NCBI RefSeq assembly: GCF_007859855.1
Contig: NZ_SJPK01000004.1
Span: 186,001-250,000 of the forward strand
DNA from: Allorhodopirellula solitaria
Lineage (GTDB): Bacteria; Planctomycetota; Planctomycetia; Pirellulales; Pirellulaceae
DNA: 64,000 bases
Direction: 5' to 3'
The notes under the pieces were generated by a model. The model did no database searches, was not told the DNA's origin, and saw only the letters and a list, made by a program, of their open reading frames with translations. The position numbers and the translations under genes are program-made. Each line of letters opens with the position of its first letter. Position 1 is the stretch's first letter. Shown in pieces: positions 1 through 64,000 of the stretch.

Positions 1-701
1 ACCGCTTGGAAGTTGCCGTCGTGACGGTAGAAACTGAACCCGCTTTGGATCGACGGCAACCACAGGACGTTGGCGCGATCGAGTCTCGCATAGGCTTCCC
101 GGACACGCGATTGAGCCAGCCCCACGACGGGATGCTGGCCACCGACCATGGCCAAGACCGATGGTAGATTCAGATCGATGGTATCGGTGGAGAGGGCATC
201 GATCGACGGGGCATCGACTTCGATTTCCGGCCCCATCATCTCATCGACGATCAGACCTGGCTCCTGAACCAACTGGGCGGGAACGATCTCCTGAACCGGC
301 TCGCCAACGACGCCGCTCCCCGGATGCTGGATCGCCACCTGCTCGAACGTCGCAACCTCCGCCACGCCCTCGGACGCAGCAGCGATCGCTGCGCGATTTT
401 GTTCATCATGGCTCGAGTGCGTGCCGGCGACCGCGTTGGTGCTTTCACCGAGTGCACTCAGGTTCGACGTCAGGGGAACCTCATCGACGTGCGAGACCGG
501 GGCGACGGAGCGACCGGCGGTTGCAGGCCCGCTCGATTCCTCCGCCTCCGGAGTTGCCACGGCGGGCTCGGCCTCCGGAGCTGTCGTCACCGCGGCGGGC
601 TCGGGGGACGCCGCCGGAAATGAGAATGGATCCGGGAGGGCTGGATTGCTGGCGCATCCGACCATGCCCATGAGGGCGATCGTGAGGAGTGAACGGGGCA
701 T
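1..701 (-). CDS. TolC-family outer-membrane efflux lipoprotein, N-terminal part (runs off left edge)
   Basis: This is the first 233 codons of a minus-strand gene whose 3' end lies outside the window. The product begins MPRSLLTIALMGMVGC, a lipoprotein signal with a lipobox-like MVGC and the lipidated Cys at residue 16. A long Ala/Pro/Glu/Thr-rich linker follows to about residue 160. The last ~70 residues (LPSVLAMVGGQHPVVGLAQ, then REAYARLDRANVLWLPSI and YRHDGNFQ) match the first helix pair of TolC/OEP proteins, the trimeric outer-membrane exit duct of efflux pumps. The gene is divergent from the membrane-fusion protein and RND pump that start at 985 and 2450, so it probably supplies their outer-membrane channel. 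The unusually long low-complexity linker before the OEP domain may reach across a wide periplasm. Fold assignment is fairly sure; substrate is unknown. Confidence 0.8.
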   Translation of the reverse strand, partial: MPRSLLTIALMGMVGCASNPALPDPFSFPAASPEPAAVTTAPEAEPAVATPEAEESSGPATAGRSVAPVSHVDEVPLTSNLSALGESTNAVAGTHSSHDEQNRAAIAAASEGVAEVATFEQVAIQHPGSGVVGEPVQEIVPAQLVQEPGLIVDEMMGPEIEVDAPSIDALSTDTIDLNLPSVLAMVGGQHPVVGLAQSRVREAYARLDRANVLWLPSIQSGFSFYRHDGNFQA

Positions 702-984
702 TCTGCCTTCCCTGGTTGCTGTCGTATCCATCCGGTTGCATGCGTCGCTCCGATCGCGACGGTTCCACCGAAGATGCTTCGGCAAGGGGCGGGCGCGGTC
801 GTGACGGTAGAGCGTTTGAAAACGATCGGATTGCTCAGATTGCTTGTCGAAAAATCTCGTTGTCCGAACTAGACTGCTCACTCTGCCTGGCAAGACCCTG
901 CCGCCCGTTACGGCTGTGACGATCCTGCCGGTCGTAGGGGGCGAGCGAGGAGCGGACTGAACCCCAGCGACCCCAAGAATTCTG

Positions 985-2352
985 ATGAAACACCCCTCTT
1001 TTTCAATGCAAACGCGCGCCCTCAGAACCGGCGGATTCGATTTGCTGGTTTCTGGCTTGCTGGCCGCTTGTTTGCTCACTCTCTGCGGCTGCACTTCGGA
1101 TCGAGCCATTGCAAAAAAAGAGAAGGCAACGCATGTGGTTCCTGTCAAAACGGTCGCAGTCGAAACGACGCAGGTGCAGCGGTCGACGCTGCAACCGGCA
1201 ACCGTTCACGCGTTCTACCGGGCCGAGATCCGAGCCAAAGCGTCCGGGTTCGTCAAGAATCTGCAGGCGGACATCGGCGACTACGTCGAGGCCGGCGCGA
1301 AGCTTGCCGAAATCGATGTCCCCGAAATGCTGATGCAGCGGCAAGTGATCGACAAGCGAATTGAACGCTTGATCGCCGAAGAGCAGCGTGGCCAGGCGGG
1401 CGTCCGCTTGGCGGAGGCCCGCGTTCGTTCTGCCCAGGCATTGCTCGCCGAGGCAAGCTCCCAGATGGCGGGCGCCGAAGCATCGCTGGCTGCTTCCCAA
1501 GCCGAGTTTGATCGTACCGAAGATTTGGTCGAACGAGGCTCCTTGCAAAACAGAATGCTGGACGAATCACGCATGAAGCGTGATTCCGAAGCGGCGCGGC
1601 GCGATGCCATGGCATCATCGATCGAATCGGCCAAGGCGGAAGTCGCGGTGGCGGAGGCGCAAGTCGTCGCCGCCCAAGCAGCCTCGGATGCCGCCCAGGC
1701 CGAGACGGAAATCGAGAGATCGCAGCGACAGGAAATGGATGCCCTGCTCGACTACGCCACCCTCCGAGCTCCGTTCGCGGGAGTCGTGACTCAGCGTAAC
1801 CTCGAACCCGGCGACCTGGTCCGCCAATCCAACGAAGTTGGCCGTGGTCAACCGCTCTTCGTGATCAGCCAAGTGGACCGCGTGCGAGTTCGCATCGCGG
1901 TGCCCGAAGCCGAAGCGGCTTTGGTCAACCCTGGTGATGAAGTCACACTGACATTTCCATCCTTCTCGGCTGCCCAGCCCATCGTTGCTGCGGTGACACG
2001 AACCAGCGGCAGCCTCGACCCCAGCACGCGAACGATGCTGGTCGAGGTCGAGCTCGATAACCAAGACGGCAAACTCCTGCCCGGGATGTTTGGACAAGCT
2101 TCGATCCATTTGGATTCGAAAGTGGCCGCTCAAACTCTGCCCTCACGTGCGATTCGATTTGATGAAGAGGGCAACGGCTACGTATACGTCGTCGGCGAGG
2201 ATGAGACCATCGCGCGAGCCGACATCACGACGGGCTTGGACGACGGCAACTCGATCGAAGTGCTTTCTGGGATCGAGCCAGGCCAACGCGTCGTCGGGCC
2301 TCACCTGAAGCGATTCAGCGATGGCCAAAAAGTCGCCGTCCTCCCCAACTGA
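985..2352 (+). CDS. RND efflux periplasmic adaptor (membrane-fusion protein, HlyD/AcrA type), lipoprotein
   Basis: A 455-residue adaptor that would bridge an inner-membrane RND pump and a TolC channel. A signal peptide ends in LCGC (Cys36), so it is probably lipid-anchored like AcrA. Residues ~60-110 hold the first half of the lipoyl domain (RAEIRAKASGFVKNL, then DIGDYVEAGAKLAEID). Residues ~110-265 are an Ala/Glu/Gln-rich coiled-coil hairpin. The second lipoyl half follows (YATLRAPFAGVVTQRNLEPGDLV), then a beta-barrel (VRVRIAVPEAEAALV) and a membrane-proximal domain ending SGIEPGQRVVGPHL. The pump gene begins 97 bp downstream on the same strand, and the TolC-like gene diverges upstream across 283 bp that probably hold both promoters. 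An in-frame ATG at codon 8 is a possible alternative start. Confidence 0.93.
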   Translation: MKHPSFSMQTRALRTGGFDLLVSGLLAACLLTLCGCTSDRAIAKKEKATHVVPVKTVAVETTQVQRSTLQPATVHAFYRAEIRAKASGFVKNLQADIGDYVEAGAKLAEIDVPEMLMQRQVIDKRIERLIAEEQRGQAGVRLAEARVRSAQALLAEASSQMAGAEASLAASQAEFDRTEDLVERGSLQNRMLDESRMKRDSEAARRDAMASSIESAKAEVAVAEAQVVAAQAASDAAQAETEIERSQRQEMDALLDYATLRAPFAGVVTQRNLEPGDLVRQSNEVGRGQPLFVISQVDRVRVRIAVPEAEAALVNPGDEVTLTFPSFSAAQPIVAAVTRTSGSLDPSTRTMLVEVELDNQDGKLLPGMFGQASIHLDSKVAAQTLPSRAIRFDEEGNGYVYVVGEDETIARADITTGLDDGNSIEVLSGIEPGQRVVGPHLKRFSDGQKVAVLPN

Positions 2353-2449
2353 CCCCTCACTCATGCGTGGAGAGGCGTTGGTGGTTCGGGCGGTTCGCTG
2401 ACTGCACAACGACCGTCACTCCGGGCGTCTTTCGCTATTAGATATTCCG

Positions 2450-5400
2450 ATGTCCTTGATTCAACTCTCGCTCAAAAACCGGTTTGCTGTTCTGGCGGTC
2501 GTGCTCGCCCTCTGCACACTCGGTGCTGCGGTCATCCCGGGCATCACGATCGACATCCTGCCGGATTTCAAGAAGCCTGTCGTGGTCAGCTTCTTCTCCT
2601 ATCCGGGCCTCCCGACCCTGGACATGGAAAAATCGGTGGCCTCCCGGGTGGAACGCGCCCTGACCCTGGCGGGAAAAATCGAGCACCAAGAATCACGGAC
2701 CGTCCCCGGGGCTACCGTGATCAAGGTTTTCTTCCAACCCGGTGCCGACGCCAGTTCAGCGATGAATGATATCGTCAACCTCGAGGCGAGCGATATGTTT
2801 CACCTGCCCCCGGGAATCGAATGGCCGTTTACCCTGCGCAGCGAACCAGCGAACCTCCCCGTGGTGTTGGCGGCAATCTCCGGTGAAGGGTTGAGTGAAT
2901 CCGAACTCTATTCGATTGGATACTACGCCGTCCGAAACAAGATGGGCGGATTGAAAGGGGTCCAGATCCCACACCCCTTCGGTGGCAAATTTCGCCAGAT
3001 GATGATCTATGTCGATCCAGCCAAACTGCAGGCACATCACCTCAGCGCTACCGATGTCGTCGATGCCATGCAAAAGTCAAACTTGGTACTCGCCGGGGGA
3101 ACCGCGACGATGGGTGGCACGGACTACCAAATCCACCCACGCAACACACTTCCCGATGTGGAGGAGATTGAAGCGATTCCAATCGCGGTGCGCGATGACC
3201 GCCCGATTTTCATCCGCGACGTCGGTCGCGTCGTCGATGATGCCGCCTTGCAATACAACATCGTACGCGTCAATGGGAATCGCAGCGTCTATTGCCCACT
3301 GCTGCGCGAACCCGGTGAGAACACGATCGCTGTGGTCGACCGGATCTACGAAGGGATTGAACGCGAGATCCCCAAGATGAAGGAGCGTGGGGACATTCCC
3401 GAAGCGACCGAGGTCACGCTCGTCTCCGATCAGTCCAACTACATCCGCAAAGCGATGTCGAATCTGCTCACCCAGGTCGGCTTGGGTGCGCTGCTGGTGA
3501 CGATTGTCGTATTCCTATTCCTGCGCAGCTTTGTGCCCACGATCATCATCGTCTCCACGATTCTGTTGGCGATCCTGATCGGCGCGCTCGGATTCGCCTT
3601 CTCCGGCCAAACGATCAATGTAATGACCCTTGGCGGGATCGCGTTGGCGATTGGAACAGTCGTCGATGCTGGCATCGTCGTCGTCGAGAACATCATCCGT
3701 CACTCGCGACTGGGGAAATCGCCGATGGACGCCGCCCGAGAGGGGCCCCAAGAGGTATCCGGCGCGATCCTGGCGGGTACCGCCACGACCCTGGCTGTGT
3801 TTCTGCCCGCCGTGTTCCTGACCGGGATGATCAAGTACCTCTTCCTGCCACTGTCCTTGGCGGCAACGCTGACCATCGGCGCCTCCTACTTTCTCGCCCT
3901 GACGGTCGTGCCAGCCTACTGCGCCACGTTTGTCCGCGAGCGAATTCGCAAGAAGCAATCGGCCGAGCAGCCCGTGGCGAAGACGGTCGAGCCAGCGGCA
4001 CAGCCGAAGGGACTCTATGGCCGGCTGCTCCATCTCGCCATGGCGGCTCCCGCGATCAGCGTGCTGGTTATCGTCGTGGCCGTCGGGGCTTCGTTTGCGC
4101 TGCTACCCAAGATCGGCACCGAGTTGTTCCCCACCGTCGATGCGGGGTCCTTTGAACTGCGGTTGAAAACGTTGCCCGGGACGTCACTTCTCGATACCGA
4201 AAAACTGGTTGCTCGCGTGGAGGAATCCATCAAACAGGTGATCCCCGAAGAAGAGATCGAAACCATTATCTCCAACATCGGATTGCCGGTGGGCAAGGGA
4301 GCCGGTTTCTCCACGGTCCTGAGTTCCAATTCGGGGCCTGATACCGCGTATGTGATTGTGAACTTGAAGCAGGAGCAGCGGAGCGTCACGACCGCGTCCT
4401 ACATCGAGAATCTGCGGGGCGTATTGGCGGCGGAGTATCCCCTGGAGGAGTTCATGTTCGTTTCGGGTGGAATCGTCAACATGGCGCTCAACGAAGGCGT
4501 GCCGACACCAATCAGCGTGCAGGTATCGGCCGGTACGCTCGGGCAATGTCGCGACGCCGCGGAACGGATTGTCGAGGCAGTCCGCCCGATTGCCGGCACG
4601 CGTGATGTGCAGATCGCCCAGTCGCTGGAATATCCACAGTTTGACGTGCAAGTAGATCGGACACGGGCAAAGTATTTGGGTGTCGACCAGGAAGAAGTCG
4701 CCAAGACCGTGCTGACCGCACTCGGGTCAAGCGTCGGCTACGATCCGACGATCTGGATCGACCCCAAGACCGGTGTCGACTTCTTCATGGGTGTGCAGTA
4801 CGAATCCAACGAGTTTGAATCATTGGACGAGGTTCGCAATATTCCCTTGTCGTTGAACACGCCCGATGGCCCCGTCACGATTCCGCTATCGAACATTGCC
4901 ACTGTCAAACGTGTGACGATTCCGGGCGAGATTGCGCACTACAACATCTCCCGCGTCAACGATGTGCATGTCAACATTTCCGGCCGCGATCTCGGCAGCG
5001 TCGCAGCCGACATCGACACCCAATTGGCTGGCATGGAATTCGAAAACGGCGTGGCCGTCACGCTCCGCGGTCCCGTTGAAAAGATGAGATCGGGGATGAG
5101 CATGCTCGGCGTCGGTCTCGCCGTTGCGACGCTGTTGGTGTATCTCGTCCTGATGGCCCAGTTCCGCTCCTTCGTCGATCCGCTCATCATCATGCTGGCA
5201 GTCCCCTTGGGTGTCGGCGGTGTGCTCGTGGTTCTGTATCTGACCGATACGTACATCAACATTCAGTCACTGATGGGGACACTGATGATGATTGGCGTCG
5301 TGGTCAACAACTCCATTCTGCTGGTCGAGTTTGCTAACCAGCGGCGGGCGGAAGGACTCGCTCCGCGCGACGCAGCGATGTCGGCTGCCCAGGTCCGGCT

Positions 5401-5599
5401 CCGTCCGATCTTGATGACTTCGCTGACGCTGGTCGCCTCGATGTTGCCACTGTCGATCCAATGGGCACCGGGTAACGAAGCGATGATTCCGCTCGCCCGA
5501 GCCTTGATGGGCGGGATGATCGTTTCCACCGTCTTGACGCTGGTACTGGTCCCTTGTGTCTATGCCCTCGTCCACACCAAGAGGCACCAACCCGCGTAG
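2450..5599 (+). CDS. RND-family multidrug/solute efflux pump, inner-membrane subunit (AcrB-like)
   Basis: A 1049-residue proton-driven transporter with the standard AcrB layout. TM1 is at the N-terminus, a porter/docking domain follows (LPDFKKPVVVSFFSYPGL, GKFRQMMIYVDPAKL), then TM2-6 (~340-500), a second porter domain (~560-870) and TM8-12 (~890-1040). The length is normal. In TM4, where AcrB has the Asp407-Asp408 proton-relay pair, this protein has VDAG: Asp406 is kept but the next residue is Ala407. In TM10 the position of AcrB Lys940 falls in GVVVNNSILLVEF (Asn953/Asn954), so the Lys is absent. The relay therefore resembles single-Asp RND branches rather than classical drug pumps. It is the second gene of an operon with the adaptor. 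Substrate cannot be told from sequence. Confidence 0.93.
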   Translation: MSLIQLSLKNRFAVLAVVLALCTLGAAVIPGITIDILPDFKKPVVVSFFSYPGLPTLDMEKSVASRVERALTLAGKIEHQESRTVPGATVIKVFFQPGADASSAMNDIVNLEASDMFHLPPGIEWPFTLRSEPANLPVVLAAISGEGLSESELYSIGYYAVRNKMGGLKGVQIPHPFGGKFRQMMIYVDPAKLQAHHLSATDVVDAMQKSNLVLAGGTATMGGTDYQIHPRNTLPDVEEIEAIPIAVRDDRPIFIRDVGRVVDDAALQYNIVRVNGNRSVYCPLLREPGENTIAVVDRIYEGIEREIPKMKERGDIPEATEVTLVSDQSNYIRKAMSNLLTQVGLGALLVTIVVFLFLRSFVPTIIIVSTILLAILIGALGFAFSGQTINVMTLGGIALAIGTVVDAGIVVVENIIRHSRLGKSPMDAAREGPQEVSGAILAGTATTLAVFLPAVFLTGMIKYLFLPLSLAATLTIGASYFLALTVVPAYCATFVRERIRKKQSAEQPVAKTVEPAAQPKGLYGRLLHLAMAAPAISVLVIVVAVGASFALLPKIGTELFPTVDAGSFELRLKTLPGTSLLDTEKLVARVEESIKQVIPEEEIETIISNIGLPVGKGAGFSTVLSSNSGPDTAYVIVNLKQEQRSVTTASYIENLRGVLAAEYPLEEFMFVSGGIVNMALNEGVPTPISVQVSAGTLGQCRDAAERIVEAVRPIAGTRDVQIAQSLEYPQFDVQVDRTRAKYLGVDQEEVAKTVLTALGSSVGYDPTIWIDPKTGVDFFMGVQYESNEFESLDEVRNIPLSLNTPDGPVTIPLSNIATVKRVTIPGEIAHYNISRVNDVHVNISGRDLGSVAADIDTQLAGMEFENGVAVTLRGPVEKMRSGMSMLGVGLAVATLLVYLVLMAQFRSFVDPLIIMLAVPLGVGGVLVVLYLTDTYINIQSLMGTLMMIGVVVNNSILLVEFANQRRAEGLAPRDAAMSAAQVRLRPILMTSLTLVASMLPLSIQWAPGNEAMIPLARALMGGMIVSTVLTLVLVPCVYALVHTKRHQPA

Positions 5600-5653
5600 G
5601 GTCTTCCCCCTCAGCGTGTCGGATGACTGGCCCCAGGCTCCGCTTGAATTACC

Positions 5654-5680
5654 CCGTGGCGATAGCACTGGTTGCCACGG
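5654..5680. terminator. possible hairpin between convergent genes
   Basis: CCGTGGC and GCCACGG form a 7-bp stem with a 13-nt loop in the 277-bp gap between the 3' ends of the RND pump gene and the convergent EEP gene. No T-tract follows on either strand, so a terminator role is only a guess from position. I see no gene in the rest of this gap. Confidence 0.22.
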
Positions 5681-5876
5681 TCGTCCTAGCGCGGATTCGC
5701 GATGAGGCCAAGTTGGTCACGATTCACAATCCGATCGCCAGCCAAGTAGGCAATTTGGAGTCTGGTCCTCTCTGGCTATTTCCTGCCAGTCCCCGCGAGA
5801 TGACGCGACACAGCGACCTACCGCAAGGCGAATGGCGGAGAACCGTCGCCGGAATGGGTCGCGTCCGACCGCGTTG

Positions 5877-6959
5877 TTATGGCTCTCGGCGATGCAGCCG
5901 AACACTCACGCTGCGGTGATCGGAGCCGCAGTAGTGGCCGATATGGTAGTCGGTACCGACAAGGTCATCGCTGATCAGAACATGATCGATTTGCAAACCC
6001 AGCAACGTGCGGAGACCCGGCGGAGGATCGAGGCGGGCGTACCACGTGGGGCGGAGATCCCAACGCGGGCCTACTCGTCGCAAACCCGATTCGTAAAGAA
6101 AATGAGTGAAGTTTGCATTCCAAGGGGTGAGGTTGAAGTCGCCGACCATGATCGTTTGTGTCGGCCGGGCCAATTCAGGCCGGACCTGCTCAGCAATCAT
6201 CGCAAGCTGGCGGTTCCGATGGATGAAGCCATGCTGACCAATCGGCGGCAGGGGATGGGTCGCAATGATTCGATAATCGTCCAAGACCACTTCGAGCGTC
6301 AACGGGCAACCGTCAAGCCGCAGTGCTCGATCGGATCGCAGCGGCAATCGTGACATCAACCCGATGCCGAAATCGCCCGTCTCGCGTTCATGGAACACCT
6401 GATAGGGATGCGAGTCGCGAAAAAACTCTCCCGCCCGGGCGGCCAGCTTCGCGCCGAGTTCCACCACCACAATCACGTCGGCATCGATCGACTCCAGCTC
6501 GTCAATGATCTCATCGTGCCGAGGGTTCGATGCCAACACATTCGTCGTGACGATCCGCAGCCCCGAATGACTGCCGAAATCTCCTGCATCGGCGAGCGTT
6601 CCGAAATTCATCATCGATAGATTGATCAATAGCAACATCGCCGCCACAACCAGAATCCACCAACTCCGCAGCAACAGCGCCCCCCCTGACAAGACGGCGA
6701 TCGCGATCAGCCCCTGGACTCGCAGGTTCGCCACCGTATCGAACACCCAGTGGAACGGTGCCAGCATCGAAGCGACCGTTGCGATCACCAGTACGAACGA
6801 GAGTGCCCGTAACAATCGAGATGCGTTGGTCTGGAGCAACTGAAAACCGGCGTAGAGTGTTCTCGGGAAATGGATCGAAGCAACGACATGTGACGCGTTG
6901 CGGGAACCTCTTAGCAGCGGTCGGTACGTTCGCGTGCAGGCTCCGTCATCGGCAAACAT
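5877..6959 (-). CDS. endonuclease/exonuclease/phosphatase (EEP) superfamily membrane protein
   Basis: A 360-residue protein. Three hydrophobic segments span roughly residues 45-120 (LLRALSFVLVIATVASMLA, GLIAIAVLSGGALLL, WWILVVAAMLLLINLSM), and an EEP phosphodiesterase fold follows. Metal- and phosphate-binding signatures are visible in order: IVTTNVLASN, DVIVVVELGAK (the Glu of the family), THPLPPIGQHG, MVGDFNLTPWN (Asp/Asn pair) and GSDHRSVSVRL with the catalytic His. These match the DNase I/Mg-dependent phosphodiesterase family. Proteins with this 'TM region plus EEP' layout are common and mostly uncharacterised, and the EEP domain probably lies outside the cytoplasm. The start is the first ATG of the frame, and the true N-terminus may be shorter. 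Substrate could be nucleic acid, lipid phosphate or a sugar phosphate. Confidence 0.85.
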   Translation of the reverse strand: MFADDGACTRTYRPLLRGSRNASHVVASIHFPRTLYAGFQLLQTNASRLLRALSFVLVIATVASMLAPFHWVFDTVANLRVQGLIAIAVLSGGALLLRSWWILVVAAMLLLINLSMMNFGTLADAGDFGSHSGLRIVTTNVLASNPRHDEIIDELESIDADVIVVVELGAKLAARAGEFFRDSHPYQVFHERETGDFGIGLMSRLPLRSDRALRLDGCPLTLEVVLDDYRIIATHPLPPIGQHGFIHRNRQLAMIAEQVRPELARPTQTIMVGDFNLTPWNANFTHFLYESGLRRVGPRWDLRPTWYARLDPPPGLRTLLGLQIDHVLISDDLVGTDYHIGHYCGSDHRSVSVRLHRREP

Positions 6960-7132
6960 TCGCTCAAAGGCTGATTGATTCGGGAACCGATGGGAAGGTG
7001 ATCAGGTATCCTGTCGTTGTTCTCGTTGAGTATAGCTGACGTGCATGCACATGCAGCCATGGAGTTCACTTGATATCATCTCACTGCCCGTTTTCGTAGC
7101 ACCTATTTCTCTGTTTTGCCGCTACCGCCTTC

Positions 7133-7906
7133 ATGAGCTCTTCAAAAGAAATTTCGGATGATCGTCCCGCCGATGTTTCGGCTCGCCAACGACTGCTCAA
7201 GCAGCATCCGTGGGTAGCGTTTGTCCTGCCGCTGATGGTGTTCCTATTGGTCGGATCGCTCGAAGCGACCCCACAGGGAGGACCGAGCTTTTTTGGTTTG
7301 ATTCACCCCGAGTACTATCCGGCGGTCTACACAGCCAAGATTCTGCTGACAACACTCGCCCTGATCCTCGTCTGGCCAGCCTACCGCGTCTTCCCGATGC
7401 GAATCCATCCGATCGCGATCGGCGTCGGCGTGATCGGTGTGTTTCTCTGGGTAGGATTCGTCAACCTCGATATCGAAGGGATGCTGGGGCTCGGGTGGCT
7501 CACCGAGCGAGGGCAGCGTGTCGCTTACAACCCGCTCGAAGCACTTAGTCATCGACCATTGCTGGCCTACGGTTTTCTCGCCGTTCGTTTCTTCGGTTTG
7601 GCCGTGGTGATCGCAGTGGCCGAGGAAATGTTTCTACGTGGGTTCTTGATCCGCTATGTCGAGGATCCCGATCGATGGGACAGCGTGTCGTTAAGCCAGG
7701 TCGGGTGGCAGGCGCTCATCGCCGGCACCGCAGTTCCGATGCTGATGCACCCCGGAGAACTATTCGCCGCCATGGTCTGGTTCTCACTCGTCAGTTGGTT
7801 GATGCTGCGAACAGGGAACATCTGGGATTGCATCACCGCCCACATGGTCACCAATTTGCTACTAGGCTTTTACGTCATGTACTCGGGCAATTGGCAATTG
7901 TGGTAG
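7133..7906 (+). CDS. CPBP-family intramembrane metalloprotease ('pepcterm' CAAX-protease relative)
   Basis: A 257-residue polytopic membrane protein with the CPBP/Abi motifs. VAEEMFLRGF contains the EExxxR core (Glu164, Glu165, Arg169), and later helices carry His206 (MLMHPGE) and His237 (ITAHMVTN), the remaining active-site residues of this glutamate/metal protease class. The overall pattern, including the N-terminal helix PWVAFVLPLMVFLLVGSLE, resembles the 'CAAX prenyl protease-related' proteins often found in organisms that use exosortase and PEP-CTERM sorting. No exosortase lies in this window, so that link is family knowledge and not context. The 3' end faces the hydrolase at 7928 with only 21 bp between stops. 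Confidence 0.85.
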   Translation: MSSSKEISDDRPADVSARQRLLKQHPWVAFVLPLMVFLLVGSLEATPQGGPSFFGLIHPEYYPAVYTAKILLTTLALILVWPAYRVFPMRIHPIAIGVGVIGVFLWVGFVNLDIEGMLGLGWLTERGQRVAYNPLEALSHRPLLAYGFLAVRFFGLAVVIAVAEEMFLRGFLIRYVEDPDRWDSVSLSQVGWQALIAGTAVPMLMHPGELFAAMVWFSLVSWLMLRTGNIWDCITAHMVTNLLLGFYVMYSGNWQLW

Positions 7907-7927
7907 GGCGTTGCTAACTGACAGCGT

Positions 7928-8914
7928 TCATTTCATCTGAAGCCGGTCTTGCTGCTCGAGCACCTCTCGCGCGTTCGGCCCCGTGAGCCAGGTTCTCGCG
8001 GACGAATCTTCACGCAGGTAGGCATCCCAGAACGCGGTGCTGAAGGCTAGAATGGCGCGATGATGATTGGGATTTCGCGGCTCGGTGTCGCCGAGAAGGG
8101 CACGGTCGCTGAACGCGGAGTGTTCCGCATTGTGAAGCAGCAACTCATACTTGTCGCCTGGCGGCAGAGCGGGGAAGACAGTCAGCCGAGATTCCGCTGA
8201 TTGATTTCTGAAGCGTGAGACATCTTTGCTTCCGGTCATCAGTAACCAGGGAATCTTCACGCTTCCAAAAGCGTTCTTGGCATCACCTCGTTGCGGTGGG
8301 CTCGGGCTCATCGCGATCGCTGCGTTGATGCGGGTGTCCGTCCATGATTGACTCAACCAGCCCGCCGATTGGCCAGAGACTGCCTGCGTGGTCAATGCCC
8401 CAAACGAGTGCCCAGACATTCCGAGATGGTTCAGATCGAGCCGGCCGGCGAGCACATGAGCGTTGTCACGGTTCCATTCGCTGAGTCGGTCAATGACCAC
8501 TTTCACGTCATCGATACGCTGGATGAAACTTTGAGGCGACGCGGCCCCTCGCAGCCCAGCGAGACGCTGGCCGAACGGCTTGTCCTTCCAGATCAACGAG
8601 TCGCTGCCGGGATGCTGGATCGTGATCGCGACATAACCCCGTGCCGACCAGTGTTCGCCGAGATAGGAACTACCCTCGCGATCACCGCCAAGTCCGTGGC
8701 TGAACAACACGACCGGCTCGGCAGACTCCGATGCGGGCAAGTACACTTTCAACGGGATCACCCGGTCGCGGCCCGCATCCGTAAGGTCGAGATATAACGT
8801 TTTCACTTCGCTTCGATCGAGCTTCGCCAGCGGATCATAGTCGGCAGCGTTTCCCGAGCCGGCACACAATAGGAAGAACGGAACAAGCAATGTCAAAGAG
8901 GCGAGCGTTGGCAT
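7928..8914 (-). CDS. secreted alpha/beta hydrolase (dienelactone-hydrolase or PAF-acetylhydrolase type)
   Basis: A 328-residue exported hydrolase. The chosen ATG begins MPTLASLTLLVPFFLL, a clear signal peptide ending near GNAA; the frame continues upstream without hydrophobic character, so the shorter start is preferred. Core motifs are the oxyanion strand PVVLFSHGLGGDREG, the nucleophile elbow MSGHSFGA (Ser170) and a C-terminal His in LLHNAEHSAFSD. The SHGLGG plus GHSFGA arrangement is typical of large-pocket esterases and PAF-acetylhydrolase-like proteins that planctomycetes carry in many copies. It stands alone on the minus strand, and the 215 bp upstream hold no gene. The substrate is unknown. 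Confidence 0.85.
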   Translation of the reverse strand: MPTLASLTLLVPFFLLCAGSGNAADYDPLAKLDRSEVKTLYLDLTDAGRDRVIPLKVYLPASESAEPVVLFSHGLGGDREGSSYLGEHWSARGYVAITIQHPGSDSLIWKDKPFGQRLAGLRGAASPQSFIQRIDDVKVVIDRLSEWNRDNAHVLAGRLDLNHLGMSGHSFGALTTQAVSGQSAGWLSQSWTDTRINAAIAMSPSPPQRGDAKNAFGSVKIPWLLMTGSKDVSRFRNQSAESRLTVFPALPPGDKYELLLHNAEHSAFSDRALLGDTEPRNPNHHRAILAFSTAFWDAYLREDSSARTWLTGPNAREVLEQQDRLQMK

Positions 8915-9129
8915 AGCGGTCTCAACTGGAATGGGTGTTCGGAGATCCGGATCGATCCGACCAACACGATTGGTCGGCAACCGCAGAGTAAGCTGCCAGC
9001 CAATCGAGCACGAGCGTCTGGTACAAAATTGATACAGCGAGTGCCTATTGGAAAGCGAATCTTTGGAATCCAAACAGTCTCATTCCCAGCCTGCTTCACG
9101 ATCGTTGGTCGCTCTGGACGCGATCGACG

Positions 9130-10812
9130 TCAGCCAATCGCTGCTTCGAGGAGCTGGTGTTCGCTCCAGTCTGCTGTGGCACGAATGTCAACCAATCGGC
9201 CGCGCGAGAAGACACCAATGCGGTCGCAGACACCGAGGAGCTCGGGAAGGTAGCTGCTGACCAGGACGATAGCTTTTCCGTCGCGGGCGAGCCGACCGAT
9301 CTGGTCGTAGATCGTGCTCTTGCTGCCGATATCGATTCCGCGTGTGGGTTCATCGAGTAGTAGGATGTTGCAGTCGTGCAGTAGCAATCGAGCGAGGGCG
9401 ATCTTTTGTTGATTGCCGCCCGAGAGTTCGCCGATGAGTTGGTCCGGGGAAGCAGCCTTCACGTCGAGATTTTGCATCCACCGCCGAGTGTCCTCGACCA
9501 TCGCAGAGTCATCGAGCAATCCGAAACGCCGATAGGATCGTGCCCGGGTGATCGTCAGGTTGTCGCTGAGACTGCGAGATAAAAACAATCCTTCATTTTT
9601 GCGATCCTCGCAAACCATTCCCATGCGATCGCGCGCCCAACTTCGGTCGGGGCGCCGACGATTGGCCGCTCGGCCCTCGACGGTAATCTTCCCGCCGGCG
9701 AGGCGGTCGAGCCCAAAGAGGGCGCGGAGAGTCTCGGTCCGTCCGGCACCGATCAGTCCAGCCATTCCGAATATCTCTCCATGATGGACCTCGAAATCGA
9801 CAGCCTCGGGGCCGGCATCGCTCGAGAGTTGCCTGACCTGCAAAGCCACCTCGCCGCGGGTATGTGCGAATTGCGGGTACAGATTGGAGAGTTCGCGACC
9901 GACCATGCTATGGATAATCTCGTCCATGGATGCCGGTGGCTCCGCGCCGGGTGCTTCTGCGTCGGGCACTTGTGGGCCGGGTAACTGCCTGTCGTGTGCT
10001 TCTGCGTTGGGGGCTCCGGCTGTTGCTCCCGCCTGGGGCGGGACGCGGCTGAGCGCATCATTGGGTTGCGTTTCGCCCTTGGGCATCGGTCCGCTCCGTA
10101 CGCTACACCCGTCGCGAAGAACGGTAAAGCGATCCGCGATGCGTTGGCACTCTTCGAGAAAGTGGCTGATATAGAGAACGCTGACCCCGGTGGCCGCCAG
10201 CTGTTCGATGACGGCAAAGAGCCGCTGCGTATCGACCTGCGTCAAACTGCTGGTGGGCTCGTCGAGGATCAGCAGTTGGAGCGATTGAGACGTGTCGTGC
10301 TGGGAAGTGACGATCGCCCGAGCGATCTCGACCATCTGTTGTTCGGCGATCGGTAGTTCGCCTGCGGGACGATCGAGCGCGAGATGCCCGCAATTGAGCT
10401 TCTCCAGTGCTTCGCTCGCCCATCGCCGCTCAGCTTTGCCATCAATCCAACCGATCCGACGGGCGATCGATCTCAGGGCGGTGCCGGTGGGACGGATTTC
10501 GTGGCCGAGCAAGATGTTCTGACAAACGGAGAGCTCCGGCGCCAGATTGAGTTCTTGATAAATCATCGCCACCCCAGCGGCTTGGGATTGGCGTGGGTCG
10601 GCGAATTCGACGAGTTGCCCGTCAAGCCGGACCTCTCCTTGGTCGGGCCGATGCGCGCCGCTGAGAATCTTCATCAACGTACTTTTGCCCGCACCATTTT
10701 CACCAATGATCGCGTGGACCTCGCCCGCAGCGACATGGAGGTCGACGGAGTCGAGTGCCCGCGTGGCACCAAAGGATTTACCGATGCGAGTGAGTTGTAA
10801 CCGGTCTGTCAT
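9130..10812 (-). CDS. RbsA/MglA-type sugar ABC transporter ATPase (two fused ABC domains), orphan
   Basis: A 560-residue tandem ATPase of the class that powers ribose/galactose/xylose importers. Domain 1 has Walker A GENGAGKST, a weak signature (LPIAEQQMVEIARAI) and Walker B LLILDEPTSSLT. Domain 2 has the degenerate P-loop typical of RbsA (GLIGAGRTETLRALFG), a strong signature LSGGNQQKIALARLLL and Walker B LLLDEPTRGID. Between them, about residues 240-290, is an Ala/Pro/Gly-rich insertion with imperfect repeats such as GPQVPDAEAPGAEPP, just before the expected MDEIIHSMVGREL. No permease or periplasmic sugar-binding protein is nearby: the upstream gene is trpC, 33 bp away, and the downstream gene is a hydrolase. 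It may serve a permease encoded elsewhere. Confidence 0.9.
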   Translation of the reverse strand: MTDRLQLTRIGKSFGATRALDSVDLHVAAGEVHAIIGENGAGKSTLMKILSGAHRPDQGEVRLDGQLVEFADPRQSQAAGVAMIYQELNLAPELSVCQNILLGHEIRPTGTALRSIARRIGWIDGKAERRWASEALEKLNCGHLALDRPAGELPIAEQQMVEIARAIVTSQHDTSQSLQLLILDEPTSSLTQVDTQRLFAVIEQLAATGVSVLYISHFLEECQRIADRFTVLRDGCSVRSGPMPKGETQPNDALSRVPPQAGATAGAPNAEAHDRQLPGPQVPDAEAPGAEPPASMDEIIHSMVGRELSNLYPQFAHTRGEVALQVRQLSSDAGPEAVDFEVHHGEIFGMAGLIGAGRTETLRALFGLDRLAGGKITVEGRAANRRRPDRSWARDRMGMVCEDRKNEGLFLSRSLSDNLTITRARSYRRFGLLDDSAMVEDTRRWMQNLDVKAASPDQLIGELSGGNQQKIALARLLLHDCNILLLDEPTRGIDIGSKSTIYDQIGRLARDGKAIVLVSSYLPELLGVCDRIGVFSRGRLVDIRATADWSEHQLLEAAIG

Positions 10813-10845
10813 GATGAATGTCGATGAATTGATAGGAGCTGTATC

Positions 10846-11625
10846 CTACGCCCCCAACAACCGCCGTGTCGCGGCGACGATGTCGTCCTGACGCATCAAG
10901 GATTCTCCCACCAAGATACCCTTGACGCCCCCCGATTTCAGGAGCTGCACGTCCTCATGGCTGGCAATTCCGCTTTCGCCGACGATCAAACGATCCGCTG
11001 GAATCTGCTCTGCCACTCGCAGGGTGTGGTGTAGATCGGTGTGAAAGGACCGCAGATCGCGATTATTGACACCCACTAAGCGGGTCTTCGTCGCCAGTAC
11101 CGCGGGGAGATTCTCTGGCTCGAAGAGCTCGATCAGTGTTTGCATCCCGAGCGCACTCGCCCGCTCGTCGAGCTCGATCAGCTGTTCGGGAGTGAGGCAT
11201 TCGGCAATCAGCAAGACCGCGTCGGCACCGTTTGCGCGGGCCTGCAAAAGCTGGTACTCATCGATAATGAAATCCTTACGCAGCATCGGTAGGTCGACCG
11301 TTTGGCGTACCGCCCGCAGGTAGTCGAGCGAACCTTGAAAGAACGGTTCGTCCGTCAGCACGCTGAGACAGGCTGCGCCACCCTCGGCGTAGGCCGCCGC
11401 AATGGTGGCGGGATCAAAGTCGTCGCGGATCAGTCCCGCCGATGGGCTGGCCCGTTTGACCTCCGCGATCAGCTGCACTGCTTCTCCGGCCGCCAAGGCG
11501 GCGTGGAAATCGCGACAGGGCGGCATTGCCGCCGCGATCACTGCGAGTTGATCGGCAGAAACGAGCTCTCGGTCCCGCTCGATGGTGGCGCGTGTTTTGA
11601 CAAGGATGTCGTCGAGAATCGTCAA
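10846..11625 (-). CDS. trpC: indole-3-glycerol phosphate synthase
   Basis: TrpC closes the indole ring in tryptophan synthesis, converting CdRP to indole-3-glycerol phosphate. The (beta/alpha)8 barrel motifs are all present: LIAEVKRASPSAGLIR (catalytic Lys and phosphate loop), VLTDEPFFQGSLDYL, MLRKDFIIDEYQL with catalytic Lys, DAVLLIAECL, LVGVNNRDLRSFHTDL and IVGESGIASHEDV. I start it at the TTG at 11623-11625 (product begins MTILDDILVKTRATIERD) because a GAGG lies 8 nt upstream and the family begins here. ATG codons at 11679 and 11718 would add 18 or 31 unconserved residues. No other trp gene is in the window, so the pathway is scattered. Confidence 0.93.
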   Translation of the reverse strand: MTILDDILVKTRATIERDRELVSADQLAVIAAAMPPCRDFHAALAAGEAVQLIAEVKRASPSAGLIRDDFDPATIAAAYAEGGAACLSVLTDEPFFQGSLDYLRAVRQTVDLPMLRKDFIIDEYQLLQARANGADAVLLIAECLTPEQLIELDERASALGMQTLIELFEPENLPAVLATKTRLVGVNNRDLRSFHTDLHHTLRVAEQIPADRLIVGESGIASHEDVQLLKSGGVKGILVGESLMRQDDIVAATRRLLGA

Positions 11626-11846
11626 GGGAGATCCCTCGGATGTCAGGATGGTGCATGCTGGGTTGGGAAGACTCAACATGTTATCAAGACGCAGCGGTCC
11701 AGGGGAGCGTGCTGTCATCCAGAGTTGTTTCGCATCGCGTGATCCATGAGGGCAAAACTTTGCGGAAGCTTTTCTGAAATGGAGAAAGCGACGAACTGTC
11801 CTTTACTCGCATGGTTTCCTACGCCGAACTGCGTTATCGAAAATAG

Positions 11847-11970
11847 CCGGTGGTTTGAGCGGAGCGAACACCACCGGGAACGACTTCGGGGTCGATGCTA
11901 CTCCTTCAACCCCGCACCGTAGGTGGCGCTGCGCTGACCTACCGCTATTCTCTAGAATCCCTATCGGGAT
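11847..11970. repeat. cluster of three intergenic palindromes
   Basis: The 398-bp gap 11626-12023 has no gene but holds three palindromes. At 11847-11877 arms CCGGTGGT and ACCACCGG enclose 15 nt. At 11919-11942 GTAGGT pairs with ACCTAC around a GCGC core. At 11957-11970 is ATCCCTATCGGGAT. The third is a one-base-pair variant of GTCCCTATCGGGAC, which occurs twice in the array at 54784-55231, and the CCGGTGGT/ACCACCGG arms also recur there. They therefore belong to the same dispersed REP-like families. Confidence 0.65.
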
Positions 11971-12023
11971 GCTGATAGGTAACCGACTACTCGTCGCCTC
12001 GCCACTTTTTGATCAGGCGACAT

Positions 12024-13346
12024 TTACCGCTGCGCCACTGCGATTCGCTGGAACTCGGGATGCGTCTCACGGAGAATCGCGAGGATCTCAGCTCGCGTAT
12101 CTTCGCTGAGATGCGCGTACCTTTCGGATTCGTCGCGGTTTTCGAGGATATCAAACAACCGCGTTAAAATCTTCGAACGGACTTCATCGGGCAGCCCTGC
12201 AAAGGCGTCGCTGTAGATGAGGTAGCTGCAAGGATAGGTGAACAACCGTGTCTGCAAGTCCAGCTCTCGCAGCGACCGACCGGTGGGATCTTGCTTGCCA
12301 TGCGATTCAAAATCCCGGGCAAATGACGTCGTGCCCGACACGCTATCGGTGAGCTGGAATTCGTCGCAGAACAGTAGGTATTCGAGCACCTGATCAGCAG
12401 CCGACGAGATTCTTCGCTGAGCACTATCGCTCAAAAAGTCTTTAGGGCGTTCGAGCAGCTCGTTCATTTGATAGGACTGGTGCAGGGCCTGACGGGTTTC
12501 GTAGTTGGCGGCCGTGATCGCATTGTGCATCTGGGTCTGATGCTCCAACACCATCAACGCCACAATATCACTGTGCGGCGTCAGATAGGCTGCGGTGTGG
12601 AACCGGTCACTCAAGTCGTCCTCGTTGGCACCGGGATCACGATCGAACGTGTCCTCATCACCGTCCGAAATCGTATTGCCCATGTGTCGCATCGATCCGT
12701 GCTGGCCGGTGACATACCAGCCTCCCCAGCGATCACGAAAATCACTCGTTTGATCTGTTGTGAAGGTACCACTTCCCAATTGCGGACGCCCCGCTGCATT
12801 GGCGAATACGCTGCGAACGAGGAAACCAGGGACTCGCTGAGTGCGCGTCGAAACGTGGCAGGACAGGCATTGACCTCGATCGCGAACAATCGCCGGAGCG
12901 CCCCCATCGTCGGACTGATCGATCGTGTAAAAGATCGCACCTTGCTGCGCGTCCGTTGCTGCCAGTTCGAGCGTTTTGCCCTGTTGGCAGTAGCCGACAT
13001 AGACGTCGTCATTGAAGTACAACGCACGCGGTCGGCGCGGCGAAATACGGCTGATCTGGAGACTGGTTTTCGAGAACACCAACGTCTGCGAACTAACAGG
13101 AATATCAAGCTTCTGCAGAACAGACTGAAGATAACCGAACTCGGAATCATAGGCCAATTCCTCGGCGCCCGACTTCAATTCGCCCGCCAACTCGGCTACC
13201 GGATCATGGACCTCGGCGTGAAGATAGTTGATCGGGGCCCGTTCGTAGGAGTTCATCTGAGCGGGCACCTGCGGGACCAACGACACACTCAGTAGACCCA
13301 CCACAGAGAACGCAAGCAGATGGAATGGGGCATGGCGTCGCGGCAT
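12024..13346 (-). CDS. exported protein with one CxxCH haem site, function unknown
   Basis: A 440-residue protein starting MPRRHAPFHLLAFSVVGLLS, with signal peptide cleavage probably near VPAQ. A single c-type haem motif CLSCH (Cys160, Cys163, His164) lies in RDRGQCLSCHVSTRTQRVPG. Other conserved-looking blocks are FNDDVYVGYC, GAIFYTIDQSDD, RDRWGGWYVTGQHG followed by RHMGN, and TAAYLTPHSDIVALMVLEHQ. The C-terminal third is alpha-helical and rich in Arg/Glu. The GWYVTG...MGN block resembles uncharacterised large exported cytochrome-like proteins of planctomycetes and proteobacteria, but I cannot assign a reaction. The gene is divergent from the Rrf2 regulator at 13627, so it is a candidate target. 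An earlier ATG at 13421 would spoil the signal peptide. Confidence 0.8.
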   Translation of the reverse strand: MPRRHAPFHLLAFSVVGLLSVSLVPQVPAQMNSYERAPINYLHAEVHDPVAELAGELKSGAEELAYDSEFGYLQSVLQKLDIPVSSQTLVFSKTSLQISRISPRRPRALYFNDDVYVGYCQQGKTLELAATDAQQGAIFYTIDQSDDGGAPAIVRDRGQCLSCHVSTRTQRVPGFLVRSVFANAAGRPQLGSGTFTTDQTSDFRDRWGGWYVTGQHGSMRHMGNTISDGDEDTFDRDPGANEDDLSDRFHTAAYLTPHSDIVALMVLEHQTQMHNAITAANYETRQALHQSYQMNELLERPKDFLSDSAQRRISSAADQVLEYLLFCDEFQLTDSVSGTTSFARDFESHGKQDPTGRSLRELDLQTRLFTYPCSYLIYSDAFAGLPDEVRSKILTRLFDILENRDESERYAHLSEDTRAEILAILRETHPEFQRIAVAQR

Positions 13347-13580
13347 GGCGGGCTCCAGTGGAATGGGCGGGGCTGGATTCGGCAGGCGGGATGACAGGAT
13401 TTCGCGATTGCTCTGAAACACAGTTCACGATATCATCATAACTACATGGCATGGTATAGGATCGCTACCTGCACGTCAAGGTGCAGATTAGGCAGAAAGG
13501 GAGCAGAGCTTTTTTGGTTTTGGGGGGCTGCCCCTTTTCTGAGCGGTTGTAGAGAATCATGCCAAATAACACGCGTCGAC

Positions 13581-13608
13581 AGGGTCAGGTCCTGCTCAGG
13601 TCGACCCT
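13581..13608. promoter_or_regulatory. palindrome just upstream of the rrf2-type gene, possible operator or REP unit
   Basis: AGGGTC and GACCCT form inverted arms around an inner direct repeat AGGTC(CTGCTC)AGGTC, 18 bp before the start codon of the Rrf2 gene in the divergent 280-bp gap. Position suits autoregulation of both divergent genes, but it could equally be a dispersed palindrome like those elsewhere in the window. Nothing else is evident in the gap. Confidence 0.3.
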
Positions 13609-13626
13609 CCTTCTCATTGGTTTGAT

Positions 13627-14049
13627 ATGCTTTCAAAGACAGCGGAATATGCGTTGCGAGCCGTCGCGTGCCTGGGCAGTAGTGTGGGCAACTCGGTTTC
13701 AGCGGACCAACTCGCCATCCAAACCAAGGTGCCGCGCCGCTATTTGACCCGTGTTTTACAGGACCTCGCCGCTGCGGGGCTGGTAACATCCCGGCCTGGC
13801 CCGGGCGGTGGATACGAGTTATGCAGTGATATCAACACCCTCACCATCCTTGACGTGGTCAACACGGTGGCTCCGATCGAGCGGATTCGCGATTGCCCGC
13901 TCGGCCTGAAATCTCACACGGCACTTTGTCCGCTGCACGCGGAATTAGACAAAGCTTACGCAGCAACCGAAAAGGCATTTGCTAGTGTAACGATTCGGGA
14001 GCTGGTGGAATCGGCCAGTCCGATCAAGCCGCTCTGCGAGAGCCTCTGA
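13627..14049 (+). CDS. Rrf2-family transcriptional regulator
   Basis: A 140-residue regulator. The winged helix is at residues 1-80 ([37 protein letters not shown], then the wing [15 protein letters not shown]). Rrf2 proteins such as NsrR and IscR sense NO, redox state or Fe-S supply through a cluster bound by three cysteines. Here Cys90 and Cys101 in [17 protein letters not shown] match the first and third ligands, with spacing equal to that of NsrR Cys91 and Cys102. The middle ligand position is Lys95, so a standard three-Cys cluster site is missing. His97 or Cys137 near the C-terminus could substitute. It is divergent from the CxxCH protein at 12024-13346, its likeliest target. No strong Shine-Dalgarno sequence is visible. 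Confidence 0.9.
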
Positions 14050-14091
14050 GCCGGACGCGGCTTCTGTCTCGGGAGGGCGGGCGACGGCGTT

Positions 14092-17000
14092 CTAGGATTT
14101 ACCACGCATATGAGGTAAACGGCGTCCCTGCGAGGCAGCGATCGTCAACTGGGAACGCAGCTCGTCGAGACTCAATGGGCTGACGGGGATCGTAATCAGA
14201 TCCTGCAGGTCAATTTCGCTGACGAGATTGCGTTTGCCGATCTTTTCCACTTCCTGATCGAGCGCACTCAACCACGGCGGCAGATCCAGGCCGACTCCCA
14301 CGGGGGTCCGTGAGAGCAGGTTGGCTTCGGACTCGAGCTGTTCGAAGGCGGGGCTGTGCTCTTGATTGGCCTCTGCATCAGCCATCGCCGGCGCGATCAA
14401 GGCGCGCATGCGGTCGATTGTCATCGGTTGCACAAAGCGTTCTTCCAAGCGATCAGCGACGGTCGGCATCCGCATCGAATAACGCTGCTGCAGTTCTCGC
14501 AATCGTTTGACATAGAGTTCCGCTTCGGCCGCGATCCGCTCATTCAGGCTATGCCGCCATGCCGTCGCGGCCTCTCCCAGATTCATACGAACGAGCACTT
14601 GGTGCGTCCACATGATCGGCTTGAGATTCCACGCAACACGTTCGTACCGTGCCCGCAGTCTCAGGAAATCGAGGAATGTGTAGACCATCTCACCACGATC
14701 GCTCTGCGTGGTCGTGCTGTTGTAGTCTTGGTACTCAGCATGATGGTCCATCAGTGATTCAAACACCAAGGTGATGCATCGCGATGCCTCGCCGAGCCCG
14801 ATCCGATCGGCGGCAATCGCCTGCATCAGCTCGGTATCATCGAGAAGCTCATCACCATCTTGCAGCGCCCGTTTGAGCCAATCTTCCACCCCTTGGTGCA
14901 GCACCGCGCGGATATTGCTGAGCTGCAAGAACCCCTGGGTGAACAGGGGGTCGCCGAAGGCTTGGATAAATTCGACAAGCCGTTTCCATTTTGGCCCATC
15001 GCTCACTGACTCCAGTGGCGAGAGCCGCAGCGTTTGGCTGTGCGCCAGCCAGCTGCCGAGCATCACCTCGGTCAGCTTCTCGAGTAGCGGAATCAGCGTT
15101 TGCGAGATCGCCTGTTGATCCGTGGCTGTGAGATCGCGACTATCGATCCGCTCGGGGCAATCGTTGGATCGTTCATCGTCAGCGGTCGTGGGGGCGGCCG
15201 TGCTGGCGAGTACCGATTCCGAGAACGAGCCGACGAGAGAACGGTAACCCGCTCGATACAGCCCATCGAATTCGGTGACCGCACCGGCGCCAATGGGATT
15301 GCGTTGTTCCATCTGCCGGGCGGTTTCGATCAGACGGCACGTTTCCACGATCAGCCCTCGCCGCGGCATCCAGTGCAACAGGTGCCGCAGCACGCGTTCG
15401 CGGAGCCGAGCGACGTAAATTTTGACGGGATCGCCGCCGCGTGAAAGCGGGATATAGAGCAGGTTGCGTTGGATGATTGATTCGACGAAGGCGGGAAACG
15501 ACGAGCGTGCTAAGTCCGAATCGCCGGCGATCAACGCGGCGAACAACTCGATCGCACCGGCGTCATCCTCAGCAAACTCTTCGCCGAGATCCGATGAAAG
15601 CTCTCCATTGAGAGCACACAGAGCACTGCTGATCAATCTTCTCGCATCGGACATCTCGACAGCGGTTTCAATGATCCGCTCCATCAATCCATCGCGGAGG
15701 ACGCGACGACGATCGTAAGACCGCATCGATTCTTTGTCGGTGCCGACAGGTTTAATCTTGTAAGCTCGCACGTCGCTGAGCAGCTGCAGCAGTCCAATGC
15801 GATTCTTCACGGCCCGACGAGCCCAGGCCTGCAAAGACTCGATCTGCTCTTCTTGCTGCTCGCGATCGATTCGTGCGGCCTCGGATTCGTCTGCCGAATC
15901 GTCAGCGGGACCGGGCGTGCTACGGCACAAATGATGGGTAATGGCCACGTCGGCTCCGACGGCCCACATCCGAGCGAGAGCTTGCAGGAAGTCGAGACGA
16001 CTGCCCAGTCGTTTCACTTCCGATTCGATTTCATCGACGCTCTCGGAGTCCCCCCCGGTGTCGAAGATCGACCCTTCGTTGCCGTCGTCGGTGGTATCCT
16101 GGTAACTCATCCCCTCATAGGCCGCGGCGAAGATGTCGTCTTCGTCGTCGTTGAGATCGTCTTCGGGATCGAGCAGATCGTCCGTCGCCGTGGCGAGTTC
16201 TTGTTTCCAATCGTCGGCGGAATGGTTACCCAGGGCTGCATCGCCAACCTCAAAGTGCGGCGCCGACCAATACGATTCCGCATTCGCTTCGAGATAATCG
16301 AAGAACTTGTTGACGCGTGGCCAAAGCTCGACGAGTTCATCACGCATGTGCTCGCGGAGCTGCAGCAACCATCGCTCGGCGAGCCGCGGCAATGAGCTCA
16401 CCCCGGTCCGCAAACCCACCCGGTCCGCTTGTCCGAGCCAGTGGATCAGTAGTGCCTGCGCGGGAATGAAGTCCTTGCGTTCGAGCAGCGCTGAGATCAC
16501 GAGCATGTACGCGCGAGGTGAATCAAACAGCTCAGCGTGCGGTGCCCAAAATGCGATATCGCCGTGCCGGGCGCCCCCGCGGTGCCACAGCCGAAGTGCC
16601 TGGGCGACGAGTCTTGCCGACTCATAGGATTCCCACGGATCGGCCGCGTCGACCGATTCCACCGTGTGTGCGGCAAACGTACGCCACCACTGAGCGATTT
16701 CGCGGTACTGGGCATCCATTTGATCGTAGGCGGCTTCGTCGTCTCGCGCGGCAGCTTCGCTCCAAACCCGGGCGATGTACCCGAAGAGGCCCTCGATGAT
16801 GGACAGCAACTCGTCGAGCCGCGAATCGTGAATCGTATTTTCAATTCCCGGATAGAGGCTGAAGTTACCGGTGAAGCCGAGGATGTCCCATGGATCCATC
16901 AATCCACCGCATTCGATCGCACGGCGAATCAGATCGAAGCTGGCCGCAGGCACCTCGGTGGCTTGCTGTAGCTCTCCGGCGCGGAGGGCTCGCAAACCGA

Positions 17001-18393
17001 GTGTCATCCCACAATCGATCCGGCACATCAATCTTGCCGATGCCGCCGGCACCACGTCGGCTTGCTTGGCCGCCGCGTCGGCGTAGCCCATGCGGGCGTA
17101 GATACGGGCCAACTGCACGTGCTGCAACTGCACGGCCCGGCTACGAGCGAGTGATGCGTTGAGATGTTGCCGGGCAGCGCCGAAGGGTTGATGTCGCTTT
17201 TCAGCTTCGGCCAATAACCGCTCGCCATGCGGGCCACCGATCTCTGAAATCCGCCAGCGATAGAATTCATCGCGATAATTCGCGATCGGCACCATCAGTG
17301 ATCGCAACGTCACGTCGCTCGAATAGGCGCCTGGCCCCCACCCGGAAACACCTGAGGCCATCAACATCGTCCCCGCCAAGACGGACGCAGCCTCATCGAG
17401 CAATTCATCCGCAGGGGCATCGGGCGTTTCGCTGAGCCGGCGGAGCAGCGCGTCGAGCGTGACGCTCCGCAGAATGAAACGGTCATAGCGTCCATCGCCA
17501 TCGATGGAACGTTCATCCCAACCGCCGAAATGATAATTCGGGCGGCGGTTGACGGGATGATCGAAATCGTAAGCGCGCGGGTCCAGGCACAGCTCTCGAA
17601 TTTGGTTCGGGTCCATCGCCGCGGCGCGGAGGATGTCCTCCGGGGCTTCCGTAATGGCCTTGAGCGCCCGGCGAATCAACTCTCGATACGGCCCGGCCGT
17701 GATCCCGACGCCATGAACCATCATGGGAATCGGACGCACGAATTCGTGAGCATACGGCTGGCAAGCACGATTTTCGAGAACCGCGACAGGGCGGTAGCCC
17801 ACGTAATCATTGAGCTGCGAGATCACCCGCTGGACGAGATCACTCTCATCTTCGATCGTGGCGGTCTCACCCACGTGAGCGAGCATTGCCTCGGCACAAC
17901 GAGCCAGAAAGAACCCATTGAAGATCACCTCCGGCTCCAGATGAAAGAGCAGGTCGCGGTGAAAATCGAGGTAGGCGGGCAGCAGCTTGGACCACAACAC
18001 GCGGATCACCGTCCGCGCCCGGCTGATATCTCCAAAGGGAGACGGGTCAGCCGACTGGAGTTCCTCAGTGGTCTCTTCGAGCCAATGCCGGATGATCAGA
18101 AATGGCGGTGGCCCAGACAGGACATCCCCGCCTGCGGCTTCGTCATGCACACGGTTCCACGCCTTGAGAATCGCTGGCGCGGCGCACCCGGAAGAGAACG
18201 TGAGATACCCCACGAGACTGTGCAGGGCATCGCGTCCGGCGGGCGACGGCCCGTCGAGAGCGGCCCGCCAGGTCGCCTCAAAATCATCGTCCGATAGGAT
18301 CGAATTGAGCGGCGAGGCATTCGGATTCTGCGTCCCCGAATCCTCACCGCGAGGCGAGTCCTGCGGACGTTCGCTGGGAGGATTCGCTGACAT
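14092..18393 (-). CDS. 1433-residue protein of unknown function with an acidic central segment
   Basis: A very long, mostly alpha-helical, soluble-looking protein without a signal peptide or transmembrane segment. I recognise no catalytic motif. The N-terminal ~30 residues are polar and probably disordered. Residues ~730-790 are strongly acidic (for example DDLLDPEDDLNDDEDDIF) and separate two helical halves. Tryptophan- and Arg-rich helices (FLIIRHWLEETTEEL, AQWWRTFAAHTVESVDAADP) hint at repeated helical hairpins, but no clear TPR or HEAT consensus stands out. It starts 3 bp after the stop of the Lys-rich H1-like gene on the same strand, so the two are almost certainly cotranscribed and probably translationally coupled. 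One inference from charge is that the acidic segment contacts that basic partner. The open frame of 4.3 kb with normal codon use supports a real gene. Confidence 0.85.
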   Translation of the reverse strand: MSANPPSERPQDSPRGEDSGTQNPNASPLNSILSDDDFEATWRAALDGPSPAGRDALHSLVGYLTFSSGCAAPAILKAWNRVHDEAAGGDVLSGPPPFLIIRHWLEETTEELQSADPSPFGDISRARTVIRVLWSKLLPAYLDFHRDLLFHLEPEVIFNGFFLARCAEAMLAHVGETATIEDESDLVQRVISQLNDYVGYRPVAVLENRACQPYAHEFVRPIPMMVHGVGITAGPYRELIRRALKAITEAPEDILRAAAMDPNQIRELCLDPRAYDFDHPVNRRPNYHFGGWDERSIDGDGRYDRFILRSVTLDALLRRLSETPDAPADELLDEAASVLAGTMLMASGVSGWGPGAYSSDVTLRSLMVPIANYRDEFYRWRISEIGGPHGERLLAEAEKRHQPFGAARQHLNASLARSRAVQLQHVQLARIYARMGYADAAAKQADVVPAASARLMCRIDCGMTLGLRALRAGELQQATEVPAASFDLIRRAIECGGLMDPWDILGFTGNFSLYPGIENTIHDSRLDELLSIIEGLFGYIARVWSEAAARDDEAAYDQMDAQYREIAQWWRTFAAHTVESVDAADPWESYESARLVAQALRLWHRGGARHGDIAFWAPHAELFDSPRAYMLVISALLERKDFIPAQALLIHWLGQADRVGLRTGVSSLPRLAERWLLQLREHMRDELVELWPRVNKFFDYLEANAESYWSAPHFEVGDAALGNHSADDWKQELATATDDLLDPEDDLNDDEDDIFAAAYEGMSYQDTTDDGNEGSIFDTGGDSESVDEIESEVKRLGSRLDFLQALARMWAVGADVAITHHLCRSTPGPADDSADESEAARIDREQQEEQIESLQAWARRAVKNRIGLLQLLSDVRAYKIKPVGTDKESMRSYDRRRVLRDGLMERIIETAVEMSDARRLISSALCALNGELSSDLGEEFAEDDAGAIELFAALIAGDSDLARSSFPAFVESIIQRNLLYIPLSRGGDPVKIYVARLRERVLRHLLHWMPRRGLIVETCRLIETARQMEQRNPIGAGAVTEFDGLYRAGYRSLVGSFSESVLASTAAPTTADDERSNDCPERIDSRDLTATDQQAISQTLIPLLEKLTEVMLGSWLAHSQTLRLSPLESVSDGPKWKRLVEFIQAFGDPLFTQGFLQLSNIRAVLHQGVEDWLKRALQDGDELLDDTELMQAIAADRIGLGEASRCITLVFESLMDHHAEYQDYNSTTTQSDRGEMVYTFLDFLRLRARYERVAWNLKPIMWTHQVLVRMNLGEAATAWRHSLNERIAAEAELYVKRLRELQQRYSMRMPTVADRLEERFVQPMTIDRMRALIAPAMADAEANQEHSPAFEQLESEANLLSRTPVGVGLDLPPWLSALDQEVEKIGKRNLVSEIDLQDLITIPVSPLSLDELRSQLTIAASQGRRLPHMRGKS

Positions 18394-18396
18394 GGC

Positions 18397-18765
18397 TCAG
18401 GCTTTCTTGACGCTCTTCTTCGAGCTCTTTTTGGAAGTTTTCTTCGACGTCTTCTTCGACGTCTTCTTCGACGTCTTCTTCAACGGTTTCTTGACGGACT
18501 TCTTAGCGGACCGTTTGACGCTCTTTTTGGCTGCCTTGGCGGTCGATCGTTTGACCGACTTCTTGGCAGTTTTCTTCACGGCAGCCGGCTTGGCCGCTGG
18601 CTTCTTCGCGGACTTGCTCGCAGCAGCCTTGGCGGTGCGTTTCTTGACCGATTTCTTAGCAGACTTCTTGGCGGCTTTCTTTTTGCTCGCGGTCGAACCG
18701 CCGCCGAAAGCGGCTGCCCAGCCATCGGTGTACTTCTCGTTGGGGCCGACTCGTAGGATCGTCAT
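18397..18765 (-). CDS. Lys/Ala-rich histone H1-like protein
   Basis: A 122-residue, extremely basic protein. A short N-terminal head (MTILRVGPNEKYTDGWAAAF, then GGGS) is followed from about residue 27 to the end by KKxA/KKxS/KKTS repeats such as KKSAKKSVKKRTAKAAASK. Such tails resemble eukaryotic H1 and bacterial HctA/HU-extension proteins and bind DNA or RNA through charge. The head resembles a motif I associate with planctomycete H1-like proteins, though I could not check that by search. The likely role is nucleoid or RNA compaction. It lies 148 bp after ettA and 3 bp before the 1433-residue gene. The DNA encoding the C-terminus is a tandem 12-bp repeat, so length may vary between strains. 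A weak AGG precedes the ATG. Confidence 0.85.
   Translation of the reverse strand: MTILRVGPNEKYTDGWAAAFGGGSTASKKKAAKKSAKKSVKKRTAKAAASKSAKKPAAKPAAVKKTAKKSVKRSTAKAAKKSVKRSAKKSVKKPLKKTSKKTSKKTSKKTSKKSSKKSVKKA
18446..18481. repeat. three tandem copies of a 12-bp unit inside the H1-like gene
   Basis: GACGTCTTCTTC is repeated three times without mismatch and encodes successive KKTS units in the C-terminal tail. The in-frame unit length means gain or loss of copies would change tail length by four residues without breaking the gene. Confidence 0.9.
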
Positions 18766-18913
18766 CGTGTCGATTGCCTAGTGTGTGATGTGATAAATGT
18801 GTGGGGGAATGTGCGATGCTTCAAACAACGACGCATCGCAATCGTGACCCATGTTTTATCGCATCTGAGATATTTAACGAGGGGCTTAACCGAGCGGTAT
18901 CAGCGAGGGTGAC

Positions 18914-20593
<1,680 letters not shown>

Positions 20594-20642
20594 GAAAAAT
20601 CAGTGCGGGGAGAGGGGAGTTGGGAAGGTTGTAGCTAAAAGC

Positions 20643-21206
20643 TTAGGAGCTAAAAATGTCGCTTACCTTGGCTTCCAAGGTGGGTTGGATTTCGGGGATT
20701 TCGAGCGTGTCGTTTTCGCTCAGGGTGATGTCGGTACCATCGGGCCGAAACATCCGTGCGGTACGCTGCCCGGGATCGACAACGCACACCACGAGCACGT
20801 CGGCCTGCAAGTAGTCGGCGACCTTGGCGAGCACGGCGGGCCAGCGATCGGTCTTCGACAAGACTTCGAACACGACTTCGGGAGCAGGGCCTCCGTAGCC
20901 CTCGGGTAGCTGCCCTTTGGCAACTCGCTGATAGGAACAATAGCCGACATCCATCCCGCGAACCGTATCAGGTGACCGCTGGACCAGGATGCCCGAATCA
21001 TTCGTGAAGACGGCGCCGCAATCGTGCTTTTTAGAATGGGCGGTCAGCAGAAAGGCAATCTCGGCACAAACCAGGCCGTGGAGTCGCGATGGGGCGTTCA
21101 ACTCAACCACCTTTCCGTGAATCAGTTCGGTATACGGAGCGAGACCCTCGGCGACCTGGTACTCGCGATGAGTCATCGGTTTCGTTGATTGGACAACTTC
21201 GCTCAC
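20643..21206 (-). CDS. Uma2-family (DUF820) putative restriction-endonuclease-fold protein
   Basis: A 187-residue Uma2 protein. The PD-(D/E)xK-like core is visible as ELIHGKVVELNAPSRLHGLV, then VRGMDVGYCS (the Asp of the fold), PEVVFEVLSK (the E-x-K-like strand) and the tail DVLVVCVVDPGQRTARMF. Uma2 genes are highly multiplied in cyanobacteria and planctomycetes; most copies are uncharacterised and nuclease activity is presumed from the fold. I use the GTG at 21204-21206, preceded by GGGAG within the end of guaA and only 4 bp after its stop, implying coupling. An ATG at 21176 is the alternative. No partner toxin or antitoxin gene is beside it. Confidence 0.88.
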   Translation of the reverse strand: MSEVVQSTKPMTHREYQVAEGLAPYTELIHGKVVELNAPSRLHGLVCAEIAFLLTAHSKKHDCGAVFTNDSGILVQRSPDTVRGMDVGYCSYQRVAKGQLPEGYGGPAPEVVFEVLSKTDRWPAVLAKVADYLQADVLVVCVVDPGQRTARMFRPDGTDITLSENDTLEIPEIQPTLEAKVSDIFSS

Positions 21207-21210
21207 TGTC

Positions 21211-22860
21211 TCACTCCCATTCGATCGTGGCCGGCGGCTTGCTGCTGATGTCGTAGCACACGCGATTGACGCCTTTGACTTCGTTAATGATCCGCGTGCT
21301 GATCCGGGCGAGCAAGTCGTAAGGGAGGTGACTCCAGTCTGCGGTCATGAAATCATCCGTATTGACGCAACGAACGGCGACTGCGTTGTCATAAGTCCGG
21401 GCATCGCCCATGACCCCGACACTTTGAACGGGCAGCAAGACCGCGAAGGCCTGCGAGGTCTCGCGGTACAGCCCGGCGTTCTCAATTTCTTCGACAACGA
21501 TCGCATCGGCTTCCCGCAGCACCGCGAGTTTCTCACGGGTGACTTCGCCGAGGCAGCGCACGGCCAGTCCCGGACCGGGAAAGGGGTGCCGCCACACGAG
21601 CTGCTCGGGCAAGCCGAGTTCCAAGCCGAGCCGGCGGACTTCGTCTTTGAACAGATCCCGCAACGGCTCGATCAGCTCAAAGCCAAGCTCCTCGGGTAGA
21701 CCGCCGACGTTGTGATGCAGCTTGATCGTCGCCGCGGGGCCGTCCTTGTCCGCACCGCTCTCGATCACATCGGGATACAGTGTCCCCTGCGCGAGAAAGT
21801 GAGCGTCTTCGATCTTCTTCGCTTCGGCCTTAAAACACTCGATGAACGCGTAGCCAATCCGCCGGCGTTTCTCCTGGGGTTCTTCCACCCCCGCGAGATC
21901 ATCGAGGAATTGGTCTTCAGCATCGACAACGTGCAGGTCAGCTTTGAAATGATTGGAGAACTCGTCGATCACGATTCGCTGTTCGTTCTTCCGCAGCATC
22001 CCATTGTCGACCAAGATGCAGGAGAGCTGCGGCCCGATCGCTTTGTAAAGCAGCGCGGCGACGACGGAGGAATCCACGCCTCCGGACAGACCACAGATCA
22101 CACGTTTCTTACCGACCGCAGCGCGGATCTGCGTGATCGCGGCATCGGCGAAATCCCCTAAGCGCCAACTGCCGTCGCAGCCACAGATGTCACGCACAAA
22201 GTTATGCAGGATCTGGCCACCGTGCGGCGTGTGGGTGACCTCGGGGTGAAACTGCATCGCGAACACTGGCCGCGTGTTGTGCCGGATCGCTGCGTAGGGA
22301 CACGTCGACGTCCGCGCCATCACTGTGAAGTCGTCGGCGATGTGGGAGACTTGATCGCCGTGGCTCATCCAGACCTGCTCGGACGCCTGCATGCCGCGGA
22401 AGATCGATTCGTGATCGACGAATTCGCACATCGCCCGCCCATACTCGCGGCTGGGTGTGTTATCGACCTTGCCACCGAGTGCTTGGCAAGCGACCTGCAT
22501 GCCATAGCAAATTCCGAGGATAGGGATCCCGAGATCAAAGATCGCCGGATCGATCTGCGGTGCGTTTTCCTCGTAGACACTCGATGGACCACCGGACAGA
22601 ATAATTCCGCGGGGGGCGAGCTCAGCCATTCGCTCGGCCGTGATATCGTGGCGAACGATCTGGCAATAAACGTGCTGGTCACGCACCCGCCGGGCGATCA
22701 GTTGAGCGTACTGCGATCCGAAATCGAGCACCACGATCCGTTGTTCGGTCAGCATCACTGCCGATTCGGTCGCGGGCATTGTCCCAGGGCCACTCCGTCC
22801 GTCAGGCGTGTTCCCACGAACAGGAGACTGAGAATCAGGGTTGGTATCTTGGGTCGTCAT
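21211..22860 (-). CDS. guaA: GMP synthase (glutamine-hydrolysing)
   Basis: GuaA aminates XMP to GMP with glutamine and ATP. The class I glutamine amidotransferase domain comes first ([32 protein letters not shown], nucleophile in [30 protein letters not shown]). The ATP-pyrophosphatase domain has the P-loop [19 protein letters not shown]. The C-terminal dimerisation domain ends [15 protein letters not shown], the exact family ending. The chosen ATG gives about 36 extra residues before [15 protein letters not shown]; a start at 22755 would fit the family length better, and a TTG at 22893 is also open. It is the first gene of the minus-strand run guaA, Uma2, ettA and is divergent from the cytochrome-type gene at 23054. 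Confidence 0.97.
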
Positions 22861-22969
22861 CGGTTCTGCCGAAAAATCTGCGGTGCGGGCCAATTCAATA
22901 GTTTAGAAGCAGTCTCGGAAATTCCCAAGGGGCGGCATCTCCGCGGAGATCGACGGCGGACGGGTTCAT

Positions 22970-23000
22970 TTGGAATTCCCGAGCGTTTGCGGTTTATAAT
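22970..23000 (+). promoter_or_regulatory. possible sigma-70 promoter for the 23054 gene
   Basis: TTGGAA (22970-22975) and a perfect TATAAT (22995-23000) are separated by 19 bp, slightly longer than the usual 17. They lie 54 bp upstream of the chosen ATG in the divergent guaA gap. The -10 match is good, the -35 is fair and the spacing is the weak point. Confidence 0.4.
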
Positions 23001-23053
23001 GAGAATGAATCCCCCGTGCCCGCCCACTTTGGCATTTGGATAGCCCTAATCCC

Positions 23054-25168
23054 ATGATCGTTGCTCCGCATCCCGCTCCAGGCCCGCTGTTTCCTGCTCA
23101 AGACGAGCGTTCTTCGGCTTCAGGCAAGGCATTTCCGGCGTTCGCCAGAAGCTCACGCCAGCTGACAGTCGTGCTGGTCTGCTTGTTCCTCAGCGTATCG
23201 GGCGGGTTGTTTACGGGGCTGACCACTCATCAAGCGACCGCCGCGGACCCACCGACCGGACTGGACACACGCTCACGCCGGGCCATCGCCGCGGTCGGCA
23301 ACAGCATCAAAAAGGCAGGGACGGAATACACGGCGAAACGATTTGATGCTTCGGCGCGTGCCTTGGAGAACGCGATGAAGCAAGTCGATGTAGCGGTCCG
23401 GGCGGGCACCCCACAACTCTACGACGCCTTGCTGCCCAAGATCCAACGGATTACCGACGCCCGGGTGATGATCGAGCTCGAAGGCGTGGCCATTGCCCCC
23501 TTCCTCCCTCCACCACGGCCGGGAACTGAGCCCAGTGCGCAGACAACTACGATGGAACCGGAGCCCGAGGAAATGGCGGGCGGCGAGCCCGCCTCGACGC
23601 CCGATCCGTTCAGTCGCGACAACAACGGCACCAGCTTCACCTCGCAAGTCGCACCGATCCTCGCCAGCAAATGTGGGGGATGCCACATCCGCGGCCAAAA
23701 AGGTGGGTTCTCTCTGTCGAGCTACGAGGTGTTGATGAAAGGACCACGCGAAGGTGTGGTTGTCTTCCCGGGAGACACCATCGGCAGTCGCTTGATCGAG
23801 ACGATCGAGACCGGTGACATGCCTCGCGGCGGTGGCAAAGTCAGCGAGCAGGAACTTGCCACTCTCAAACGCTGGATCATGGAAGGCGCCGAGTTCGACG
23901 GCAGCAACCCAGCGATGAACCTGACCAGCCTAAGCCCTGCGGGGGCCGCCGCCGCGGAGATGGACGCCCCCGCTGAGCCGCCCGAAATGACAGCGCCGAC
24001 TGGGAACGAAACCGTCGATTTCGCTAGCCAGATCGCGCCGCTGCTGGTCGACAACTGCTCGGGGTGCCACATCGATGCCATGCAAACCCGAGGCGGATTG
24101 CAATTGGATTCGCTCGCGAGAATGTTCCGCGGAGGCGACAGCGGACCGGTTCTCAACCCCGGAAACGGCGAGGCGAGCTTGCTCGTGAAGAAGCTGCGGG
24201 GTAGCGAGGGCGCGCGGATGCCAGCGGGTGGGCGTCCACCACTCGATGATGCCGAGATCGCATTGATTTCAACCTGGATCGATGAGGGCGCCACCGTCCC
24301 GGAGAACGCCCGCAATGAATCGCTCAAGGTGATGACCCAGCGTGCTTGGCTCGCCGCAGCCACCCCAGCCGAAGTGACCGCTCGCCGCGAGGAAATCGCG
24401 AGCGAGCATTTCGCGTTAGCCGGTGGCGTTTCAGCGGACATGAACACAGCCCAAACCGCACACTTTTCAATCCGAGGAAACGCCACCCCAGAGACGCTGC
24501 AGCTCGTCGGCGAGCAAGCCGAAGCGGGGCTGCAAGCAACCTCTCGAATCCTGCCCGCGAAATCTCTATCGAGCAGCGGGGCGGCAGGCGAAGCTTTCTT
24601 CAACGGGCGAGCATCGATCTATGTTTTGCCTCGCCGCTATGACTACAGCGAATTCGCTCAGATGGTCGAACGCCGTAGCCTCCCAGCCGACTGGAATGCC
24701 CACTGGTTCTACGATGGCATCCAAGCCTATGTCGCCGTCGTGGCCTCCGACAGTGACGGGCCCGAACAGGTTGCCGAGCGGCTCGCCGCCCCCGTGGCGA
24801 GCCTCGCCGTCGCCAGCCGAGCCGATTCGGTACCCCGCTGGTTCTCCGATGGACTGGGCCAGGTCGTCGCCGCTTCGGAAACAAAACTCGATCGATCCGA
24901 ACTGGCCCAGCGGCAGTCGGAGCTTGTCACTGCGGTGGGCACCATGGATTCGGGGAAAGAATTCTTGACGGGAAAGCTGGCCCCGGAACGCGCCGATCTC
25001 ATCGCTGCCGCCGTCTGCCAGTCCTTTCTCACTCGCGAGAGGAAACGCGGCTTCGATGCCGTCATCCGAAATCTCGGCCAAGGCATGCCCTTCGACGCAG
25101 CTTTTCAGGCAGGGATGGGTGTGACCCCCACCCTGTATTTCGACGCTTGGCTGAAATGGGTCAAATAG
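23054..25168 (+). CDS. exported planctomycete protein with two CxxCH cytochrome domains
   Basis: A 704-residue protein. A long N-terminus precedes the membrane/signal segment RQLTVVLVCLFLSVSGGLF. Residues ~70-150 form a helical domain. Two consecutive PSCyt1-type domains follow, with haem motifs CGGCH (Cys207-His211, in SKCGGCHIRGQKGGFSL) and CSGCH (Cys335-His339, in DNCSGCHIDAMQTRGGLQL). Each ends with the typical RLI/LLVKK and 'MPRGGGK / MPAGGRPPL...ELATLKRWI/AEIALISTWI' block. The last ~280 residues have an HFxxR and WFSDGLGQVVA pattern reminiscent of gluzincin-like domains, but the FYDG/WFSDG segments lack an obvious HExxH. I start at ATG 23054; a TTG at 23036 is also open. Planctomycete cytochromes of this type have no proven electron partner. 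Confidence 0.85.
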   Translation: MIVAPHPAPGPLFPAQDERSSASGKAFPAFARSSRQLTVVLVCLFLSVSGGLFTGLTTHQATAADPPTGLDTRSRRAIAAVGNSIKKAGTEYTAKRFDASARALENAMKQVDVAVRAGTPQLYDALLPKIQRITDARVMIELEGVAIAPFLPPPRPGTEPSAQTTTMEPEPEEMAGGEPASTPDPFSRDNNGTSFTSQVAPILASKCGGCHIRGQKGGFSLSSYEVLMKGPREGVVVFPGDTIGSRLIETIETGDMPRGGGKVSEQELATLKRWIMEGAEFDGSNPAMNLTSLSPAGAAAAEMDAPAEPPEMTAPTGNETVDFASQIAPLLVDNCSGCHIDAMQTRGGLQLDSLARMFRGGDSGPVLNPGNGEASLLVKKLRGSEGARMPAGGRPPLDDAEIALISTWIDEGATVPENARNESLKVMTQRAWLAAATPAEVTARREEIASEHFALAGGVSADMNTAQTAHFSIRGNATPETLQLVGEQAEAGLQATSRILPAKSLSSSGAAGEAFFNGRASIYVLPRRYDYSEFAQMVERRSLPADWNAHWFYDGIQAYVAVVASDSDGPEQVAERLAAPVASLAVASRADSVPRWFSDGLGQVVAASETKLDRSELAQRQSELVTAVGTMDSGKEFLTGKLAPERADLIAAAVCQSFLTRERKRGFDAVIRNLGQGMPFDAAFQAGMGVTPTLYFDAWLKWVK

Positions 25169-25306
25169 GACCGCATTGACGGGGAAAATTGAATCCCACG
25201 CGAGAAATTCGACGGCGAACGGGCACTGGAGGACGCCCCGTTTGGCTATGCTTTATGCAATGCCACTGTTCTAAAACTCGCGGAATACTTGAGAAAAACC
25301 CCCACA

Positions 25307-26515
25307 ATGAACTCTTCCGACGAACTTCACACCGTTGCCGAGACCCTGCCGCAGCTTGTGACTCGCGTCCGCCAAAGCCACGAAGAAATCTACGGCAAAC
25401 CACCCGAATTTGTGGTCGCTGCCCCAGGCCGTGTGAACCTGATCGGAGAGCATATCGACTACAACGATGGTTTCGTGCTGCCGATGGCCATCGAGCGGTA
25501 CGTCGTCATGGCGGGCTCGCGAGCCGATGCCAAGCATGTGCAATCCCGATTCCACAGCATCAGCATGGATTCGGATGCCTTCCTCGCGACCGACGGCAGC
25601 CCTCTCGACCTGCCAGACACTCCCGGCTGGGCCTGTTACGTCCAAGGTGTGCTGGCAGGCTTCGCGGCAACCGGCCACCCATTGCCGGCCCTCGACGTTT
25701 GTTTTGATTCCACCGTGCCTCTCGGGGGCGGATTGTCCAGCAGCGCGGCGCTCGAGGTGGCCACCGCCACCTTGCTCGAAGCCGCCACCGGCACGACGCT
25801 CGACCTGCGCCAGAAAGCGCTCCTCTGCCAGAAAGCCGAACATGATTTTGCTGGCGTCCCCTGTGGGATCATGGATCAATTCAGCAGCGTGTTCGGGAAT
25901 GCAGGCGAGCTGATGCTGCTGGACTGCCGCTCGCAAGATATCACGGCAGTGCCGTTTACTGACGACGGCGTCACCCTGCTGATCACCAACAGCAACGTCA
26001 AGCACGAACTCAATGGTGGCGAGTACGCCGAGCGACGTTCGCAGTGCGACTCGGCGCTGAAGAAGATTGGCAAGTCATCGTGGCGTGATGTTTGCCAGGA
26101 CGATGTTGAGTCACACCGCGACCATCTCACCGGCCCGGAATATCAACGCGCCACTCACGTCGTCGGCGAGATCGACCGGACCACCCGCGCCGCCGAAGCG
26201 ATTTCGGCGGGCCGAATGGACGAAGTCGGAGAACTGATGTACGCGAGCCACGATTCGCTCAGCAATGATTTCGAAGTCAGTTGCAGCGAACTGGATCTGT
26301 TGGTCGATCTCGCCCGCAACGTCGGTGACGCCGGTGGTGTGATCGGATCGCGGATGACCGGGGGCGGCTTCGGGGGCTGCACCGTCACCCTCGTCAAAAC
26401 CGACACAGCCGCCGCCTTGATCGATACACTGGTCAAAAACTACGAGTCCGAAACCGGAGTGAAGCCGTCGTGCTTTACGAGTTGCCCCGCTCCCGGTGCT
26501 CATATCGTGAAGTGA
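25307..26515 (+). CDS. galK: galactokinase
   Basis: GalK phosphorylates galactose at C1, the first step of the Leloir pathway. The 402-residue product has all GHMP-kinase signatures: the galactokinase motif PGRVNLIGEHIDYNDG, the ATP loop PLGGGLSSSAALEVA, the region FAGVPCGIMDQFSSVFG with the catalytic Asp, and the C-terminal GSRMTGGGFGGCTVTLV. The ATG at 25307 is used; an upstream TTG at 25289 would add six residues. No galT or galE is adjacent. The next genes encode a secreted esterase, an exported oxidoreductase and a sulfatase, so galactose is probably released from sulfated or esterified polysaccharides. Confidence 0.96.
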   Translation: MNSSDELHTVAETLPQLVTRVRQSHEEIYGKPPEFVVAAPGRVNLIGEHIDYNDGFVLPMAIERYVVMAGSRADAKHVQSRFHSISMDSDAFLATDGSPLDLPDTPGWACYVQGVLAGFAATGHPLPALDVCFDSTVPLGGGLSSSAALEVATATLLEAATGTTLDLRQKALLCQKAEHDFAGVPCGIMDQFSSVFGNAGELMLLDCRSQDITAVPFTDDGVTLLITNSNVKHELNGGEYAERRSQCDSALKKIGKSSWRDVCQDDVESHRDHLTGPEYQRATHVVGEIDRTTRAAEAISAGRMDEVGELMYASHDSLSNDFEVSCSELDLLVDLARNVGDAGGVIGSRMTGGGFGGCTVTLVKTDTAAALIDTLVKNYESETGVKPSCFTSCPAPGAHIVK

Positions 26516-26591
26516 GCCGAGTCCGGTTTGCGACACGTCGACAATGACGGTTTCGGCGAGAGTCCTCACCCTCCTGAGCCAAGATAGCGAT

Positions 26592-27764
26592 ATGCAAACG
26601 ACAATTGGCGCACTGCTGATCACGCTGGCGGTCACCCACTCCAGCTATGCCCAGCAGCGGCCCGCTCCCCAGCATCAACCCAGCCGGCAAGTCGACCAGG
26701 ATCGCGCGGAGGAAGATCCTTGGAAGACGATCTCACCCTACTTTTCACCGCCCGAACAGTGGCGGGGTGAACTGGGAACCTATCGATCGCCCCTCGAATT
26801 TGACGACGGCACGCGAGTGCAAACCGCCACCGACTGGAACCGCCGGCGCGATGAGATCCTGCAGCAATGGGAGTCGCAACTGGGTACGTGGCCTGACCTG
26901 ATCAGCGATCCCCAAGTCGAGATCCTCGATACGATCCGGCGCGAAAATTTCACGCAGCATCGCATTCGATTCCGCTGGACGCCGAACGAATTCACGACCG
27001 GGTACCTGATGATCCCAGATAGCGACAAGCCGATGCCAGCGGTTGTGACTGTCTTCTACGAACCGGAAACTGCGATCGGACAGGGCACTCCTGATCGCGA
27101 TTTCGCCTTGCAACTTGCCCGTCGCGGGTTCGTGACCCTCTCCATCGGCACGACCAAAGCCAGCCAAGCACGCACCTACTCGCTGTACTATCCCAGCATC
27201 GAGGATACCCGGGTCGCCCCCCTGTCCATGCTCGGCTACGCCGCCGCGAACGCGTGGCACGTTCTCGCCAATCGCCCGGAAGTGGATGCGGAGCGAATCG
27301 GAATTGTGGGTCATTCCTTTGGTGGTAAATGGGCGATGTTCGCAGCTTGTTTGTTTGACAAATTCGCCTGCGCTGCCTGGTCCGACCCAGGAATCGTGTT
27401 CGACGAGTCGCGCGAAAGCATCAACTATTGGGAGCCATGGTATCTTGGCTACCACCCCCAACCGTGGCGCAAACGCGGTCTGATCACAGCGGAGAATCCG
27501 GCCTACGGACTCTATCCCAAACTCAGGGCAGCCGGCCGTGATCTGCACGAACTCCATGCCTTGATGGCCCCCCGTCCGCTACTGGTTTCGGGCGGGGCTG
27601 AAGATCCGCCTCAACGGTGGGAAGCCCTCAATCACCTCATCAAAATCAACAACGTTCTGGGCTATGAGAATCGCGTGGGGATGACGAACCGCCCCGAACA
27701 CTCACCCAACGACGCGTCCAATGCTATCATCTATGCGTTCTTCGAACACTTTCTAGAGCTGTGA
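26592..27764 (+). CDS. secreted alpha/beta hydrolase, acetyl-xylan/glucuronoyl-esterase-like
   Basis: A 390-residue exported hydrolase with signal peptide MQTTIGALLITLAVTHSSYA then QQ. Motifs: MPAVVTVFYEPETAIGQG (oxyanion region), DFALQLARRGFVTLSIG, ANAWHVLANRPEVDAERIG, nucleophile elbow IVGHSFGGKWAMFAAC and a C-terminal His in TNRPEHSPNDAS. The GHSFGGK elbow and the MAPRPLLVSGG...WEALNH block resemble CE7/CE15-like and prolyl-oligopeptidase-like esterases that deacylate plant or algal polysaccharides. The ATG at 26592 is chosen because it begins the signal peptide. It starts 76 bp after galK on the same strand and is followed by the Gfo/Idh/MocA gene, consistent with a carbohydrate operon. 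Confidence 0.85.
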   Translation: MQTTIGALLITLAVTHSSYAQQRPAPQHQPSRQVDQDRAEEDPWKTISPYFSPPEQWRGELGTYRSPLEFDDGTRVQTATDWNRRRDEILQQWESQLGTWPDLISDPQVEILDTIRRENFTQHRIRFRWTPNEFTTGYLMIPDSDKPMPAVVTVFYEPETAIGQGTPDRDFALQLARRGFVTLSIGTTKASQARTYSLYYPSIEDTRVAPLSMLGYAAANAWHVLANRPEVDAERIGIVGHSFGGKWAMFAACLFDKFACAAWSDPGIVFDESRESINYWEPWYLGYHPQPWRKRGLITAENPAYGLYPKLRAAGRDLHELHALMAPRPLLVSGGAEDPPQRWEALNHLIKINNVLGYENRVGMTNRPEHSPNDASNAIIYAFFEHFLEL

Positions 27765-27826
27765 TCGCGAATTGACACGCGATGACAGACCACCACGACG
27801 AGCACCCCGTTATCCAGGAACAGACA

Positions 27827-29170
27827 ATGACCAAGCAATACAACCGACGCTCATTCTTGCGAACGACCTCGATTGCCGGGGCCGCAGTCGGCCTCAATGC
27901 CGCGTCGTATAGTCGGGTCGTCGGAGCCAACAGCCGGTTGAGAATCGCCAGCGTCGGCACAGGGGGAAAAGGTTGGAGTGATTTGAACGGCGTCGCCGCC
28001 AGCCCCGACGTGCAGGTCGTGGCACTCTGCGATATCGATAGCTCAGCAGAGCACCTCGGTCGGGCTGCCGAGAAGTATCAGTCTGCGAGCCGCTATGCAG
28101 ATTGGCGAAAACTGCTTGACGAATCTCGCAACGTCGACGGTGTGTTGGTCTCCACCCCCGACTTCATGCACGCCCCCATTTCTCTCGCCGCGATGCATTT
28201 GGGCAAACATGTGTTCTGTCAAAAGCCACTCGCCCATTCAGTCCACGAAGTGCGGCAGATGCAGCGAGCCGCGGCGAAATACAAACTGGTGACGCAGATG
28301 TGCAATCAGATCCAATCGCATACCGCCTATCGCACTGCCGTACACTGGGTTCACGAAGGTAAAATTGGAAAGGTGAAAGAGGTTCACTCCTGGCAGGGCG
28401 GCTCACCTTCCTGGCCCCGAAATATCCAGCGTCCCTCCGGCAGCGATCCGGTTCCCGAATCCGTGCGGTGGGATCTTTGGCAAGGCGTGGCGGAAGAACG
28501 CCCCTATAAAGCCAACCTGTATCATCCCTTCCAGTGGCGTGGGTGGCAGGCCTATGGCACGGGACAGCTCGGCGATTTCGGATGCCATATCATGGACCCC
28601 GTCTTCAAATCCCTGGGTTTGACCTCACCCACTCGATTGACTGCCGAGGCGCCCCCGCTCCTGCCCGAAACGTGGACGAATCGGGCGATGGTGGAATATG
28701 AATTCCCCGGCACCGACCTGACCGCGGGCTCGACCCTGAAGTTGACTTGGTACGACGCTGTGGGTGCCCGACCTCCACGCGAGAAACTTGCCCAGGTGCC
28801 CGACGACTACCAACTACCCGGTGCCGGATCGGTGCTCGTTGGCGAGCAGGGATCCTTGGTCATTCCGCACGTTGCGATGCCAAGGCTGTTCCCCGAAGAC
28901 CGGTTCCCGGCAGCCGAACAGGAGACGATCGACGGCGTCAACCACTACACGCAGTGGGCGGATGCATGTCGAGGCAATGGCGAAACGACCTCTCATTTTG
29001 ACTATGCTGGACCGCTCACCGAGACCGTGCTGCTAGGCACGATTGGGATTCGTTTCCCCGATCAAGAACTGCACTGGGACGCCAAGACCCTGAAGGTAAC
29101 CAACCATCCCGATGCTCAGAAGTGGATCACGAAGAAATACCGCAAGGGCTGGGAACCGGCCTGGGTGTGA
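27827..29170 (+). CDS. Tat-exported Gfo/Idh/MocA-family oxidoreductase
   Basis: A 447-residue NAD(P)-dependent sugar oxidoreductase. The product begins MTKQYNRRSFLRTTSIAGAA, a twin-arginine signal (NRRSFLR). The Rossmann fold starts at LRIASVGTGGKGWSD, and the family motif is HVFCQKPLAHSVHEV with catalytic Lys. GQLGDFGCHIMDPVFKSLGL supplies the His/Asp motif of the second domain. Such exported copies are much expanded in planctomycetes and usually carry their own cofactor. I use the ATG at 27827 with AGGA 9-12 nt upstream; an ATG at 27782 would bury the Tat motif. It is the last gene of the galK-esterase-oxidoreductase run. The 191 bp to the convergent sulfatase hold no gene. Confidence 0.92.
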   Translation: MTKQYNRRSFLRTTSIAGAAVGLNAASYSRVVGANSRLRIASVGTGGKGWSDLNGVAASPDVQVVALCDIDSSAEHLGRAAEKYQSASRYADWRKLLDESRNVDGVLVSTPDFMHAPISLAAMHLGKHVFCQKPLAHSVHEVRQMQRAAAKYKLVTQMCNQIQSHTAYRTAVHWVHEGKIGKVKEVHSWQGGSPSWPRNIQRPSGSDPVPESVRWDLWQGVAEERPYKANLYHPFQWRGWQAYGTGQLGDFGCHIMDPVFKSLGLTSPTRLTAEAPPLLPETWTNRAMVEYEFPGTDLTAGSTLKLTWYDAVGARPPREKLAQVPDDYQLPGAGSVLVGEQGSLVIPHVAMPRLFPEDRFPAAEQETIDGVNHYTQWADACRGNGETTSHFDYAGPLTETVLLGTIGIRFPDQELHWDAKTLKVTNHPDAQKWITKKYRKGWEPAWV

Positions 29171-29361
29171 ACGCTCCCTTCCCTGGCCCACGATCCTCCC
29201 TTGCGGATTGAAACGCGATGCGAGCCGTTATCGCCGCGCCCCGTCACCGCCGCAAGCTCTCGCGACGAAGCTGCCACTTGGGAGAACGCGCAGAGCCTTA
29301 GCACGGGTTCGGGAGAGTCAGCCTCGATGAAAGCGACAGTGCTCATCCTTATCGGCGACAC

Positions 29362-30789
29362 CTACTCTTTGCGTACCGCAAGTCGCGCGTTCATCTGATC
29401 GAGCGTCGCCCGGAGCAGTCTGGCTAACTCCTCCGCCAACTGGGGCTGAGTGCCGCTGAGGTCGTGCTGCTCGGAGACGTCGGAACTCAAATCGTACAGT
29501 TCAATCCGCTGATCCTCGTAGAACTGCAACAATTTGTATTGTCCGCGGCGGACCGCTGACTGGGGTCGTGTTTTACTAACCGCAAAATCATTGACGCCCA
29601 CCTCGTCCAACGCTGCGACGTAACCGGTTTCGGGATGATAGTAGGGAAACGACCAAACGAGCTCCCGATCGAAATCGGTTTCAGGATCCGACAGCAGAGG
29701 TACCAAGCTGGTCCCATCGCCACCGTCGGCCTGTGCGCCAGCAACATCCGTCAAGGTTGGCAACAGGTCGTATCCGATCACGGGTGTATCACACTGAGAT
29801 CCAGCCTCGATCTTGGCAGGCCAGCGGGCAATCAATGGCACACGGATCCCACCTTCGTAGAGGTTCCATTTGGAGCCTCGCAGCGGAGCGTTCGCGCAGA
29901 ACTCGGGATGCCCACCGTTATCGGACATGAATAGCACCAAGGTGTTGTCAGCCTCTCCCGAGGACTCAATAGCATCGAGCAGGGTCCCCACATGGTGGTC
30001 GAGAGTTTCCACGAAGGCGGCATACTCGAGTCGCTTCTTTCGATTCGTGGCGTCGCTCGGGATGCGGTCTCTGTGCTGATCGACTAGCCAGCGACAACGG
30101 TTCTTCACAGGTGTATGAACATGGTAGAGCGAAACCATGGCGAAGAAGGGCTGCTCATGGGGCTGCCGCAAAAAGTCAGCTGTCGAATCAATGAGAGAAT
30201 CCGTTGGAAAAACTCCGGCGGGTAAGCTCGCTGGTTTCTCCTTCTTCCTCCACGCGTAAGGGTGGTCGCCAAAGTCTTCGACAGCAACCTGAAAACCCTG
30301 TTTCCGCGGCCCATACTCGGGATCCCATGCGAGATACCGCCCGCCAAAATGCTGACTGACATGCCACTTGCCAAAAAACGCCGTCAGATAGTTCTGGTCT
30401 TTTAAATGCTCGGCAATGGTACGCTCCTCCAACGGCAGATTGACCGTCAGCGGCGGGGCCTGCAATGGCACTACCGCGTCGATGCGCTGTTCGCCCGGTT
30501 TGGACTTGGTGACAAACTCGAAATGGTTGCGCGGTACGGTTTTGCCCGTCAGGATGCTCGCCCGAGCGGCTGAACAGATCGGTGCCGGCGAATACGCATC
30601 TGTGAACTTCATCCCTTGAGATGCAAGAGCGTCGATATGGGGGGTGCGGTGGTAAGGATGACCATAGCAACCCAGATCCGACCAACCTAAATCATCCACC
30701 AAGATCAGAACGACCGCCGGAGGAGCTGCGATCGACTGCTGCGACCACGTTGCCAAGAGCAGCAAGACCAAGGCAAAAGGATATCTCAT
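29362..30789 (-). CDS. secreted sulfatase (arylsulfatase family) with CSAAR active-site motif
   Basis: A 475-residue type I sulfatase with signal peptide MRYPFALVLLLLATWSQQSIA. Metal-binding VLILVDDLGWSDLGCYG (Asp32, Asp33) and the C-terminal half (LFMSDNGGHPEFCANAPLRG, then GSKWNLYEGGIRVPLIARWP) are standard. The formylglycine site is PICSAARASILTG: Cys72 is present but the canonical Pro of CxPxR is Ala74. CxAxR variants are accepted by formylglycine-generating enzyme, so activity is expected. It would release sulfate from marine polysaccharides outside the cytoplasm. It converges on the Gfo/Idh/MocA gene. No FGE (sumA/sulfatase-modifying factor) gene is in the window. Confidence 0.93.
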   Translation of the reverse strand: MRYPFALVLLLLATWSQQSIAAPPAVVLILVDDLGWSDLGCYGHPYHRTPHIDALASQGMKFTDAYSPAPICSAARASILTGKTVPRNHFEFVTKSKPGEQRIDAVVPLQAPPLTVNLPLEERTIAEHLKDQNYLTAFFGKWHVSQHFGGRYLAWDPEYGPRKQGFQVAVEDFGDHPYAWRKKEKPASLPAGVFPTDSLIDSTADFLRQPHEQPFFAMVSLYHVHTPVKNRCRWLVDQHRDRIPSDATNRKKRLEYAAFVETLDHHVGTLLDAIESSGEADNTLVLFMSDNGGHPEFCANAPLRGSKWNLYEGGIRVPLIARWPAKIEAGSQCDTPVIGYDLLPTLTDVAGAQADGGDGTSLVPLLSDPETDFDRELVWSFPYYHPETGYVAALDEVGVNDFAVSKTRPQSAVRRGQYKLLQFYEDQRIELYDLSSDVSEQHDLSGTQPQLAEELARLLRATLDQMNARLAVRKE

Positions 30790-30868
30790 TTTCTATCTTT
30801 CGATTCTCTACGCGTGGACCCAAGGAACGATTACTCCCAACAGTCTACGGTATTTCACGAAGAAAAAT

Positions 30869-30884
30869 GGCTCATCCGACAGAA
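30869..30884. repeat. partial copy of the 40.5-kb MITE end
   Basis: GGCTCATCCGACAGAA differs by one base from the first 16 bases of the MITE terminal repeat at 40534, and is preceded by an A-rich AAAAAT as at the MITE. Similarity stops after this point, so it is at most a relic end. The rest of the 216-bp gap between the sulfatase and the next gene has nothing recognisable. Confidence 0.4.
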
Positions 30885-31005
30885 AGATTGCCTGCGGCGC
30901 TGCGATACTGAATCCCGTGTTGCGGTTTGCAATCAGTGCGAGCTGACGACGACTTCCGTATGAATGACTTGCCTTCAAAAGCGTTGGTCTCCTTTCGGAT
31001 CGACT

Positions 31006-31347
31006 CTAAGCCATCCAGTCAGCTTCTTCGGCGTTATCATCGGCTGCTGGCAGGGACAGTTCGTCGTCGAGACCGAGCTGAGAGAACTGTTGATCGCTGA
31101 GTTGAACGTAGCCGAGACCACGGAGGACCTCGAGCACTTCGCTGCAGGTGGGGAACATTCGCCCCGAGTCTTGCTTGTACTCGTCCATCGCCTTCATGAA
31201 TTCGACTTCCTGACCGGAATAGTCACGCTCGCAGGTCGTGGGATCGATGTGCCGGCGGCGTTGCGGTTTGCGACGACGATCGATTGTGCCATTGCTGGCG
31301 ACAGGCGAAGAGGCAGCGAAAGGGGCGTCGATGGTAGAAACAGACAT
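31006..31347 (-). CDS. conserved small protein of unknown function (113 residues)
   Basis: A small soluble protein. The first ~35 residues are polar and basic ([10 protein letters not shown]). The core from residue ~37 reads [20 protein letters not shown] followed by [19 protein letters not shown] and LGYVQL. The core looks strongly structured and resembles a planctomycete-restricted conserved hypothetical protein I recall, with two Cys in TTCERDY and PTCSEVL. The [14 protein letters not shown] segment could be a small helix-turn-helix-like or coiled element, but I do not assign a function. GAGGA lies 7 nt before the ATG. It is divergent from comEC across 148 bp. The short acidic tail ([11 protein letters not shown]) has no signal or membrane segment. 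Confidence 0.75.
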
Positions 31348-31495
31348 GCGGGGTCCTCGTGCGATAGGATGGAATAGAGAAGTAGGATCCGACGGATCGA
31401 AACTCCTGGGTCATCAATAATTAGCATGTCGATGGTGTGCATGAGGTAAGGCTGGTGGACTTTGACGGCGAATCAACCGAGAGGGAGCGGCGACC

Positions 31496-34144
31496 TTGCG
31501 GCTTGTAGCGATTCTCGCGATCATCGTTCCAGCATTGCGTCGATTTCTCAGAATCGGTGTGATGAAGAAGTTGCACGCGTTGACCTGGCAACAACCGCTC
31601 ACACTGCTCGCAGCGTTCGCCTGGGCCGGCGTGGGGATCGATCGGACCATGGACCTGGACTCCTCCGTGTGGCTGACGCTATTGGTCGGATCGGCAGCCG
31701 GATTGTTGGTATGCGCGCGATTGCCACAGCGCGGAGAGGGACACTGGCGCGTCGCGCTGGCTGGCATATTGGTGCTGAGTCTCTTTGGGCTGCGAAATCA
31801 CCGCGTCACCGAGGCCTACATGGAGGCCAGCGTCCTCCATGTGCTGAGCGATCACGCCGAACCGATGATCCTGACCGGAACGGTCGATCGCCCGTCGCGT
31901 TTGCAGCGTGACCCGCTCGATGCGATGGAGGGCTGGAACGGTGGCGGGGGAAATCGTGCCGTCGCCGAGGGGTCCTTCCAAACGATTCTTCAAGTGGCCA
32001 TTGAGACGCTGCGAATCGGTTTCGAGCCCCAGCCATTCAGCGGCCGCGTCTTGGTGCGGGTCGATGGGGACTGTGCCGATCTGCGCCCCGGTGACGCGGT
32101 TAAACTGCTAGGTCAGATCTCGCTTTTTGCTCCGCCGACGAACCCCGGTCAACGCGATCTGAGGGAGTGGGCCGCACGCAACGATCTGCACTGCACGTTG
32201 CTCGTTGATGATCTCGAGAATGTCTCGCAGCTCGAGGTCCCCGATGCAGCGTTGGAGTACTCGTGGTGGCAGCGCGGCGGCCGAGTAGTCGCGGGACTGG
32301 CGGCGTCGGCGCGAGAGTCGGTTTTGCAACAAATTGCCCCAGAGCAGCAGGGGCTCGCTCTCGCCCTCGTACTCGGCCAACGCGACTTGCTCGATCGCGA
32401 AACGTCCGAGTCACTGCTCGTCACGGGCACGGCGCACCTGCTCTCGGTCAGTGGTCTGCACCTCGGCATCCTCCTCGTGCTGGCGCGCATCATCGCGGGG
32501 TTGTTGCGGCTACCGCTTTCGCTGCAGTGGATTTTTCTGGCGGCAGTGACGGTGTTCTATGTTGCGATCACCGGCGGTCGCCCGCCGGTTCTGCGGGCCG
32601 CCATTTTATTGGCGACGGTGATTCTATCGACGGCGACCGCCCGACCTCACCATCCGATCAACTCGCTCTCGCTCGCGGCGTTGCTGCTGGCGTGGTGGAT
32701 GCCCGCAGCGGTTTTTAGCGTGGGGATGCAGCTGTCTTTTCTCGCGGTTGCGACCTTACTGACCTGCGGCCGTCCGCGCAGTCGCGGTCAGACCTTGGCC
32801 AGCCAGAGCGTCAACCTTGAGAACCAATTCGATCAGCTCGCACTCGCGTCGATGGGGCGGATGCAGCGGTGGTTGCGATGGTGCGGTGGGGCCGCCATGG
32901 CAGCCTTGTGGTACAGCGGTTGTGTCTCCGCGATCACACTGCCGATTGTCTGGGACCAATTCCATGTGGTCTCACCCATCAGCGTACTCGTCAACGTGGT
33001 GCTGTCGCCGCTGATGGTGGTCGCTCTATCGGCAGGCGTATCCACGGTGCTAGCCGGATGGATCTTTGCCCCCTTGGCCGCTCTGCCCGGCTGGATCTGT
33101 TCGCAGTTTCTAAATGTCATGCGATGGGTCATCGATATTGCTGCGGGAACACCCGGCGGACACTGGTGGTTGCCGAGTCCCACGGCGGCTTGGGTGGCCG
33201 CGTTCTATCTCGGGCTGTTGTTGATCGTGGCAGTGCTTGCGAGGGGACGTCGCCGCACTCCTCTGGTGATCTGGTTCACGGTTTGGTTCACCTCGGCATG
33301 GTGGACCGCGACGACGCCGAGCCCGCTACCTGCCAACACTTACGAGGCAACGTTCGTGGATGTCGGACACGGTACTGCAGCGATCCTACGTCCGAGCCAA
33401 GACGAGATTTGGATGTACGATTGTGGTTGGATGGGCAATTTTCATCAGAGCAGCCGCAAGGTCGACGACGTACTGTGGTCGATGGGGGTCACCCGGCTGC
33501 GGGGGATCATCCTCTCGCACGCTGACGCCGATCACTTCAACGCACTCCCGGGGCTCGTCGAACGATTCTCGATCGGCTGCATCATCACGCCGCCAGACAT
33601 GTTGGCCGGAGAAGGCGCGATGCTGCGACGCACCCGCCACGTCATCGCTGAGCATGGTATTCCGGTCATCGAGGTTGACCGCGATTCAGGGTGGGGCAGC
33701 AATCGGGAATCCGATCACGCAGCACCTTGGCTTCGAGAGGGGCGTGTGTTGCATCCGCCTGCGGAACTGCTCGACGCCTCGGACAACGCCAACTCGCTCG
33801 TACTGGCGATCGAACATGGTGATCGCTCGCTCCTATTGCCAGGCGATCTTGAACCGCCTGGAACCGCCGTCTTGATCTCCACGCCCCGACCGCGACCGGG
33901 CGGCGTGATGATGGCGCCGCATCACGGCAGCTTGCGGATGGACGCCGATGCCGTGTTGCAATGGGCTCGACCGCGTCAGAGCATTGTCAGTGGGGGTAAA
34001 CGGGCTGGCAAACCCGAGGTAACTGAAATGCTCTCCGCTGCCGGTGGGACCGTCCACGTCACGGCGATCGAGGGTGCTATTCGCGTCCGGATCGATGCCA
34101 ATGGGCAGGTAGAGATTTGCTCGTGGTTGGTGGATCCGTGGTGA
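31496..34144 (+). CDS. comEC: ComEC/Rec2-family DNA-uptake channel protein
   Basis: An 882-residue polytopic protein with the full ComEC layout. Residues ~30-100 hold N-terminal helices. An OB-like soluble region (~110-260) contains Cys193 (VDGDCADLRPGD) and Cys233 (NDLHCTLL). The Competence membrane domain follows (~270-610; LLSVSGLHLGILLVLARIIA, AITGGRPPVLRAAILL). The C-terminal metallo-beta-lactamase domain has FVDVGHGTAAIL, LSHADADHFNAL (HxDxDH), SLLLPGDLE and MMAPHHGSL. ComEC carries single-stranded DNA across the inner membrane in transformation. I use the TTG at 31496 because GGGAG lies 8 nt upstream; the ATG at 31562 is a fair alternative (MKKLHALTW). A TlpA-like thioredoxin gene follows 210 bp downstream. 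Confidence 0.93.
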   Translation: MRLVAILAIIVPALRRFLRIGVMKKLHALTWQQPLTLLAAFAWAGVGIDRTMDLDSSVWLTLLVGSAAGLLVCARLPQRGEGHWRVALAGILVLSLFGLRNHRVTEAYMEASVLHVLSDHAEPMILTGTVDRPSRLQRDPLDAMEGWNGGGGNRAVAEGSFQTILQVAIETLRIGFEPQPFSGRVLVRVDGDCADLRPGDAVKLLGQISLFAPPTNPGQRDLREWAARNDLHCTLLVDDLENVSQLEVPDAALEYSWWQRGGRVVAGLAASARESVLQQIAPEQQGLALALVLGQRDLLDRETSESLLVTGTAHLLSVSGLHLGILLVLARIIAGLLRLPLSLQWIFLAAVTVFYVAITGGRPPVLRAAILLATVILSTATARPHHPINSLSLAALLLAWWMPAAVFSVGMQLSFLAVATLLTCGRPRSRGQTLASQSVNLENQFDQLALASMGRMQRWLRWCGGAAMAALWYSGCVSAITLPIVWDQFHVVSPISVLVNVVLSPLMVVALSAGVSTVLAGWIFAPLAALPGWICSQFLNVMRWVIDIAAGTPGGHWWLPSPTAAWVAAFYLGLLLIVAVLARGRRRTPLVIWFTVWFTSAWWTATTPSPLPANTYEATFVDVGHGTAAILRPSQDEIWMYDCGWMGNFHQSSRKVDDVLWSMGVTRLRGIILSHADADHFNALPGLVERFSIGCIITPPDMLAGEGAMLRRTRHVIAEHGIPVIEVDRDSGWGSNRESDHAAPWLREGRVLHPPAELLDASDNANSLVLAIEHGDRSLLLPGDLEPPGTAVLISTPRPRPGGVMMAPHHGSLRMDADAVLQWARPRQSIVSGGKRAGKPEVTEMLSAAGGTVHVTAIEGAIRVRIDANGQVEICSWLVDPW

Positions 34145-34354
34145 GCGGCGGCCGACCGCAGCGACGCGGTGGATCGGCTATACTCGCCGGTATCTCGCTC
34201 GCAAACGGGAACCCGAGCTTCACACTCCAGCCCAGCACGCTCCGGCTGCACTGCAGTGCTACCGCCCCCACGGCCCGTACTCCGTTGACCCCGGCTTATC
34301 TCAATGGGCGTGAGAGCTCCTTCGCATTCACTGTGCTTCAACCTTAGGAATAAC

Positions 34355-35323
34355 ATGCTATTCACATCTCCCTTTCGAGTTCCGCTGCACCGGATTTTGT
34401 CGGCTGCACTACTGACGACAACGTGCTTGGTTCTCCACGCTTCAGCCGACGGCGTCCTCAAACCCGGCTCCAAAGCACCCGACATTGATATCAGTAACTG
34501 GTGGAGTGATGGGGATGGCAATCTCGAACACACGACCAAGTTCCAACCCGGATCAGTCTACGTCATCGAATTCTGGGCGACATGGTGCGGCCCGTGTCTC
34601 GTAGCGATGCCACACCTGAGTGAAATCCAGGACGAATATGCTGACAGAAATGTGCAGATCATCAGTGTCAGCGATGAGCCATCAGAAACTGTACAGGAAT
34701 TCCTTCAGAAAACCGTCCTCGGCAGAGACGACCAGACCTATGAGGAATTGACGAGCAACTATTGCCTGACGAGTGACCCCGACGGTTCAGTTAGCAAGGA
34801 CTACCTGATGGCAGCACGGCAGTCGAGCATCCCGTGTGCGTTCATCGTCGGCAAAACGGGCAACGTCGAATGGATCGGAAACCCGATGAAGCTGGCAAAA
34901 CCGTTGAAAGCAATCGTTGATGGAAACTGGGATCGCCCCGCCTATTTGAAAGAGTACGAATTCCAAATGGCGGCCAGGAGGCGGAACAACGCGTTGCGGA
35001 GTCTGCGAACTGCTGACACCGATACTGAGGATCAAAGCAGCGAGATCCTTCGCAAGCTGGAAGCAGAAAATCGACGCCACGCCGAGGCGGTGCGAGCGAT
35101 TATCGCCCAGGCGCTCGGGCAACCCAGTGCATCAGACAGCACCGGAGAAACCGATTCAGCTGACGAACCTGACGGTGGAGGGCATCGCGGCAAAACGCAG
35201 CGAACAGCGATTCCCCCATTCGCGAGGGCAAGCGACGTGAAGATCTTTACCGAGCAACACCCGCCCAAGGACCTGATGCAGCGGATTGAATCGGGCCGCG
35301 ATCGTGGCGAGGAGAAAAAGTAG
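34355..35323 (+). CDS. exported TlpA-like thioredoxin-domain protein
   Basis: A 322-residue protein with signal peptide (MLFTSPFRVPLHRILSAALL, cleavage near HASA). The thioredoxin/TlpA domain covers residues ~35-190: PGSKAPDIDISNW, active site EFWATWCGPCLVAMPHL with CxxC, NVQIISVSDEPSETV, and the cis-Pro loop SSIPCAFIVGKTGNVEWIG. The residue before the cis-Pro is Ile as in many reductases. The last ~110 residues are a charged helical tail (LRKLEAENRRHAEAVRAI) without known match. The ATG at 34355 follows TTAGGAATAAC, a good ribosome site; an ATG at 34304 in frame is rejected because it would add 17 polar residues. It lies downstream of comEC and converges on the DsbD-like gene, which could supply its electrons. 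Confidence 0.9.
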   Translation: MLFTSPFRVPLHRILSAALLTTTCLVLHASADGVLKPGSKAPDIDISNWWSDGDGNLEHTTKFQPGSVYVIEFWATWCGPCLVAMPHLSEIQDEYADRNVQIISVSDEPSETVQEFLQKTVLGRDDQTYEELTSNYCLTSDPDGSVSKDYLMAARQSSIPCAFIVGKTGNVEWIGNPMKLAKPLKAIVDGNWDRPAYLKEYEFQMAARRRNNALRSLRTADTDTEDQSSEILRKLEAENRRHAEAVRAIIAQALGQPSASDSTGETDSADEPDGGGHRGKTQRTAIPPFARASDVKIFTEQHPPKDLMQRIESGRDRGEEKK

Positions 35324-35329
35324 TGCTGT

Positions 35330-35369
35330 GTCGATTGGATTGACGAAGGATCTCCGCAATCCAATCGAC
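35330..35369. terminator. 13-bp perfect hairpin between convergent genes
   Basis: GTCGATTGGATTG (35330-35342) and CAATCCAATCGAC (35357-35369) are exact inverted repeats around a 14-nt loop, in the 79-bp gap between the stops of the TlpA-like and DsbD-like genes. No T-tract follows on the plus strand; on the minus strand a T5 occurs about 10 nt beyond the stem. Probably a bidirectional terminator. Confidence 0.5.
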
Positions 35370-35402
35370 GTCACAGGGCGGGGTTGGACCGCTATGGAGA
35401 GT

Positions 35403-38156
35403 TCACCTGGTGATGAGCGTCTCGGGCTGGGACACCTTGCGATTGGCGATTCCACTGGACTGGCTCGGGCCGGCTTGGCGGAGGGCGGTAAGCACGTTTT
35501 GCTGCGTAACAAGGTCCCGGAGCAAGATGGGCTGCGTTGGATTATCCCCCGGATAAATCGCCAACAAGGGAATCGATTTGCTCTGCAGCTCGTCGAGCTT
35601 TGCTTTGATTTCAGGGCTACGGTCGGTCCAGTCCGCGTACATCGCCACGGCATCGAGTTCTTCAACGAGGTCCGCCGTCGGTTGGGTATCGATGGCAACG
35701 CCTAGATTGATGATGCAGTTGACGCACCACTTAGCCGTGAAGTCGAGCAGGACCGTCTTGCCTTCGGCTTGCAGTTCCTGCAAGCGGGCTTCATCGTACG
35801 GTTCCCACGCGAGCAACTCCTCCTGGGCTTGCTGATCGGCGGGCACGGGGCCCAGATAATTGAAGGCAAGCACCGAGATCGCAACCGCGACACCGATTCC
35901 AGATACCCAAGCGATCAGCCGGCGTTGGACCGATTGCCACGACGGGGTTTTGCCGATGATCCAGCAACCGAACCAGACACCCATCAGAGCCACAAAGACC
36001 CACATCTTGTCGGCGTCATTGAAAGTGTAGAAAAAGAAGGCGACCGTGGCGAGGAATAGAAACGCCAGGAACTCTTTGAACGTCTCCATCCAGGGACCGG
36101 GCTTGGGCAACCACGCCATCAACCGGGGCCAAATCCCCATGATCACGTAGGGGACCGACATCCCGATGCCGACGACCAAAATCACGATCGTCGATTGCAG
36201 TGGGGGCAGTTTACCGCCGATCAAAGCAAAGATCCCGCCGAGAAATGGACCGCTACAGGGCGTTGACAGCACCGTGGCGAACATGCCCTTGAAAAAGGCT
36301 CCGGTATAGCCCTCACGTTGCTGGAGATCTTGAGCCCCTTTGCTCGACGCCATGCCGGGGGCGGGTAACTCCCACACGCCAAAGTAGCTCAACGCCATCG
36401 CGAACATCAGCACGATCATGGCGATGCGGACCTCCGGGTGCGTGAACATCTCACCCCACGCCATCGAGAACATCACCATCAACACGGCGAGCAAGACGAA
36501 GATCGCCATGATGCCCGAGGCGTAGGAGAAATTCAGAAGGAATGCCCTCCGCCGATCCGAGCCCGCTTGTTGGACAAAACTCATCACCTTCAGACCGACA
36601 ACCGGCAGGACGCAAGGCATGAAATTCAAGATGAATCCACCGAGCAACGCGAAAGCCAGGATCACGGGAAATGTCATCGACGTACCCGAGGATGTTTCCA
36701 CCACGATCGGCGACACGCCGGCCTCGCTATCGCTCTGGCCCACCGTTGCGGGACCGGTAGCCTCGACTCCAGTATCAGCGTTGCTATCGGCACCGCTGTC
36801 GGGAGCGGGTGGGGCGACAGGCTCGATCGTGTCGACCCAATTCGTGTTGCCTGCGAGCGATTTGACTTCACCGAACTTCGCCGAGACAAGCTTCATCTCC
36901 GTCGCGTTGGCACCATCGCTGCTATCCGGCGCACCAGCGGGCTGCACGTTGACGATGGCTTCGAACCGCAAACCTTTCGGTACCAGGCAACTCGCCGATG
37001 TGCAGGCCTGGTAGCCGATGGCTCCCCGGATAGTCTGTTCGCCCGACTGCGCGTCTGCCGGCACCTCGATCGGCATCGTCCAGGTGACTTCCCCGTGGTG
37101 GAATTGATTGACGAGCCCTGGAATGGGTTCCTCTTTGATAATTTCCGCATCGGTAGTTGGCGCAGCGATGCGGAGCCCCGCTTTGTCTTCGATGGCGAAA
37201 TTGGTTGAGAGCGGATCATCGCCCGCCACACCGGGGTATGTGTGATACTCGCCCACCGGGATCGCCGTGAAAACGAGTTTCCCCTGCTGACCAGGGCTCA
37301 GCGTGGGCGGGGTCACGTAGGCGCGCCACTCAATGGCATAGTCGTCCTCTTGGAACAACTTCATTTCCGACGTGTCGACCTTCTCAACCTCGGCCGCCGT
37401 CACCTGGTTCGCAGTTGCCTGAGCACTTGTTTTGGCCAGCGCGGCTGCTTGTAATTCAGGAGCGGCTTGCCCGGTGAACGTGGCCGTCAAGGTTTCATCA
37501 AAGGGTTGGCAAGCCCCTCCGGTTAAGCAAGTCAGGGCGTTGATCTCGACTTGGATTTCGGGAAGTGATTCGGCCGTGAGATCGGCGTCTTGGATCTTCG
37601 CCAACGCAAAGAACTGGACGTTTCCATCGTGCTCCTCAATCGTGATGCCACCGAACTCTTGCGAGACGCTTCGCTTCGGCACCGAGTCGCTACGCCAATC
37701 GCCGACAATCTCCAGCGACTCCGCGTCGACAAGGCTCAACTTCGTCGGCAGCGGCCCGCCGGTTGGCTGCGTCAGCGAATAGATGTGCCAAGGCGACTGT
37801 AAAGTCACGTCGACGGCAATCACAACCGAGTCCGGATGATCGGCGATCGAATGCAACGAAGCCTTTGCCGTGGCGGGATCTTGTTGACCGAAACTGCCCG
37901 GATCGGACTCCCCATAACGCCCCAAAGACAGAGACGGGAACAACCCCGCATCACCTTCATCAGCGTTTGTGGGTGTTACCAGCGGTCCGGCTGACATGCC
38001 CAGCAACAACACCACCCCCATCGTTGCAGCCAACCATGCTGTGCCGAGCGCACGCAATGGAGAACTGACGCGCGGTGCAACTGCGCTGCCTCGCGGCGAG
38101 GATTGAGGGCGTTGAAATCGTTTCAAGTTCGTCCGTTTCATCGGCGGAATCGTCAT
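35403..38156 (-). CDS. DsbD-like thiol:disulfide transporter with two N-terminal DsbD-alpha-type domains
   Basis: A 917-residue inner-membrane protein that carries reducing power from cytoplasmic thioredoxin to the periplasm. After a signal segment (AWLAATMGVVLLLGMSAG) come two periplasmic domains, each with a Cys pair: TCLTGGACQPFDETL (~209) and GYQACTSASCLVPKGL (~383). A Pro/Ala/Asp-rich linker leads to the membrane domain (~495-790), whose redox cysteines sit in NFMPCVLPVVGLKVM (~515) and LSTPCSGPFLGGIFA (~633). A C-terminal thioredoxin domain has FTAKWCVNCIINLGVA (~810) and the cis-Pro loop SKSIPLLAIYP. E. coli DsbD has a single alpha domain, so the tandem arrangement is notable. It converges on the TlpA-like gene, a plausible electron acceptor. 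ATG at 38156 is used; one at 38141 is also possible. Confidence 0.92.
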   Translation of the reverse strand: MTIPPMKRTNLKRFQRPQSSPRGSAVAPRVSSPLRALGTAWLAATMGVVLLLGMSAGPLVTPTNADEGDAGLFPSLSLGRYGESDPGSFGQQDPATAKASLHSIADHPDSVVIAVDVTLQSPWHIYSLTQPTGGPLPTKLSLVDAESLEIVGDWRSDSVPKRSVSQEFGGITIEEHDGNVQFFALAKIQDADLTAESLPEIQVEINALTCLTGGACQPFDETLTATFTGQAAPELQAAALAKTSAQATANQVTAAEVEKVDTSEMKLFQEDDYAIEWRAYVTPPTLSPGQQGKLVFTAIPVGEYHTYPGVAGDDPLSTNFAIEDKAGLRIAAPTTDAEIIKEEPIPGLVNQFHHGEVTWTMPIEVPADAQSGEQTIRGAIGYQACTSASCLVPKGLRFEAIVNVQPAGAPDSSDGANATEMKLVSAKFGEVKSLAGNTNWVDTIEPVAPPAPDSGADSNADTGVEATGPATVGQSDSEAGVSPIVVETSSGTSMTFPVILAFALLGGFILNFMPCVLPVVGLKVMSFVQQAGSDRRRAFLLNFSYASGIMAIFVLLAVLMVMFSMAWGEMFTHPEVRIAMIVLMFAMALSYFGVWELPAPGMASSKGAQDLQQREGYTGAFFKGMFATVLSTPCSGPFLGGIFALIGGKLPPLQSTIVILVVGIGMSVPYVIMGIWPRLMAWLPKPGPWMETFKEFLAFLFLATVAFFFYTFNDADKMWVFVALMGVWFGCWIIGKTPSWQSVQRRLIAWVSGIGVAVAISVLAFNYLGPVPADQQAQEELLAWEPYDEARLQELQAEGKTVLLDFTAKWCVNCIINLGVAIDTQPTADLVEELDAVAMYADWTDRSPEIKAKLDELQSKSIPLLAIYPGDNPTQPILLRDLVTQQNVLTALRQAGPSQSSGIANRKVSQPETLITR

Positions 38157-38238
38157 CTACAAGGGCTTAGAGAAGGGCAGATTGGATGGAGTCGTTGAAA
38201 TGGGGTCCAAAGGGATGCCTTCGAGGGGACCAGCGATT

Positions 38239-39510
38239 TTAACAGATTCGGCAATCCGAAGCGATTAAATGAGCAATCCGGCCTTCGATTTGCTGGGCTG
38301 CTACAGGGAAGCGTCGGCCTTCCAAAACCAACCAAACGACCCAGTTCGCCAGCCCTCCCAATCGATTGACCTCGATCAGGGTTTGGGCAAGCTCCCATTC
38401 GCTCTGAGAAAATGGTCGAATCCGGCGATACCCCGCCACGGCAGCACGCAGTGGTGAGTGATCCGGGGACGCAGCGACGCCGACTGACGATTGCGGCGTA
38501 GTGGCAAAGTCCCCGGCCCAGCGTGCCAGGTCGGCTGCGGGAGAATCGCAATCGACGGCATCGTAATCCAGGATTCCCTGAACACGCCCCCCCACATCGA
38601 ACAGCACATGAGCTCGATGGACGTCCCGGAGCACCCATGCCGACGCCAATCTCTCAGCAGCGTGCTGGCGGAGACGCTCGACCAGCAGCGGGGCGGTTGC
38701 CGGCCACTGTCGAGCCAGCCACTGGGACGCGTGAACTAGCAGTTTGGCGAGCTCGTTGCAGTGGTCGGCAGAGACGGCCGCGTCGCCAGTCTGTTCAGCA
38801 GAAAGCTGCCCGGCCAATCGTTCGGCCAGTTCGCTCACCGGTGGCATGCACTGAGCGGCTTGATTGACCAGCGGGCTGAGCCGCTCGATCCGCTCGATTC
38901 GATCAGCCAGGCAGCGTGGCGTTGTCGACGGGGGCGCTATCGACGGGGGCACTGTCGACATTGCCGTTGGCGAGAACGAGATTGGCGAGCAGGCCGCAGC
39001 CGAGGAGGAGACCGGAATCCCGGGCATGGGGTCGACGAAATCGGTCGGATTCATCGCCTGGTGAACGAGCGCGATCGCCTCGGCCCCGTTCGCGATCGCG
39101 GATTCGGGAGCGTCGACGGACAACGCCTCGCCGGGAATCCAGCGAGCCAGTTCCCAGTGACGACCGTGGACGCTGACCAGGGTGGAATCGAAATCTGCGC
39201 GGGCTAGCGGCGGTGCCAGGAGGTCGCAGTCAGATGCGGCGGCCCGGATCCTCGCCGCCACACCCAATATTCTCGGAGCCGTCACGGACGCTGGCCAGGC
39301 TTTCAATGCCCAACGGCCCTGGGAACACGCTGCCCGCTGCCCGGACAGGTCCTCGGCTGCGTCGTTAACGGCTGAGTCGACGCGAAAAATATTCCCGCCA
39401 CTGAAACCTGATGCGACGGGCGTCGTGCGAAGCCGCGATTCGGCTCGGCCGATTTGCACGCCTGAGCATCCACTCGTCGCTCGGTCTGGGCCAACAATCT
39501 CACCCGCCAT
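38239..39510 (-). CDS. APH-family (aminoglycoside/homoserine-kinase-like) phosphotransferase
   Basis: A 423-residue protein kinase-fold enzyme of the APH group. The N-lobe is divergent: VASGFSGGNIFRVDS as nucleotide loop, WALKAWP with the ATP-binding Lys, and HWELARWIPGEALS as hinge. The catalytic loop is VLRDVHRAHVLF, where the family usually has HGDxxxxN, so the Asp is kept but His-Gly and Asn are altered. The metal Asp is in QGILDYDAVDCDSPAADLARW. A Pro/Ser-rich insertion lies in the middle (~185-215). Substrate could be an antibiotic, a small alcohol or an amino-sugar; context gives no hint. ATG 39510 is used; a GTG at 39528 is also open. The 336-bp gap upstream to the cold-shock gene holds both promoters and no gene I can see. 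Confidence 0.8.
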   Translation of the reverse strand: MAGEIVGPDRATSGCSGVQIGRAESRLRTTPVASGFSGGNIFRVDSAVNDAAEDLSGQRAACSQGRWALKAWPASVTAPRILGVAARIRAAASDCDLLAPPLARADFDSTLVSVHGRHWELARWIPGEALSVDAPESAIANGAEAIALVHQAMNPTDFVDPMPGIPVSSSAAACSPISFSPTAMSTVPPSIAPPSTTPRCLADRIERIERLSPLVNQAAQCMPPVSELAERLAGQLSAEQTGDAAVSADHCNELAKLLVHASQWLARQWPATAPLLVERLRQHAAERLASAWVLRDVHRAHVLFDVGGRVQGILDYDAVDCDSPAADLARWAGDFATTPQSSVGVAASPDHSPLRAAVAGYRRIRPFSQSEWELAQTLIEVNRLGGLANWVVWLVLEGRRFPVAAQQIEGRIAHLIASDCRIC

Positions 39511-39846
39511 CGCCCAATGCGCCAGCACTGCGGATCGTTGTTTGGGGGTGAAGGGAATATCGATGGGACCACTCGAAAACTATCGAAATAACGGAATCGA
39601 CCTCGATTGAGCGGCAAGATACACAATGTCGACCGTGAAAAGCAAGATTTTGTCAAACTTCTTGAGGCCCCGTTTTGGCCATGAATTGCGGGGTGAACCG
39701 GCGTTTGCCGGGCACCAGAATGGTCTCCCGACGCCGCCAAGCATCGCCAATGGGCTCGTTCGGCGATATACTCTCTCGCAGTAGTCGAGTACTGAGGGCG
39801 CACTGTCCTTGGGCTCGCCTACAAGACACCTTTTAGGAATGAACAG

Positions 39847-40047
39847 ATGGCAGAGGGTACGATCAAACGAGTCACCGATAAGGGATTTGGATTCATCGAC
39901 ACTGGAAGTAGCAAAGACTTGTTTTTTCACTCGTCCAGTCTTCAAGGAGTTAATTTCGATGACCTCCGCGAAGGACAACGAGTGACCTACACCGAAGGCC
40001 GGGGCCCCAAGGGTCCTTGCGCTGAGAACGTCTCACTCGCTGAGTAG
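39847..40047 (+). CDS. cold-shock-domain (CspA-type) nucleic-acid-binding protein
   Basis: A 66-residue single cold-shock domain. RNP1 is KGFGFID, RNP2 is DLFFHSSSL, and the start MAEGTIKRVTDKGFGFI is typical of CspA-like RNA chaperones. It binds single-stranded RNA or DNA and melts structure. The C-terminus VTYTEGRGPKGPCAENVSLAE is normal. AGGA lies about 10 nt before the ATG. It is divergent from the phosphotransferase, and a near-1-kb gene-free stretch follows. Confidence 0.95.
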   Translation: MAEGTIKRVTDKGFGFIDTGSSKDLFFHSSSLQGVNFDDLREGQRVTYTEGRGPKGPCAENVSLAE

Positions 40048-41038
40048 TCGACTCGATTATTCGATTCGAGTGGTGGATTCTCAGCGGCCGTGAATCGGAA
40101 CAGTCGCCTCTGTGTGATTGATATGATGAAACGTACTGCCGTTGAAGAAGATACCGAAGTGACGAAAGAACAACGCGGCGCCCTCGGCGTCTATTCGTAG
40201 AACGCCTTCTGAGTTCGCCGCGTGTGGTTGCGGAGCGAGTCGCCTCCTGTGGATTCACCAGAATCCGCGACCGGCGAACCGCTCCTTCCCACTAACCCGA
40301 TCCATTCTCTCTTGGATCGAGACCGCCGTTGGAGCGCGGAAACATCAAAACTGCATTGTGCGTGTCGCTGCGATGTTAAAAGCTGGGTGTTGATGCCAAT
40401 TTTGTGGCAGTCGCCTACCCGGCCGCTTACGCGTCTCACCTCAATGAATCGACAGCCCGGTCAGCCAACGCCAAGCCGCACGAACTCTGGGGGCGAGGAG
40501 AGACTCCATGGTTTCCCAATAGGGGAATAAAAAGGCTCATCCGACGGAAGCGTGCGCAGAGCACAGCGGAAGGTTTTTTGAGGCCTGGCTCTCGTATCCG
40601 ATGATCGTTCAAAAATGCGTCCCTGACGCACAAACGCTCGCCAGGGACCGACAACACCATTGGCGTACGGCTTTTGCAGGGAAACGCTGGCGACCGAGAT
40701 ATCCCTTGCCAAGCCAGCACCTCTGCAGAAGCTCGGCTCCGTTTCTCCCGGCAGTGCCAGTCTAACATTGATAATCACATCCCACAAATAAATCCTTCGA
40801 TACGGGAGCCATGCCTTGAAAACCTCGCGCGCACGCTTCCGTCGGATGAGCCAATAAAAATGCCGTTTGAAAACAAGCTGTCAACACCAACTTCTTAACA
40901 GCCCGTGCTAGGTCCGGTGCATCAACATGGTCGCGAAAGTCCACCCAAGGGCATCGACAAGTATCTATACTGAGCGGTCTGCGCCGAGCCCCAGAAGTCT
41001 CGGTCGCGACCCCGCCCCGCTTCCGTTCACAAGTACGC
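40048..41038. other. 991-bp intergenic region
   Basis: Apart from the miniature transposon at 40526-40860 I see no supportable gene. Open frames here lack a ribosome site and recognisable protein features. A 25-codon frame at about 40121-40198 (MMKRTAVEEDTEVTKEQR) is too weak to call. The ~180 bp before 41039 probably hold the promoter of the large PVC haem protein. Confidence 0.6.
40526..40860. mobile_element. miniature inverted-repeat transposable element (MITE) with 8-bp target duplication
   Basis: The core is 319 bp (40534-40852). Its ends are perfect 24-bp inverted repeats: the left arm 40534-40557 begins GGCTCATCCGACGGAAGCGT, and the right arm 40829-40852 is its exact reverse complement. 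The element is flanked on both sides by the same 8 bases, AATAAAAA (40526-40533 and 40853-40860), in direct orientation, as expected of a target-site duplication. Inside the ends a further imperfect inverted repeat continues for ~35 bp (AGGTTTT...GGCTCTCGTATC on the left against AGGTTTT...GGCTCCCGTATC read from the right). It has no transposase frame, so it would need a transposase supplied elsewhere. An 8-bp duplication with GG ends is compatible with ISL3- or IS1595-like enzymes, but that is a guess. Confidence 0.85.
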
Positions 41039-44000
41039 ATGTCACGCCAACTTATCTCACCCCGCCTGTTTGCCGCCCTGACAATCACCATACCGGTCCT
41101 ATGGGGCGGCCCCGACCTGCCTGCCGCCGATGGGAAAACGGGGGCTCCATCCTCTGCCGTCAAACATCCCACGCTGCAGTACGATCGCTGGAGCGGTGAG
41201 ATCAATGTGCCCGATCCCGTGGCGATCAGTGTGGACCACCGCGGGCGCGTATTCGTTACGCAAACCCGTCGCCGTAAGATCCAAGATCTCGATATTCGCG
41301 CCAATCGCGATTGGGTTGCCGACGACATCGGACTGCAGAGCATTGAAGACAAGCTGGCGTTCTATCACGACAGGCTGAGGATCGGAGGCGATCAAGCCGA
41401 GCAAGCAAAGCACGTGACGGATGTCAACAAGGATGGCCAGTTTGATTGGCGTGACCTGACTGTGATCGGGGAAGTGATCTACCGACTCAGTGACGAGGAC
41501 GGCGATGGCAAAGCCGACGAAATCGTCGTCTTCGATGACGATTTCAAAACGGAGGTCACCGGCATCGCTGCGGGCGTGATGGCTTGGGGTGACGATGTCT
41601 ATGCTACCGTCGCACCGGACCTGTGGCGGTTGACCGATACCGATGACGACGGTGTTGTCGATGAGCGAAATATCATCGCGACCGGTTTTGGACTGCACAT
41701 CGCCTATGCCGGACATGACATGCATGGGCTGACCGTCGGCCCCGATGGCAAGATCTATTGGTCAATCGGCGACAAAGGCATCAACGCCACCAGCAGTGAG
41801 GGGCGCCATTATTTCTATCCCAACCAAGGCGGCGTGATGCGCTGCAATCCCGATGGCAGCGATTTCGAAGTCTTCGCGCACGGATTGCGAAACGTGCAGG
41901 AGATCGCGTTCGATTCCTACGGCAATCTCTTCGGCGTCGATAACGACGCCGACCAAAAAGGCGAACATGAACGATTCGTCGCCATCGTCGAGGGCATGGA
42001 TGCGGGCTGGCGGTCGCACTACCAATTCCGCGGCGGAGAATACAATCCGTGGACCGACGAGAACCTTTGGAACCTGCCGCGAAAACACCATCCGGCGTAC
42101 ATCATTCCACCTATCAGTCATTACGTCGACGGTCCCGCTGGTTTCAAATTCAACCCCGGCACAGCACTGGGTCCCGCCTACGCGGACTACTTCTTTTTGA
42201 CGTCGGCGCCCAACGGGAACCAGTATGCGTTCCAGGTCCGCTCCGCAGGCGATTCCTTTGAGATGTTCAACGACCATCTCATCGGCAAGGGGCCGGCGAT
42301 TGTCGGCCTTGCCTTTGGTCCCGATGGAGCCCTGTATGGTGCGGACTGGGACGGCGGCTATCCACTCGATCAAAAAGGGGCCGTGATCCGAATCGATGTT
42401 GAGAAGTCGCTGCGGCATCCACTGCGGCAAGAGGTGGCTGCACTCTTAGCCCGAGGCATGGGCGATCGCTCGATCGCTGAGCTGAGTGAACAGTTGACGC
42501 ATCCCGATATGCGGATTCGCCAAGCCGCTCAGTTTGAATTAGTCAAGCGAGAGGACACTGATGTCTTCCAGGCCGTACTCGAATCACCGGACTCCGACGT
42601 GTTTGCCAAACTGCATGCGGTCTGGGGAATGGGGCAACTTGCTCGTGCGGACCATCAGGTAGCGTTCGCCAGTATCGTGGCGGCCCTCAAGGACATCTCT
42701 CCCGTTGTACGAGGCCAGGCCGCGAAAACTTTTGGCGAAACCAATGAGACCGGCGGGGAACCATTGATTCCACTACTCGGCGATGATGATCTGCATGTAC
42801 GTGTTCATGCGGCACTCGCTCTGGCGAGATGCCCCGTCGAGGCAGCGACCGAAGAGCTGCTCTCCGCAGCCAGCCGTTTGCAGGCGGATCAGCACTACTT
42901 GCGGCATGCGATTGTCTCGGCGTTGGCTGCCTGTGCGTCCAGTCCCACATTGGCCGACCGACACGACAGTGATCACGAGATGGAGCGGCTATGCGCTGTG
43001 CTGGCACTGCGCCGTCAATCGAGTCCGCTGGTCAGTGTCTATCTCGCAGATCCCTCGGACTGGATCGCCACGTCGGCGGCTCGCGCCATTCATGATGACC
43101 TTTCGATCATGGACGCGCTGCCCGCACTCGCCGAGGCACTGTCAACGAACGCGAAACGCAGCGAAGCGTTCTGGCGACGCAGCATTAACGCGAATTATCG
43201 AATCGGGACCGCAGAGTGCTTCCGCCGTGTCCTCGAGTTCGCATCACGCGGCGACGTCAACGCCGAGATGCGGGTAGCGGCCTGTGACGCGGCTGCCAAT
43301 TGGATGCTTCCGCCCGCGCTCGACCGAGTCGAAGGCCGCCGGCGAGAGCTCCCTGTGACGCAGCGCGCGATCGATAGCGAGACTGCGGAAGCGCTACTTG
43401 CCGAGCTCGCCAGCGGCGGCAATGACCGCGTGCAGTCGGCCAGCATCGCTGCGGCGAGCAAGCTCCGCATCACGCTGTCACCGGTTGCGCTGCAGAGTAT
43501 TTTTCACACGGAGTCACTCGCCACGCCGTTGCGCATCGAAGCGCTGCGATCGCTCGTCCGTTCAGCTAGTGATGATGCTGAAACGCTGTGCTTGGAAGCG
43601 ATCGGGTCGTCGCAACAGCAGCTGCAGTTGGCAGGTGTGAAGTTGTTGACAGAGGAGTTTCCTCAGCAGGCGACTGCCGCGATCAAGAAGGCGTTCGAGC
43701 AGACGAAGTTCCTCCGAGTTCGCCAGGCCAGCATCCAGGCACTTGGCGTGCTCGAACAGCCCAGTAGTCGGCAATGGCTGACTAGCTTGGCCGACGAGGT
43801 GCTCGGTGGCAGTCTCGATCCCCAACTGCATCTAGACGTCGTCGACGCACTACAGAGGGCCATCGCCAGCGGCGTCGGTGAGAGCAACGATGGGCTCGCC
43901 CTACGGCAGCGAGCCGATCAACTGCGAGACGCCGCAGCCGCTCGATCCCAGGACAACCCGGCCAATGCGAAATACGTGTACTCACGCGATGGCGGCGATG

Positions 44001-44410
44001 CTGCGAGCGGCAAGCGGATTTTCAATACGAACGTTGCCGCCCAGTGCGTGCGTTGCCACCGGATTGGAAAAGAGGGCAGCGATATCGGCCCCGAGCTGAC
44101 GCATGTTGCTTCGCAGCGTGATGCCGACTACCTGCTGCGTGCCATCGTCTCGCCAAGTGCTGATATTGATCCCAAGTACAAGTCCTCTGCTTTTGTGCTC
44201 GATTCCGGCACCGTGTTGAGCGGTGTGGTGCAGTCGGAAGCAGATGATAAGATCGTCATCGCCGATGCGGCGGGCAAGCTGATCACGATCGATCCCGAGG
44301 AGATCGAAGTTCAAGTCGAGCAGAAAGTATCCCTGATGCCCGCCATGGACGAGGTGCTCTCGGCGAGCCAGGTACGTGACGTGGTCGCCTACCTACGATC
44401 ACTTCGCTAG
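41039..44410 (+). CDS. large exported PVC-type haem-binding protein: beta-propeller, EF-hand loops, HEAT repeats, C-terminal CxxCH
   Basis: A 1123-residue protein of the planctomycete 'membrane-bound dehydrogenase' class. After a signal peptide (LFAALTITIPVLWGG) comes a propeller-like domain (~45-460; GRVFVTQTRRRKIQDLD, HGLTVGPDGKIYWSIGDKG, AFGPDGALYGADWDGGYP). It contains calcium-loop sequences: DVNKDGQFDWRD (Asp128-Asp139, a dockerin/EF-hand consensus), DEDGDGKADE and DTDDDGVVDE. Residues ~470-960 are HEAT-like helical repeats. The C-terminus is a small c-type cytochrome domain with CVRCHRIGKEG (Cys1003-His1007) and the usual GPELTHVASQRDADYLLRAI and DVVAYLRSLR ends. The protein is probably periplasmic. 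Substrate and electron partner are unknown, though a sugar dehydrogenase role is often guessed. Confidence 0.88.
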   Translation: MSRQLISPRLFAALTITIPVLWGGPDLPAADGKTGAPSSAVKHPTLQYDRWSGEINVPDPVAISVDHRGRVFVTQTRRRKIQDLDIRANRDWVADDIGLQSIEDKLAFYHDRLRIGGDQAEQAKHVTDVNKDGQFDWRDLTVIGEVIYRLSDEDGDGKADEIVVFDDDFKTEVTGIAAGVMAWGDDVYATVAPDLWRLTDTDDDGVVDERNIIATGFGLHIAYAGHDMHGLTVGPDGKIYWSIGDKGINATSSEGRHYFYPNQGGVMRCNPDGSDFEVFAHGLRNVQEIAFDSYGNLFGVDNDADQKGEHERFVAIVEGMDAGWRSHYQFRGGEYNPWTDENLWNLPRKHHPAYIIPPISHYVDGPAGFKFNPGTALGPAYADYFFLTSAPNGNQYAFQVRSAGDSFEMFNDHLIGKGPAIVGLAFGPDGALYGADWDGGYPLDQKGAVIRIDVEKSLRHPLRQEVAALLARGMGDRSIAELSEQLTHPDMRIRQAAQFELVKREDTDVFQAVLESPDSDVFAKLHAVWGMGQLARADHQVAFASIVAALKDISPVVRGQAAKTFGETNETGGEPLIPLLGDDDLHVRVHAALALARCPVEAATEELLSAASRLQADQHYLRHAIVSALAACASSPTLADRHDSDHEMERLCAVLALRRQSSPLVSVYLADPSDWIATSAARAIHDDLSIMDALPALAEALSTNAKRSEAFWRRSINANYRIGTAECFRRVLEFASRGDVNAEMRVAACDAAANWMLPPALDRVEGRRRELPVTQRAIDSETAEALLAELASGGNDRVQSASIAAASKLRITLSPVALQSIFHTESLATPLRIEALRSLVRSASDDAETLCLEAIGSSQQQLQLAGVKLLTEEFPQQATAAIKKAFEQTKFLRVRQASIQALGVLEQPSSRQWLTSLADEVLGGSLDPQLHLDVVDALQRAIASGVGESNDGLALRQRADQLRDAAAARSQDNPANAKYVYSRDGGDAASGKRIFNTNVAAQCVRCHRIGKEGSDIGPELTHVASQRDADYLLRAIVSPSADIDPKYKSSAFVLDSGTVLSGVVQSEADDKIVIADAAGKLITIDPEEIEVQVEQKVSLMPAMDEVLSASQVRDVVAYLRSLR

Positions 44411-44436
44411 CTGTTCTCATTCGTGGCAGGCCCCCA

Positions 44437-44463
44437 GTGGCATAGGCTTCTAGCCTGTGCCAC
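44437..44463. repeat. 11-bp-stem palindrome after the haem protein gene
   Basis: Arms GTGGCATAGGC and GCCTGTGCCAC pair fully (one G-T wobble) around the loop TTCTA. No T-tract follows, so it looks more like a REP-type unit than a classical terminator, though it sits 26 bp after the stop. Confidence 0.5.
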
Positions 44464-44561
44464 AAAGAATAAAGAAAGCTTTATCGAAGACTCAGCGGTT
44501 CTTTAGGGTCCCGTGCGATAGTGGTATCAGACATTTGATTTCCACTTTCGGGAGAAAAACC

Positions 44562-44717
44562 ATGGCCAGCTTCGTGAGCTTCATTCTGTACGCTGCCGTG
44601 AGCACCGCCGCTGTTCTCATCTTGACGTACTTCGCGGGAACAACAACTACCTCTACTAAACAAACGGGCCAATTCCACGCCCCTTTCCCCGCCCGGCGAA
44701 TTCGCCGTTCGATGTAG
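44562..44717 (+). CDS. 51-residue single-pass membrane peptide
   Basis: The product starts MASFVSFILYAAVSTAAVLI, a strong transmembrane helix to about residue 25, followed by a Thr/Ser/Gln linker and a basic tail (PARRIRRSM). GGGAG lies 8 nt before the ATG, and this is the main support for translation. It is too short for family recognition. The stop lies 13 bp from the end of the convergent DUF1501 gene. A longer frame starting at 44457 lacks a ribosome site and runs through the promoter-like region. Confidence 0.5.
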   Translation: MASFVSFILYAAVSTAAVLILTYFAGTTTTSTKQTGQFHAPFPARRIRRSM

Positions 44718-44730
44718 AGGGACGGCTAAG

Positions 44731-46179
44731 CTACGCCAGTAAATCCTTCACGACTTCGCCATGAACGTCGGTCAAGCGAAAGTCTCGGCCTTGGAAACGG
44801 TAGGTCAAACGTTCATGGTCCAGTCCGAGTTGGTGCAAGATGGTTGCTTGCAGGTCGTGAACATGCATCGGTTTTTCAGCAACGGAGAACCCGAGTTCGT
44901 CCGACGCACCGTACTCATACCCTGCCTTGACGCCTCCGCCGGCCATCCAGATCGTAAAAGCATCCGGATAGTGGTCGCGGCCGAGCACGTTGCTGCCCGA
45001 GGTGCGGCCTTCCCGGAACGGTGTGCGACCGAATTCACCTGCCCACACGATCAACGTCTCCTCGAGTAACCCTCGCTGCTTCAAATCACGGATCAATGCA
45101 GCGACCGGTTTGTCCATCGTCGCGCACTTGCGGGTCAACCCATCGGTAATCCCCTCATTCGGGTTGGTGCCGTGGAAGTCCCAGCCCCAATCGAACAACT
45201 GCACGAACCGCACCCCAGATTCCACCAAGCGGCGGGCGAGCAAGCAGTTATTGGCTAGACTCGATCCGCCGGGCGTGGCCCCGTAGTCGTCGAGTGTCCG
45301 CTGCGACTCCTGCGAGATATCCATCACCTCGGGAACGGCCGCCTGCATCCGAAAAGCCAGTTCGTACTGGGCGATGCGGGTCATCGTCTCGGGATGCCCC
45401 ATCGCAGCAGCCTGCATCTCATTGAGATCCCGCAGCGCGTCGAGACTTTTGCGGCGAAGGTCACGATGGATGCCTGGCGGGTCCGAGGAATACAGCACCG
45501 GGTCGCCCTGGGAGCGACACTGCACGCCCTGGTATACCGAGGGCAGGAAGCCACTGCCGAATGAGTTGCTGCCTCCGTTAGGCTGCACACCGCTGGAGAT
45601 CAAAGCCACAAAACCCGGCAGATTCTCGTTCTCGCTGCCGAGCCCATACGTCACCCAGGAACCAATCGAAGGACGGCCCGAGCGAGGAGATCCCGTCAGC
45701 ACAAACAACTCGGCGGGCGCATGATTGAACTGGTCGGTATACATCGAGTGGACCACACACATCTCGTCGGCCACATCGTGAAAATGTGGAATGGCATCGG
45801 ACATCCACATGCCCGACTCGCCCGCCCGTGACCATTTTCGCGGCGAGCCCATCAATTTCGGGACACCGGAGGTGAAGGCGAACTCGCGGCCGGCAAGAAA
45901 CGCATCGGGTACATCCTGTCCATCGCGGGCGACCAATTCGGGCTTGCGGTCGAACAGGTCCAGGTTCGGCGGAGAACCAGTCATGTGGAGGTAGATCACC
46001 CGCTTCGCCTTCGGTGGGAAATGCGTTGGTGCGACCGCAAGTGGATTGTCAGCGGGGCGACTTGCGGAGGTCTCGCCGGAGAGCAAGCTCGTCAGCGCGA
46101 TGCCACCCAACCCCGCCGTGGATTGTTGTAGGAAATGGCGACGGGTGCGCAAGTGAAGTTGTTCGAGTCGTGGGTCCAT
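44731..46179 (-). CDS. DUF1501 protein (Tat-exported, sulfatase/phosphatase-fold relative)
   Basis: A 482-residue protein starting MDPRLEQLHLRTRRHFLQQS, with a twin-arginine-type signal (RTRRHFLQ). Family blocks: PKAKRVIYLHMTGSPPNLDLFDRKP, DEMCVVHSMYTDQFNHAPAE, GSWVTYGLGSENENLPGFV, GVRFVQLFDWGWDFHG, then ETLIVWAGEFGRTPFREG and GRDHYPDAFTIWMAGGGVK. DUF1501 proteins share the alkaline-phosphatase fold; no reaction has been proven. They are nearly always encoded beside a PSD1 cytochrome protein, as here, where the 46252-49644 gene lies 72 bp upstream on the same strand. The start at 46179 is preferred to an ATG at 46233, which would put 18 residues before the signal. Confidence 0.93.
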   Translation of the reverse strand: MDPRLEQLHLRTRRHFLQQSTAGLGGIALTSLLSGETSASRPADNPLAVAPTHFPPKAKRVIYLHMTGSPPNLDLFDRKPELVARDGQDVPDAFLAGREFAFTSGVPKLMGSPRKWSRAGESGMWMSDAIPHFHDVADEMCVVHSMYTDQFNHAPAELFVLTGSPRSGRPSIGSWVTYGLGSENENLPGFVALISSGVQPNGGSNSFGSGFLPSVYQGVQCRSQGDPVLYSSDPPGIHRDLRRKSLDALRDLNEMQAAAMGHPETMTRIAQYELAFRMQAAVPEVMDISQESQRTLDDYGATPGGSSLANNCLLARRLVESGVRFVQLFDWGWDFHGTNPNEGITDGLTRKCATMDKPVAALIRDLKQRGLLEETLIVWAGEFGRTPFREGRTSGSNVLGRDHYPDAFTIWMAGGGVKAGYEYGASDELGFSVAEKPMHVHDLQATILHQLGLDHERLTYRFQGRDFRLTDVHGEVVKDLLA

Positions 46180-46251
46180 GATCGCATTCCTAATAGAGGT
46201 CGATTCGTGTGGCCGTTGCTTCTGGCCCAGCATTCTGTCGGTCGATCGGCT

Positions 46252-49200
46252 TCATGGTTTCATCAGCGTTTCGTCCAGATTCAAGATCACGTTACTCAGC
46301 ACGGTCCAGGCGGCGAGTTCAGCAGGCGAGGATTTCTGAGCCAAGCCGTCGCTGAGCGGCCCCAGCGGCTCGGTCGCCATCGCCACAGCGTCCTCAGCGT
46401 GATCTTGATAATACGCAATCGTTTCGTCGACGAACTCGCTCAGCCGGTCGATCTCGGCGTCACTCGGGGACCGCAACAAAACGCGTTGAAAGCTGAAGAT
46501 GATCCGCGACCGAGGATCCTCTGCCGCCTCGACGGCGCGCCTCGCCAGTGCTTGAGCGGCTTCGATGTAGACCGGATCGTTGAGCGTCACGAGTGCCTGC
46601 AGGGGCGTATTGGTGCGGGTGCGGCGAACCGTACAGACCTCGCGATTGGGCGAATCAAATTGTGCCATGGAGGGATAGGGACTCGACCGGCGCCACAGCG
46701 TATATAGACCGCGACGGTAGCGATCCTCTCCGCTGCTCGTCTTCCAGTCCGTGCCGGAACCGAAAGCGGCCCGCAGCCCCAAGTCAGGCTGCGCGGGTTG
46801 CACCGGAGGTCCGTACATCTTCCCACTGAGCAGCCCGCTGACGAACAATGCTTGGTCACGCACGACTTCCGCCGAGGCGCGGAACCGTGGCCCGCGGGCG
46901 AGCAGCCGATTATCCGGATCGAGTTCGACGAGCTCCGGAGTCGTCTGTGAACTTTGACGATAGGTTGCCGATGTCACCAGCAGGCGCAGCAGCTGTTTCA
47001 GATCCCAACCTCCCTCGCGAAGTTCGACGGCGAGATAGTCGAGCAGTTTGGGATGGGAAGGTAGCTCTCCCTGCGAACCAAAGTCCTCGCTCGTCTCCAC
47101 CAACCCCTTGCCAAAGATCTGCTCCCAGTGCCGGTTAGCGATCACACGAGGGGTCAGCGGATTGTCATCGTCGACGAGCCAACGGGCGAGCGTCATGCGG
47201 TCCGGTTGCGAGCCGTCGGCGATCTCCAAGTCATGCAGCGCAGCGGGCACACCAGCACTGACTTCATCGCCGGTGCTGAGATAGCTGCCCCGCAGCTGCA
47301 CATGGGTCACCCGGTGCTTCGCCGCAGGCAATTCGCGCATCACCGGCACACTGGTGTTCGGCTGGATTGCGTCGAGGTCGGACTGGCATTCGGCCAGCTC
47401 CGATCGAGCATCCGCGAGCAACGGCGTGATGCTGCGGTAGTACTCGGCGATCTCCGCCTGTTCACTCTGGGTCCGGTCGTGGGCTGGTTTTCGGATCACC
47501 CGCTCGATGTCGGCCGGGATGCCAGCCCACTGCGCCACCTGGGCATCCGGCGTCATCGACCATCGCAGCCGCGGCGGCTTCGCATCGGGCCACGTCATCT
47601 GAATCGTCAGGACACCTTCTGAACGCTCTTCCATAGCATCTGGAACGAACATCCTCCCTCGGTCGTGGCCGGTGAGTTGGAGCGATATCGCGCCGGCAAG
47701 GTCGTACTGTGCATGAGGCGAAGGCACTGCCGGCGGGGTCTGCCGCCAGACGACATCGCGGTTCTCATCGAGTAATGAGATCTCAAATCCAGCGAGTCGC
47801 TGTAGGAAGGGTTCGCCGCCGTCGGTCCGGTTCCAAAGCGCCAGCGACTCGATTGGCTGCACAGAGCCGAGGTCGAGCTCCAACCACGGATCGTTCTCGA
47901 CGGTGGTATGCGTGACGGATTTCGATGAGAACTGACCATCGGTATTCCCATCGATCGCATACTGAGCCTTGCCTCCAAATCCTGTCGAACTTTGCGTCGC
48001 GGTCGCTTTCTCAGCGATGTTGAGGCCATCGGAAAAGACCTGCACCTCGGCGAGATGGATCATCTTCCGCTCACCCGGCAGGTCAATTCGCACGTAGCGA
48101 GCGTCCACGCTCGATGGCTGCGCAGGCGTCCAGATGACCTGTAGATCGCTCGCCGATCGATCCGGTCGGCCTGCTGGCGTCTCCAGTTTCAGGCCTACCA
48201 AGGTCGTCTCGATTTCGTAAGCGACGGTTACTTGCTCATACGAGGGCGCGTCGGCGGGAGCGAGGTCCGACGCGATCGTGATCCACCCCTCGTCGTCAAC
48301 TGCCAGCGAAACATCGGTCTCATTCTCCGCTGCTTTTTCAGTCGCCGATACGTTGCCAGTCGCCGATGTCGGCTGCAGGGGCTGCCAGGTTGCCGGCTTA
48401 TTGAGTCTGCCCAGCCACTTGGCTTGCGCCGCTTTGACATCGGGAGTGGAGTGGCTGAGTGTCTTTTGCAAGCTCGTGATCTGCCCTCGCAACTCCTCGC
48501 GTCGCTGGCGCTGCTCGTCGGTCCAGATCGATAGCACAGGACGTTCGTCGCGTTTGTCCGAATCCTGGGTCTGGTTAAAGAAATCGAAGAGCTGAAAATA
48601 CTCTGCCTGCGTGATCGGGTCATATTTATGAGTGTGGCACTGGGCGCAGGCCATCGTCGTCCCCATCCACACCGCGATCGTCGTATTGACTCGGTCGACG
48701 ACGGCGACGTTGCGGAACTCTTCGTCGTTGGTGCCGCCCTCATTATTGGTCATCGTGTTGCGATGAAACGCCGTGGCGATCTGTTGCGAGTCGCTGGGGT
48801 GGTCGACCAAGTCGCCGGCGATCTGTTCGATGGTGAACTGATCGAAGGGCTTGTTCTTATTGAGCGAGCGGATCACGTAGTCGCGATAGGCCCAGATCGT
48901 CCGCATCGGATCGTCGGCATAGCCCGCCGAATCGGCATAACGAGCGAGGTCCAACCAAACACTTGCCCAGCGTTCGCCAAAGGCCGGCTTGGCCAGCATC
49001 CGGTCCACATAAATTTCGTACGCATCGCTACGTTGGTCGTTGGCAAAATCCGATGCCTCCTGCCAGGTTGGTGGCAATCCGGTCACGTCCAGGGCCAGGC
49101 GTCGGGCCAACGTCAAACGATCGGCCTCGGCAGACGGCCGCAAGCCTTCGGCTTCTAGCTTGGCAAGGATAAACCGGTCCACAGCGTTGATCGGCCAGGC

Positions 49201-49644
49201 CGTATCGGTCACCTGCGGAAGCGACGGTCGTTCCGGTTTGACGTAGGACCAATGCCTCGCGTAGTCAGCCCCTTGGTCGATCCAGCGACGGACTAGCTCG
49301 ACGTCATCGGGTGTGAAAACGCGGCCTTTGCCCTCCGGTGGCATCCGCATATCGACATCATCGGTCGTCAAACGCTCCATGATTTCGCTGGCGTCTGCGT
49401 CGCCTGGCACGATCGCGGCATAGCCACCCAGGTCAGCTCGCGATCCCGCCTCGGTATCGAACCGCAGCGCCGCCGCACGGCTCTCTTCATCGGGGCCGTG
49501 ACAGACGAGACAATTGCCCGATAGAAGCGGGCGAATGTCCCGGTTGAAATCGACGGCGTCGTTGGCACGGAGCTGGCTCGGCAACGCGATCACAAGAGTG
49601 ATCGTCGCGGCCAGCCGCAGGGATCGAATGGGGTGGGGCAACAT
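46252..49644 (-). CDS. PSD1-domain planctomycete cytochrome protein (DUF1549/DUF1553) with internal discoidin-like domain
   Basis: A 1130-residue exported protein. A signal peptide (SLRLAATITLVIALPSQLRA) is followed by a PSCyt1 domain with NCLVCHGPDEESRAAALRFD (haem Cys45-His49). DUF1549 follows (~150-360; PINAVDRFILAKLEAEGL, YADSAGYADDPMRTIWAYRD, MACAQCHTHKYDPITQAEYF with a second CxxCH-like CAQCH). Residues ~520-640 look like an F5/8 type C (discoidin) carbohydrate-binding domain (ATATQSSTGFGGKAQYAIDG, PWLELDLGSVQPIESLALWN). DUF1553 ends the protein (LTPRVIANRHWEQIFGKGLV, RRSSPYPSMAQFDSPNREVC). It forms an operon with the DUF1501 gene downstream. ATG 49644 begins the signal peptide; a longer frame reaches 49734. 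Confidence 0.92.
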   Translation of the reverse strand: MLPHPIRSLRLAATITLVIALPSQLRANDAVDFNRDIRPLLSGNCLVCHGPDEESRAAALRFDTEAGSRADLGGYAAIVPGDADASEIMERLTTDDVDMRMPPEGKGRVFTPDDVELVRRWIDQGADYARHWSYVKPERPSLPQVTDTAWPINAVDRFILAKLEAEGLRPSAEADRLTLARRLALDVTGLPPTWQEASDFANDQRSDAYEIYVDRMLAKPAFGERWASVWLDLARYADSAGYADDPMRTIWAYRDYVIRSLNKNKPFDQFTIEQIAGDLVDHPSDSQQIATAFHRNTMTNNEGGTNDEEFRNVAVVDRVNTTIAVWMGTTMACAQCHTHKYDPITQAEYFQLFDFFNQTQDSDKRDERPVLSIWTDEQRQRREELRGQITSLQKTLSHSTPDVKAAQAKWLGRLNKPATWQPLQPTSATGNVSATEKAAENETDVSLAVDDEGWITIASDLAPADAPSYEQVTVAYEIETTLVGLKLETPAGRPDRSASDLQVIWTPAQPSSVDARYVRIDLPGERKMIHLAEVQVFSDGLNIAEKATATQSSTGFGGKAQYAIDGNTDGQFSSKSVTHTTVENDPWLELDLGSVQPIESLALWNRTDGGEPFLQRLAGFEISLLDENRDVVWRQTPPAVPSPHAQYDLAGAISLQLTGHDRGRMFVPDAMEERSEGVLTIQMTWPDAKPPRLRWSMTPDAQVAQWAGIPADIERVIRKPAHDRTQSEQAEIAEYYRSITPLLADARSELAECQSDLDAIQPNTSVPVMRELPAAKHRVTHVQLRGSYLSTGDEVSAGVPAALHDLEIADGSQPDRMTLARWLVDDDNPLTPRVIANRHWEQIFGKGLVETSEDFGSQGELPSHPKLLDYLAVELREGGWDLKQLLRLLVTSATYRQSSQTTPELVELDPDNRLLARGPRFRASAEVVRDQALFVSGLLSGKMYGPPVQPAQPDLGLRAAFGSGTDWKTSSGEDRYRRGLYTLWRRSSPYPSMAQFDSPNREVCTVRRTRTNTPLQALVTLNDPVYIEAAQALARRAVEAAEDPRSRIIFSFQRVLLRSPSDAEIDRLSEFVDETIAYYQDHAEDAVAMATEPLGPLSDGLAQKSSPAELAAWTVLSNVILNLDETLMKP

Positions 49645-49770
49645 CGACTCAGGAGGGAGAGAGGCGTCGATTGGGGGGTGGGAGCGAAAGCTGGTTGGAG
49701 CGCGTTGTTTGAACGCGTCCCAACCGCTCACCATGTTACCCGCACCGCGATGCTCCGTCGAGCAAATCGA

Positions 49771-50964
49771 CTAGGCTTCGTCGAGCAGGTCGACTGCGGC
49801 GAACGCTTTGCCTTCGAGCATCGCCAGCGATGCGCCACCACCGGTGCTGACGTGGCTGACGCGGTCAGCAAATCCGAGTTGCTCGACAGCCGCGGCGCTG
49901 TCACCACCGCCGATGATGCTGACCGCGTCGCTGTCGGCGACAGCTTCGGCGACGGCCCGGGTACCCGCGTCCATCGGTGGTTTCTCGAACACGCCCATCG
50001 GACCATTCCAAACGACTGTCTTGGCACCCTTGATGATCTCCGCATACTGCTTGGCGGTTTCCGGACCGATGTCCAGTCCTTCCATGCCTTCTGGGATCTC
50101 GCCTGCAGCGACAACTTTCTTGTTGCAGCCCGCGATGTTTCCGAAATCGTCGCCGCAGTGGGTGTCGACGGGCAGGTGCAACTTGCCGTTGCTCTTGGCC
50201 AGCAGCTCCTTGGCCAAATCGACTTTGTCCTTCTCGACCAGGCTACCACCGACCTGTCCGCCCTGGGCCAACGAGAACGTGTATGCCATGGCACCGCCGA
50301 TAAGAATGGCGTCGCAGATGCCCAACAGATTGTTGATCACGTTGATCTTGTCGCTGACCTTGGCACCGCCGAGGATGGCAACGAAGGGGCGTTTGGGGTT
50401 ACTGATCGCGTCGGAGAGGTATTGGATTTCCTTGGCGACGAGGTGGCCGACGACGCGAGGTTTGCCGTCCATCGCTTGGGGGACTGCCACCATCGAAGCG
50501 TCTTCGCGGTGACAGGTACCGAAGGCATCGTTGCAGTACACGTCGGCCAGTGCGGCGAGTTTCCCAGCGAATTCGGCATCGCCTTTTTTCTCGCCGGCGT
50601 TGAAGCGAAGGTTTTCCAGGACGAGGACTTCGCCTGCCTTCAGCCCAGCCGCTTTGGCTTGAGCGTCCTCGCCCACCGTGTCTTTGGCGAAATGCACGGG
50701 GCTGTCGAGCAGTTCGCCGAGTCGGGTTGCGGCGGGTGCGAGTGAGAATTTCTCATCGCCAGCGCCGCCGGTGGGGCGACCGAGGTGGCTCATCAGGATC
50801 ACGACGCCGCCCCGATCGATCACGCTACGAATGCTCGGCAGGGCCATCCGAATGCGGCGATCGTCGGTGATTTCATTCTGCTCGTTCAAAGGGACGTTGA
50901 AGTCGACCCGCATGAGGACGGTCTTGTCTTGGACTTCGGTTTGATCGATCGTCTTTTTGGCCAT
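49771..50964 (-). CDS. pgk: phosphoglycerate kinase
   Basis: Pgk makes ATP from 1,3-bisphosphoglycerate in glycolysis and runs backwards in gluconeogenesis. The 397-residue length is normal. Visible motifs: [19 protein letters not shown] (substrate site), [52 protein letters not shown] (nucleotide site), [18 protein letters not shown] and the glycine-rich [20 protein letters not shown]. The gene lies 126 bp upstream of the PSD1 gene on the same strand, probably as a separate unit, and is divergent from the 51287 gene. Confidence 0.97.
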
Positions 50965-51286
50965 CGAGAATCTGCTCCGGTTTCTAGAAAAAAAGCTGAA
51001 AAGTGCAACTTTGGATTGAGGTTTGTTTCAGTCGGTCAACCAGTATCGGCCAGAATCCGGCACTCGCGAAGGGGCCGATTGTTTTTCGGCACTCCTCTCC
51101 CGGTTTCCTCACGTCCTACCACCGTCATAACCGAAACCACAGTAGGCACGGCTGCGGCTCGATTTTTTGAGCTGCAGGCGGAGCCGGTCTGTCGCGACGA
51201 TGGTGGAACTTGTCGCGGCGACGTTCGTTATTTACGAGCGAAATCAACGCAATACGGGGGCGGTGCTGGTGATTTCCAGAACCACG
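50965..51286. other. 322-bp divergent intergenic region
   Basis: This holds the promoters of pgk and of the 51287 gene. I see no gene. Frames extending the downstream gene to TTG 51167 or ATG 51200 exist but would place ~30-40 non-hydrophobic residues before its signal peptide. Confidence 0.5.
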
Positions 51287-52288
51287 ATGGACATTTTTTG
51301 CGCGCATTGGACCAAGCGGTCACTCCGGTTGGTGATCGGGTGCTCGATGGCGTTCGCGATGCTGGAGGTGCAGTATGCCCCTGCGGCGCGAGCCCAATCG
51401 CCACCGCCGTCGCTGCAGCGAAGCCAGGCGGCTCGACAAGCCTCACCTGCGCCGAACTCCAACACACGGAGCTTCCCCAACCTCTTCGGCTGGGGGCAGT
51501 CCGGCGATGAATCTCAACGGATCGGCTCCCCCGCTCATCGCGCATCGATCATCAACGCCTTGCCGCTGGATCGATTGACTCCCGAGGCACGCGCCGAGAT
51601 TCTCGAAATCGCTGAGAACCCAACGCTCTATCGGCAGCTGCCCAGCCAAGCGGTGCGGTGCGACCAAGACATGTTTCTGTTCCTGACCCGCAATCCCGAT
51701 GTGCTCGTCGGCCTATGGGATTTGATGGACATCACCAAGGTCGAGTGCGAACGCATCGGCCCCTATCAAATCCAAGCGAGCGATCGGGCGGGGACCACCT
51801 GTCACGTGGACTTGGTTTACGGTGACGCCAAACAACATATCTTTGTGGTCGAAGGCTCCTACGATGGCAAAATGGTGCCCACACCGATTCGCGGGAAGGG
51901 CGTCTTTGTACTGCATTCGGCCTACGCTCAGAATGCCGACGGGGACACCACGATCTCCGGGACGCTCGATTGCTTTGTGCAGTTGGAGAGTCTCGGTGTG
52001 GATCTGATCGCACGGACCTTCAGCCCGATCATTGGCCGTTCGGCCGATACCAATTTCGTGCAAACGGCGAGATTCATCTCCCAGGTCAGCCAAGCGAGCA
52101 GCCAGAACCCGGCCGCGATGCTCGATGTCGCCAACCGGTTGCCGCAAGTCGACCCGCCCGTGCGGAAAGCATTCGCCGAGACGATCGTGACCGTCGCCCG
52201 TCGCGGCCGCATGGTGGTCGACGATAGCGAGCAACCCAAGACAGCCGAACGAACGCCATCGAGCCCGCCGGACGGATTGACTCGCTAA
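51287..52288 (+). CDS. exported protein of unknown function
   Basis: A 333-residue protein. From ATG 51287 the product begins MDIFCAHWTKRSLRLVIGCS with a signal peptide ending near APAARAQ. A Ser/Pro/Gln-rich linker (to about residue 75) is followed by a compact domain: RLTPEARAEILEIAENPTLY, FLFLTRNPDVLVGLWDLM, IQASDRAGTTCHVDLVYGD, then IFVVEGSYDGKMVPTPIRGK and VQLESLGVDLIARTFSPIIG. I do not recognise the family; it resembles uncharacterised exported proteins of planctomycetes. A Cys pair (VRCDQ and TTCHVD) may matter. The stop codon TAA shares bases with the stop of the convergent gene on the minus strand (52285-52288), so the two genes overlap tail to tail. Confidence 0.75.
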   Translation: MDIFCAHWTKRSLRLVIGCSMAFAMLEVQYAPAARAQSPPPSLQRSQAARQASPAPNSNTRSFPNLFGWGQSGDESQRIGSPAHRASIINALPLDRLTPEARAEILEIAENPTLYRQLPSQAVRCDQDMFLFLTRNPDVLVGLWDLMDITKVECERIGPYQIQASDRAGTTCHVDLVYGDAKQHIFVVEGSYDGKMVPTPIRGKGVFVLHSAYAQNADGDTTISGTLDCFVQLESLGVDLIARTFSPIIGRSADTNFVQTARFISQVSQASSQNPAAMLDVANRLPQVDPPVRKAFAETIVTVARRGRMVVDDSEQPKTAERTPSSPPDGLTR

Positions 52289-54678
52289 TCTCGTGGCACG
52301 ACGATTTTGATGCCACGCCGTCCCGCTTCGATTGGGATCGGCGCGGCGAAGGGCTTGCCATGGATCACGACGAGAGGCTCGAAGCCGCCAGGCCCGATGC
52401 CGGTCCAGCGGAACTCACCCCACTCGTCCGTCGTGGCATAACCCTGCAGCGTGGGATCGCCCAGCAGCGTTGAGTCGGGATTGATGCGGACAACGGCACC
52501 CGCAATCGGCTCGCCCGATTCATCAACAACGCGGCCGGAGGCTTCTCCGTTGGCAATCGCCACGTCAAAGTCTTTCAGCAGCAGGGCATCTCCCTCCAGG
52601 TTCCGCTCACGCGTTCTCGAAACGCTTCGAATGGTTTTCCGGCACTGCGTGAATTCCGGCAAATCCACCAATCGGACGGAGTAACGGCCGGTTCGAAATG
52701 GCTGATTTCTCTCATCCATTAGCGGTGCAACCAGCTCGTACTCGCCGAGGTCATTGGTCGCTGCCGATGAAATCCATCGCTCGGGATCGTCGTCGATCCA
52801 AGATCGGTCGTCGGTCAAGGCAACCCGAGCATTCGCCACCGGCACCTTGTCGATCATGACGCGGCCCTGGATCGGCACACCAGGAACGAGCGTTAAGTCT
52901 ACTTTTCTCCATCGGTTGGAACGCAGCGTTTTAACAGCAAACTGACGCGGTGATTCCGCGGGATACTCCGCCGTCACCGTCCAATCGCCATCCAAGAGCG
53001 TGGGCAGGTGGAACGAGCACCTTCCCTCATCGTCGGTCGTGCCATCCTCGACGTCCGGCAGGGCATCGGGGCGGCGGGTGAATCGGAGTGGCTGCCGGTC
53101 GGGAGCCCGAGTGATACAGATGCGGGCTCCGGCGACGTCTTGCCCGTCGGCATCGACGACATGGACAGAGACGGCGGGCAGGCGATCGAGGATGATTCCT
53201 AACTGCACCGGCTGGCCCGGATCGATCAGATCAACGATCCGCTGCGACTGTGGATCGAAACCTTTGCCGCCACTTGGATTGGCATGGGCGGTGAGCAAAT
53301 CGAACCCGGCTTTCGGCCCGCAGGTCACCAGCCACCGTCCGGCTTGCGCTTTGACACGAAAACGCCCCTCGGCATCGGTGCGCACCGCGGGCGGTGACGA
53401 ATCATTTCTCGGCCATGACCGGACCGTCACTGGCAAGTCAGCGACGAGTTGCTGATCGTCCGAGGCGATCACCTGGCCATGAATCTCGATTGCGTCCTCA
53501 GCAACGAGAGTCAGCCGCTGCTGGTCGAGAATGTCCTGTCGCGAGATAGCCGGAGCGCTGCTCGCATAGGACGCATCAGCAGGCCACTCCAACGTGAGCG
53601 GCGAAACATTCACTCCCGCGTTCTCGTCGCTCACACGCTTGGCAGCGATGGCGACCGAAAAATTTCCCTCAGCATCGCTCTGAGTTGGCTCCCCACGCGA
53701 AAAACGCTGCTTGATGACGGCACCCGGAACCGGTTCTCCCTTCCGATTGACGACTTTACCCCGCAGCGTGATCGCTTCATCCAAGTGCAGCCGAGCGGGA
53801 CTCGAATGAACTGGGCCACCGCGGGCAAACCGAGAAGCCAACTCCGTCACAGCGGGAGTCGTGGCCATCACGGCCATGGTGCCATAATAATCGGGGTGCC
53901 TGAGCATCAACACGGCGATCATCCCTTCAGGCACATGGGGAAACCGAAAGCGGCCGTCGGCGTCTGTCGTCGATCGTAACTGGCCCACCGTGGGAGCGTG
54001 GCGATCGGTATCGACGGACTCGCCGCTGGTTGGATAGAGGGCGATCAGCTCCACTTCCACACTCGGCAGCGGGCGATCGTCCCGATCCAGAATCACGCCC
54101 TCGAGCGCCAGGGGTGGACCGAGAACAACGTCCTGTCGCATTTGGATCGATCGAGGCAGCGGCTCATCACGGAGAAACTCATACCGATCGAGGCTCCCTC
54201 GGGGTGGCTGGTAGCCGTATTGGATCGGTGTCCAGTTCGCGCCGCCTTGCTGGCCAGCTGCCATCAGGATGGCAAGCGTCGTCACCCCGTCGCGGTAATC
54301 AGTGGCCGGAACGGGCCGCTCACGCGAAATGTTCTCGAATTCGTACTCGCCAAAATCGTCGCTGTGGGTGCGGGCGAGCGGTTCTGACTGTCCCAGCAGC
54401 ACCACGACAGCACCCGCGATCGGCTGGCCGCTGTCATCGAGAATCCGCCCACGTACACTCAGACGGATGTTGTCAGCCCGGCCGGCGTCCTCGGCCCGTT
54501 CCGCCACCGACGCCCGCTCGAGCAGGTCAGCGTACTCGGCCGAATGCGGTGGTTCTTGCGAGAACAGCGGTGCTGCGAACAAGACAACGCTCAACACGCT
54601 GATGACCAACGAGTTGAAGTATGGCGCCGCCGCCGGGCACTCCCACTCACGCTGGTGACGATCGGATTGTCGGCACAT
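52285..54678 (-). CDS. exported protein with multiple carboxypeptidase-regulatory-like (CNA-B/TTR-fold) domains
   Basis: A 797-residue protein. After a charged N-terminus comes the signal segment NSLVISVLSVVLFAAPLFS. The rest is a chain of about six beta-sandwich repeats with the CarboxypepD_reg signature, each containing a GxVxDxxGxPVxGAxV-like strand: VRGRILDDSGQPIAGAVVVL, LEGVILDRDDRPLPSVEVEL, LRGKVVNRKGEPVPGAVIKQ, IHGQVIASDDQQLVADLPVT and ASGRVVDESGEPIAGAVVRI. Each is followed by 'TDADGRFRFP'-type turns. Such domains are structural or adhesive and act outside the cytoplasm. No catalytic site is visible. A start at the ATG at 54678 is assumed. Its stop overlaps that of the convergent gene. 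Confidence 0.88.
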   Translation of the reverse strand: MCRQSDRHQREWECPAAAPYFNSLVISVLSVVLFAAPLFSQEPPHSAEYADLLERASVAERAEDAGRADNIRLSVRGRILDDSGQPIAGAVVVLLGQSEPLARTHSDDFGEYEFENISRERPVPATDYRDGVTTLAILMAAGQQGGANWTPIQYGYQPPRGSLDRYEFLRDEPLPRSIQMRQDVVLGPPLALEGVILDRDDRPLPSVEVELIALYPTSGESVDTDRHAPTVGQLRSTTDADGRFRFPHVPEGMIAVLMLRHPDYYGTMAVMATTPAVTELASRFARGGPVHSSPARLHLDEAITLRGKVVNRKGEPVPGAVIKQRFSRGEPTQSDAEGNFSVAIAAKRVSDENAGVNVSPLTLEWPADASYASSAPAISRQDILDQQRLTLVAEDAIEIHGQVIASDDQQLVADLPVTVRSWPRNDSSPPAVRTDAEGRFRVKAQAGRWLVTCGPKAGFDLLTAHANPSGGKGFDPQSQRIVDLIDPGQPVQLGIILDRLPAVSVHVVDADGQDVAGARICITRAPDRQPLRFTRRPDALPDVEDGTTDDEGRCSFHLPTLLDGDWTVTAEYPAESPRQFAVKTLRSNRWRKVDLTLVPGVPIQGRVMIDKVPVANARVALTDDRSWIDDDPERWISSAATNDLGEYELVAPLMDERNQPFRTGRYSVRLVDLPEFTQCRKTIRSVSRTRERNLEGDALLLKDFDVAIANGEASGRVVDESGEPIAGAVVRINPDSTLLGDPTLQGYATTDEWGEFRWTGIGPGGFEPLVVIHGKPFAAPIPIEAGRRGIKIVVPRD

Positions 54679-54783
54679 CTACCTGACCTGCGGAAAAGGG
54701 GACGCTGGAGAAATGCTCCCATGCGAGCAGCTCTATCCTAGTCCAGCCGAGGACCACCGTGGGCGGCAGCGGAGGTCGTAGGT

Positions 54784-55231
54784 CCGGTGGTTTGCCGGCG
54801 TGTTGATTGAGTCGGCGTTCTACCGCTCACTCAGTTAACACGCCGTTGCACCACCGGCAGTGGGCTGTCGTCCCTATCGGGACTGGGGGGACATGAGTGA
54901 GTCCCAAAGGGACGTCGATTTAATTACTGACGCTTTTCTACCGGACGTGTCCATTGCATGTCGGCATGGGCTTGCCAGCCATTGTGTATAGTCCCGATAG
55001 GGACGGCAGCACTCTGCCGGGGACGTCAGTCCCCGGTCCAGCCTGCAGTTTCCGACTCAGCCCCGGTAGGGGCGACAGCAGCGGCAAGATAGCACGCCCA
55101 TTTCGGTTTGGCTGTCGTCCCTTCGGGACTTTGGCTCGTTGTTCTCCTGTATTCCGGGGACTTGCGTCCCCGGCAGAGTGCTTCCGTCCCTATCGGGACT
55201 TGGGGGGGGCGTGAGTGAGTCCCAAAGGGAC
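54784..55231. repeat. dense array of about nine palindromes of several REP-like families
   Basis: The 795-bp gene-free gap 54679-55473 holds, in order: a long imperfect hairpin with CCGGTGG/CCACCGG ends and CGGCGTGTT inner stem (54784-54857); GTCCCTATCGGGAC (54870); GTCCCAAAGGGAC (54901); GTCCCGATAGGGAC (54991); CCGGGGACGTCAGTCCCCGG (55017); GCCCCGGTAGGGGC (55060); GTCCCTTCGGGAC (55117); CCGGGGACTTGCGTCCCCGG (55154); GTCCCTATCGGGAC (55186); GTCCCAAAGGGAC (55219). Units 54870-54914 and 55186-55232 are near-identical direct copies. The pair at 54991-55036 is the reverse complement of the pair at 55154-55199, including the GCACTCTGC between them. I see no transposase. Confidence 0.85.
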
Positions 55232-55473
55232 GGTAGCCCTTTGACGATGGCGCGAGCCACCGGTGGGTCGGGTGGCGCGAGAGAGCCCCCGTGAGTCGTG
55301 TCGGCAGTGGACACGATCAATCCGAACGGATGAAAAAACGGCGATGGACCCGTCCCGGCTGGGTCGACGAATGCTCTGGCTCTCGATGCACATGCGGGTG
55401 TGCGTGTGAGTCAGAACATCCGTCCCAGGAGGGGGCCATCACCGATGGAAGAAGAACGCAGGCGGCCAGATAG

Positions 55474-56988
55474 CTAGCGGCGCGTCGTCGTTGGTTGGGC
55501 GGCCAACTGCATATGTCCAAAGAGCGTCTGGTCTCGGCGAACGATGTAGAATTTCGCGTTGGGGCCTTGGCGGATCTCAGGGTGCTGCAAGATCTCGGCG
55601 AGATCCCCGAGACTGGACGTTTGCCATGAGTGGATGCCCAACAGCACGTCTCCGCTACGGAGACTCTGTTGGTCGGCAGCCGAACCCGGCCGCACGTCGG
55701 TGATCAACAGACCACCACGGTAACTGGTCTTCAACTGGCTATTCATCCGCCGGGTGAATGCATCCCCGGCGGGTCGCACCGCGACGCCGATGACCTGCCA
55801 CGCTAAGCTGGCGATGGGATCCGCGGAGGCCGCTGTTGCCGGCAACGTGGCGACGAAGGTCTCGTACGTTTCCTCATCTCGCTGGAACTCCATCCGAAGT
55901 TTCTGGCCCGGTTCGGCGTCCAGGACTGCGAGGGCGTACTGCAGCTCGGTGTCGATATTGTCTTCATTGATCTTCATGATCCGGTCGCCTGTTTGGAGAC
56001 CACCGAGCTGAGCCGAGCCGCCCTTGCTCAGCCCCACGATCCGTAATCCACCATCCTGTTCGCTCGTCCCGTTCATGCCGATGACGAAGCGGCGGTCGTT
56101 GTGACGGCTGACCATCTCGGTGACCGTATCGAGGACTTGATCGATGGGAATGGCAAACGCTATCTGCTGGGCACCCACCCGCACCGCCACATTCAAGCCG
56201 ATCATTTCGCCATCAATGTTCAACAGCGGTCCGCCCGAGTTGCCCGGGTTGATCCCGGCACTGGTTTGAATCAAGTCGCGATAACTCTGGGTCTCATTGA
56301 CCGGGATATCACGGTGCAAAGCGCTGACAATTCCCACGGTACTCGTATGCACATAGCCGAACGCATTGCCGATCGCGATGACTGGCTCGCCAACCATCAG
56401 GTCGTTGCTATGCCCCCGCGGGATCGTTGGAAACGGCCCCGATCCGCGCAGTTTCACGAGCGCCAAGTCGCTGGCGGGATCCGAGACAACGAGGTCCGCC
56501 GTCGTCGTCGATCCGTCCTGCAGGGTCACGTTGATTTCGAAAACGTCTTCGACGACGTGATAGTTCGTGACAACGTATCCGCGGGGATCGATCACGACCC
56601 CCGTGCCCATCCCGTTGACTTGGCGGGCGACATCCGGTGCCGCTCCCCCGATCGACGAAACCGCTTGGCGGACGGTTTTATGACCGTGCAGATTCACTAC
56701 CGAGGGCGAGGCCCGGCGGATCGCGGCCACCGTCGGCGTTTCACGATTGGAGCGACGGCTGCTCGCAGCCGAGCTGCTCGCGACGGTGTCTTGGTACCGG
56801 GCCGAGGCCGACCGCACATCCGCTGCCGCGACCGATCCGGTACTGAGAGCGGCCCCCAGGGCGATGCCGATGGCCGCCAAACCGACCGTAGCGGCGGCCC
56901 GCGGGGAACGCGTTGGCGATCCCATGCGAAAAACGCCAGCGGCCGAGACAGCCCGGCGGGAAAGGGTATTGAGTCGATAGAAATTCAT
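55474..56988 (-). CDS. HtrA/DegP-like serine protease with PDZ domains
   Basis: A 504-residue exported trypsin-fold protease. The N-terminus (MNFYRLNTLSRRAVSAAGVF, then RAAATVGLAAIGIALGAALS) is a long signal or membrane anchor. The catalytic triad is visible: His in GYVVTNYHVVEDVF, Asp in VVSDPASDLALVKLRG, Ser in SAGINPGNSGGPLLNIDG. Two PDZ regions follow (GLRIVGLSKGGSAQLGGLQT; GLLITDVRPGSAADQQSLRS). HtrA proteins degrade or refold damaged envelope proteins. I use ATG 56988 with GGGG 6-9 nt upstream; an ATG at 57060 is in frame. The palindrome array lies immediately downstream. The gene is divergent from the small membrane protein at 57350. Confidence 0.93.
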   Translation of the reverse strand: MNFYRLNTLSRRAVSAAGVFRMGSPTRSPRAAATVGLAAIGIALGAALSTGSVAAADVRSASARYQDTVASSSAASSRRSNRETPTVAAIRRASPSVVNLHGHKTVRQAVSSIGGAAPDVARQVNGMGTGVVIDPRGYVVTNYHVVEDVFEINVTLQDGSTTTADLVVSDPASDLALVKLRGSGPFPTIPRGHSNDLMVGEPVIAIGNAFGYVHTSTVGIVSALHRDIPVNETQSYRDLIQTSAGINPGNSGGPLLNIDGEMIGLNVAVRVGAQQIAFAIPIDQVLDTVTEMVSRHNDRRFVIGMNGTSEQDGGLRIVGLSKGGSAQLGGLQTGDRIMKINEDNIDTELQYALAVLDAEPGQKLRMEFQRDEETYETFVATLPATAASADPIASLAWQVIGVAVRPAGDAFTRRMNSQLKTSYRGGLLITDVRPGSAADQQSLRSGDVLLGIHSWQTSSLGDLAEILQHPEIRQGPNAKFYIVRRDQTLFGHMQLAAQPTTTRR

Positions 56989-57349
56989 GCAATCCCCGCG
57001 TCCAAACCGAGCCGACCGTAACCACCCGAAGCCGTGTACTAGCCGGAGTGACCGGCACAAGGGTTAGCATCGGACAAACGGCTCAGATCGCTTGATCACG
57101 CATCATCCACCCCGCAAGGTTTACCACGCCCCACGCGGTGGCCAGCCTGGGGGCAATGGGACGCGGAGGCAAACAATGCCGGTTGCGTCGACCGGATTGC
57201 CCGGACGCTGGCCCGCCCCACAGACTCTGCCCTACAGGAAACGCCTCTGAGCGGTTACAACATGCGATTCCTCACCGGGAGCATGGGCGGACTCACTTCG
57301 CACAATGCCCCGCAATTAGCAATCGTTCTGAGTACCCCAGTTCAACGTG
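56989..57349. other. 361-bp divergent intergenic region
   Basis: Between the HtrA-like gene and the 57350 gene. It should hold both promoters, but I see no convincing -10/-35 pair, palindrome or small gene. Confidence 0.45.
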
Positions 57350-57898
57350 ATGGCGAGAATCGGAATCGTTTTCGGGCTGGTGCTATTTGGGTTGACCATC
57401 GTCGGCCTTAGCGTGACCACCCAAAAGAGCTACACGCAGTTTGTACCGATGATGTTCGGTATCCCACTGCTATTTTGCGGGGTGGTGTCGTTGAATCCCC
57501 ACCGGCGGGGAGACGCCGTGTTCGCTGCCATGATCCTGGCGGGTGTGGGCATGGCAATCGGTTTGGTGCGTACGATCGTACTCGCAGTGCCCTGGCTAAC
57601 GGGCGGCGAGGTCAACGAGCTGTCACTGGAACTGGTCGCAGGGATGACGGCTGTCTGTTGTCTTTTCGTGATCATTGCCGAGCGTTGGCGGCGCCGCCGA
57701 AAAGCTGAGAAAGTGCGTGTCGAGAAGGCACGGCGGCAAGCCGCGGCGCAGCCCAGCAGCCCCTTGGCGGTGAACCCAGCGATCGTCGATCCCGTCACTC
57801 CTGCACCGAGTGACAGCGAAAACCCGTATCAGACGCCCGCAATGTTGAACGAGACCTCCCGAACGCCCACTCCCACGATCGACGATCCTACGAAATGA
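57350..57898 (+). CDS. small polytopic membrane protein of unknown function
   Basis: A 182-residue protein. Three hydrophobic helices are visible: GIVFGLVLFGLTIVGLSV, FVPMMFGIPLLFCGVVSL and AAMILAGVGMAIGLVRTIVL, with a fourth near LVAGMTAVCCLFVIIAE. An Arg/Lys-rich helix (RWRRRRKAEKVRVEKARRQ) and a Pro/Thr-rich cytoplasmic tail follow, with NPYQTP, a motif common at the ends of planctomycete membrane proteins. Start ATG 57350; the preceding GTG could also serve. The stop TGA overlaps the ATG of cimA (ATGA), so the two are translationally coupled. Confidence 0.75.
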   Translation: MARIGIVFGLVLFGLTIVGLSVTTQKSYTQFVPMMFGIPLLFCGVVSLNPHRRGDAVFAAMILAGVGMAIGLVRTIVLAVPWLTGGEVNELSLELVAGMTAVCCLFVIIAERWRRRRKAEKVRVEKARRQAAAQPSSPLAVNPAIVDPVTPAPSDSENPYQTPAMLNETSRTPTPTIDDPTK

Positions 57899-59517
57899 CC
57901 TCCTCTGCCTCTCCCAACGTGCCGGCGCCTACTTCCTCGGACGCCTCTCGTACGCCGATTGCCATCTATGACACGACGCTGCGGGACGGTTCCCAAGGCG
58001 AAGGTGTGAGCTTTTCCCTGCAGGACAAACTGAACATTGCCGAGCGTTTGGCTGAGATCGGCATCGATTTTGTCGAGGGCGGGTACCCCCTGTCCAACGA
58101 AAAGGACGTGGCGTTTTTCCAGCAGGCGCGAAACCTCGATCTGGGCAATACCCAGCTCTGCGCCTTCGGCATGACGCGGCGGCGGCGTATGAAAGCCGAA
58201 GACGACCCCGGCATGCAGGCACTCGTTGCCGCCGAGACCCCCTGCTGCACGATGGTCGGCAAAACGTGGGACTATCACGCCACCGAAGTGCTCGGCGCAA
58301 CCCTCGATGAAAACCTCGCGATGATCGGCGAGAGCGTCGAATACTTGGCCCGGCACCGGCAAGTGCTCTACGACGCCGAACACTTCTTTGACGGATACAA
58401 AGCCAACCCGGCGTATGCGATCGAGACCCTGCGTGCGGCCGCTGCCGCCGGGGCGCAGTGGTTGGTGATGTGCGATACCAACGGGGGCACCCTGCCCGAA
58501 GAGATCACGGCGATCTCAGCCGCCGCTCGTGAAGGGCTCGCTGATTTCAACGTCGAGTTCGGAATTCATTGCCACAACGACTGCGAACTCGCCGTCGCCA
58601 ATTCGCTGGCGGCCGTCGACGCCGGCGCCTTGCAGGTGCAGGGCACGATCAACGGCATCGGAGAACGCTGCGGGAACGTTGACCTGATCGCGGTGATCGC
58701 CAACCTCGGTCTCAAAAAGAAGAACTATGAGGTGCTCGGCGACCGGCCACTGACCTCGCTCACCGAACTGAGCCGGTTTGTCTACGAGACGGCAAACCTG
58801 CAGTGGCGGGGTGGGCAACCTTTCGTCGGTCAAAGCGCCTTTGCTCATAAGGGCGGCATGCATGTTCACGCCATCAATAAAGCGGCCAAGACCTACGAAC
58901 ACATCGACCCCGTGCTCGTCGGCAACGAACGTCGGATTCTCGTCAGCGAACTATCCGGCCGTAGCAACATCGAAGCGATCGCGGGCAAGCACAACCTTGG
59001 TGACGACAAGGAACTGATGAACCAGATCTTGGCCGAGGTCGTGCGGCTTGAGAATCAAGGATTCCAGTTTGAATCGGCAACCGCTTCCTTCGATCTGCTC
59101 ATCAAACGCGTCAGCGGCAAGTTTGAGCCCCATTTTGAAACCATCAAGTATCGCGTCGTCGCCGGTAACCGAGACGTCACTCACGATGGTTCCTTCGCCG
59201 AAGCCATCATCAAACTGAAAGTGGGCGACACGCTGTGGTTCGACGCCGCCGAAGGGCACGGCCCCGTCAACGCGCTCGACGCGGGACTTCGCAAAGCTCT
59301 CACCGGTGCCTACCCACAACTCAGCGAGATCAGCCTGATCGATTACAAAGTCCGCGTGGTTGATTCCGCAGCCGGGACTGCGGCATCGATTCGAGTGAAC
59401 ATCGAAAGTACCGATGGAAAAGAAACGTGGGGCACCATCGGCGTCAGCGACAATATCATTGAAGCGAGCTGGCAGGCGCTCGTCGATAGCGTCGAATACA
59501 AACTGCACCAAGAATAG
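57895..59517 (+). CDS. cimA: (R)-citramalate synthase
   Basis: CimA condenses pyruvate and acetyl-CoA to citramalate, a threonine-independent entry to isoleucine. The 540-residue product has the HMGL-like barrel (AIYDTTLRDGSQGEGVSFSL with metal-binding Asp, FVEGGYPLSNEKD, and IHCHNDCELAVANSLAAVDA with metal His). NGIGERCGNVDL and the C-terminal LeuA-type regulatory domain complete it. Length, the FGMTRRRRMKAEDDPGMQAL segment and KTWDYHATEVLG match the citramalate branch rather than isopropylmalate or homocitrate synthase. The gene overlaps its upstream neighbour by 4 bp and is followed 44 bp later by valS. Confidence 0.93.
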   Translation: MTSSASPNVPAPTSSDASRTPIAIYDTTLRDGSQGEGVSFSLQDKLNIAERLAEIGIDFVEGGYPLSNEKDVAFFQQARNLDLGNTQLCAFGMTRRRRMKAEDDPGMQALVAAETPCCTMVGKTWDYHATEVLGATLDENLAMIGESVEYLARHRQVLYDAEHFFDGYKANPAYAIETLRAAAAAGAQWLVMCDTNGGTLPEEITAISAAAREGLADFNVEFGIHCHNDCELAVANSLAAVDAGALQVQGTINGIGERCGNVDLIAVIANLGLKKKNYEVLGDRPLTSLTELSRFVYETANLQWRGGQPFVGQSAFAHKGGMHVHAINKAAKTYEHIDPVLVGNERRILVSELSGRSNIEAIAGKHNLGDDKELMNQILAEVVRLENQGFQFESATASFDLLIKRVSGKFEPHFETIKYRVVAGNRDVTHDGSFAEAIIKLKVGDTLWFDAAEGHGPVNALDAGLRKALTGAYPQLSEISLIDYKVRVVDSAAGTAASIRVNIESTDGKETWGTIGVSDNIIEASWQALVDSVEYKLHQE

Positions 59518-59561
59518 ATGACAATCCAAGAACCCATCCCTCTGAACCCTTCCTTTGACCT

Positions 59562-62651
<3,090 letters not shown>

Positions 62652-62677
62652 GCACCAGCGAAACAACAGAACGCGCA

Positions 62678-62993
62678 GTGGATGAGGCGACGAGCTGCCA
62701 GTTACCCACAATTTTGCTCCCCCGTGTGCTTGTCACACGGGAAGCGACGTTTTGAAATTAGAAAACCGCGGCATCAACACGCGTTCCCCTGTCAGCTTGT
62801 CTGACAGGACACCAAGCCGACAAACTTTGCTCTCATGCGGGGCAAGCCCGCACGGGATCGGGGTGAATGCTCCATCTTTATCTAATCACAAAACGGAGAT
62901 TCCTGTCAGACAAGCTGACAGGGGATCTGGTTTAATGGGTAATCAACAGCAGGCGACGAGTTCTGTCTTTCGGGACTCGTCGCCTCGTCCACT
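62678..62993. repeat. hairpin cluster with constant CTTGT/CTTGC loops, bounded by an 18-bp inverted repeat
   Basis: The outer arms 62678-62695 and 62976-62993 are inverted repeats (17 of 18 bases) reading AGTGGAYGAGGCGACGAG. Inside are four hairpins. At ~62722 the stem is CCCGTGTG/CACACGGG with loop CTTGT. At 62786-62809 the stem is CCTGTCAG/CTGACAGG with loop CTTGT. At ~62836-62852 (minus strand) the stem is TGCGGG/CCCGCA with loop CTTGC. At 62901-62924 the 24-bp unit of 62786 recurs as an exact reverse complement. The right end also forms GGCGACGAGT/ACTCGTCGCC (62952-62984). Thus the stems differ but stay paired, while the loop is constant. The 433-bp gap between valS and mobA contains no gene. 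Confidence 0.8.
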
Positions 62994-63084
62994 ACATTCA
63001 GCGCGGATTATTGATTCGCGGTTGTAAAGCGTCGCGTGGTCATTCAGTAGCGCCCATTATCGCTCGGATCCATTGTTGAAAACC

Positions 63085-63675
63085 ATGTCTCGCACTCCTC
63101 TTCTCGGCACCGTGCTCGCGGGCGGACGCTCAACGCGGATGGGACGATGCAAAGCTGACTTGCCGCACGCTTCGGGCGGCAGTTTTCTCGACCATGCGAT
63201 TGCTCAACTCTCCGCTTGCTGTGATCACGTTGCTTGCTCGCTCGCCGCTGATCCAGCGGCGGCACCTTTACCAAATGGCGTTCACACCATTGTCGATGCC
63301 GCAGCCGACCGTGGGCCTGCCCAGGGCGTCTGCCAAGCGGTCGGCTTGGCGAAGTCACTTCGCTGCACCGGGGTGCTAATCACTCCGGTTGACTTGCCCG
63401 CCCTCACCTCCGAGCATCTACAACGGTTGATCATCGCTGCGGAGCGTTCGCACGATCAAGTCATCGCAGCGATTTCCGACGACGCGGCGGCTACTAAGCG
63501 TTTACAACCGCTCGTGGCGATCTACCCCGTGTCGCTACAGGGTGAGCTAAACTCACTCGCCCACTCGACGCACCGCAGCCTGTATCGATTCCTCTCGGGG
63601 GTGGACTGCCTCACAGTCGAACTCCCAACCGCTGTACTGCACAACGTCAATTCTCCGCACGATTTGCTCCCATGA
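63085..63675 (+). CDS. mobA: molybdenum cofactor guanylyltransferase (MobA-like NTP transferase)
   Basis: A 196-residue nucleotidyltransferase that would attach GMP to molybdopterin. The N-terminal GTVLAGGRSTRMGRCKADLP is the signature LAGGxSxRMGxxK loop. DLPALTSEHLQRLI is the metal-binding motif, and RLQPLVAIYPVSLQGELN is the typical C-terminal block. Start ATG 63085 is used; a TTG at 63073 is also in frame. The stop overlaps the moeA start (ATGA), so the two are coupled in a Mo-cofactor operon, which supports this call over MocA-type cytidylyltransferases. Confidence 0.9.
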   Translation: MSRTPLLGTVLAGGRSTRMGRCKADLPHASGGSFLDHAIAQLSACCDHVACSLAADPAAAPLPNGVHTIVDAAADRGPAQGVCQAVGLAKSLRCTGVLITPVDLPALTSEHLQRLIIAAERSHDQVIAAISDDAAATKRLQPLVAIYPVSLQGELNSLAHSTHRSLYRFLSGVDCLTVELPTAVLHNVNSPHDLLP

Positions 63676-64000
63676 CTGAACATGCATTCGATCGGCTCGA
63701 CGACGCCATCGCCGCGCTCGCCCGTCCACTCACCGCCGTCGAGATCGAGCCCGACTGCCGCGATTACCTTGGTCGCGTACTGGCAGAACCGATTCGTTCG
63801 GATCGTGACCATCCTGCCGCAGACGTCTCCGCCATGGACGGCTACGCGGTGGCGTTGCCGGACCGAGACCGTACCAGTGAGCTCGATCGGGAAGAGGAAG
63901 TCACTGTCACGGCGGAGAGCATCCCGGGATCGCCGCCACCCGCCTTTTCGGCGACTGGGGTCATCCGCATCTTCACCGGTGGTATCGTTCCGGCAGGTTG
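63672..64000 (+). CDS. moeA: molybdopterin molybdotransferase MoeA, N-terminal part (runs off right edge)
   Basis: The first 109 codons of a plus-strand gene. The product begins MTEHAFDRLDDAIAALARPL and shows the MoeA signatures LGRVLAEPIRSDRDHPAADV, SAMDGYAV and VIRIFTGGIVPAG. MoeA inserts molybdate into adenylylated molybdopterin. It overlaps mobA by 4 bp (ATGA). The C-terminal domains are outside the window. Confidence 0.92.
   Translation, partial: MTEHAFDRLDDAIAALARPLTAVEIEPDCRDYLGRVLAEPIRSDRDHPAADVSAMDGYAVALPDRDRTSELDREEEVTVTAESIPGSPPPAFSATGVIRIFTGGIVPAG

Follow-up and report, generated by a model that had tools for sequence, protein, structure and literature searches.

A high-copy MITE family with ISL3-type ends in the planctomycete Allorhodopirellula solitaria

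A 319-bp intergenic element of Allorhodopirellula solitaria belongs, with high confidence, to a high-copy MITE family whose members carry no more than the end sequences to which an ISL3-family transposase would bind, and which were presumably mobilised in trans. The element was noticed in a window of 64 kb (G000:C4:186001-250000, G000 being the host genome) and followed it through the host genome and its relatives.

Structure of the window copy

The element occupies positions 40526-40860 of the window, where a core of 319 bp (40534-40852) is flanked on both sides by AATAAAAA. The core begins with 24 bases, GGCTCATCCGACGGAAGCGTGCGC, that return as an exact reverse complement at its other end. 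This architecture had been claimed in the original prediction and was confirmed from the sequence. A search of both strands of the window located AATAAAAA at 40526 and 40853 and at no other place, and exact inverted repeats of at least 18 bp exist at only three places in the window. The imperfect subterminal inversion noted earlier is also real, since a gapped alignment pairs the arms to approximately position 65/54. The reading frames of the core encode no transposase. Its neighbours are a 66-aa cold-shock-like frame (39847-40047) on the left and, on the right, a large frame starting at 41039. Its features are:

40526..40533, no strand: left 8-bp target-site duplication AATAAAAA; the 8-bp register is confirmed across the family
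40534..40852, plus strand: MITE core, 319 bp (family consensus 318 bp)
40534..40557, plus strand: left 24-bp terminal inverted repeat; its 24 bases are the same as one end of an ISL3 element of G007 (L080)
40558..40598, plus strand: left subterminal imperfect inverted repeat; contains the IS110-family insertion position used in other copies
approximately 40582/40583: equivalent of that IS110-family insertion position in the window copy, after GGTTTTTTGAG
40799..40828, minus strand: right subterminal imperfect inverted repeat, which pairs with the left one in the alignment
40829..40852, minus strand: right 24-bp terminal inverted repeat
40853..40860, no strand: right 8-bp target-site duplication AATAAAAA

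Immediately left of the MITE, at 40408-40470, lies a repeat of about 50 bp with five partial matches on contigs C3 and C4 (83-93% identity).

Copy number and target-site duplications

A BLAST search of the MITE against its own genome returned 236 first-look candidates. All 40 copies that were scored, including the query, are full-length, and the 39 others share 95-98% identity with it. We then searched the genome for the 24-bp end, allowing up to 3 mismatches, and obtained 165 forward and 158 reverse matches (323 in total versus 0 for the reversed pattern as control). These numbers suggest about 150 copies, an estimate from the ends and not a full count. Given the other copies, a chance origin of the inverted and direct repeats is excluded.

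For duplication statistics, contigs C3 and C4 were read completely (1.46 Mb), which yielded 36 paired elements. Most are 317-319 bp long, with rarer forms of 197, 238, 243 and 300 bp; a 93-bp form is found on C1. The 8-bp duplication is perfect in 19 of the 36 pairs and matches at 6 or more of 8 positions in 25, while perfect duplications of 7, 9 or 10 bp were found in none (0/36). Shuffled flanks would be expected to give 0.6 perfect 8-bp pairs. As had been proposed as a check, the duplications differ from copy to copy; nearly all are AT-rich, and the A/T bias is strongest at the centre, where the two central positions are 97% A/T.

Some MITE-bounded stretches were longer. Two of 612-634 bp (G000:C3:682526-683159 and G000:C3:555403-556014) have extra interior DNA and could possibly represent a larger subfamily; one of them is flanked by a perfect 8-bp duplication, AAAAAATC. 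Apparent elements of 842, 1438 and 2273 bp were rejected as MITEs containing an IS110-family element (two with an assembly gap), and those of 711 and 712 bp as MITEs containing copies of other repeats. A second, different multi-copy repeat of approximately 250-300 bp with inverted arms (CCCTGTCAGCTTGTCTGACAGG) is present at 62675-63000 of the window, its exact inverted repeat being 62785-62809 / ~62901-62925. It has 56 partial matches elsewhere in C3 and C4, and the MITE-bounded element of 711 bp contains it as well.

Age of the window copy and an empty site

The perfect ends of the window copy had been taken as a sign of recent insertion. We compared 45 copies of 310-325 bp, three of which, at about 50% identity, were probably mis-oriented and left the median unaffected. 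The window copy is 97.8% identical to the family consensus (7 differences) versus a median of 98.1%. The consensus ends agree at 23 of 24 bases, and the window copy is the sole one of the 45 with 24/24, owing to one T-to-C difference at position 3. Since the consensus itself has 23/24 and the identity of the window copy is close to the median, perfect ends are no evidence of youth: the copy is of average age, and the earlier claim is unsupported.

An empty site was detected in the sister species G007 for another copy, G000:C10:108624-108941, whose duplication AAAAGTAA / AAGAGTAA matches at 7 of 8 positions. When the flanks of this copy were joined with one target copy, their alignment to G007 spanned the junction, and AAAAGTA is present just once at this site in G007. 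The empty site proposed for the window locus itself was not recovered; all of 40323-40951 is either absent from the nearest relative or has diverged there.

An ISL3 partner in sister species

Two sister species, G005 and G007, harbour 1336-bp elements that are bounded by MITE-type ends and encode a 421-aa ISL3 transposase (NF033550, E 7e-91; PF01610, E 5e-74). The original prediction had called for an autonomous insertion sequence with matching ends, and these elements provide one. Perfect 8-bp duplications, CGAGAATA and TTATTTAC, flank such elements in G007 and G005. Among six copies examined, L065 and L124 have duplications matching at 8/8 positions and L080 at 7/8, and three are without a duplication. 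One end of L080 agrees with the MITE end at 24/24 bases; its other end has GGCTCATCCGAC and AAGCGT in common with it. Terminal sequence and 8-bp duplication are therefore as in the MITE, but the MITE lacks a transposase gene, and its interior does not align with the ISL3 elements (PF01610 / NF033550). Because only about 30-40 bp align, we limit our claim to the ends: the MITE appears to use ISL3 ends, and descent from the 1336-bp element by deletion is not claimed. That the element is a non-autonomous MITE which duplicates 8 bp of its target is supported by the other copies, by this autonomous partner and by the empty site of another copy.

Similar ends extend beyond the sister species. ISL3 elements of Singulisphaera, Aquisphaera and Desulfatibacillum with resolved ends, whose transposases are 53-57% identical, start with GGTTCATCC, as does an element of a Verrucomicrobia MAG (transposase 47% identical). 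Two of the distant elements with this start, L290 and L306, have perfect 8-bp duplications. The end GGTTCATCCG is common to several more distant ISL3 relatives; in others at similar distance the end is not clear, or different. The closest named ISL3 loci are those of Aporhodopirellula aestuarii and Rhodopirellula rubra.

A conserved functional intergenic unit, such as a structured RNA, a REP-like element or a protein-binding repeat, would also be found in many copies, and the MITE has strong hairpin potential (MFE approximately -156 kcal/mol), which results from its inverted repeats. That such a unit and not a transposable element is present is very improbable, given copy-specific 8-bp duplications, the empty site, ends common to an insertion sequence and an Rfam search that gave no match at E up to 1. 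The duplications in particular largely refute it, although individual MITE copies may later have been put to use by the host.

In the favoured explanation, an ISL3-family transposase supplied in trans would bind the terminal repeats and move the MITE. Insertion would occur at AT-rich targets via an 8-bp staggered cut, which host repair would convert into the flanking 8-bp duplication. From the sequence comparison, the ISL3 transposase probably acts on the MITE ends.

ISL3 transposases in the host and in other MITE-rich genomes

No close copy of the 421-aa transposase was found in the G000 assembly, which consists of 62 contigs and breaks at repeats. The family therefore looks orphaned in its host, although assembly gaps could conceal a partner. 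Since the host assembly shows no close transposase, its MITE copies can probably no longer move, or hardly so. Presumably the MITE spread when the host lineage, or a donor, had such an ISL3 element.

Could ISL3 elements resident in the host mobilise the MITE instead? G000 contains intact genes of the same family on C19 and C34, the two elements with resolved ends, and the C34 copy even has ends of 24 bp flanked by a perfect 8-bp duplication. Their ends are different (GGTTCTTCTCGG), the agreement of GGTTCTTCTCGGAATTTAGTGGCA with the MITE ends is limited to the first few bases, and their transposases, like the nearest ones in G000 generally, are only about 30% identical to that of the end-sharing element. 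We consider mobilisation by these divergent elements unlikely and retain a transposase of the end-sharing type as the preferred source.

MITE-type ends were also counted in G002 (28) and G177 (132). A close ISL3 transposase was found in neither genome; G177 has ISL3 fragments. Two candidate parents were rejected. On C8 of G000 (L119:1724-2686), the left half of a MITE (177 bp) is fused to a gene fragment of a distant ISL3 type. In G177, the ISL3 fragments adjoining MITEs are separate repeats. At L373 and L217 of this genome, an ISL3 gene fragment recurs, each time with a MITE inserted in an identical context, as if a nested insertion had later been copied.

A fixed IS110-family insertion position within the MITE

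In G000, an IS110-family element (L039:1050-3032; junctions in L238-L257) occupies exactly the same position in the MITE at every one of the 20 loci checked. In all 20, its left end directly follows ...TTTTTTGAG of the MITE, and most of the right ends that were read run on into the MITE. The element encodes a 521-aa transposase (PF01548, PF02371), and its longer non-coding region lies 3' (downstream) of the gene, as has been reported for IS1111-type elements (PMC11187229). Contigs of G000 often terminate within it. A candidate guide match of 7 bases, seen by eye, is at about chance level. We lean slightly towards a two-tier arrangement of parasites, in which the orphan ISL3-type MITE, with its roughly 150 copies, would offer an RNA-guided IS110-family element fixed places to land throughout the genome. 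If this is true, the IS110-family element would avoid host genes by landing in MITEs.

Discussion

In Microcystis aeruginosa, a 187-bp MITE has been assigned to ISL3-family transposases (PMC11448079). Like the present one, of about 318 bp, it is short, has ends that begin with GGCTC, generates 8-bp duplications and was matched to ISL3 elements by its ends. The matching end there is a conserved 9-nt repeat (GGCTCTTCG) compared to 24 bp here, and ISL3 elements with those ends reside in the same genome (PMC11448079), whereas no close partner was found in the assembly of A. solitaria. A link drawn, as here, from ends and duplication length alone has a precedent in MITEAba12 and ISAba12, which are unrelated in their interior (PMC6382973); unlike the present MITE, MITEAba12 is 113 bp long with a 9-bp duplication and a co-resident autonomous partner (PMC6382973). 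A BLASTN search of a plasmid collection with the MITE gave no match. Our literature search found no published description of a planctomycete MITE, which is no proof of absence. The present MITE is a new, larger element of the ISL3-linked kind known in Microcystis.

Fixed positions inside repeats are also used by IS1111/IS110-type elements that target REP repeats (PMC1525189) and by IS4321 and IS5075, which target Tn21 ends (cited in PMC11187229). Here, by contrast, the target lies within a MITE, in its subterminal repeat. The MITE thereby joins the list of repeats that serve IS110-type elements as fixed targets, which helps to read the target choice of guide RNAs.

For annotation, about 150 repeats of the host genome can now be labelled. 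This is a clear bacterial case of MITEs that outnumber, and apparently outlive, the source of their enzyme, and related MITEs with similar ends are present in other genera of the planctomycete family to which the host belongs.
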